NCBI GenBank assembly: GCA_025360785.1
Contig: JANYBN010000019.1
Span: forward strand, 1-34,561
Length of the DNA stretch: 34,561 bases
DNA from: Geobacter sp.
Lineage (GTDB): Bacteria; Desulfobacterota; Desulfuromonadia; Geobacterales; Pseudopelobacteraceae
Direction of reading: 5' to 3'
Positions within the stretch are counted from its first letter, which is position 1. The number at the start of each line of letters is the position of its first letter. Positions 1 through 34,561 of this stretch are shown in pieces. The position numbers were made by a program, and so were the translations under genes. The notes under the pieces were generated by a model. That model ran no database searches, had not been told where the DNA came from, and saw nothing but the letters and a program-made list of their open reading frames with translations.

Positions 1-179
1 TCAATATATGTAACCGTGACCCCTGGGTTACGTTGCCTCGATACCAGCAGAATTACGACAATAGCAGCAAGATGGATTGTTATTGAAATCGCAAGACATA
101 CCTTGGCAACAACGTTGCGGGGCCGGTTCTCGGGATGTTGGGTAAAAGCATCTGATTGTAGAGAGTTTGATAGTTTCAT
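1..179 (-). CDS. Partial membrane protein, N-terminus only (TonB-like or pilus accessory?)
   Basis: An ATG at 179 opens a frame that runs off the window edge with no stop, giving 59 visible residues. The product has a polar, basic N-terminus of about 22 residues (MKLSNSL... then NRPRN), then a hydrophobic segment at about residues 23-47 (VVAKVCLAI, HLAAIVVILLV) followed by basic SRQR and a beta-like stretch ending VTVTYI. That layout fits a single-pass inner-membrane protein with a periplasmic body, as in TonB-family transducers or pilus accessory proteins, but too little is visible to name it. It begins 41 nt after the 308-residue pseudopilin stops and is probably in the same operon. No clear Shine-Dalgarno sequence precedes the ATG; a TTG three codons upstream is the only alternative in frame. 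Confidence 0.5.
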   Translation of the reverse strand, partial: MKLSNSLQSDAFTQHPENRPRNVVAKVCLAISITIHLAAIVVILLVSRQRNPGVTVTYI

Positions 180-219
180 AGATAGCAACTGTTTTTGAAT
201 ATAAACAAATATACTTCAA

Positions 220-1146
220 TCATGGATTAACAATAGTCAACACAAACGTTTTGTCTACTTTGACATTATTTGCGTCCCAAACAGATACGGTAACACTAGG
301 AGTGCTGGTTGTGCCAAGCAAAGGGTTTACAGTTGTTGCTCGTGTAATATTGAATGATGGGGCAGCCGTGGGACCAGCGGGATCCGTGCATTGTGTTGCA
401 GGAGAATATACCAAATCGGGAGGAGGAGCCCCATTTACGCACCATTTATACTTGTTTGCACCTGTAAACATCACCCCGCCTTCGGCTTGTATGATTGTTG
501 AATAACTGGCGGTCTCATGTGCATATGGTAATTCCGTATTCAGTATCCGCAACCCCGAATCCGCTTCGATGCAACCAACAGTCTTCTTAAGCTCCTGCAA
601 GGTAACGTATTTGTAAAGATCATCAAAATTACTGGACACCTCATAAATCGGCACGCATTTGTAACCTGCCAAGCAGCCATTTGCATTAGTTATTAGCTCG
701 CTTTTTTCTGGCAGCAGATTGTCACCGCCACTAATGATCACATATGCAATATCCTTAATAACATTGCCGGTACATTTAAATGGTGAAGCTGCCACTGACG
801 GATCTCCTGCACAGACTGCTAGATCAGTACTTGACCGCCGACATATATCAGTAACGGCCCCAGCAACAGGTGTGTAAGGATAATACTTGAATCCTTTGTT
901 CCAAAAGTCGACCGGGTTACCGATTTCCGACAATGCAATGGGAAGTACACGGGTTTTCACCGTCAACGCCTGAACCGCATCAGAAGTAGTTGTCACCTTC
1001 TCCCGGGCATCGCGCAACTTGTTTGAAACACCGATGTTCCTTAACATAGTGGAGGCAAAACTGACGAAGATGCCCATGATAAAAATAACAACCGCAACTT
1101 CAACCAGGGTAAATCCGCTTCTATTTAGTTGTCTGTCATTGTTCAT
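220..1146 (-). CDS. Type IV prepilin-like protein with large C-terminal domain
   Basis: 308 residues. The N-terminus is a class III (type IV pilin) leader: a short basic peptide (MNNDRQLNRSG) cut by prepilin peptidase before FTLVEVAVV, with the conserved Glu at mature position 5 and a hydrophobic alpha helix after it. The body is long for a pseudopilin and has about eight cysteines, which suggests disulfides. The last ~45 residues (NITRATTVNPLLGT... VSVWDANNVKVDKTFVLTIVNP) look like a small Ig/cadherin-like beta domain of the putative-Ig (He_PIG) kind. The length suggests a minor pilin, perhaps at the tip, or an adhesin subunit. It follows the neighbouring prepilin by 10 nt, so the two are co-transcribed. 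Assembly by the ATPase, platform and secretin encoded at 4498-13112 is inferred. Confidence 0.8.
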   Translation of the reverse strand: MNNDRQLNRSGFTLVEVAVVIFIMGIFVSFASTMLRNIGVSNKLRDAREKVTTTSDAVQALTVKTRVLPIALSEIGNPVDFWNKGFKYYPYTPVAGAVTDICRRSSTDLAVCAGDPSVAASPFKCTGNVIKDIAYVIISGGDNLLPEKSELITNANGCLAGYKCVPIYEVSSNFDDLYKYVTLQELKKTVGCIEADSGLRILNTELPYAHETASYSTIIQAEGGVMFTGANKYKWCVNGAPPPDLVYSPATQCTDPAGPTAAPSFNITRATTVNPLLGTTSTPSVTVSVWDANNVKVDKTFVLTIVNP

Positions 1147-1156
1147 AAGAGACCTG

Positions 1157-1699
1157 TCAAGGAGCGACCGGGTAGAGTGCGCAGATGATGGTATAAAGCG
1201 TGGAAGAAGGGCCGATCATATAATTGTTAGTTATAGGAAGTCCGGAAGCATTAAGTTCTTTACTGGAACCCTGGACGCTGCCGGTATTATATGCACCTCC
1301 AGCACCATCAAGGGCTGTCTCCATAGCCTGAGCCACATCAAAAGGCAGATCAAAGTATTTGACCGCCTGGATACTGACTTTGCCACCCGAAGAGACAAAA
1401 GTATAATTCCCGAATGCAATGTTAACTCCGAAGTTCCGATCAACCAGAAGACCATTAGCGCCTGTCATAAAATCAGCTGATTGAAGACTTGCCAGGGTTA
1501 TAGACTTGTTGCCATATCTCTCGCGATAGGCCATCGTAGCCACCTGCAGATCATTCTGTGTCTGTATCAATCCCTTGATTCTGGATGACCGCAACACTTC
1601 GCCACCTTTGATAACAGTTGTCAGGATAATACCCAGAATGACCAATACAACGGACATTTCTACCAAGGTAAAACCTTTTCTGCATCTAAAGTTAAGCAT
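1157..1699 (-). CDS. Type IV prepilin-like protein
   Basis: 180 residues from the chosen start. The frame is open upstream to 1786, but the ATG at 1699 has AAAGGG six bases before it and gives a normal short leader (MLNFRCRKG) before the cleavage motif FTLVEMSVVLVILGI, with Glu5 present. An ATG two codons earlier (1705) sits directly on the AAAGGG and is less likely. After the hydrophobic helix (ending near VIKGGEVLRSS) the protein continues as an amphipathic helix and a globular domain rich in Gly, Ser and Tyr, with a single cysteine near the C-terminus (TIICALYPVAP). The long N-terminal helix continuing as RIKGLIQTQNDLQVATMAYRERYG is typical of pseudopilins. It is upstream of, and probably co-transcribed with, the 308-residue prepilin. 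A terminator separates it from the next pilin gene. Confidence 0.82.
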   Translation of the reverse strand: MLNFRCRKGFTLVEMSVVLVILGIILTTVIKGGEVLRSSRIKGLIQTQNDLQVATMAYRERYGNKSITLASLQSADFMTGANGLLVDRNFGVNIAFGNYTFVSSGGKVSIQAVKYFDLPFDVAQAMETALDGAGGAYNTGSVQGSSKELNASGLPITNNYMIGPSSTLYTIICALYPVAP

Positions 1700-1841
1700 C
1701 AACATCCCTTTATGTTCCAGTTGAGCCGCATTATTATCTTTATCTTTGTGAGTAGGTATATTAACACGCATGTCAAAACGCGTCAATTAATCAAGCACTT
1801 AACTTTTATAGCATATTTTCATAAAGATATTTGAGTAAAAA

Positions 1842-1873
1842 AAACCTCCGAAGTTTCAAAACCTCGGAGGTTT
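1842..1873 (-). terminator. Rho-independent terminator after the first prepilin gene
   Basis: AAACCTCCGA (1842-1851) pairs perfectly with TCGGAGGTTT (1864-1873) around a 12-nt loop. Read on the minus strand the stem is followed by about eight T residues (plus-strand A run at about 1837-1844). It lies 32 nt after the stop of the 181-residue prepilin, so it ends that transcript and gives the downstream pair of prepilin genes reduced or separate expression. Confidence 0.85.
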
Positions 1874-1904
1874 GGAGCAAAAGTTCATTTAAACATTAAA
1901 CAAT

Positions 1905-2450
1905 TTAATACGAGAACGTCAACGCAATATTAGTTTCTGGAATCGGGTCAACCAAGAGTGCGGCAGCATCCGCAAAAGCCGTACCTGTTGGATATATTTT
2001 GCTAAGAATCTGAACAGCAGGTACAGGGAATATACGAATCGACCCTGTACTCGGATTGCCGTCATCAAGCAGGTCATCAACCATCTTTGCAACATCTCCA
2101 GGCACATTTAACGAAACAACAGCAAGAGGAGTCGTAGCTGTTGCCTGAGCAATGGATACGAGACCACCATATCTATTTACGGATCCGCCTACTCCGGTAA
2201 GAAACCCTGCAGATGACAAACGGGCAGTAGATATTTGCGTAAAGGGGACGGATGGATTTTTATCACGATAAAGCGGTGCTGCCGAGGCAATAGAAGTCAA
2301 TTGCAGTCCAACATTTTTAGCCTTGGCATTAAAAATCAGCTCTCTACCCTTCAAAACCCCGCCTATGATCAAACCGATAATAACCAGAACAATTGCCAAT
2401 TCAACAAGGGTAAAACCTTTAGTGCTGCGTAGTACGTTGGTGTGTTTCAT
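1905..2450 (-). CDS. Type IV prepilin-like protein (possible major subunit)
   Basis: 181 residues. The ATG at 2450 has AAGGAG five bases upstream; a start five codons earlier is possible in frame but lies upstream of this Shine-Dalgarno. The leader MKHTNVLRSTKG precedes the prepilin peptidase site and mature N-terminus FTLVELAIVLVIIGLIIGGV, with Glu5 present. The helix continues with a basic turn (KGRELIFNAKAKNVGLQ) and then a globular domain with no cysteines. Its strong Shine-Dalgarno and its own terminator suggest it is made in larger amounts than the other prepilins, so it may be the main subunit; this is inference. It is divergent from the transglycosylase gene. Confidence 0.83.
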   Translation of the reverse strand: MKHTNVLRSTKGFTLVELAIVLVIIGLIIGGVLKGRELIFNAKAKNVGLQLTSIASAAPLYRDKNPSVPFTQISTARLSSAGFLTGVGGSVNRYGGLVSIAQATATTPLAVVSLNVPGDVAKMVDDLLDDGNPSTGSIRIFPVPAVQILSKIYPTGTAFADAAALLVDPIPETNIALTFSY

Positions 2451-2519
2451 GCTGTCTCCTTGCATTAAGGTTGATTGATTTTTTTGTTAGCAGAATAGTT
2501 AAGTCAAACATTTATAAGA

Positions 2520-2562
2520 TTCAATTTCTATCATATTGAAAATAAAATGACTACTATATTTT
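2520..2562. promoter_or_regulatory. Inverted repeat in divergent prepilin/transglycosylase region
   Basis: The short AT-rich gap between the divergent genes has TTCAAT (2520-2525) mirrored by ATTGAA (2535-2540). A weak plus-strand promoter-like pair, TTGAAA (2536-2541) and TATTTT (2557-2562) with 15-bp spacing, overlaps it. This could be an operator or promoter, but the spacing is poor and AT-rich DNA yields such matches by chance. Confidence 0.22.
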
Positions 2563-2577
2563 GATAGTGATTGAGTT

Positions 2578-3192
2578 GTGTTGATTTTTAGGCTGATATG
2601 GGATATCAACATTATCATGACTTTACGCGCGGCATTCCTGTTTTTTATTGTAACCTTCCCCTACCTCATTCCGTCGTACGGCATGGCCTTCTGCTTCAAT
2701 GAAGCCGGTGCCGCCCACGGCATAAGTCCCATATTGCTCCAAGCCATCGCGAAGGTTGAATCGGGTTTGAACCCTAAGGCTGTCAACATCAACACTAACG
2801 GCAGTCGCGACCTGGGGCTGATGCAGATCAATTCGTCATGGGTCAAGCCGATGAAGCTTGACGGCGAGAAATTGTTCAGCGATCCATGCTATAACACAAC
2901 GATCGGAGCCCGAATATTGCGCGACTGTATCGACCGCAAGGGATATACCTGGGCGGCGGTCGGCTGTTACAATGCCGTCAGCACTCCCAAACAGGTTGCC
3001 TATTCATGGAAAATATTCCGCCTGATGCAAAAGACCGCCTCATTTCCACCTATGTCATTACAGAGCGTTGTGCAAAGCGCAACCACGGTAACTCCGGATG
3101 AGTTGCTGGCCGCAAACACAGCAGAACCAGAACCATCTTATCTTACCTTTAGCGTGCGTGACACCATGCAGAGAGAATTGGACACACCTTGA
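2578..3192 (+). CDS. Lytic transglycosylase (SLT family), pilus/secretion associated
   Basis: Up to 204 residues. The start is unclear: GTG at 2578 or ATG at 2617 (MTLRAAFLFF), neither with a strong Shine-Dalgarno; the ATG gives a cleaner signal peptide ending near YGMA. The mature part is a goose-lysozyme-like SLT domain: AHGISPILLQAIAKVESGLNP holds the catalytic Glu in AKVESGLNP, followed by DLGLMQINSSW and later AAVGCYNA. Such enzymes cut peptidoglycan glycan strands to make 1,6-anhydro-muropeptides and open the wall for envelope machines (IpgF, BfpH, VirB1 types). Cysteines at CFNEAG, DPCYN, RDCID and VGCYN may form disulfides. The C-terminal ~45 residues are a linker-like tail. The gene overlaps the TPR gene, so it is assigned to the pilus/secretion locus. 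Confidence 0.85.
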   Translation: MLIFRLIWDINIIMTLRAAFLFFIVTFPYLIPSYGMAFCFNEAGAAHGISPILLQAIAKVESGLNPKAVNINTNGSRDLGLMQINSSWVKPMKLDGEKLFSDPCYNTTIGARILRDCIDRKGYTWAAVGCYNAVSTPKQVAYSWKIFRLMQKTASFPPMSLQSVVQSATTVTPDELLAANTAEPEPSYLTFSVRDTMQRELDTP

Positions 3193-4367
3193 GCCTGATA
3201 GCAGACCTGCTGAAAAAAGTTGAACCCCGAAAAAGCTCCGGCGCCGAAGTACCTCCCGGCCTTAAAAGAATAGTATTGGAATCATCGCGCCAACAGGGTG
3301 TCGGCCGAAGCCGGGTAACCACCATTGGCTTGCTGGCTCTCGGAGTCGCTTCCTGCGGTGTGGCTGCGCTGTTTGTGATGGATTACCTGCAAAAGCCGCT
3401 ACCAAAGAACAAGCGGCCGGTCGCAACGGTTGCAGCTCCGGTACCGACAGTAACTCCGGCGCCGCTAGCGGCTCCAGTTGCCGCACCTCCTGTTCCTGTA
3501 GCTGTACAAGATGTAAAAAAACAACCTGCCGCAGCCAAATCACAGCACCCACAAACGCAGGCTGCTGAAACCTCAATAGCCGCAGCATCGGCAAAAACAC
3601 CTACTCCGCAGTCGGCTCGTATCGTCAAATCAGCAATCAAGCCGGCTAAAGCGCCGTTGCAGGCTTTTGTACCATCCAAGCGCTCAACCAGCGATCCGGC
3701 ACAACATAACCAGCCTGTTGAGGAAGTCAATCAGACCACCAGAGCAGGAAAGGCTATGCCGGTTACTGAGGCTGCAGCACCCAGAAAACTTTCCAGGGAC
3801 GATCTTGCCAGCCGGGATGCCTATCTGTATTCAGCACGATCCAGTGAGGCGCGCGGTGATTATCGCCAGGCCCTGGAGCAGTATCGCAAAGCGCTTGCCA
3901 TCGATCACAGCAATCACATGCTCCTCAACAACAGTGCCGGTGTGCTAATCCGCATGGGCGCGACCGAAGAAGCAACCGTCCTGCTGGACCGTTGCCTGGA
4001 GTTGAAACATGGGTATGCCCCGGCACTGGTAAACAAGGGAATCATCGCGATCAAGGGCGGCAATACAGCTGATGGAGAAGTATGGCTTAACAAGGCTCTG
4101 GCCGTAGATCCGGGCAATCGACATGCCCTGATGAGCAGTGCATTGATCAAGGAAAAAGCAAAGGATTATAAAGGGGCGGCAGCTATCTACCGTAGACTGA
4201 CAGAAACCGGTGACGGGCAAGGATTTGTCGGAATGGGTCGCGTTGCAGAATCTGAAGGGAATAAAGCCGAAGCGGCAAGAATCTATCGGGCCGGATTGGG
4301 CCGGGAAAACCTGTCACCTGAGATCAAACGCCAGTTAAGCGAGCGGCTGGGTATGGTTGAAAGGTGA
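3189..4367 (+). CDS. MshN-like membrane-anchored TPR protein
   Basis: 392 residues starting at a TTG (3189) that overlaps the transglycosylase stop in TTGA, which implies translational coupling. The cytoplasmic N-terminus starts MSLIADLLKKVEPRK, the signature opening of MshN and other pilus/secretion accessory proteins. One membrane segment follows at about residues 44-66 (TTIGLLALGVASCGVAALFV). Residues ~75-200 are an Ala/Pro/Lys/Thr-rich linker able to span the periplasm. Residues ~205-390 hold about five TPR repeats (ARGDYRQALEQYRKALAID, then MGATEEATVLLDRCLEL and so on), a protein-binding platform. Family knowledge suggests it helps place or assemble the secretin or pilus base. Its gene converges on the AAA ATPase gene. 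Confidence 0.8.
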   Translation: MSLIADLLKKVEPRKSSGAEVPPGLKRIVLESSRQQGVGRSRVTTIGLLALGVASCGVAALFVMDYLQKPLPKNKRPVATVAAPVPTVTPAPLAAPVAAPPVPVAVQDVKKQPAAAKSQHPQTQAAETSIAAASAKTPTPQSARIVKSAIKPAKAPLQAFVPSKRSTSDPAQHNQPVEEVNQTTRAGKAMPVTEAAAPRKLSRDDLASRDAYLYSARSSEARGDYRQALEQYRKALAIDHSNHMLLNNSAGVLIRMGATEEATVLLDRCLELKHGYAPALVNKGIIAIKGGNTADGEVWLNKALAVDPGNRHALMSSALIKEKAKDYKGAAAIYRRLTETGDGQGFVGMGRVAESEGNKAEAARIYRAGLGRENLSPEIKRQLSERLGMVER

Positions 4368-4378
4368 TTGAATCTTAT

Positions 4379-4481
4379 CTAATCCCAACCCCTCCAAACC
4401 TCCCCTTATCATGGGAGGCTTAAAAGCTTCCCCCCTGACAAGTACCCTCTGGGGCATAAAGGGGGATTGAGGGGGGTTAGG
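4379..4481. repeat. GC-rich nested inverted repeat between convergent genes
   Basis: A C-rich left arm (about 4379-4409, with AACCCCTCC and CCTCCCCTTAT) is mirrored by a G-rich right arm (about 4456-4481, ATAAAGGGGGATTGAGG then GGGGTTAGG). Inside is a second hairpin, GGGAGGCTT facing AAGCTTCCC. The element fills the 130-nt gap between the convergent TPR and AAA-ATPase genes. It may work as a two-way terminator and looks like a mobile-type intergenic repeat; a similar element lies at 8901-9012. Confidence 0.7.
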
Positions 4482-4497
4482 TTTCATCTTCTTTTTT

Positions 4498-6018
4498 TCA
4501 CAACCACGTAATCACAAAAGCCCGCAGTTTCCCGCCAGCTCCATCACGATAACAAACCACCTGAAGTTTATTGCCTACCTTGCCTCGCTCTATCTTGTAC
4601 CCATCCTTCTGTTCAGTTGAATCAGCCTTGAACACGATGGCGCCGGCGACCTGTTGCAACGCACGCTGCATAAACACTTCATTCACCCCAGCCCCACCAC
4701 GATCAAGAACCTGAATCCCCTTAATGACGCCATTATTTTCACGCTTCACGCGGAACTCGGTTACCTTGCCTCGATACAGTTCCCAACCAGGATTTTTTTT
4801 GCCGTAGGACCGGTCCAGCGCAGCGCGGGGAATAAAGTCAGGTAAAGCAGTTATTGGACCGGACAAAGGAACCGCACTCTTTTTCTTGTTATCAATAGCG
4901 GTGATGACGGCTTTATCACCCAGGCGCGGATCGGATACAGAAGAAGTTGCCGGACTTGTCGTAGCCGCTAAAACCTGCGGAGCAGGCTTAGCTGATATGG
5001 CGGCAGGCCTGGGCTTGGAGGCAAACAGATACATTCCACCAACCACAACTGCACCAACCACGATTACGGCAAAACCGATCGTGCGTAAAGGGCTTGCAGG
5101 ACGAACAGGTCTTGGAGTTGAGAGATTTTTGTCCACGATGACCGGTTTATTCTCTACCGTCCCGCCTAAAAATCTGAGTATCGGACTGAATATTGCCAAA
5201 GGATCGCGACCTGGTGAGTAAAATACATGAGTAGCTGCTTGTCGCACGTGGCGTTCCCCGACAGTCCTGCTCTCTTCGATGAAGGCCGACATGAGTGCTC
5301 TGGATGCCAGCAGATTGATCGTACGGGGAATGCCGTTAGTCAGGCCGTGGATAGCCTGCTTGGCCTGTTCGTCAAAGATCGTCATCCCCTTGCCGGCCTT
5401 GTTCAGTCGAAAGCTTATATATTCGGAGGTTTCCAACAGAGTGAAGGGATGCAGTTCTGCCCTGACCGTTATGCGCTGGTCAAGCTGCCTTAGATGATTC
5501 TGACGTAATCTCGCTTTAAGTTCAGTCTGCCCGATCAGGATTATCTGCAACAGCTTTTCCTTTTCAGTCTCCAGATTCGAGAGGAGTCTAAGCTCTTCAA
5601 GTGTTTCATCCGGGAGCTGCTGTGCTTCATCCACCATGATTACGGTCTTTTTTCCATCCGCCGCACTGGAGAGCAGAAACTCGCGGAACGCCTTGATGAT
5701 CTCATTCTTGCCGCCGGTCGGCTTCGGCACATTCAGATCATCCAGCACAGCCAGAAGAAACTCTTCCGGAGAAAGGCGCGGCGTTATGATCAGGGCAATT
5801 TCGTATTCATCCTTGCACTTTTCAATAAACACCTTGAGCGTGATGGTCTTACCGGTCCCAGGTTCACCGGTAATGAGCAGGAAGCCTTCCTTGCGATCGA
5901 TCAGATAATCGAGAGAAAGCAGTACTTCATTATGGCCTTCGGAACGATAGAAAAAATCCGGGTCAGGCGTAAAGCGAAACGGGTCTTCATCAAGATTGTA
6001 AAATTTCAGGTAATCCAT
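4498..6018 (-). CDS. mshM: ExeA/GspA/MshM-type AAA ATPase with periplasmic C-terminus
   Basis: 506 residues. The N-terminal AAA module has Walker A GEPGTGKT (residues 51-58) and Walker B VIMVDEAQ (about 126-133), with the family opening FYNLDEDPFRFTPDPDFFY. A membrane segment lies at about residues 310-330 (IGFAVIVVGAVVVGGMYLF), followed by an Ala/Pro-rich linker and a ~120-residue C-terminal domain probably in the periplasm. ExeA/GspA proteins hydrolyse ATP in the cytoplasm, bind peptidoglycan outside and help insert the secretin; MshM is the MSHA-pilus relative. The start at 6018 has AAAGGAT just upstream and lies 2 nt after the platform-protein stop. It is the last gene of the minus-strand operon. 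The C-terminal region is not a peptidoglycan-binding domain that I recognise. Confidence 0.85.
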   Translation of the reverse strand: MDYLKFYNLDEDPFRFTPDPDFFYRSEGHNEVLLSLDYLIDRKEGFLLITGEPGTGKTITLKVFIEKCKDEYEIALIITPRLSPEEFLLAVLDDLNVPKPTGGKNEIIKAFREFLLSSAADGKKTVIMVDEAQQLPDETLEELRLLSNLETEKEKLLQIILIGQTELKARLRQNHLRQLDQRITVRAELHPFTLLETSEYISFRLNKAGKGMTIFDEQAKQAIHGLTNGIPRTINLLASRALMSAFIEESRTVGERHVRQAATHVFYSPGRDPLAIFSPILRFLGGTVENKPVIVDKNLSTPRPVRPASPLRTIGFAVIVVGAVVVGGMYLFASKPRPAAISAKPAPQVLAATTSPATSSVSDPRLGDKAVITAIDNKKKSAVPLSGPITALPDFIPRAALDRSYGKKNPGWELYRGKVTEFRVKRENNGVIKGIQVLDRGGAGVNEVFMQRALQQVAGAIVFKADSTEQKDGYKIERGKVGNKLQVVCYRDGAGGKLRAFVITWL

Positions 6019-6020
6019 GG

Positions 6021-7232
6021 TTATCCTTTGCCCACCTTGGCGACCAGATCATAGATCGGAAGCAGCAGACCGCCGATGATAATTGCGAAAAAAACGCCCA
6101 GAACGCTGATAACCAGCGGCTCAATGATCTTGCCCATCTTCTCGGAAATATCGTCAAGTTTTTTGATGTAGTATTCAGAAAGAAAGCCGAATTGTTCGTC
6201 CAGGGTACCGCTCTTCTCGCCGATATCCACCATGCGGATCAGGATCGGAGAAAAAAGATTCTGTTCTCTCAGAGCGTTGGAAATGGTGCTTCCGGTAGAA
6301 ATACGTTCTTTGGCATCGACAATGGCAACTTTAAAAACCTCATTACCAACAAGGCCGGACATCATATCCAACGATTTGGTAATTGTCATACCGGCCACCA
6401 GCAGGATTCGCAGCTGTTCGGCAAACACGGCGTGGAGCTTGTTATAGACAATCAGCTTGATTACCGGAAGCTTGATCTTCATCTTATCCAGCCAATACCG
6501 TCCACCCGGCCTGGATTTCAATATCCTGAACGTGGCATAAACCAAGGCTCCGGCAATGAAGAAGGTATACCAGTAGTCTTTGCAAAAGTTACTGACATGC
6601 ATCAGGCCGAGCGTCAGAGGCGGGATCTTGGCGCCCAGATCCTTCATGGTTGCCATAACCCCCGGCAGCACGAACACAAGCCAGAAACCGAGGGCGCCCA
6701 GGGTTGCCACAATGGCAAAGGACGGATAGATCATGGCACGCTTGATGGCAGCCGACAGATCCTCCATCTTTTGAAGGTGATCGGCTATATGTGACAGGCT
6801 CTGATCAAGCCGACCGGTTTCTTCCCCGACCTGGATAACCTTGACAAACACACTGGGGAAATTGTGCGGGATAAAGGTTTCCGAAAAGCGCATTCCCTGT
6901 TCGGTTCTGCGGCGAATATCGGATACAGCATACTTCAATCTGCGATTGTCGGTCAGCTTGATGATATCCGCCAGGGCGGTGCTTATCGGCATACCAGCCT
7001 TCAGCATGACCGACAGGTTGGTGGCCAGTTCGATAACATCCTTGCGGGGCATGGTGCGCGATCCCATAAATTGACGGACAGCAGCCTGCACCTGAGGTTC
7101 CTGACGCATATCCAGAAAATAAAGCCCCATACCGGCAATTACACCGCGAACTTCGGCAACATCTTCCACGTCAAGAACGCCCTGCACTAATGCTCCCTCA
7201 GTGTCTATCGCACGATATAAATAGCTGGCCAC
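6021..7232 (-). CDS. mshG: GspF/PilC/MshG-type inner-membrane platform protein
   Basis: 403 residues from a GTG at 7232. The frame is open to an ATG at 7304, but that would overlap the ATPase gene by 68 nt and add a basic tail. The GTG lies 4 nt after the ATPase stop, with a G-rich Shine-Dalgarno, and gives the family's usual N-terminus (VASYLYRAIDTEGALVQGVLDVEDV). Two T2SS-F domains repeat along the chain: each has GxxEETG/GEKSGTLD-like motifs (IQVGEETGRLDQSL, VDIGEKSGTLDEQF) and hydrophobic segments at about 195-220, 245-265 and the C-terminus (PLVISVLGVFFAIIIGGLLLPIYDL). The protein is the membrane base on which the ATPase turns to add or remove pilin subunits. Confidence 0.9.
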   Translation of the reverse strand: MASYLYRAIDTEGALVQGVLDVEDVAEVRGVIAGMGLYFLDMRQEPQVQAAVRQFMGSRTMPRKDVIELATNLSVMLKAGMPISTALADIIKLTDNRRLKYAVSDIRRRTEQGMRFSETFIPHNFPSVFVKVIQVGEETGRLDQSLSHIADHLQKMEDLSAAIKRAMIYPSFAIVATLGALGFWLVFVLPGVMATMKDLGAKIPPLTLGLMHVSNFCKDYWYTFFIAGALVYATFRILKSRPGGRYWLDKMKIKLPVIKLIVYNKLHAVFAEQLRILLVAGMTITKSLDMMSGLVGNEVFKVAIVDAKERISTGSTISNALREQNLFSPILIRMVDIGEKSGTLDEQFGFLSEYYIKKLDDISEKMGKIIEPLVISVLGVFFAIIIGGLLLPIYDLVAKVGKG

Positions 7233-7236
7233 TAAC

Positions 7237-8883
7237 CTACCCCGTAACGCGCATAACTTCTTCAAGAGTCGTAATACCGCCTGCCGCCTTGGCCAGTGCT
7301 TCATGGTGAAGCGGCTTCATGCCTGACCGGATGGCAGCTTCCTGCATGGCAATCGGTGATGCCCCGGCAAAGATCAGCTCACGAATTTCGTCGTTGATGA
7401 TCAAAATCTCGCCGATAACCGTTCTCCCGAGATAACCGGTCCCATTGCATTTATCGCAGCCGGCTCCTTTGACTCCGGTCTTTGTTTTAAAACTGAATTC
7501 GGCAAATATGGCCAATTCTTCTTCATTAAGCTGGTATTCCTGTTTGCAATGCGAACAGACCCTGCGAATCAGCCGCTGGGCCAGAATAGCCAACAGAGAT
7601 GAAGACATCAGAAATCTATCGACCTTGAGATCCATCAGGCGCGGAATAACTGTAATAGCATCATTGGTATGAAGCGTTGACAACACCAGGTGACCGGTAA
7701 TAGCGGCCCTGATCGCGATACGGGCGGTCTCCTCGTCACGAATTTCCCCCAGAAGCATGACATCCGGATCCTGTCGCATGAAATTACGACCGGCCATGGC
7801 AAAGTCGTAACCGACTTTCTCGGTAACCTGGGTCTGTTTTGCCAGACTAAGTTTATATTCAACCGGGTCTTCAACCGTCAGGACGTTCTTCTCCATCAGG
7901 TCGATTTCACGCAGCGCAGCGTACAGTGTCGTAGTTTTACCGCTGCCTGTGGGACCGGTGATCAGGATGATGCCATGTGGTTTCTGAAATAGGGTACGGA
8001 TCTTGCGAGTCTGATGCGGATCGAAACCTAGTCGTTCAATACGTAGAATAGTGCCGGACCCGCCCAGAATCCTCAGCACGACATTCTCACCGTAAATGGT
8101 CGGCACGGTCGAAACACGGATGTCATAGCCACGTTTGAGCAGTGTGAATGAAAACGAACCATCCTGAGGCAGACGCTGTTCGGCGATATCCAGATGCGAG
8201 AGGATCTTGATACGCGAGACCAGCCCGCTATGCAACGATTGCGGCAGTCCGTGTCCGTGCTGAAGTACTCCGTCGATTCGGTAAAAAATCTGTACGACAT
8301 CCACCGTTGGAGTGATATGAATATCGGTAACCTTGCGGCGAATGGCATCCATGATGACCAGATCGGTCATAGTGGTGACAGCATTGCCATCCGGAATTCC
8401 TCCGCCCAGCAATGAGTTGATAATCTGATCAATCTGTCGCTGAATCGGGTTCTCCAGGAAAAAATAGGCACGTTCGGTGGCATCCTGAAACCCTTCCGCA
8501 TCAACAATGCAGACAGTGGGCTGGGTACCTATAATCTTGGTCACAGCGTCAATGGCCATGATATTATTGGGATTGAGGATGCCGATATTGAGGATGCCGT
8601 CTTCAATATCCAGCGGTATGAAATGATATTTTTCGGCCGTAGCCTTAGAAATCATCCGCAAGGCATCTTCATTGATAGAAAAATTGGCCAGATCGATGTA
8701 GCGTAAGCCGGCATGCTCGGCCAGCGTTTCACCCAGCTCTGAGGATGACAGAAACCCGAGTTTGACCAGCGTATCACCCAGCAGCAGACCGGTAATCTTC
8801 TGATGCTTGACGGCAATGCGGACCTGTTTTTCAAGGATCAGCCCTTTTTCCAGCAGTAAATCACCAAGTCTCAGCGTTGACAT
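7237..8883 (-). CDS. mshE: PilB/GspE/MshE-type assembly ATPase
   Basis: 548 residues. The N-terminal ~150 residues are a MshEN/GspE-N domain (LRLGDLLLEKGLI, LGDTLVKLGFLSSSEL repeats); in Vibrio MshE this domain binds c-di-GMP, and the two repeats here have the right look, though binding is inferred. The motor core has the Asp box VTDIHITP, Walker A GPTGSGKT (310-317), Walker B DVMLLGE (374-380) and His box GHLVLSTLHTND. A zinc tetracysteine motif is present: CSHC at 443-446 and CDKC at 476-479, typical of extension ATPases and absent from retraction PilT. It powers pilin or pseudopilin polymerisation. A weak GGGG precedes the ATG. It is separated from the secretin by a repeat-filled 142-nt gap but is otherwise in the same operon. 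Confidence 0.92.
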   Translation of the reverse strand: MSTLRLGDLLLEKGLILEKQVRIAVKHQKITGLLLGDTLVKLGFLSSSELGETLAEHAGLRYIDLANFSINEDALRMISKATAEKYHFIPLDIEDGILNIGILNPNNIMAIDAVTKIIGTQPTVCIVDAEGFQDATERAYFFLENPIQRQIDQIINSLLGGGIPDGNAVTTMTDLVIMDAIRRKVTDIHITPTVDVVQIFYRIDGVLQHGHGLPQSLHSGLVSRIKILSHLDIAEQRLPQDGSFSFTLLKRGYDIRVSTVPTIYGENVVLRILGGSGTILRIERLGFDPHQTRKIRTLFQKPHGIILITGPTGSGKTTTLYAALREIDLMEKNVLTVEDPVEYKLSLAKQTQVTEKVGYDFAMAGRNFMRQDPDVMLLGEIRDEETARIAIRAAITGHLVLSTLHTNDAITVIPRLMDLKVDRFLMSSSLLAILAQRLIRRVCSHCKQEYQLNEEELAIFAEFSFKTKTGVKGAGCDKCNGTGYLGRTVIGEILIINDEIRELIFAGASPIAMQEAAIRSGMKPLHHEALAKAAGGITTLEEVMRVTG

Positions 8884-8900
8884 CGATACGACCCCTTAAA

Positions 8901-9012
8901 ACCTTACCACCCATAACCCCTCCTACCAAAAGTAGGCGCTTCTAAGCGAAACTGGAGCGGGACTTTAGAAGCTCCCCTCCTTTATCAAGGAGGGGCTGGG
9001 GGTGGTAAAGGT
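8901..9012. repeat. Intra-operon nested palindromic repeat
   Basis: Outer arms ACCTTACCACCCATAACCCC (8901-8920 onward) and AGGGGCTGGGGGTGGTAAAG (8991-9010) are near-inverted copies. Inside is a perfect hairpin, CCCCTCCTT (8974-8982) with AAGGAGGGG (8987-8995) around TATC, and a CGCTTCTAAGCG palindrome near 8937-8948. The element sits between the secretin stop and the ATPase start on the same strand. There is no T run on the minus-strand side, so it is not a standard terminator; it may affect mRNA stability or dosage. It is built like the element at 4379-4481 and shares a motif with 26460-26481. Confidence 0.75.
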
Positions 9013-9025
9013 GTTGGTGTTGATT

Positions 9026-10687
9026 TTATTTCGACACGATTACCGGCTGCAGAATAACAACCAGTTCACGCTTGGTATTTTCCTTGGACTTCCGGGTAAA
9101 CAACAAGGTGCCGAGCCATGGAATGTCTCCGAGCAGCGGGACTTTGTTGTCTATCATAACTTCTTTTTTTGAAATCAGACCGCCAATTACCACCATTTCT
9201 CCGTCACGCACCTTGACCGTGGTGCTTAGCTCGCGCAGATCAACTGTCGGCAGAGTAATGGAGCTCTGGCCGAACACGCGTTCTTCCTGGCTGACCAGAT
9301 CGGTAATAATCGGCGTAATGTTCATGATTATATCGCCGTTTTCGCTGATAAACGGAACAATGCCGATGATAACACCGGAAAGGATACTATCTGTCTTGGA
9401 GTCTACGGTTGTGGTCAGGACGCCGTTCTGGGTATTGGTGGTTGTCTTTATCTCAGAGAGAAATTTAACATTGCGGCCGACACTCAAAAGCGAAGTCTGA
9501 CCGTTCATAATGCTGACCCTGGGATTGGAAAGTGTTCTCACCTCACCCTGCCCTTCCAGTGCGCTCAGCAGTGAGCTGAACTTGTTCCCCTTTATTGCCG
9601 CCGTAGTGATCGGCAGGCCGCCTAAAGAACTGGTTGTGAAATTTTCAGACTTGATCGACAGCCCCAAATCGCCTATTTTATCAATAAAACTCCAGTCCAC
9701 ACCAAATTTCAACGAGTCGTTAAGCTCCACCTCGATGATCCGGGCCTCAACAAGCACCTGACGATTCATGACTTTTTTGACTGCAGCCAGATATTGCTCG
9801 ACTTTTTCGAGGTTCTTTTTTGATGCCGTGACTATTACCGTGCCGGAGAGCCGATTGATGGAGAAAAACTGCAGTGGAGCTGCTGAAGATGATGACAGTG
9901 ACTCAGCCGGTAGTGGTGAAACTGCAGCTTCAACCACCTTGGCCTGCTTGCCGTTTTCGCCCTTTAGCGGCTGTTCGAAAGAGACAGGAGATATCGGCAA
10001 TTTGGCTGCAACGGGAGGCGCAACGATGGCGTTATCCCCAATAATGGCCTTCAGGTTTGCCTCAATGCCGTCCCAATACTTGAAGGCGGTTGTGTCAGCC
10101 TCTACCTTTTGAGAGATATTCCCTTTGACCGTACTTCCAAGAATATCCCCGCCGGTATCGACCGTGAACGTTTTGTTTACCGACGGCTGACCGATCTCGA
10201 ACATGCGGGTTTCTACCGCACGCACGTTCAGCATGTTTTCCTTGATTGAATAAGAATAATCCACCGAGGTAAATACCGACTGCAGGGCGTCTTCGGCACT
10301 TATATTTCTCAGAGAGAGCGTCACCTTCATCTCCGGATTAACCCCCTGCTCCATAATGAGGTTGAGTCCGCATGATTCGGCAATCACCAGCAGTACATCA
10401 CGCAACGGCGTGTTGCGGGCAGAGATATCAACGATACGGGTCTTGAGCGGTGAGATGTCCTCACTGGCAGGGGTGAAATCAGGCAATGACGTTTCAGAAG
10501 GAACCTGTGCGGGAGCAGGCCTGGTCTGTTCTGCAGTTTTGGGAAGTTGAACTTCCCGTTTAAGCTGAACCTTGTTGGCTGCGTAGCTGCACGAAACCAG
10601 CAACATTAAGACAGCAAACATCAGTACGCGCTGAATGGTATATTTAATTGCTGCTTTTCCGGCAGCGCCTATCTTAACAAAACCCAT
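9026..10687 (-). CDS. mshL: Secretin (MshL/PilQ/GspD family), lipoprotein
   Basis: 553 residues. The N-terminus has a basic stretch, a hydrophobic segment and the lipobox LVSC (FAVLMLLVSCSYAANK), so it should be lipidated and may reach the outer membrane without a separate pilotin. Residues ~75-140 form an STN/N0-like domain (ARNTPLRDVLLVIAESCGLN, ISAEDALQSVFTSVDYSYSI). Residues ~280-310 are an N1-like fold (LSGTVIVTASKKNLEKVEQYL), and the C-terminal ~230 residues are the secretin barrel (VEARIIEVELN, TLSNPRVSIMNGQTSLLSVG, TVKVRDGEMVVIGGLI, VPLLGDIPWLGTLLF). It forms the outer-membrane channel. The ATG follows GAGGGGG by five bases and overlaps the end of the PilP-like gene by 19 nt, so the two are translationally linked. 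Confidence 0.92.
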   Translation of the reverse strand: MGFVKIGAAGKAAIKYTIQRVLMFAVLMLLVSCSYAANKVQLKREVQLPKTAEQTRPAPAQVPSETSLPDFTPASEDISPLKTRIVDISARNTPLRDVLLVIAESCGLNLIMEQGVNPEMKVTLSLRNISAEDALQSVFTSVDYSYSIKENMLNVRAVETRMFEIGQPSVNKTFTVDTGGDILGSTVKGNISQKVEADTTAFKYWDGIEANLKAIIGDNAIVAPPVAAKLPISPVSFEQPLKGENGKQAKVVEAAVSPLPAESLSSSSAAPLQFFSINRLSGTVIVTASKKNLEKVEQYLAAVKKVMNRQVLVEARIIEVELNDSLKFGVDWSFIDKIGDLGLSIKSENFTTSSLGGLPITTAAIKGNKFSSLLSALEGQGEVRTLSNPRVSIMNGQTSLLSVGRNVKFLSEIKTTTNTQNGVLTTTVDSKTDSILSGVIIGIVPFISENGDIIMNITPIITDLVSQEERVFGQSSITLPTVDLRELSTTVKVRDGEMVVIGGLISKKEVMIDNKVPLLGDIPWLGTLLFTRKSKENTKRELVVILQPVIVSK

Positions 10688-11175
10688 TTTTCCCCCTCTT
10701 TACCACGTAATGACACCCGGTCCCGCCGTATTTCGCCGATCTTGCGTTTGCCGAACATGTCCCCTTCATGCACAACCTGGCCATTGACTATGGCCATCTT
10801 ACCCCGCTCGTTAATCAGAATAAATGAGACCTGAACGGGACGTTCAACCGGAACGACAGGTTGCTCGACCTTAATCGGCGCCTGCTTAGGAGCTGCGGCC
10901 TCCTGAGGCGGAGCCAACTGGGCAAGCGGGTGAAGCGGGAAGCCCTCTTTCTGTCCGGCAATGGCACGAATTGGACTGATCAAAGCTGTCGGCGCTGAAA
11001 CCTGCCGTTCGGCTATGGCAGGCTGTTCAAATTTAAACTCCAGAACCTCCCGGTCATGCTTGGTCAGAGCCGGCTTGAAGGTCACCATAAAGACAGCCAT
11101 TGCGACAAGGGCCATCAGCACTAATGGTGCAGCCAGCAGCGGAATAAAATATTTATCAAGGTCTATATTGTTCAT
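10669..11175 (-). CDS. PilP/MshK/GspC-like periplasmic alignment protein
   Basis: 168 residues. One membrane segment lies at about residues 10-33 (YFIPLLAAPLVLMALVAMAVFMV), then a Pro/Ala/Gln-rich linker to about residue 110, and a ~55-residue C-terminal beta domain (VSFILINERGKMAIVNGQVVHEGDMFGKRKIGEIRRDRVSLR). This resembles the PilP/GspC HR/MshK fold that docks onto secretin N-domains. Its place between the PilO-like and secretin genes is the same as mshK in MSHA loci and pilP in pil loci. The Shine-Dalgarno is weak (GGAT), so coupling to the upstream gene (12-nt gap) is likely. I give no symbol because PilP, MshK and GspB/C relatives cannot be told apart by eye. Confidence 0.75.
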   Translation of the reverse strand: MNNIDLDKYFIPLLAAPLVLMALVAMAVFMVTFKPALTKHDREVLEFKFEQPAIAERQVSAPTALISPIRAIAGQKEGFPLHPLAQLAPPQEAAAPKQAPIKVEQPVVPVERPVQVSFILINERGKMAIVNGQVVHEGDMFGKRKIGEIRRDRVSLRGKEGEKWVLLR

Positions 11176-11187
11176 AGTATCCGTTAT

Positions 11188-11724
11188 TTATTTTGCCGGA
11201 GCAGGCGGTTTGAAAATATGCAAGGAGCCATTAACACCGCAGGAGACCAGGCCGGAGCTCCGGCCTCCTACCAGCGTCAGCTCCGTTATCTCGAAGAAAG
11301 GAAAGCGCAACGATTGCAGATAGCCGACTTCCTGAGCAAGTGCCGAATAGGTGATCTCCTTGAAGTTGATCTGCACCGGCATGACCAGTTCATCACCACG
11401 TACCTGCAAAGCCTCAACCTTCATATCGGCACTCCGATAACGGACACGCAGGGCATCAAGCAGAGCATAGATACGTTCCTCTCCAGCGCGGACAGTCAAC
11501 TGGATCGGCAGCAGTTCCCTGAGACGCAAGAGAGAGGTCTCCATGTCGTTGACCGTGGTCTGCATGGCTCTGCTTTCAAATTTGGCCTTGGGCATACGCA
11601 AAGAATCCGAATATTTCCGAAGCAACAGACCGGCAGCCAGGGCAATTACACAACCTCCCCCCAGAACCAGGAAAAGGACCAATTTACGCCGCAAAGCTCT
11701 TTCAAGTGGATTAGTTTCCGGCAT
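11188..11724 (-). CDS. PilO/MshJ-like inner-membrane assembly protein
   Basis: 178 residues. A basic N-terminus (ALRRK) precedes a membrane segment at about residues 14-33 (LVLFLVLGGGCVIALAAGLLL). A coiled-coil-like stretch follows (SRAMQTTVNDMETSLLRLRELLP) and then a ferredoxin-like alpha/beta domain (ERIYALLDALRVRYRSADMKVEAL, ITYSALAQEVGYLQSLRFPFFEITELTL), the usual PilO/MshJ/GspM build. PilO-type proteins pair with PilN-type partners to form the inner-membrane alignment ring. The gene starts 2 nt after the stop of the PilM/PilN-like gene, with AAGGAT eight bases before its ATG. Confidence 0.75.
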   Translation of the reverse strand: MPETNPLERALRRKLVLFLVLGGGCVIALAAGLLLRKYSDSLRMPKAKFESRAMQTTVNDMETSLLRLRELLPIQLTVRAGEERIYALLDALRVRYRSADMKVEALQVRGDELVMPVQINFKEITYSALAQEVGYLQSLRFPFFEITELTLVGGRSSGLVSCGVNGSLHIFKPPAPAK

Positions 11725-11726
11725 TG

Positions 11727-13112
11727 TTACTTATCCTTAAACAGAACGGTGCAGTTAAAGCCGGACTCGTTCAGGTTCATACTGCTGGCGGTGATTTCAG
11801 CACCAGGAAAACGTTTTATTGTGTCAAGAGTCGTCTGGTAGGTGTTGTTCATCTCGGTAAAAGTGCCGGCCGCCAGCTTGCCACTCATCGAAACATTTAC
11901 CGAACCCTTTCCCGAAACCCCGGAAAGTTTAATCTCACCGATCACAGTTTTGCTGTACTCCGGTCGGCCAAGTATAGCAAGAGTAGTGAGCACTCGCTGC
12001 ATATCCGGCTTGTCCAGTTCCGCATTGGCGTACGTCAGCAAAGGCGTAAATGTGTCAAGTTCCTGCTTACGCGCCTTGAACTGCGGCATCAGTCGATCCA
12101 TCGCCTTGATCTCCCGCATGACTGCCAACATATTATTTTTCAGTTTCACGGTCTCCATGGCTTTGACGACCGCATATCCTGTCAGGAGCAGCAATGTCGC
12201 AGCGATAAACACAGTCATAATGTTAAGGGATTTGCTGCGGAGAAGAAGAGTGCGATACCACTTCGGCAACAGGTTGCCCCGGAGCGGATCACTGCATGGC
12301 AGTTGTACGGAAATCGGTATCAGATGTTCCCGAATTTTTTCATACTCTAAAGGAATCTGCTGCGGAAGTGTTATCCACCTGGTCGGCAGCATCAAATCCA
12401 GGCTGGGGGTGTCGGTGTCATACGCAAGACTCATGATCAGCACTTTAGCCGGCACGATGTGCAAACTCTGGGAACAGTAGCTGATGGTCATGTTAATGTT
12501 CTGAACGTCCTGCTCATGAATTCCGAAACCAGGGGACGGAACATCGCGACTGAAGCTGAGCTTGCCATGCCGAAGAACGAACAGAGTCTTGGTTTGTCCC
12601 AGATCGGCAACACATAAAATAATTTTGTCATGATCCGGGTCGTCCTTCAGGGACAATACGGCAAGGCGCTCAAGAGCACAAACATTGGGATGAATAAGGG
12701 TAACAGTGCAGCCGTTACGGGAAAAGCGTGTGATTATACCGTTCAGCTCACTGTCATCTACGACAAAGGCAGCGATTTCCAGCCATTTTTCACCTTCAAT
12801 CCTGGTTTCGCCCAGTACGCTGAAGAAAAAAGAGTGCTCCCCGGTCTCGTCAAAACGATCCTGCAATTGGCCCGCTACCAGGGCTTTCAAATAGCGCTCT
12901 TTTGTTACGGGCAGGTAAACCACATGCTGACGCATCGAGTCGAAATTAGCACAAATAGTCAGAGAAGATGCCTTCATATCACGCAGACAGACATCCAGCT
13001 CGCTCTCTTCGACACTGCACATCTTCCCCACGACCAGGTTACCCCTGCTGGTTCTGACCTGAACGACCCTGAATATGTCACCGTCAATATGTAATATTGT
13101 CTGACTGGACAA
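11727..13112 (-). CDS. PilM-PilN-like fusion (MshI-type) inner-membrane protein
   Basis: 461 residues from a TTG at 13112 with AAGGGG six bases upstream. The N-terminal ~280 residues look like an actin-fold PilM/MshI/GspL domain: TILHIDGDIFRVVQV, VYLPVTKERYLKALVAGQL, IILCVADLGQTKTLFVLRHGKLSFSRDV and SLDLMLPTRW. A membrane segment lies at about 295-315 (LNIMTVFIAATLLLLTGYAVV), followed by a coiled-coil stretch and a periplasmic PilN-like ferredoxin domain to the end (TVIGEIKLSGVSGKGSVNVSMSGK). So PilM-like and PilN-like functions lie on one chain, as in GspL and some MshI. It would couple the cytoplasmic ATPase to the PilO/PilP ring. It is the first gene of the operon. Confidence 0.75.
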   Translation of the reverse strand: MSSQTILHIDGDIFRVVQVRTSRGNLVVGKMCSVEESELDVCLRDMKASSLTICANFDSMRQHVVYLPVTKERYLKALVAGQLQDRFDETGEHSFFFSVLGETRIEGEKWLEIAAFVVDDSELNGIITRFSRNGCTVTLIHPNVCALERLAVLSLKDDPDHDKIILCVADLGQTKTLFVLRHGKLSFSRDVPSPGFGIHEQDVQNINMTISYCSQSLHIVPAKVLIMSLAYDTDTPSLDLMLPTRWITLPQQIPLEYEKIREHLIPISVQLPCSDPLRGNLLPKWYRTLLLRSKSLNIMTVFIAATLLLLTGYAVVKAMETVKLKNNMLAVMREIKAMDRLMPQFKARKQELDTFTPLLTYANAELDKPDMQRVLTTLAILGRPEYSKTVIGEIKLSGVSGKGSVNVSMSGKLAAGTFTEMNNTYQTTLDTIKRFPGAEITASSMNLNESGFNCTVLFKDK

Positions 13113-13211
13113 ATCTAACCCCTTGCAATGAACATCAACAAAACCGGCACCTGATATAAAACTAATAGTTTATAACTGAAAACAGATAATTATGGTAGGG
13201 CTTTTAGCGTC

Positions 13212-14150
13212 TTAGAAAATCATCAGATGCAGCCCCCCCCGAATCACAATTCCGACAGCTGCCCCTGCAATGGCCGGCCTGACGATCGAAGCGGTGCGCG
13301 GACCTGCTGAAATCAATACCGCCACCCCGACCAGATCGCAGGGATTGGTGAGAAAGCCGGCCATGCGGTTAAGTTCCAGTGTAGTTATGGCGCCTTCCTT
13401 CAGCAAATTAAGAGTAACCCCCATCATCGCGGTACCGCCGGCCAGATATTTGGTGGCCAACGGCAGCACGGCCACTGCGGGAAAACCGATCAAAGCGAAC
13501 AGCGGTGTCAGTGCTGACTCAAGCAGGACAATGGCGCCGCTGAATTTCAGGATATTCACCAGGAATATCGCCAGAATCAGGATAGGAATTGCGCCGAGGA
13601 TGACCTGAACGGCCTCCTGGCCACCGACAATCATGAGGTTGAGGGTCGTGCTCTTGCGGTCTGTGCCCGCCACAGCGACAAACTCCTCGGCGGGAGAGCC
13701 CTCATCACCGGCCGAACGGGCAAACAGGTAATAGGTGAGCGCCGCCGCCGCAAGGCCGCCGGCAAGTGAGGTCAGCAGGATAACGCCAAGATTCAGCCCA
13801 ACCGCCACCATGGGAAAGACCACATTGGCCTGGGACATGGTAAATACCATAGCCAGGGTCGCTGCGATCCGCCTTCGGGAGGTACCGTCCTTCTCCATGA
13901 TCGCCAGCGTGGCCAGCGGCGCCGCGAAACTGACGAACAGCAGTTGCATGATCGCAAACGCCCCGGCACCAGGAACACCGAAGATCCGCAGAACCGGCTG
14001 TACGAGCCGTGCGACCAGAGCAAGAACACCACGCGCTTCCACGACCTTCATTAGTGCCATCATGATTACCAGAACCGGCAGCAGCACATACAGAGCCAGT
14101 TCAAGAGCAGTTCTTCCGGACTGAAGTACTATTTTGATAAACTCTTCCAA
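13212..14150 (-). CDS. Nucleoside recognition (Gate) domain membrane protein
   Basis: 312 residues, highly hydrophobic, with about eight membrane segments. It belongs by pattern to the nucleoside-recognition/Gate domain family (related to SpmA/SpmB and to FeoB and CNT transporter cores). Segments include TALELALYVLLPVLVIMMALMKV, FAIMQLLFVSFAAPLATLAIM, TMSQANVVFPMVAVGLNLGVIL and AVLPLATKYLAGGTAMMGVTLNLL, and the C-terminal GFLTNPCDLVGVAVLISAGPRTASIVRPAIAGA. The substrate is unknown; the family name does not prove nucleoside transport. It starts at a TTG (14150) with GAGGT six bases upstream, 33 nt after glnD, so it is probably co-transcribed with glnD. No terminator is seen between it and the pilus operon. 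Confidence 0.8.
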   Translation of the reverse strand: MEEFIKIVLQSGRTALELALYVLLPVLVIMMALMKVVEARGVLALVARLVQPVLRIFGVPGAGAFAIMQLLFVSFAAPLATLAIMEKDGTSRRRIAATLAMVFTMSQANVVFPMVAVGLNLGVILLTSLAGGLAAAALTYYLFARSAGDEGSPAEEFVAVAGTDRKSTTLNLMIVGGQEAVQVILGAIPILILAIFLVNILKFSGAIVLLESALTPLFALIGFPAVAVLPLATKYLAGGTAMMGVTLNLLKEGAITTLELNRMAGFLTNPCDLVGVAVLISAGPRTASIVRPAIAGAAVGIVIRGGLHLMIF

Positions 14151-14183
14151 ATTGTTACCTCATCCCTCATCCCTCATGACACA

Positions 14184-16895
14184 TCACACCCAGTCATCAA
14201 TCGCAGTCATCAACTTGCTGCAGATTTCATTAAGCTTGTCGGGGTCGGTAATTTTATGACCAAAAATATCCCGCACATAGAATACGTCGGCCACCTGATC
14301 GACCTTCGTGGATATCTTTGAGACACCGATATACAGACCCATTTCAGCCAGGGTGCTGGTAATCAGATACAGCAGCCCGACCTTGTCGTGTGTCAGAATA
14401 TCAATAACGGTATATTCTTCGGAAACTTCATTATCAATATCAACCTTGGTCGCAAAACGGGGCGCCGGACGTGCCGTCAGCAAGGTCGGCCTCTTACGCT
14501 TGGCAACCAGTGTTGACACCTGTACCTCGCCATGAAGAGTCTGGCGCATATCCTGCTCGATCTTGTCCCAGCGCCCCGCATCGGTAACCAGGTTGCCCTG
14601 CGGCGAATTGACCTGCAGGATGTCCAGCACTTTGCCGTTATTACTGGTATTGATCTGAGCCCCCAGAATATTTATGCCATTAGCCGCCATGACGCCGGTA
14701 ATCCGGGAAAACAGCCCCGGCATATCGTGTGCGCAGATGGTGTATTCGGAATAACCGCTCTCCGGCTGATGAGTGAGACGAAGCAGGATATCGGACTGTT
14801 CCAGGCCCAGCAGCAGTCGCACCTGTTCCGCGATCATGGTGGGTGGATTGGAAAGGAGCAGGCGCACCGGCATAGCCTTCAGCTCATGCCGAATCTGCGC
14901 AACAGGTAGATCATTCTCCAGTATATCGGTAACCTTCTTGATAACGGAGGTGACCCGTTCACTGCTCGCCTCCTGCTGGAATCCGCCCCGATCCAGGATG
15001 CCGAAAGCCTTCTCGAACAGCTCCTGAAAAAGTGAAGCCTTCCAGTTAGTCCATACATCAGAGCCTACCGCCCGCACATCTGCAACCGTAAGCAGATACA
15101 ACATCTTTAGATTTTCACTGGTTTCCATCTGGCGGGCAAACTGGACAATCATCTTTTCGTCATTCAGATCGCGCCGCTGGGAAATATGGGCAAACAGCAG
15201 ATGCTGGCGAACCAGAAATTCCAGCCGCTCGCTGTCCTCCCGGGAAAGCCCCATCCGGCGGGCTATCGTCGGGATCATGTCGCCCCCCTTCTCGGCATGT
15301 CCACCTCCAGACCCCTTGCCGATGTCATGAAAGAGAACTGCCAGAATCAGTAGTTCCGGTTTGCCGATCTGCGCAGCAATCGTACAGGGAAGCGGCATAT
15401 TCCCCTTAAGCTCGCCATTCAGCATCTTTTCCGTCTGCTCCACCGCAAAAAGCGTATGAATATCGACCGTATAAATATGGTATATGTCGTGCTGAACTTT
15501 ACAGTAAATATGCTCCAGTTCCGGAATATACCGGTTCAGAAACTCCAGATGATGCATCAGTTGCAGCGTAACGGAAACACCCTTGGCCGACCTCAGAATA
15601 TTCATAAAGGACTGGTTTACTTCGCGACTGCGACGGAACTTGTCGTTAATCAGCACAAGATTCTTCCTGATAACCCCCTTGACACGAACATTCAAAGTGA
15701 CACCGTGCTTCTGTGCCAGCTCGAAAATTTTCATCATGATAACAGGATTTTTTTCAACGATGGATTCATCGGGGATGACCAACTCTCCCTTGAGTACGAA
15801 ACAACCGTCACCGACCGGCCTGCGCACAAAATAGCCCAATATTTTCAAAGCCCCCTCATCGCGCCAGATGCAGCGTGAAATCAGGCTTGAGGTAAAATGC
15901 TCGACCTTATTGGCCTGACGGTAGTAATCCCTCATAAAATCTTCCACCGCCAGCACCCGACCGCTGTCCTTATAGCCAAAAAAACCGGCCAGATGCACCT
16001 GGGCATCAAAGGTCAGCTGATCATTTTTACGGTTATTAAAGTAATGCAGTTCATTGCGAATGCGCCAGAGATAGTCAAGCGCCGCGTGGTAAGCTTCCAG
16101 TTCTTCGTCGTCCACGATCCCCTTGATGATCAGCTCACGGAGATCGGAAAACTTGTATTTGACCCGTGCCACCCAGATGGCGGTCTGCAGATCACGAAGC
16201 CCCCCCTCCCCCTCTTTCAGGTTCGGTTCCAGCAGATACACAGTTGAGCCGTACTTTTCACGACGACTCTTCATATCCGAAATCTTTTCTTTTATGAACG
16301 AATCGCTCGATTTGGGCAGGATCTGGCTGAAAATAACTTTATTGAGGTTGGCAAACATCGGCCGGCTGCCTGAAAGGAACCGGGCATCCATCAGCGCCGT
16401 CTTGACGGTGCCGTCGGCGGCCGCCATTTCTATACAATCAGCAATCTTTCGCACCGAATAGCCGACATCCAGCCGCATGTCCCACAGGAAATAAAGCAGT
16501 TTCTGAGCAATATCCTCAACCGTGGCAACCGGCAGGATGCCGTCATGCAAAAACATGATGTCGATATCGGAAAAAGGGTTGAGCTCCCCGCGACCATACC
16601 CCCCCACCGCCACCAGTGCGATATGCTCCAGCATGCCGTCACCGCCGCCAATGTCATAGATAATGGAAAGGAACAGTTTATTATGCAGTTCATCCATCAT
16701 GTCGCTGAGCAGGTGGGTTACATCGGTTCCGCTGGCACCATCCTGATGCAGTTGCTTGATCTCTTCACTATACTTTGCCAGAAAATTTTTGCAGCCGGAG
16801 AGATAGAGTGACCGTTTTTCATCGAAACCGGCCATGCCGGCATCACCAACAGCATTGATCGAATCTGGGAAATAGGGATCGATATAAAATTGCAT
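14184..16895 (-). CDS. glnD: Bifunctional PII uridylyltransferase/uridylyl-removing enzyme GlnD
   Basis: 903 residues, the usual GlnD size. The nucleotidyltransferase site is GGYGRGEL (98-105) followed by catalytic Asp110 and Asp112 (FSDIDIMF). A GlnD PII-uridylyltransferase helical domain follows, then an HD phosphohydrolase domain with LFHDIGKG and HAEKG for UMP removal, and two C-terminal ACT domains (YTICAHDMPGLFSRITGVM; TVIDILTHDKVGLLYLITSTL) that sense glutamine. The enzyme adds UMP to PII proteins when glutamine is low and removes it when high, which controls glutamine synthetase and nitrogen genes. The ATG at 16895 has AAGGA six bases upstream and the gene has a sigma70-like promoter at 16959-16988. 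Confidence 0.97.
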   Translation of the reverse strand: MQFYIDPYFPDSINAVGDAGMAGFDEKRSLYLSGCKNFLAKYSEEIKQLHQDGASGTDVTHLLSDMMDELHNKLFLSIIYDIGGGDGMLEHIALVAVGGYGRGELNPFSDIDIMFLHDGILPVATVEDIAQKLLYFLWDMRLDVGYSVRKIADCIEMAAADGTVKTALMDARFLSGSRPMFANLNKVIFSQILPKSSDSFIKEKISDMKSRREKYGSTVYLLEPNLKEGEGGLRDLQTAIWVARVKYKFSDLRELIIKGIVDDEELEAYHAALDYLWRIRNELHYFNNRKNDQLTFDAQVHLAGFFGYKDSGRVLAVEDFMRDYYRQANKVEHFTSSLISRCIWRDEGALKILGYFVRRPVGDGCFVLKGELVIPDESIVEKNPVIMMKIFELAQKHGVTLNVRVKGVIRKNLVLINDKFRRSREVNQSFMNILRSAKGVSVTLQLMHHLEFLNRYIPELEHIYCKVQHDIYHIYTVDIHTLFAVEQTEKMLNGELKGNMPLPCTIAAQIGKPELLILAVLFHDIGKGSGGGHAEKGGDMIPTIARRMGLSREDSERLEFLVRQHLLFAHISQRRDLNDEKMIVQFARQMETSENLKMLYLLTVADVRAVGSDVWTNWKASLFQELFEKAFGILDRGGFQQEASSERVTSVIKKVTDILENDLPVAQIRHELKAMPVRLLLSNPPTMIAEQVRLLLGLEQSDILLRLTHQPESGYSEYTICAHDMPGLFSRITGVMAANGINILGAQINTSNNGKVLDILQVNSPQGNLVTDAGRWDKIEQDMRQTLHGEVQVSTLVAKRKRPTLLTARPAPRFATKVDIDNEVSEEYTVIDILTHDKVGLLYLITSTLAEMGLYIGVSKISTKVDQVADVFYVRDIFGHKITDPDKLNEICSKLMTAIDDWV

Positions 16896-16958
16896 TCATA
16901 TTCCTTGTGAAGAGAGAATGAGAGCGGAAGGCGACGGTGGCAACCGGTCGGATTGCGG

Positions 16959-16988
16959 ATTATACGTCAGAACGCCTGAACGAGTCAA
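16959..16988 (-). promoter_or_regulatory. Sigma70-type promoter for glnD
   Basis: On the minus strand TTGACT (16988-16983) and a perfect TATAAT (16964-16959) are 18 bp apart. The implied 5' leader is roughly 55-60 nt to the glnD ATG at 16895. Confidence 0.7.
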
Positions 16989-17045
16989 AAGCAATAGTAA
17001 CCAAGCCGGGCAAACCGGATTTTATCAAAAACTTTTTTGCCGCGC

Positions 17046-17105
17046 GATTACCTCATGATTACCTGGATTTGGAACCAAAATATCTTGAGTAATCTCGAAG
17101 TAATC
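17046..17105. promoter_or_regulatory. Operator-like inverted pair of direct repeats
   Basis: GATTACC occurs at 17046 and 17057, 11 bp apart. The reverse motif AGTAATC occurs at 17088 and 17099, also 11 bp apart. The whole 18-bp left unit GATTACCTCATGATTACC matches the reverse complement of the right unit (17088-17105), GATTACTTCGAGATTACT, at 14 of 18 positions. Half-sites one helical turn apart in a mirrored layout suggest cooperative binding of a dimeric regulator. The site lies between divergent glnD and the MFS gene, about 30 bp upstream of the MFS -35 box, so an activator role there is possible. No regulator gene is adjacent. Confidence 0.5.
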
Positions 17106-17136
17106 ATGAAGCTAAATATGTTTTTGCCGGCATCAG

Positions 17137-17164
17137 TTGATATGATACTGTTACGTCTTATATT
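17137..17164 (+). promoter_or_regulatory. Possible sigma70 promoter for the MFS gene
   Basis: TTGATA (17137-17142) and TATATT (17159-17164) are 16 bp apart. The leader would be very short, with AAGGA (17172-17176) near its 5' end before the TTG start at 17185. Confidence 0.45.
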
Positions 17165-17184
17165 ACTCTCCAAGGAATATCACA

Positions 17185-18426
17185 TTGATTAAACCAACGG
17201 AACCTCATCCGACTTTACCACATCACTACGGCTGGATCATAGTCGGCGTCGGCTTCCTTATCATCTTCGCCTGCATCGGCCTAGCCCGCTACGCCTATAC
17301 CATGCTTCTCCCCTCCATGCAGGCCGGTCTTGGTCTCCCCTATGACCGGATGGGATTTATCGGTACCGGCAACTTCTGCGGCTACCTGCTGTCGGTCATA
17401 CTGGCTCCCCGCCTGATCAGACGTTACAGGCCGCGAGCCGTCATCACCGGCGGCCTGGTGCTGATCACCCTGTCACTGTTCGGCGTCAGCGGCAGCCACG
17501 GATTCATCATCCCGCTAACACTTTACTTCCTGGTCGGTATGGGAACCGGTTTCGCCAATATCCCCACCATGGCGTTGATCAGCTACTGGTTCCGCAGCGA
17601 CCAGCGCGGCAAGGCGGCGGGACTCATGATCGGCGGCAACGGCGCCGCCATTGTCCTGGCAGGGGTATTGGTACCGTTCCTCAATCGCAGTCTCGGGGCC
17701 AATGGCTGGCGGGCCGGCTGGCTGCTGCTGGCAATAATCGCGCTGATAGTTACTGTTCTTGCAACATGGCTGGTACGCAACCACCCGTCAGACATGGGGC
17801 TGGAGCCGCTCGGCAAGGCGACTCCGCCATCTCCTGATCAGATGATACCGCGCGAGCACAAGGGTGACGGCGCGCTGCTGGTTCGGCTGGGCCTGCTATA
17901 TCTGGCATTCGGCGCAACCTTCATGGTCTACGGTACTTTTATCGTCACCACGATGGTGCGTGAATACGGCTTCAGCGAAGCCAAGGCAGGAATGTACTGG
18001 TCATGGGCCGGTTTTTTCAGCCTTTTCTCCGGTGTAGCATTCGGGATGCTCTCCGACCGGATCGGCCGCAAGAACGGACTGGCACTGGTCTTTGCCGTAC
18101 AGAGCATAGCGTATCTGCTCGCCGGACTGAAACCTGGCAGCATTGGGTTGATGGTTGCTATTGTCCTCTACGGATCGGCACTTTTTGCCGTCCCCGCCAT
18201 CATGGCCGCAGCAGTGGGGGATTATCTGGGGCTGTCGCGCGCCGCCGCCGCATTTTCCACGATCACCATCTTCTTCGCCGCCGGTCAGACAGTCGGCCCG
18301 TCCCTGGCCGGAGTTATCGGCAAAACCACCGGCAGCTTCACCGGTGCCTACCTGCTGGCGGCCCTGGTCACCGCCTCCGCCATGGTCTTTGCGCTATTTT
18401 TGCCGAGGCCGGAACGTAACGGGTAA
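17185..18426 (+). CDS. MFS transporter (YbfB/YjiJ-like)
   Basis: 413 residues starting at TTG with AAGGA eight bases upstream. About 12 hydrophobic segments are visible, and the major-facilitator loop motif appears as MLSDRIGRKNGLALVF between helices 8 and 9 in the second half. The start (HHYGWIIVGVGFLIIFACIGLARYAYTMLLPSMQAGLGL) matches the YbfB/YjiJ branch, where GLARYAYTMLLPxM is typical. A central cytoplasmic loop (LGKATPPSPDQMIPREHKGDG) joins the halves. The substrate cannot be told. It is divergent from glnD, with no partner enzyme downstream, so the role is open: uptake or efflux of a small organic solute by proton coupling is the family expectation. Confidence 0.85.
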   Translation: MIKPTEPHPTLPHHYGWIIVGVGFLIIFACIGLARYAYTMLLPSMQAGLGLPYDRMGFIGTGNFCGYLLSVILAPRLIRRYRPRAVITGGLVLITLSLFGVSGSHGFIIPLTLYFLVGMGTGFANIPTMALISYWFRSDQRGKAAGLMIGGNGAAIVLAGVLVPFLNRSLGANGWRAGWLLLAIIALIVTVLATWLVRNHPSDMGLEPLGKATPPSPDQMIPREHKGDGALLVRLGLLYLAFGATFMVYGTFIVTTMVREYGFSEAKAGMYWSWAGFFSLFSGVAFGMLSDRIGRKNGLALVFAVQSIAYLLAGLKPGSIGLMVAIVLYGSALFAVPAIMAAAVGDYLGLSRAAAAFSTITIFFAAGQTVGPSLAGVIGKTTGSFTGAYLLAALVTASAMVFALFLPRPERNG

Positions 18427-18454
18427 GCGTGACCATGCTTAGCGAGACTTTCTC

Positions 18455-18482
18455 TTGCAACTTCGAGTTGTTCGGGTAGTAT
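18455..18482 (+). promoter_or_regulatory. Promoter and palindromic operator of the mntA-hepT pair
   Basis: TTGCAA (18455-18460) and TAGTAT (18477-18482) with 16-bp spacing form a plausible promoter. A perfect palindrome CAACTTCGAGTTG (18458-18470) overlaps the -35 box and spacer, a usual place for autoregulation of a toxin-antitoxin operon. Autoregulation is inferred. Confidence 0.5.
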
Positions 18483-18520
18483 GTCGAAACCATTCCGATT
18501 TCAATCAGAAGGATATAAAA

Positions 18521-18808
18521 ATGGCACAGATAACTCCGTTTGATGACAGAATAATCAGTTTCATGCTCCAACATGGTGCTGAAAAAGTTGGCGTATTCGG
18601 TTCATACGCCCGTAATGAAGCACGGGAAGACAGCGATCTTGATCTCATGGTCTGGTTCAAAGAGCAGAAAAGCCTTCTAGGAATGATTCGTATAGAACGC
18701 GAACTATCTGAACTACTGGGCGTTAAAATAGATTTGCTGACCGAACAGGCCGTCAGCCCTTATCTTATTGACCGCATAAAAAGTGAGCTCAAGGTGATTT
18801 CTAAATGA
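18521..18808 (+). CDS. mntA: MntA-type nucleotidyltransferase antitoxin
   Basis: 95 residues from ATG 18521, which has AAGGA eight bases upstream; the longer open frame back to 18455 overlaps the promoter and has no Shine-Dalgarno. The protein is a minimal nucleotidyltransferase fold with the family motif GS-x10-DxD: Gly27-Ser28 (VFGSYARNEA) and Asp39/Asp41 (DSDLDLMV). In characterised HepT/MntA pairs the MNT protein adds AMP groups to a Tyr on the HEPN toxin and so blocks it. It overlaps the toxin gene by 4 nt (ATGA), which ensures co-translation. All key residues are present, so the gene looks functional. Confidence 0.9.
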   Translation: MAQITPFDDRIISFMLQHGAEKVGVFGSYARNEAREDSDLDLMVWFKEQKSLLGMIRIERELSELLGVKIDLLTEQAVSPYLIDRIKSELKVISK

Positions 18809-19152
18809 TTCGGGACGATCAAGTCTACCTTGCTCATATCAGGGATTGCCTGCAACAGATATCCACATACACCGTCGGGATGGAGAAAGAAATTTTTCTG
18901 GGGAACCGCATGGTACAAGACGCAGTGATCAGGCAGTTCGAGATAGTTGGCGAGGCAACCAAAAATCTGTCCGATACCTTCAGGGAGCGTCACCCTTTTA
19001 TACCGTGGAAAGATTTGGCCGGTTTCCGTGACAAACTAATCCATCAATATTTTGGTGTAGATCTTTTGATGGTCTGGCGGTCTGTTACTGATGATGTCCC
19101 GGTTTTGCTGAATGAGTTACTAAAGATACAAATGCCTAAAAGTCAAGCTTGA
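18805..19152 (+). CDS. hepT: HepT-like HEPN ribonuclease toxin (DUF86)
   Basis: 115 residues, mostly alpha-helical. It has the HEPN RNase motif R-x4-H-x-Y: Arg75, His80 and Tyr82 in FRDKLIHQYFG. The Arg/His pair forms the RNase site of the dimer and the Tyr is the residue AMPylated by MntA in studied systems. The conserved VIRQFEIVGEATKNLS segment at about 41-56 is typical of DUF86. The start overlaps the mntA stop by 4 nt. Together they form a type VII (MNT-HEPN) toxin-antitoxin module, possibly for plasmid-like stability or phage defence; the genome role here is unknown. Confidence 0.92.
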   Translation: MIRDDQVYLAHIRDCLQQISTYTVGMEKEIFLGNRMVQDAVIRQFEIVGEATKNLSDTFRERHPFIPWKDLAGFRDKLIHQYFGVDLLMVWRSVTDDVPVLLNELLKIQMPKSQA

Positions 19153-19267
19153 CTCGGAAATTTCACTCACCATAACTGCATTAGAATGTCATGCAATATT
19201 GTTTAACGTTGGCATTGCTCGCATACGTTTTTTACAGTAATTCATCATTATGGACAGGAGTTTTCCC

Positions 19268-20866
19268 ATGCGTATTTTGTCTCTGTTCTCACTAATAATT
19301 TTCACGTTATCCGGATTTTCAGGGTGAGGGTCAAGCGGTACCACAGCCAGTGACTCAAGCGGTGCACTGAATGTCGATGGCACATCATCGGTAGCAGCCA
19401 AAGGAACCGGTTCAATCTCGGTCGATTTCATGTCCTCCTCACTTCAGCAGGCCGGAACGGTCGTAACCGTGACAGTTGACACCCCGGTCATCGCATTTGA
19501 TACAACCAGCGTTACGCTTGACAACAGCGGTAAAGCCACATTCACCTTCCGCACGCTAGATGTTCAGGATGACGCCGTAGTCCGAGTAACGGTTACGACC
19601 GGGGCCGTCGTAGTTAACCGGACCATAGCCGTCAAGGGAACAGGCGTTACTCCAGATGGTGTTGTAGTGACACCTGGAGCGGTTACTTCTTTAGTCAACT
19701 CGATCGCATTCACGTCCGCAGCACCGAAAAACATCAGCCTCAAGGGGATGGGTGGCGCCGGAAGGTCCGAGACCTCAATAGTTACTTTCGTGGTGAAGGA
19801 TCGGTTCGGTAATCCTATAGCCAACCAGACGGTCGATTTCTCCCTTGATACCACTGTCGGCGGCATTGCTCTTTCCATCCCCAACTCCGTCAGCAATACA
19901 AATGGACTAGTCCAAACCGTCGTTTCATCTGGCACGACTGCGACAACCGCACTTGTTACCGCAACAGTTCGCGGCACTTCAATCAAGATCAAATCTGAAA
20001 GCCTTGTCATTTCAACCGGCATCCCCCACCAAGACGGTATGTCTGTCAGCCTCGGTGCCTCCTTTCCGGAAGCTCTCGATTTTGACAATATAACGGTACC
20101 GGTTCAGGTCATGCTGGCAGACCACTTCGGCAACCCGGTTCCGGATAACACCGCCATCTATTTTTCTGCTTATGGCGGATCGATCGAACCTGCCGGTTTC
20201 ACAACCAATGGCATTGCGACCGTCAAGTGGCGGAGTCAGAATCCGCGGCCTGCTGACGGTAAGGCGCGGCTCCTTATCTATGCTCTCGGCGAAGAAAGCT
20301 TTATAGATGCAAATGGTTCGGGGCTAGCCGAGGCGGGAGAATTCACCGACACCGGCGAAGCATTCCTGGACCTGAACGGCAATGGTACACGTGACACAAA
20401 CGAGCCTTTCATCGACTTCAACGGAGACGGCCTATTTAATGGGGGTGACGGTAAATTCAACGGGGTTCTGCAAGGGATTGCATATAAAGGAGCAGCCACT
20501 TCCAAGCACATTTTTTTCAACAATGTCATTACAATGAGCGGCAGTTCAGCGGCAATTTCAAGTCCGAATCCTGCGACCATTGCGCTTGCACCCTCTTTAG
20601 GAAGCTCTGCAATTACCGATGTAACTGTTGTTATCACAGACAGCATCGGGAATCCGATGCCTGAAGGAACTACTGTAGCGGTCAACTACAAACTTTGTAC
20701 TATTGGTGCTTCAAGTAAGTCGTTCACTATTTCACAAAAAGGTGACACCAAATTTATCACCTCCTTGGAAAATCAATGTTCCGCGTCCGGAAGCGCCGGC
20801 TTTACAGTATCAACCACCACCCCAAAAGGGCAGAAAGCAGAGAAGACTTTCATATTGAATTATTGA
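19268..20866 (+). CDS. Ig-like repeat lipoprotein with in-frame TGA at the lipobox position
   Basis: An ATG at 19268 with AGGAG seven bases upstream opens a lipoprotein signal peptide (MRILSLFSLIIFTLSGFSG). Codon 20, where the lipobox Cys should be, is TGA (19325-19327). The same frame then continues without a stop for 512 codons to 20866, first as a Gly/Ser/Thr linker (GSSGTTASDSSGALNVDGTS), as after many lipoprotein cysteines. The next ATG in frame (19430) has no Shine-Dalgarno and no signal peptide. The body holds bacterial Ig-like (Big_1/invasin-like) strands (VVKDRFGNPIANQTVDFSL, VMLADHFGNPVPDNTAIYF) and, near two thirds, Asp/Asn-rich calcium-loop-like repeats (DLNGNGTRDTNEPF, DFNGDGLFNGGDG). 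It may be a pseudogene by one base change, a Sec-encoding gene, or a sequencing error. Confidence 0.65.
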
Positions 20867-20890
20867 ACAATTGATTTATTTATTCTACAG

Positions 20891-20926
20891 AGCCCCCCCC
20901 GAACGGATTATCCGTTCGGGGGGGCT
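20891..20926 (+). terminator. Strong terminator after the Ig-like gene
   Basis: A C-rich arm ending CCCCGAACGGA pairs with TCCGTTCGGGGGGGCT around TTA, a stem of about 16 bp with one bulge, followed by TTTGT. It lies between the Ig-like gene and the convergent VOC gene and could serve both. Confidence 0.85.
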
Positions 20927-20933
20927 TTGTACT

Positions 20934-21308
20934 TCATCGTTTCACCGGTGAACAGAACCAAAACTTGTTCCCTTCGCTGTCCAGAAAACTCCCGATATTA
21001 AACCCGTCGTCATACGCCTGTACCTCATCCCTGATTATAACACCGAGGACGCTCAAGGCTTTCGCCGTATCCGGGGCATGTTCGACTTTGATTGTAATAC
21101 GTGGATTCGGCGTCTCTGTGGGTGCAGCATAGAAATCTTCCTTCAGCATCAAGATCGTATCCCCGATATAGAATCCGACCTGCTCTTTCACTTCGTAAGC
21201 AGGCTCCAAGGCCAGGGTTTCTCCATAGAACTTTCTGGCGCGCGACTCATCCAGAACCGGAATCGCGATTACTTTGACGCTCTCAAATCCGAACGGACTT
21301 TTTTTCAT
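20934..21308 (-). CDS. VOC (glyoxalase/bleomycin-resistance fold) protein
   Basis: 124 residues from the ATG at 21308, which has GGAGG nine bases upstream; an upstream GTG in frame overlaps this Shine-Dalgarno and is rejected. The sequence shows the paired beta-alpha-beta-beta-beta layout of the vicinal oxygen chelate fold: VKVIAIPVLDESRARKFYGETLAL in the first half and RITIKVEHAPDTAKALSVLGV, ending FLDSEGNKFWFCSP, in the second. Metal ligands are not obvious: the usual first-strand His is replaced (VIAIPV), so it may be non-catalytic or bind another ligand. The substrate is unknown. It stands alone between a terminator and the divergent glycosyltransferase gene. Confidence 0.85.
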   Translation of the reverse strand: MKKSPFGFESVKVIAIPVLDESRARKFYGETLALEPAYEVKEQVGFYIGDTILMLKEDFYAAPTETPNPRITIKVEHAPDTAKALSVLGVIIRDEVQAYDDGFNIGSFLDSEGNKFWFCSPVKR

Positions 21309-21464
21309 GGCAACTCGCCTCCTTTTCACTCTGCAGGAGCAGAGGATGATAAGTAATTCTTACTTCCTAGCTGTATAATATTCCCTTTTCCAGGGTGCTG
21401 CAATATCGGGATGACACATGAAGACGCTTGCCTCCAGCCAGCTGTTTCATTCATACTGACCGCC

Positions 21465-22475
21465 ATGCGAATTGCAATCATATCACCATATTCCATTGGC
21501 CCTTTGCGGGGCAACATCATCACCGTCAAACGCATCGGCAAATTCCTCGGCAAGTCCGGGGTGGAACTGCTCATCCTGCCGGCCGACACACTTTCTGCCG
21601 CAGAGATGGAACGGCAGCTGGTCTCCTTCGCCCCCAATTTAATTCACGGCTTTCATGCCCGTTACTCCGGCGGACTCGCCCGGCACCTTGCAGAACGACT
21701 TAATCTGCCGTTTGTGATCACCATCACCGGCAGCGACCTGCATGATCCGTTGCTGCGAAATCACTCCGATACGATCAGAACCATAGAAGCAGCGCGGGCT
21801 ATAATCTGTTTCAATGACAACGAAAAATCGGAACTGTCCGGCTATTTCCCTCAGGCTTTAAATCGGATTGTCGTTATCTCCCAGGGAGCCGAACTGCTCC
21901 CGGTCACTTCAGTAGAGAATTTTGGCTTGGCAGAAGACGCATTTGTCTTGTTGTTGCCGGCGGCCCTCAGGCCGGTCAAGCAGATCGAATTCCCCCTGCA
22001 GGCTCTGGCACCGCTGGCGCGCCGCTGCCCTGCCATTCGGCTGGTCATTGCTGGCGGAGTCATCGATCAGGATTATGCCGCCACCATCCGGGCCATGCTG
22101 TGTGGTGCACCGTACGCAACATGGCTCGGCGAGATACCACGGGAACAGATAGGCGCCCTCTATTCCAGAGCCGATGTTGTGCTTAACTGTTCCCGATTCG
22201 AATCAATGCCCAACACCCTGCTGGAGGCCATGGCCCTCGGACGACCGGTGCTGGCGGCAGACATCCCCGCCAACAGGGCACTTATCCGTGATGGCGATAC
22301 CGGTCTGCTGTATCATGATGTCGACTCCTTCTGTGATAGTGTTGCCAGGCTGGCGAAAAACGCCGGACTGCGGACCGTTCTGGGACAACATGCCGGAGAA
22401 TTCATGCGAGAGAGATTTTCTCCGCAGATTGAAGCGGAAGAGCACATACGACTTTATCAGGCGTTGATCGGTTGA
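21465..22475 (+). CDS. GT4-family glycosyltransferase
   Basis: 336 residues from ATG 21465 (MRIAIISPYS); an in-frame ATG at 21411 would add 18 residues not typical of the family. Neither start has a strong Shine-Dalgarno. The GT-B fold is visible: N-terminal Rossmann half with GNIITVKRIGKFLGKSGVE and VITITGSDLHDP, and C-terminal half with LLLPAALRPVKQIEFPLQAL, VIAGG, and the E-x7-E motif in FESMPNTLLEAMALGRPVLAADIPA. The two Glu residues hold the nucleotide-sugar donor. The acceptor and sugar are unknown. It is a lone glycosyltransferase, not part of a surface-polysaccharide cluster here; an SAM or lipid partner is not seen nearby. Confidence 0.88.
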   Translation: MRIAIISPYSIGPLRGNIITVKRIGKFLGKSGVELLILPADTLSAAEMERQLVSFAPNLIHGFHARYSGGLARHLAERLNLPFVITITGSDLHDPLLRNHSDTIRTIEAARAIICFNDNEKSELSGYFPQALNRIVVISQGAELLPVTSVENFGLAEDAFVLLLPAALRPVKQIEFPLQALAPLARRCPAIRLVIAGGVIDQDYAATIRAMLCGAPYATWLGEIPREQIGALYSRADVVLNCSRFESMPNTLLEAMALGRPVLAADIPANRALIRDGDTGLLYHDVDSFCDSVARLAKNAGLRTVLGQHAGEFMRERFSPQIEAEEHIRLYQALIG

Positions 22476-22512
22476 AGTTGCAAGTTACTAATAGATTTGA
22501 GCGAGGGACAAG

Positions 22513-22746
22513 ATGACCGGTCAAAACATTAATGATCCACTGCACGGCATGACATTGAAAATGATCCTTACAGATCTGGTTGAGCAGTATGGATGGGAAG
22601 AGCTGGGAAAGAATATTGATATCCGCTGTTTCACCCATGACCCCAGTATTCCGTCCAGTCTGAAATTTCTGCGGCGAACACCGTGGGCCAGGGATAAGGT
22701 TGAAGAGATGTATCTGCGCTGGAAGCTGGTGAGTCAGGGGGTTTAA
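22513..22746 (+). CDS. VF530/DUF2132 family small protein
   Basis: 77 residues with the family pattern clearly visible: [33 protein letters not shown] and [24 protein letters not shown]. The family is small, alpha-helical and conserved in many proteobacteria; a DNA-binding role has been suggested from structure but the function is not settled. It lies 37 nt after the glycosyltransferase on the same strand, with GAGGGAC-like bases before the ATG, and may be co-transcribed. Confidence 0.88.
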
Positions 22747-22953
22747 CGGCACCATGCATGGACAAATATTGTCAATTGGCAGACATGATTCGTCAGTCAA
22801 CCGTGACACCCTTGATTCGCCATCAATGATTACAGACAGTTATAAATTTTAATGAGGGGCATGGATTATGCTATGTTGAAACTGCACTTGTGTAATGGCC
22901 GAGTCGCTCCCGATACATCCGAACGTTAATCAATCTAACTGGTGAGGAAAACA

Positions 22954-23247
22954 ATGCTTCGAAAAGTGATGAGCATAATTGTTATGGCGGCGTTAGTGGG
23001 TCATGCCGGGCTAACGATTGCCGCTTCAGGGAATCCCGGCAACGCAAAGAAATTTAATACAAAAAAAAGAGCGGTGAAGCGTACGGTTTCAGACCCACGC
23101 CAGCTCCGGATAAAAGCAGAGAACGATGGCAAACACCATGAGAACGAATCGCGCTACCGCAATTTCCAGTTGATGCAGCAGGCACAGCAGCGGGGATACC
23201 AAGCGCAACAGCCACCCAGCAACAACACTCCCATAAATAGTAAATAA
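22954..23247 (+). CDS. Small exported basic protein
   Basis: 97 residues from ATG 22954, with GAGGA seven bases upstream; a GTG at 22942 overlaps that Shine-Dalgarno. A Sec signal peptide (MLRKVMSIIVMAALVGHAGLTIAAS, cleavage near AA-SG) precedes a highly basic, Asn/Gln/His-rich body of about 70 residues without cysteines, predicted disordered (KKFNTKKRAVKRTVSD, QLMQQAQQRGYQAQQPPS). I do not recognise a family. It is 93 nt upstream of the 802-residue lipoprotein gene on the same strand with no terminator between, so the two may form an operon. Confidence 0.7.
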   Translation: MLRKVMSIIVMAALVGHAGLTIAASGNPGNAKKFNTKKRAVKRTVSDPRQLRIKAENDGKHHENESRYRNFQLMQQAQQRGYQAQQPPSNNTPINSK

Positions 23248-23340
23248 TCTACAGCGGAGAGGAGGTTAACGAAGTCGGAGAAGTCGATCGTGCGGCAGTC
23301 CCAAGGTTTTAATGACGTTCTACTTGAAAAGGAGAATAAC

Positions 23341-25749
23341 ATGAGAATGCGGAATTTATGTCTTGTATCACTTGCGGCTGCCGTTCTTGCCGGATGCGGT
23401 GGCGGCAGTGGCAGTAGCAGTACCGGCAACACAATCACCCCTCCTGTCACCACTGCGACAAGCGCACTCACGATTGCCAACAAGGTGAGCGGTGTTGACC
23501 CCAACCAGACTAATGGCGGAATCGGCAAAGCGGTTTCCCTGGCGGTAAGCTTTCCGGACGCATCCGATTACATGAAAGACAAGACGAACGTCTACGTTCA
23601 AGAAGGTTCGACCGATGCATTCAGAACGGTCAACGAGATTCTCTGTTCCATGGGACAGACCGGCTATGACTCCATGCTTAACAAGGGTGACTACAAAGCG
23701 CTGGTGGACAAGAAACTCTGTAGTGGTGGCACTGACCAGAATGCCAATGCCGGCCAGAATGCCGGTGCCGGTGCGCCGGATTTCCAGGAGTTCACTGTCA
23801 ACTCGTCCCGTCCGGACAACAGTTCTCCGCAAATAGTTAAACTTTGGATCCATGAGAAGGCCAGGAACTCAGATCCGGCCAAAGCGATCGTGGGTAGGGC
23901 TGAAATCACCGAGGCCAGCAGCACGACAAATCCTTTGGGACAGTTCACGATGAACTTCGTCGCCTATCCATTGAAAGCAAATGGTACGGCAAACTCGTCA
24001 GCTCAGCCCCTCTTCAAAGGATTCCTGAAAACCGTAAAGGATACTGCAACCGGTCAGACATCACTTCAATTCGGCTCACAGGACTTGAACCAGGGCCCTT
24101 ATAACAATACGCAACTGGCCGCCTTGCAACGCTCATCCGATGGCGCCTCCGGCAGCGGTTCCGTTAACAGAAACACTAACGGCACCATTGAGAGTCAGAA
24201 TATCGCCTACAATTCGTTGTTTTTTCATCGTAAAAACGCCTCAGAAGATGTCTGCCTCGATCGCGGCAAATTCGAGACTTCCGCCTGGCGGTATGGACTT
24301 TACAACTCAAATGGCGCCAGGGTCGATCGAAACTCGGGTTTCCCCATCAAGCTGGCCGATGGCAGTTCGGGCTGGATGGGCTACTGGGGACTCTGGCTCC
24401 AGGGGAACGGCAGCATTGCAAATGGCGCTACGGTAACCAAACAGGGCTTTAACGGTGCGGCAGATGCGACGTACACCGCGCTGGTAGCCGGCGGCAAGAT
24501 GAAGAAGCATACACGCCAGAGCACGACCTTGGGCGCCATCAAGAACATTCCGCTGGACGGCTGGATGGAGATGACCAATGCCAATCCGCCTCAATCGGTC
24601 AACTACCGCGTCATCTGGAACGGCACCAACTTCGTCAAGATTGCCAAGTTTGACCAGACCGCCAACACATACACAGATATTCCGAATGGCGGAACCGCAA
24701 TAACCGGCTTCACCAATCAGAATATCAACCTCTGGTCACAATCGGTCGGCGGACAGGTCATTATCAACCTGACCTGCACCTTTACACCGCCGGCAATGGG
24801 GCAACAACCGACAATGAGCTGTACGGCTCCGACCGATTCAATGCAGGTGGTCTATTATTCGGAAGACATTGTTTATCCAAATGACCCCGCGAATCCTATC
24901 CCGGCGAAGTTCGCCTGTGCCAACGGCTGCATTGATCCTGCTAACATATCAACCAGTTCTCCATTCTTTGCTGAATCGGGCTTTTTCAATGAAGCGCCGG
25001 TCACGGCAGTTGACAAGTTAAATAGCTATTCTTTTGACGGCAGCAGCTATGTCCTGAAATCAGGAGCATCCCAGCTGACCAGCACAACTACAGCTCAACA
25101 GTGGGGCGTACAGACCGGGCCGCTGTTCGATCCAACCGTTGCCGGCAATATTGCGGCACTGGCCTGCGACAACAACCCCAATCAAACCTGCACCTGGAAT
25201 GCCTGGAGCAAATTGAACGTCTTCTATACATGGGAAACCGGCGGCAATCCTTTTAACCAGTTCACAGCACTCAAAGATACCAATGGCAAGTTTCTTACAT
25301 TTGACCCGCCATTGCAGATCAAGTACACTTATGTGGCTACTGGCAATACGTCTTCGGATGCGAAATATGGTGGAACGGCTCCAGCAACCTTCGCGCTGGA
25401 TTATGCCGGTTTTGGCCAGTTGAACGGTATCCCTGGAAAATGTGTTGATATGAGAGATGGAAATCTGGCTGATTGCTCATCACAGGGGAACAATCAAAAT
25501 ATCCGGTGGGTGCCGGAATTCATTATTCCAGAGGCATCCACGGTAGCATCAGGCTCAACCACTTATTATGTAAAGCCTCTGGATGTTGAGCAACGCATGA
25601 AAAAGGCGACGGCCGGGAGTTGTGCAGCATTGACGACAACGACCCTGGCTTTGCCATTGATGTCGGAGTTCGCTGACCCCACATCGTCAAACGGTGCTGA
25701 ACCGGCCATTTCTTCAGCGCCGGCAGTCATTGCTGGCGTTGTCAAATAA
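23341..25749 (+). CDS. Large lipoprotein of unknown function
   Basis: 802 residues from ATG 23341, with AAGGAG six bases upstream; the frame is open 17 codons further but without a signal. The lipobox is LAGC (LAAAVLAGCGGGSGSSSTGN), followed by a Gly/Ser linker. The mature part is rich in Asn, Thr, Gly and aromatic residues with even beta-type periodicity, and has cysteines in several pairs (VCLDRG, KFACANGC, LACDNNPNQTC, GKCVDMRDGNLADC, GSCAAL) that suggest disulfides. There is no CxxCH, so it is not a cytochrome. I recognise no catalytic motif. It is probably anchored in the outer membrane, perhaps at the surface. A strong terminator follows at 25776. Confidence 0.8.
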   Translation: MRMRNLCLVSLAAAVLAGCGGGSGSSSTGNTITPPVTTATSALTIANKVSGVDPNQTNGGIGKAVSLAVSFPDASDYMKDKTNVYVQEGSTDAFRTVNEILCSMGQTGYDSMLNKGDYKALVDKKLCSGGTDQNANAGQNAGAGAPDFQEFTVNSSRPDNSSPQIVKLWIHEKARNSDPAKAIVGRAEITEASSTTNPLGQFTMNFVAYPLKANGTANSSAQPLFKGFLKTVKDTATGQTSLQFGSQDLNQGPYNNTQLAALQRSSDGASGSGSVNRNTNGTIESQNIAYNSLFFHRKNASEDVCLDRGKFETSAWRYGLYNSNGARVDRNSGFPIKLADGSSGWMGYWGLWLQGNGSIANGATVTKQGFNGAADATYTALVAGGKMKKHTRQSTTLGAIKNIPLDGWMEMTNANPPQSVNYRVIWNGTNFVKIAKFDQTANTYTDIPNGGTAITGFTNQNINLWSQSVGGQVIINLTCTFTPPAMGQQPTMSCTAPTDSMQVVYYSEDIVYPNDPANPIPAKFACANGCIDPANISTSSPFFAESGFFNEAPVTAVDKLNSYSFDGSSYVLKSGASQLTSTTTAQQWGVQTGPLFDPTVAGNIAALACDNNPNQTCTWNAWSKLNVFYTWETGGNPFNQFTALKDTNGKFLTFDPPLQIKYTYVATGNTSSDAKYGGTAPATFALDYAGFGQLNGIPGKCVDMRDGNLADCSSQGNNQNIRWVPEFIIPEASTVASGSTTYYVKPLDVEQRMKKATAGSCAALTTTTLALPLMSEFADPTSSNGAEPAISSAPAVIAGVVK

Positions 25750-25775
25750 CTACGCAAACCTATGTAAGCATATCG

Positions 25776-25803
25776 AGCGGGGCCTTCTGGCTCCGCTTTT
25801 TTT
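25776..25803 (+). terminator. Rho-independent terminator after the large lipoprotein gene
   Basis: AGCGGGGCC (25776-25784) pairs with GGCTCCGCT (25789-25797) around TTCT, with one G-T pair, followed by a run of seven T residues. Confidence 0.92.
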
Positions 25804-25834
25804 ATTGTAGTTACACTCCTGATCTTTGCCCCAA

Positions 25835-26242
25835 TTAAATCAAATGGCAACTGAAGCAGAGAGCGCTGCCTCTATTGTCGATTACCAAATGGTTTTCCGT
25901 ATTATTTTTCAGGTCATGACACGAGATACAAGCCACCTTGCCGTTGAACAGACGAATACCTTTTTCCAACAATGATTCAACCGGCGCGTATGAGCTCACC
26001 TTCTGACTGGGAGGATACTCCTTGAGGATGGAATGAGCAGTTGCTGCACTACAGTCTGTGGTGCAGTAGCGGGCATAAGGGGCACTCACTCCATCATGAC
26101 AGGCAATGCAAGCATTCGGATCTCCGGAGTTATCTACCTCAAACTCGTGATGTTCCAAATGTTCGGCGGATAAACTATCATTAAGAAAAAACAGCAGGAA
26201 AGTGAAGACAACTGTTGCCGTAATCAACGCCAGTGTTTTCAT
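25835..26242 (-). CDS. Triheme c-type cytochrome
   Basis: 135 residues. The signal peptide (MKTLALITATVVFTFLLFFLNDSLSA) ends near SLSA-EH. Three CxxCH heme-attachment motifs follow: CIACH, CISCH and CFSCH, the last at the C-terminus. Further His residues (EHLEHHEF, TAHS, ENHLV) could be distal ligands. An additional CTTDC is not a heme motif. The fold resembles small cytochrome c7/c3-like or doubled-CXXCH modules, which carry electrons in the periplasm in dissimilatory metal reducers. The start has AGGAGG five bases upstream. No partner reductase is adjacent. The upstream region is AT-rich without a clear promoter. Confidence 0.93.
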   Translation of the reverse strand: MKTLALITATVVFTFLLFFLNDSLSAEHLEHHEFEVDNSGDPNACIACHDGVSAPYARYCTTDCSAATAHSILKEYPPSQKVSSYAPVESLLEKGIRLFNGKVACISCHDLKNNTENHLVIDNRGSALCFSCHLI

Positions 26243-26600
26243 AAGTTCCTCCTATTGTTGAGGATGCGGCACATCCCATCTGAAAAATATCACTTATTCA
26301 GTCTAGCAACCAGCATACCAACACCTAACATACTAATATAAATTGCTAATTTGTATTAGTTGCATAGCTTTTTTAATTATGTGTAATTTCCACCGACAGA
26401 TTTCACACAGATATTTACAGCAATAATGCAGAAACGACAGTTTAACCGCAAAGAAGCAGCCAAAAGTAAGCGCTTCCAAGCAACAAAACCATAAACAAAC
26501 TGGTTACACCAAAATCATCAACTCTTTTGCTTTTCCTCTGCGTACTCTGCGGTAACTGCTTTTGCCCTGATATTTTTATGATTATTATTTTTCAAAACAG
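26243..26600. other. Gene-free AT-rich spacer with repeat fragments
   Basis: I see no convincing gene here. The part near the cytochrome start has a CTAATACAAATTAG-type palindrome on the minus strand (around 26330-26365), possibly regulatory for the cytochrome. At 26460-26481 lies a 22-bp copy of a motif also present at 8926-8947 (20 of 22 match). Around 26535-26560 CTCTGCGTACTCTGCGG is a tandem-like CTCTGCG repeat. These suggest a decayed intergenic repeat. Confidence 0.5.
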
Positions 26601-26634
26601 AAACGCCCCGTCTCCTTTAGGAGGCGGGGCGTTT
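26601..26634 (-). terminator. Terminator-like hairpin after the methyltransferase gene
   Basis: AAACGCCCCGTCTCC pairs with GGAGGCGGGGCGTTT around TTTA, a 15-bp stem with one T-G pair. On the minus strand the stem ends in TTT and is followed by a T-rich stretch. It lies 45 nt after the methyltransferase stop and closely resembles the hairpin at 28082-28109. Confidence 0.75.
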
Positions 26635-26678
26635 CGTTCAGTTAAGCCACTGCCGGCGGCAGCTGGAGTAAGGCCGCT

Positions 26679-27677
26679 TCAGGGTCGATGCTCCACGATG
26701 CCGGCCAGGACACCGGACCCATTGGCCAGGTCCAACTCCAACCGCCGGATCGAGCCGACACCGGCAGCGGTCATCATCGCTTCCAGTTGACTCTGAGAAT
26801 AGGAACGTCCCTGCGGAGTGCCCAGCAGCATGTTGAGCGAGAACAGCGCAGGGAACAGCGGGCCTTCCATGTTGTCGTCGAGGATAAACTCCTGGACCAT
26901 GAGCATACCGCCCGGTTCCAATGCTGCAACAGCACGCTGCAGTGTGACGGCACACCCCTCGGGTCCTTCGCCGTGCAGGATGTGCGACAGCCAGGCCACG
27001 TCAAACCCGGTCGGAACGTCATCGCCGATGAAGTCCCCTTCCTGAAACGTGATCCGGTCGCTGAGGCCGAAGGAGGCTATCGTTTTTTCGGCAAAACGGC
27101 GGGTCGTGGGGAGATCGTAGACGGTCGCCGTAAGCTGTGGATTGGCCTGACAGAAATGGATCGCATAGGTGCCGGGTCCTCCACCCAGATCGAGCAGGCG
27201 GCGTCTCCCTTGCAGATCGACCTTGGAGACGATCTTCGGGGCATTCAGCATCGCCAGATTAAACATCCCCATTTCAAAACTTTCCCGCTCGGAGTCGTTA
27301 CTGTCATGGGAGACCCGGCCACGAATCGGTGTACCGCTCCGGACAGATTCGTCGAGATGTGACCATCCGTCCATGAGGTGATGGTGGTGCATGATGATGT
27401 AACCCAGGTAGCGTGGCGAAGTACGCGAAAGGAATTCTGTCGCAAAGGCGGTCGCCGCATAACGCTCTCCCTCCTTTTCCATCAGCCCCAGCGCCGTCAG
27501 GGCATTAAGCAGCATTTCCACCCCGCGCACATCGCTGGCGGTGGCTTGTGCCAGTTCTGACGCCGTACCGGCGTGGCTGAACAGATCAAGTTTCACTCCG
27601 GCGTGCAGGGCGCAGGTGCTCCAGTAGCCGCCCGACAGCTGCAGCAGTTCGGCCGGGTTCCAGGAATGTTTGTCCAT
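26679..27677 (-). CDS. SAM-dependent O-methyltransferase (class I, hydroxyindole/neurosporene-type)
   Basis: 332 residues. An N-terminal winged-helix dimerisation domain (LLQLSGGYWSTCALHAGVKLDLF, TASELAQATASDVRGVEMLLNALTALGLM) is followed by a Rossmann methyltransferase domain with the SAM loop LLDLGGGPGTYAIHF at about residues 166-180, acidic VYDLP, EGDF, and LSHILHGEGPEGC, where the His is in the usual catalytic position. This layout is shared by plant-type O-methyltransferases, acetylserotonin and hydroxyneurosporene methyltransferases, and by some respiratory-lipid or C-methylation enzymes, so the substrate is open. No biosynthetic partner genes are adjacent. Confidence 0.85.
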   Translation of the reverse strand: MDKHSWNPAELLQLSGGYWSTCALHAGVKLDLFSHAGTASELAQATASDVRGVEMLLNALTALGLMEKEGERYAATAFATEFLSRTSPRYLGYIIMHHHHLMDGWSHLDESVRSGTPIRGRVSHDSNDSERESFEMGMFNLAMLNAPKIVSKVDLQGRRRLLDLGGGPGTYAIHFCQANPQLTATVYDLPTTRRFAEKTIASFGLSDRITFQEGDFIGDDVPTGFDVAWLSHILHGEGPEGCAVTLQRAVAALEPGGMLMVQEFILDDNMEGPLFPALFSLNMLLGTPQGRSYSQSQLEAMMTAAGVGSIRRLELDLANGSGVLAGIVEHRP

Positions 27678-27717
27678 GTGTGCCTCCTCAGAGATCTATA
27701 TTAATATCGGGATTATA

Positions 27718-27999
27718 CTACTTATCATCATTTAACCGGTCGATAAATATCTTCTTGTCCAAACGGTCAAGCCCTTTGGCAATCAAGCGAAATCCTAACA
27801 TCATCAAAACAAGTCCGAAAAAGGCCAGAGGGGTCGATTTAAAGACCAGAGCCACTACCCCCAAAGTCATAAAGACAATCCCGAGCTTTTGGCACCTTTC
27901 CTGTCGCTTCCGCCCTTCACTGCCCACCGAAAAGAAGTAGAACTGAAAGCACACAACCAGCAGTGGAAGGAGAATCAAAGTTTCAAAATAAATACGCAT
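27718..27999 (-). CDS. Small membrane protein of unknown function
   Basis: 93 residues from ATG 27999, with AGAGG five bases upstream; an in-frame start at 28041 lacks one. Two or three hydrophobic segments are visible: FETLILLPLLVVCFQFYFFSV, then KLGIVFMTLGVVALVF and TPLAFFGLVLMMLGFRLIA, with a short charged middle (GSEGRKRQERCQ) and a charged C-terminus (LDRLDKKIFIDRLNDD). I do not recognise a family. It is downstream of pyruvate carboxylase but separated by a terminator, and 40 nt upstream of the methyltransferase start. Confidence 0.65.
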   Translation of the reverse strand: MRIYFETLILLPLLVVCFQFYFFSVGSEGRKRQERCQKLGIVFMTLGVVALVFKSTPLAFFGLVLMMLGFRLIAKGLDRLDKKIFIDRLNDDK

Positions 28000-28081
28000 T
28001 CGCGCCTCTTTGTTTTCTAAACATCCTTTGTAATCTACCATATCAGCAGTAGTTTCAAAACTAAATGATGCGCAAGCAAAA

Positions 28082-28109
28082 CGCCCCGACTCCTAACGGG
28101 AGCGGGGCG
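28082..28109 (-). terminator. Terminator after pyruvate carboxylase
   Basis: CGCCCCG (28082-28088) pairs with CGGGGCG (28103-28109), continued inward by CTCC with GGAG, with one bulged A. On the minus strand it is followed by TTTT. It lies 27 nt after the pyc stop. Confidence 0.8.
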
Positions 28110-28135
28110 CAGAGTTGCCATATCAATAAATACTT

Positions 28136-31100
28136 TTATTCCGATAAGACAATCACCAGATCATCCTTTTCGACCTTATCCCCTTCTTTAAACTTTACAT
28201 CGACCACCGCGCCATCAGCTTTGGCCTTGATGTTCGTCTCCATCTTCATCGCCTCGGTGACCATCAACACATCGCCGGCCTTTATAGCGTCACCAGCCTT
28301 GACGTTCACCTTCAACACCTTGCCCGGCATCGGCGCCGCCAGGTGGCAGGGATTACCTTTTTCAGCCTTGACCCGCACCGCCTCGTCACTCTGTACGGAC
28401 TGGTCACGGATCACAACCGAGCGATTGTTGCCGTTCAACTCGAAATATACGGCACGCGTACCGTCACTCTGCACTTTTCCAACGGTGTTAAGCTTGATGA
28501 TGAGAGTCTTGCCCTGCTCGATATCAATCGATGTTTCCTGGCCCGGCTCCAGTCCATAGAAAAAGATTGGCGTCGGAATAACCGAAATATCAGAAAACTC
28601 CTGACGGTGGCGATCGAATTCCGGATAGACATTCGGGTAGAGGATCGCGGAAACCAGCGCCCGGTCATCGATGCGATGACCCAGTTTTTCCTCCAGTTTC
28701 AGCTTCTCCTCTTCAAAATCGACCGGTTCCAGCAGCTCGCCCGGACGGCAGGTAATCGGCTGTTCCCCTTTCAGGATGATCTTCTGGAGTTCCTCCGGCC
28801 ACCCCTGATACGGCTGACCCAGCATCCCCTTGAACATGCCGACGACCGACTCGGGGAAAGCGAGATCCTCCTTGGAAGTGAAAACATCCTCCGGCTCCAG
28901 GTTGTTCTTGACCAGAAACATCGCCATGTCGCCGACAACCTTGGATGAAGGGGTAACCTTGACGATGTCTCCGAACATCATGTTGACCTTGTGGTACATC
29001 TCCTTGCAGTCATCCCATCGCTCGATCAGCCCCAGACCCGCAACCTGCGGCTTGTAGTTGGAATACTGCCCCCCGGGGATTTCGTGGTGATACACCTCGG
29101 CGGTGCCGCTTTTGAGACCGGACTCGAACGGGGAATAGTAATCGCGCACCGTCTCCCAGTAGTTGGCCAGTTTCTGCAGCCCCGGAGCGTTGACGAGCGG
29201 ATCGCGCTCACTCCCTTCCAGGGTCGCCACCAGTGCATTCAGATTGGGCTGGGCGGTCAGGCCGGAGAGTGATGAGAGCGCGGCATCAACGATATCCACA
29301 CCGGCTTCACTTGCTTTAAGCAGCATGGCGCTGCCGTTTGAGGAGGTGTCGTGGGTATGCAGATGAATCGGGATGCCGATATTTTCTTTGAGCGCCTTGA
29401 CCAGTTTGTAGGCCGCAAGCGGCTTCAAGAGACCGGCCATATCCTTGATCGCCAGGATGTGCGCGCCCATTTTCTCCAGTTCTTTCGCCATATTGACATA
29501 GTATTCAAGCGGGTATTTGTCCCGTTTCGGATCGGTGATGTCACCGGTATAGCAGATGGAGGCTTCACAGATTTTTCCGGATTTACGCACCGCGTCCATT
29601 GCCACTTTCATACCGGTAGTCCAGTTGAGCGAGTCGAAGATCCTGAAGATATCGACGCCGGAGTCGGCTGCCTCTTCGACGAATTTCTGGACCACGTTGT
29701 CGGGATAATTGGTGTATCCGACCGCATTTGAACCGCGCAGCAGCATCTGGAACAGGATATTGGGAATCTGCTCCGACAGCTTGTGCAGCCGCTGCCAGGG
29801 ATCTTCCTTCAAAAAGCGCATTGAGACGTCAAATGTCGCTCCACCCCAGCACTCAAGAGAGAACAAATCGGCGCCCAGATAGGAGGTCGGTTCGGCGATC
29901 TTGAGCAGGTCATAGCTCCGTACGCGAGTTGCCAGGTTGGACTGATGAGCATCGCGCATGGTCGTGTCGGTAATCAGCAGTTTTTTCTGTTCCAGAATCC
30001 ATTTGGAGAGCCCCTCGGCTCCCATTTGCATAAAGAGATCCTTGCTACCGGCCGGACGCGGCCTGGTGGTATCGACAAAGGGCACACGGGCTTCGATCAA
30101 TTCAGCTGACTTGAGCGGCTTTACCACTCCTGGTGAACCGTTGACGATCACCTCGCCCAGGAAGTTGAGTACCTTGCTGGCACGGTCCTGCTTTTCACGG
30201 AAGTGGAGCAGTTCCGGATGCTTTTCGATAAAGGAGGTGTCGCACTGTCCGCGAAGGAAAACCGGATGGGTGACGACGTTTTCCAGAAAGCCGATGTTGG
30301 TCTTGACTCCGCGCACACGGAACTCCTGCAGGGCACGGTTCATGATGTTGGACGCATCAGTGAATGTAAGCCCCCAGGAACTGACCTTGACCAGCAGCGA
30401 ATCATAATGGGGGGTGATCTTGGCGCCGGTAAAGGCGTTGCCGGCATCAAGACGGATGCCGCACCCGGCGGCCGAACGGTAGGTAGTCAGCGTTCCGAAA
30501 TCGGGAGCAAAATTATTGGCAGGATCTTCAGTGGTAATGCGGCACTGAATGGCATAGCCGCGCATGTCGATGGCGCTCTGCGACGGAATGTTGATCTCAG
30601 GATCGGAGAGTTTGTGACCGCAGGCGACCAGGATCTGGTTCTGCACCAGATTGCGCCCGGTAATCATTTCGGTCACAGTATGCTCCACCTGGATACGGGG
30701 GTTCATCTCGATAAAGTAGTGTTTCCCTTCCTGATCAACGAGGAACTCTATGGTGCCGGCATTACGGTATTTGACATGTCCGGCAATCTTAAGCGCCGCC
30801 GTGCAGAGCTCTTCGCGCTGGCTCTGAGTCAGAGAGAGTGACGGGGCAAATTCGACAACTTTCTGATGACGCCGCTGTACAGAGCAGTCACGGTCGAAGA
30901 AGTGCACCAGATTGCCATGGTTGTCCCCCAGCACCTGAACTTCTATATGTTTCGGGTGAGCCAGGTAGCGCTCCAGAAAAACCTCGGCGTTGCCGAACGA
31001 AGCCTTGGCCTCGCTGCTGGCCGCAACAAGCCCCTCAAGCAGCTCTTTTTTGGTGTTGGCCACACGCATGCCGCGCCCGCCGCCGCCTGCCGACGCCTTG

Positions 31101-31585
31101 ATAATGATCGGGTAACCATGCTCCTTGGCAAAGATCAGCGCATCTTCTTCCTTCTCGATCGGAGAATCCGTTCCGGGTACCACATTGACACCGGCGGCAA
31201 TCGCCGCTCTTCTTCCGGAGACCTTATCCCCCAATGCGCGCATCATCTCGGCGGTAGGGCCGATAAAGGTAATGCCATTGACCCGGCACTCTTCGGCAAA
31301 CTCGGCATTTTCAGCCAGAAAGCCATAACCGGGGTGGATCGCATCGACATCGGCCCGGAGCGCAAGGGCGATGATCTCGTCAATCCCGAGATAGGCGTCG
31401 ATCGGCGACTTCCCCTTGCCGATCAGATACGCTTCGTCAGCCTTGTAGCGATGGAGGGAAAGTTTATCCTCTTCGGAATAGAGTGCCACCGTGCCGATGC
31501 CAAGCTCGGTGCAGGCTCGAAAGATGCGGATGGCAATTTCACCCCGGTTAGCCGCCATGACTTTACGAAATCGGTATTTTTCCAT
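28136..31585 (-). CDS. pyc: Pyruvate carboxylase, single chain
   Basis: 1149 residues, the normal size for the one-chain enzyme. Domains in order: biotin carboxylase (MAANRGEIAIRIFRACTELG; ATP-grasp loop GGGGRG near 167-172; EMNPRIQVEHTVTE), carboxyltransferase (TTMRDAHQSNLATR, LECWGGATFDVSMRFL, a metal-binding HLHTHDT) and C-terminal biotin carrier domain with the biotin Lys in EAMKMETN (Lys1114). It makes oxaloacetate from pyruvate, bicarbonate and ATP, supplying the TCA cycle and gluconeogenesis during growth on acetate-derived carbon. The ATG has AAGGAG about ten bases upstream. A promoter candidate with direct repeats lies at 31661-31697. A terminator follows. Confidence 0.98.
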   Translation of the reverse strand: MEKYRFRKVMAANRGEIAIRIFRACTELGIGTVALYSEEDKLSLHRYKADEAYLIGKGKSPIDAYLGIDEIIALALRADVDAIHPGYGFLAENAEFAEECRVNGITFIGPTAEMMRALGDKVSGRRAAIAAGVNVVPGTDSPIEKEEDALIFAKEHGYPIIIKASAGGGGRGMRVANTKKELLEGLVAASSEAKASFGNAEVFLERYLAHPKHIEVQVLGDNHGNLVHFFDRDCSVQRRHQKVVEFAPSLSLTQSQREELCTAALKIAGHVKYRNAGTIEFLVDQEGKHYFIEMNPRIQVEHTVTEMITGRNLVQNQILVACGHKLSDPEINIPSQSAIDMRGYAIQCRITTEDPANNFAPDFGTLTTYRSAAGCGIRLDAGNAFTGAKITPHYDSLLVKVSSWGLTFTDASNIMNRALQEFRVRGVKTNIGFLENVVTHPVFLRGQCDTSFIEKHPELLHFREKQDRASKVLNFLGEVIVNGSPGVVKPLKSAELIEARVPFVDTTRPRPAGSKDLFMQMGAEGLSKWILEQKKLLITDTTMRDAHQSNLATRVRSYDLLKIAEPTSYLGADLFSLECWGGATFDVSMRFLKEDPWQRLHKLSEQIPNILFQMLLRGSNAVGYTNYPDNVVQKFVEEAADSGVDIFRIFDSLNWTTGMKVAMDAVRKSGKICEASICYTGDITDPKRDKYPLEYYVNMAKELEKMGAHILAIKDMAGLLKPLAAYKLVKALKENIGIPIHLHTHDTSSNGSAMLLKASEAGVDIVDAALSSLSGLTAQPNLNALVATLEGSERDPLVNAPGLQKLANYWETVRDYYSPFESGLKSGTAEVYHHEIPGGQYSNYKPQVAGLGLIERWDDCKEMYHKVNMMFGDIVKVTPSSKVVGDMAMFLVKNNLEPEDVFTSKEDLAFPESVVGMFKGMLGQPYQGWPEELQKIILKGEQPITCRPGELLEPVDFEEEKLKLEEKLGHRIDDRALVSAILYPNVYPEFDRHRQEFSDISVIPTPIFFYGLEPGQETSIDIEQGKTLIIKLNTVGKVQSDGTRAVYFELNGNNRSVVIRDQSVQSDEAVRVKAEKGNPCHLAAPMPGKVLKVNVKAGDAIKAGDVLMVTEAMKMETNIKAKADGAVVDVKFKEGDKVEKDDLVIVLSE

Positions 31586-31660
31586 GCTGTTAATTCTCCT
31601 TGATAAATTTATTTAGCAAAACTAAAATAATTCAGTTATTTTAAATAGTTACGAATGATG

Positions 31661-31697
31661 TTGGCGGCACTAAAACAGATTGGCGGGACTTTGTCAA
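31661..31697 (-). promoter_or_regulatory. Possible pyc promoter with overlapping direct repeat
   Basis: On the minus strand TTGACA (31697-31692) and TTTAGT (31674-31669) are 17 bp apart. The plus-strand repeat TTGGCGGCACT (31661-31671) and TTGGCGGGACT (31680-31690), 19 bp apart and 10 of 11 matching, covers the -10 box and spacer, a place where a bound protein would block or tune transcription. Confidence 0.45.
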
Positions 31698-31700
31698 TTA

Positions 31701-31818
31701 GTAAGTTAGAAACTATTCTCTATGGATTTTTGCAGAGAATAGTTTCGTTAACGCACTTATCCCGATTTTCGGGGCGGTAAGTTAGAAATAATTTTCTGCG
31801 GTTTTTTAACGCACTTAT
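31701..31818. repeat. Imperfect tandem repeat with internal hairpin
   Basis: Copy A (31701-31760) and copy B (31777-31818) both begin GTAAGTTAGAAA and end TTAACGCACTTAT. Copy A holds a perfect 12-bp inverted repeat, GAAACTATTCTC (31709-31720) with GAGAATAGTTTC (31735-31746); in B this part is shortened. A small CCCGA/TCGGG hairpin lies between the copies. No ORF is present. The whole gap 31586-32082 has no gene; apart from this repeat and the promoters it shows only AT-rich sequence. Confidence 0.7.
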
Positions 31819-31916
31819 TTATATTCAGGTGAGGGCAAGTCAGAACCCTGGTTTTGTTGAGATGGCCTATATAATTGCTAAAAGTATCATTTGTGATAGT
31901 GAATGTGCTTTCTCCT

Positions 31917-31944
31917 TTGACATGAATCCAATGCCGGTTATATA
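31917..31944 (+). promoter_or_regulatory. Sigma70-type promoter for the 695-residue lipoprotein gene
   Basis: TTGACA (31917-31922) and TATATA (31939-31944) are 16 bp apart. The leader would be about 130 nt and contains a hairpin, CTTGGG/CCCAAG around AACT, near 32007-32022, which may be structured RNA. Confidence 0.6.
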
Positions 31945-32082
31945 GTCCATTTTTAATTGTAATTTTTTACGCTTACAGCTAATTTAAAAACGCCGGCAGC
32001 AGCGCTTGGGAACTCCCAAGACATGCACAGGCACTTAAAAGTCGATCCAATGATGTAAAAAAATAAAAGCTGGAGGTGGACT

Positions 32083-34170
32083 GTGCATAAACATGCCTTA
32101 TTTTTTCTTCTGATCTGTCTGGTGTCGTTGGTTTTGATCATACCGGGATGTTCCAATAACAATGGGAATCAAGGGGGTGACAACGTTAACAATGTTTATT
32201 ACAACTATCTGAAAGAGGGAAAACATGTGGAGCTTCCGGCTGCTCAGCCGCAATTCCCAGCCAGCGGCGAGCTCTACTCCGAGAATACAAGCGTTTTCAA
32301 GCTGGTGCCGGCGAGCACAAACACTCTCCAGAAAATGCTGCCGGATGCCATGCTCTCCGATTTTGCCCTTTATTTTACTCCTGCTTCAGCGACCAAACGC
32401 GTTGCATCGGCCATCAGTGACGCCCCATCATCAGCTGCATCTTCTTCAACCGCTATCCCGTCCCTGAAAAAACAGGATGTTATTCCGGCTTCCTGCATGG
32501 GGCTGACCGACACCGCTCTTCGGGACTGTCTGGAGAACCTTGGTGTCAGCTCGGCACCCCAAAGCGACCATGTTTCAGCGCACGACCCGCAATCGCTTGC
32601 TATCGAGGTGGGGCAATCAATCACTGATTCGATAACGGGCAAAACGTTGCAGGCATTGACGTCTAATGTTTCCAAGGTGGATCGGGATGCCATACTGGCT
32701 AAACTTACCGATTTCACAAACGATGACCCAACCCATGCAAATATTGATATGGCCGCTTTCGATCCTTTTAACGCCACTGGTTACTCTCTCAGCACGGTAG
32801 TCATATCCGACAGCAGCATGTCGGATATAAACAGCGATGGCGTTCTGGAGCCGCACTCAACGATGAGCACAGAAGTCGTAAAGCCTGTCGCGTACCGGCG
32901 GAGTCCGTCCGCCGCTTTGGATTCCTGCGTAAATAAATACGGGAATAACATCGAGGATCGCTACGTTGTCAAAGTGACGACCTATCTTCATCTGGATCAC
33001 CTGAAGGCTCAGCGACAAACACTGCCGGTGTACATTCCTGTGAATATCGATTCCGAGGCCCCTCCCGAATTTTACGACTCTATTCATAATGCCAGGGCTA
33101 TTAATAATGCGCTGGATGCCAATATCATCAAATCTATCTATGGCTCACCCGCTATTTTGCCTGGATCGTCAACCGAATACACATTCATGTTCCAGATAGA
33201 CCCCGATCAGATCAGCGCTGAGTATATGGATCTCTTCGAGAAGATATCGGCTGCAGGCGATACTGCATGCCAGGAAGTGGTCGAGCAGCATATCAACCCC
33301 CGTACGGCCATTATAAGCGGCGTGTCGTCCGCGGGGCGAGTTCTGAAGAAAGGTAGTGGTTCCTTGACAGCTTTTTACCAGGTTCCGACTGCCTTCAGCC
33401 GGCAACTGACGGCAAAGATTGCTGCAGCCCTAACCGGTGGAACCGCTACAATATCAGCTGACTCCGAGCCCTTACGCGACTACTGTATGGTCGACGGGGA
33501 CGGGCGAAAAGTGGCCATAGTCGATCCCGTGAGCGGGGCAGTCATTCCTGCCTGCGAAAAATTCAACCGGCAGGCCATGGCAAAAACGGTGCTGATGACT
33601 AAAGGCGGCGCATGCAGGGATGATAGTGGACACTGGGCCTATGAGCCGTCCAGGGTAAGGACCGCACGCTTCGGCAGAGGTATCCAGTGGATCCTGACGG
33701 AGTGGCTTTTGCACGACCAGGTCGGGGACTACAAGAACATCCATTGGTATCAAAGTGCTTGGAAGAGTGGAGCTCAGGTAGCGGTGAAGGGAGCCAAATA
33801 CGTTATTGCTACATACCTCAAAATCCAGGTAGGTGCGATTACACTTAAAGAAGGCGAGACTAAAAAAGTAGCTTGTTTAAAAAGCCTTCTGCCACTAATC
33901 AAAGATATTGTCTTAAAAATGCACGGATTGAAAATTGCGGGATATCACCTGTCTATCCCAGGTAATGTGGGTGTTTTTTTTGAGGGATCAGGTAGTGGTT
34001 TCGGCAACTCAACTTTCGACTACAATTTGGCTTCAGATCTAAGTCAAGGAGTGAAGGGCTTTCTGGTGGACAGAGTTACGGATGCCGCGGCCCAGATGCT
34101 AGATATGACCATTACCGGATGGCAGGATATTTCCGATAGAAGCCACTATGGGTGCTTCGAGTTTCAGTAA
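32083..34170 (+). CDS. Large lipoprotein of unknown function
   Basis: 695 residues starting at GTG with GGAGG six bases upstream. The lipobox is IPGC (LVSLVLIIPGCSNNNGNQGG), followed by an Asn/Gly linker. The mature region begins with a Ser/Ala/Pro-rich part, then contains two similar Cys motifs (PASCMGLTDTALRDCLENLG) and a region with mixed alpha/beta character. The C-terminal third is more helical (FGRGIQWILTEWLLHDQVGDY, AACLKSLLPLIKDIVLK-like segment). No known catalytic motif or heme motif is visible. Own promoter, strong Shine-Dalgarno and terminator (34197) suggest a well-expressed single gene. I do not recognise the family. Confidence 0.8.
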   Translation: MHKHALFFLLICLVSLVLIIPGCSNNNGNQGGDNVNNVYYNYLKEGKHVELPAAQPQFPASGELYSENTSVFKLVPASTNTLQKMLPDAMLSDFALYFTPASATKRVASAISDAPSSAASSSTAIPSLKKQDVIPASCMGLTDTALRDCLENLGVSSAPQSDHVSAHDPQSLAIEVGQSITDSITGKTLQALTSNVSKVDRDAILAKLTDFTNDDPTHANIDMAAFDPFNATGYSLSTVVISDSSMSDINSDGVLEPHSTMSTEVVKPVAYRRSPSAALDSCVNKYGNNIEDRYVVKVTTYLHLDHLKAQRQTLPVYIPVNIDSEAPPEFYDSIHNARAINNALDANIIKSIYGSPAILPGSSTEYTFMFQIDPDQISAEYMDLFEKISAAGDTACQEVVEQHINPRTAIISGVSSAGRVLKKGSGSLTAFYQVPTAFSRQLTAKIAAALTGGTATISADSEPLRDYCMVDGDGRKVAIVDPVSGAVIPACEKFNRQAMAKTVLMTKGGACRDDSGHWAYEPSRVRTARFGRGIQWILTEWLLHDQVGDYKNIHWYQSAWKSGAQVAVKGAKYVIATYLKIQVGAITLKEGETKKVACLKSLLPLIKDIVLKMHGLKIAGYHLSIPGNVGVFFEGSGSGFGNSTFDYNLASDLSQGVKGFLVDRVTDAAAQMLDMTITGWQDISDRSHYGCFEFQ

Positions 34171-34196
34171 TGAGGCAGGATAAACTGAACAACCGT

Positions 34197-34220
34197 CCGA
34201 CCATTAGATGGTCGGGTTTT
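34197..34220 (+). terminator. Rho-independent terminator after the 695-residue lipoprotein gene
   Basis: CCGACCAT (34197-34204) pairs perfectly with ATGGTCGG (34208-34215) around TAG, followed by GTTTT. Confidence 0.85.
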
Positions 34221-34362
34221 GTGAGACCGTCCGAAAGGTAAAACAAGCAAAACGATCCTTATAAAACTATTGGCGATTCAGTCCAGTGGTGGATTGTTTT
34301 CCATATGGAATGCGCTCGGTAGTAGTGGCTGAGCAAAGGTTTGCCGGAACAAAATCGGAAAA

Positions 34363-34533
34363 GCTTATAGTAATAGAAACTAAGAAGAGTGGATAAATAC
34401 AATATGGTTTATAGTATTGGAAACCCTTAGAAGTGAATGAAGCAGTTAATGCTTATAATAATATAAGCTTTTTAGGTTTATAGCATTAGAAGCTTGCTTA
34501 TAATAATAGAAACTTATTTATACTATTATAAAC
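34363..34533. repeat. Array of about six 18-bp AT-rich repeats
   Basis: Related units begin near 34363, 34406, 34451, 34475, 34496 and 34516, for example GCTTATAGTAATAGAAAC, GGTTTATAGTATTGGAAAC, GCTTATAATAATAGAAAC and ATTTATACTATTATAAAC. The unit is quasi-palindromic (GTTTATA... to ...AGAAAC). Start-to-start steps are 43, 45, 24, 21 and 20 bp, near one or two multiples of 21-22 bp, so copies would face the same side of the helix. The rest of 34221-34561 shows no gene. The array may be a protein-binding site set, an origin-type iteron array or the edge of a mobile element; it continues to the window end. Confidence 0.6.
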
Positions 34534-34561
34534 ATGGCTGTAACTACATATGAACGAGTTA

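Follow-up and report, generated by a model that had tools for sequence, protein, structure and literature searches.

An in-frame TGA at the lipobox cysteine codon of an Ig-like-domain lipoprotein gene in a Geobacter sp. genome

The closest described relatives of the gene analyzed here are the secretin-linked Big_1 lipoproteins (L002 to L021), which share a lipoprotein signal peptide, a Ser/Gly-rich start and an Ig-like region. Nonsense-disrupted (pseudo)genes of draft bacterial genomes offer another likeness, as they too show one early in-frame stop in an otherwise intact gene of patchy occurrence. A further likeness is found in bacterial selenoproteins, such as those encoded by fdhF and fdnG, known selenoprotein genes of E. 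coli, and presumably, judging by homology, by the formate dehydrogenase gene L071 of the same order as our genome, where an in-frame TGA stands at the position of the homologues' Cys and sel genes are found in the genome. Selenocysteine (Sec) is placed in the active sites of oxidoreductases (PMC1794560), and Sec/Cys exchange against homologues is given as a pattern used in seeking selenoproteins (PMC12013277). The titles and abstract openings covered by our literature search held no report of Sec at a lipobox.

Our locus lies in a window of 34,561 nucleotides (the whole stretch of DNA that was analyzed) and differs from each of these systems in one respect or another. All 20 homologous lipoproteins have a Cys where the window has a TGA, and 15 of them have a secretin gene upstream, whereas an MntA/HepT-like pair occupies that place in the window. 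Unlike in the usual nonsense-disrupted gene, the stop falls on the codon of the lipid-anchor Cys. In contrast to the bacterial selenoproteins, no SECIS-like stem-loop stands where one would be expected, and judged by its position the residue is non-redox. As it stands, the locus looks like an ordinary disrupted gene. If the TGA did encode Sec, the residue would serve outside redox chemistry and would anchor the lipid through selenium.

The interrupted gene and its homologues

On the plus strand, a Shine-Dalgarno sequence (AGGAG, 19256..19260) stands 7 bases before the ATG at 19268, which opens a lipoprotein-type signal peptide of 19 codons (19268..19324) ending in FSG. The peptide encoded from this ATG up to the stop reads MRILSLFSLIIFTLSGFSG. 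Codon 20, the lipobox +1 position, is an in-frame TGA (19325..19327). The frame then runs open for another 512 codons to a closing TGA at 20864-20866, and this part (19328..20866) encodes a Ser/Gly-rich linker and an Ig-like region, recognized from the translation, the profile match and the homologues. Two Pfam families were matched above their cut-offs, Big_1 (44.6 bits; curated cut-off 34.9) and Invasin_D3 (38.2 bits; cut-off 33), and no further decay of the frame was seen. The gene therefore carries the domain of an Ig-like (Big_1) lipoprotein but has a TGA in place of the Cys expected after the signal peptide. The original prediction had described an ATG at 19268 with AGGAG 7 nt away, a TGA at codon 20, 512 open codons and an Ig-like product with a Gly/Ser linker; all of these elements are present, and the nature of the product is borne out by the Big_1 match and by homologues at 45-52% identity.

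The homologue search returned 22 match rows. After leaving out the window itself and L022, which is the second piece of the L019 gene, 20 genes remained (L002 to L021), 19 from other genomes and one paralogue from the same genome (L002). For the 19 genes from other genomes, the matches spanned 337 to 503 of the 512 residues at an identity of 45-52%; when whole alignments to the window protein were considered, identity was 39-44%, and 32% for L002. Where our script listed several candidate cysteines at a locus, the lipobox Cys was picked by eye as the one after the hydrophobic segment. Reading the homologues at codon 20, as had been proposed with the original prediction, gave a uniform answer at the level of the order: a Cys at the matching lipobox position in 20/20 genes, and Sec in none. 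The Cys is preceded by a hydrophobic segment and directly by G in 14 genes and A in 6. In L002, whose lipobox is intact, and in L014, the residues before the Cys are FSG, the same as those before the TGA in the window.

No genome closer to the window than these homologues was found, and a search of plasmids for homologues gave no match. Outside the order, and standing outside the count of 20, three loci were found in another genome collection, two in Rhodocyclaceae MAGs (40% identity) and one in a Methanoregula MAG (30%), both values over best segments. The lipobox reads LLSAC at both Rhodocyclaceae loci, and the distant Methanoregula frame has a signal-like segment and no lipobox Cys.

Because the frame past the TGA matches Pfam and has homologues, it appears to belong to a real gene that was intact until recently, and its homology to full-length proteins suggests that the change is recent and single. 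The Cys of the 20 homologues indicates what the residue would have been; this is compatible with a nonsense mutation and with Sec alike.

The family is of patchy occurrence, being present in 7 of the 39 genomes of the genus and in 20 of the 147 genomes of relatives (our own genome included in both counts), which suggests that loss of the gene is tolerated. A secretin gene was found within 1.5 kb upstream at 15 of the 20 homologue loci; L005, L008, L012, L017 and L021 had no upstream secretin match, and the match at L011 was weak (1.7e-4). In two genomes (G015 and G022) the secretin gene stands immediately before the lipoprotein gene, within a run that includes T2SSF-like genes and, in G015, T2SSE-like genes as well, and the paralogue L002 of our genome is likewise located after a secretin gene. 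The window copy, with the MntA/HepT-like pair upstream instead, stands apart from the usual partner of this accessory, mostly secretin-linked family.

Selenocysteine machinery and SECIS tests

The sel genes, whose presence the original prediction had left to be checked, were all found in the genome above their cut-offs: selA at 600.8 bits, selB at 366.3 bits (together with its neighbours in a single frame of 729 codons), tRNA-Sec at 71.5 bits and selD at 378.9 bits. The selD product is of the Cys type, with its Cys in VKGAGCAAK, which we take to be the active site. selB is at 3414-5603 of contig C96 (L054), with tRNA-Sec beside it; neither selA nor selD is on this contig. With this machinery, Sec is possible in principle. 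The four families searched for internal stops in our genome, formate dehydrogenase (12 match rows), selD (4), AhpC-TSA (7) and thioredoxin (4), showed none, and thus no actual selenoprotein of the genome was identified among them. The Fdh-alpha-like loci of the genome (L042 to L049, on contigs C227, C102, C203, C128 and C195) are without an internal stop, and none is over the family cut-off. Fdh-alpha over the family cut-off was found in 30 of the 78 genomes searched; of the 35 rows obtained (E up to 1e-150), 33 were without a TGA and two, both from genome G100, had one. L071 is one of these two, and its TGA presumably encodes Sec, judging by homology.

The original prediction had pointed out a small hairpin after the TGA, in which GGGTCA (19328-19333) pairs with TGACTC (19351-19356), and had held that it lacks the features of a SECIS and could arise by chance; our folds agree on both counts. 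The hairpin (19328..19356) is part of the minimum-energy folds of 19325-19364, 19325-19370 and 19316-19376, all with energies within the range of dinucleotide shuffles (z of 0.01, 1.08 and 0.55 for 40, 46 and 61 nt), and it falls outside the minimum-energy structure of a 100-nt fold (z 0.05). A bacterial SECIS has its apical loop 16-37 nt from the UGA and a G among the first two bases of the loop. In the 40-nt fold, the apical loop ACCACA starts 12 nt past the UGA and has no G in its first two bases. No Rfam match was obtained in 19100-19600 at E up to 5.

SECIS-like structures were also sought with a permissive scan based on these rules, with 400 random TGAs of the window for comparison. The best hairpin at our site, a different one from that at 19328-19356 (-9.8 kcal/mol, at 35 nt), was equalled or beaten by 94/400 random TGAs. 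The controls were fdhF and fdnG, annotated through their TGA, and L071; they were reached by 59, 62 and 26 of the 400, respectively, so the permissive scan discriminates weakly. Two other TGA triplets of L071, which are not Sec codons, were reached by 400 and 155 of 400 and were not counted as controls. A strict test, set after the controls had been seen, called for a stem of 4 or more contiguous pairs, at least 2 of them G-C, and a loop of 3-7 bases starting with GG, GT or AG 14-24 nt past the UGA. All 3/3 controls passed it, their loops lying 18 or 19 nt away, as did 113/1355 background TGAs. The TGA at 19325 failed: the GGUC/GUC-type loop that the three controls show some 18 nt past the UGA is missing there. 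A SECIS stem-loop just past the UGA was thus not found.

The genome was further scanned for other TGAs in a lipobox context, using a pattern that covers part of the possible lipoboxes (YTN at -3, KSN at -2, G/A at -1, the TGA, and G/A at +2). It occurred at 80 places, against 40 for a reversed control pattern. All 80 were examined and gave 79 distinct contexts, of which those with at least 30 codons past the TGA were inspected. Among the 79, only that of the window combined a signal-peptide-like segment with a long frame past the TGA. Next in length came the frames of L136 and L147, in which only 1 and 5 codons precede the TGA, and that of L126, which continues for 147 codons past its TGA but is free of Met over the 45 upstream residues inspected. 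A few contexts are near contig ends and their frames may be cut.

Explanations for the stop

Taken together, the locus looks like an ordinary one-base lesion, arisen either by mutation or in assembly, and not like a novel role for Sec. We consider it probable that the TGA is a real nonsense allele, one base away from Cys, in a dispensable lipoprotein gene. The gene encodes an Ig-like-domain lipoprotein of the family that usually adjoins a secretin gene, and a single base change would have turned the codon for the lipid-bearing Cys into a stop. Translation would then end after the 19 residues of the signal peptide, the lipidated protein would not be made, and an accessory gene would have lost its function recently. 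Speaking for this reading are the intact frame past the stop, the Cys of the 20 homologues, the patchy distribution, the paralogue L002 with its intact lipobox, the MntA/HepT-like pair in the place of the secretin gene, and the lack of a restart with a Shine-Dalgarno sequence up to codon 140 and of a SECIS-like element beyond chance. We infer that the organism itself carries the change, which would then not be an artefact of the assembly, that a single base was altered and that no product is made. Counting against plain nonsense are the position of the stop exactly on the conserved Cys, the lack of other decay and the presence of the Sec machinery. In the frame as it now reads, a stop would arise from 123 other single-base changes, so that at equal rates random nonsense would strike the lipobox Cys about once in 124. 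A coincidence of 1 in 124 is notable, but not strong for an example that a scan for oddities had singled out.

A serious though lesser possibility is that the TGA stems from an error of sequencing or assembly, or that the assembler fixed a variant of a minority strain; the organism would then have the Cys and make a normal lipoprotein. The draft genome comprises 229 contigs and its contamination is estimated at 2.53%, the rest of the frame is intact, and the 20/20 homologues with Cys fit an error as well. The TGA also sits between two GGG runs (GGGTGAGGG), and such runs flanking a codon may lean mildly toward base-call trouble. The site is, however, about 15 kb or more from both contig ends and not in a long homopolymer. 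How belief is shared between a real allele and an assembly error is a judgement, not a measurement.

Reading of the UGA at 19325 by SelB and tRNA-Sec, with Lgt joining the lipid to the selenol, appears very improbable to us. The machinery is over its cut-offs (selA, selB, tRNA-Sec and a Cys-type selD), the exchange of Cys for a TGA follows the pattern used in selenoprotein searches (PMC12013277), and the odds of about 1/124 under random nonsense lean the same way. Against this stand the lack of an Rfam match, a hairpin at 19328-19356 within the shuffle range, the 94/400 random TGAs that do as well in the weakly discriminating permissive scan, and the failure of a strict loop test that 3/3 controls and 113/1355 background TGAs passed. 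The own-genome families searched yielded no selenoprotein, and the 79 contexts no second lipobox-TGA gene. The residue concerned, by position only, since the aligned Cys is the lipobox Cys, is also a lipid anchor and not redox-active, while Sec occurs in oxidoreductase active sites (PMC1794560). We consider it just as improbable that a SECIS of non-canonical form or very low strength directs Sec here and that selenium carries the lipid. As a leading reading, Sec at the lipobox was rejected for want of a SECIS-like element and of a second case among the 79 contexts, and for the non-redox position. The recoding option of the original prediction is not supported, and its ranking, which put mundane options ahead of recoding, is supported by the same results: no SECIS beyond chance and a singleton among 79. 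The case illustrates that sel genes in a genome, together with a TGA where Cys is expected, do not suffice for calling a selenoprotein; the SECIS and the homologues need to be checked.

Least likely of all would be a stop that is tolerated because leaky read-through of the UGA, or re-initiation within the gene, still yields some protein that is unlipidated or wrongly anchored. The frame is open and offers an in-frame ATG at 19430..19432, the first start codon past the stop, and GTGs at 19469 and 19667. None of these three has an AGGAG-like sequence in the 14 bases upstream, no in-frame restart with a Shine-Dalgarno sequence was seen up to codon 140, and a product started at any of them would be without a signal peptide. 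Ordinary read-through would put a residue other than Cys at the lipobox and would thus give no lipidation.

Other features of the window

Just upstream of the broken gene, at 18455-19152, lie overlapping genes for an MntA-like nucleotidyltransferase and a HepT-like RNase (type VII toxin-antitoxin), which are over the Pfam cut-offs and below the NCBIfam equivalog cut-offs. Past the gene, a hairpin scan found a terminator-like hairpin on the plus strand (20894..20924) of 14 pairs, 11 of them G-C. It is the longer of 2 terminator-like sites in the window, where 2.3 would be expected by shuffling.

Two other lipoprotein-like frames of the window have a normal lipobox Cys. The frame at 23290-25749 (819 aa) reads LAAAVLAGC, with the Cys in LAGC; it matched no Pfam family at E 0.001, and in NCBIfam only a weak lipo-invert match, below the cut-off, was obtained. 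The frame at 32083-34170 (695 aa) reads LVLIIPGC, with the Cys in IPGC, and had no NCBIfam match at E 0.001.

A separate cluster lies on the minus strand at 4498-10687 and comprises genes for an ATPase of the XrtA/PEP-CTERM-associated type, which scores below the TIGR03015 cut-off, for T2SSF, for T2SSE (with MshEN) and for a secretin. Two related genomes have a similar cluster, in which the gene of the Ig-like lipoprotein comes directly after that of the secretin.
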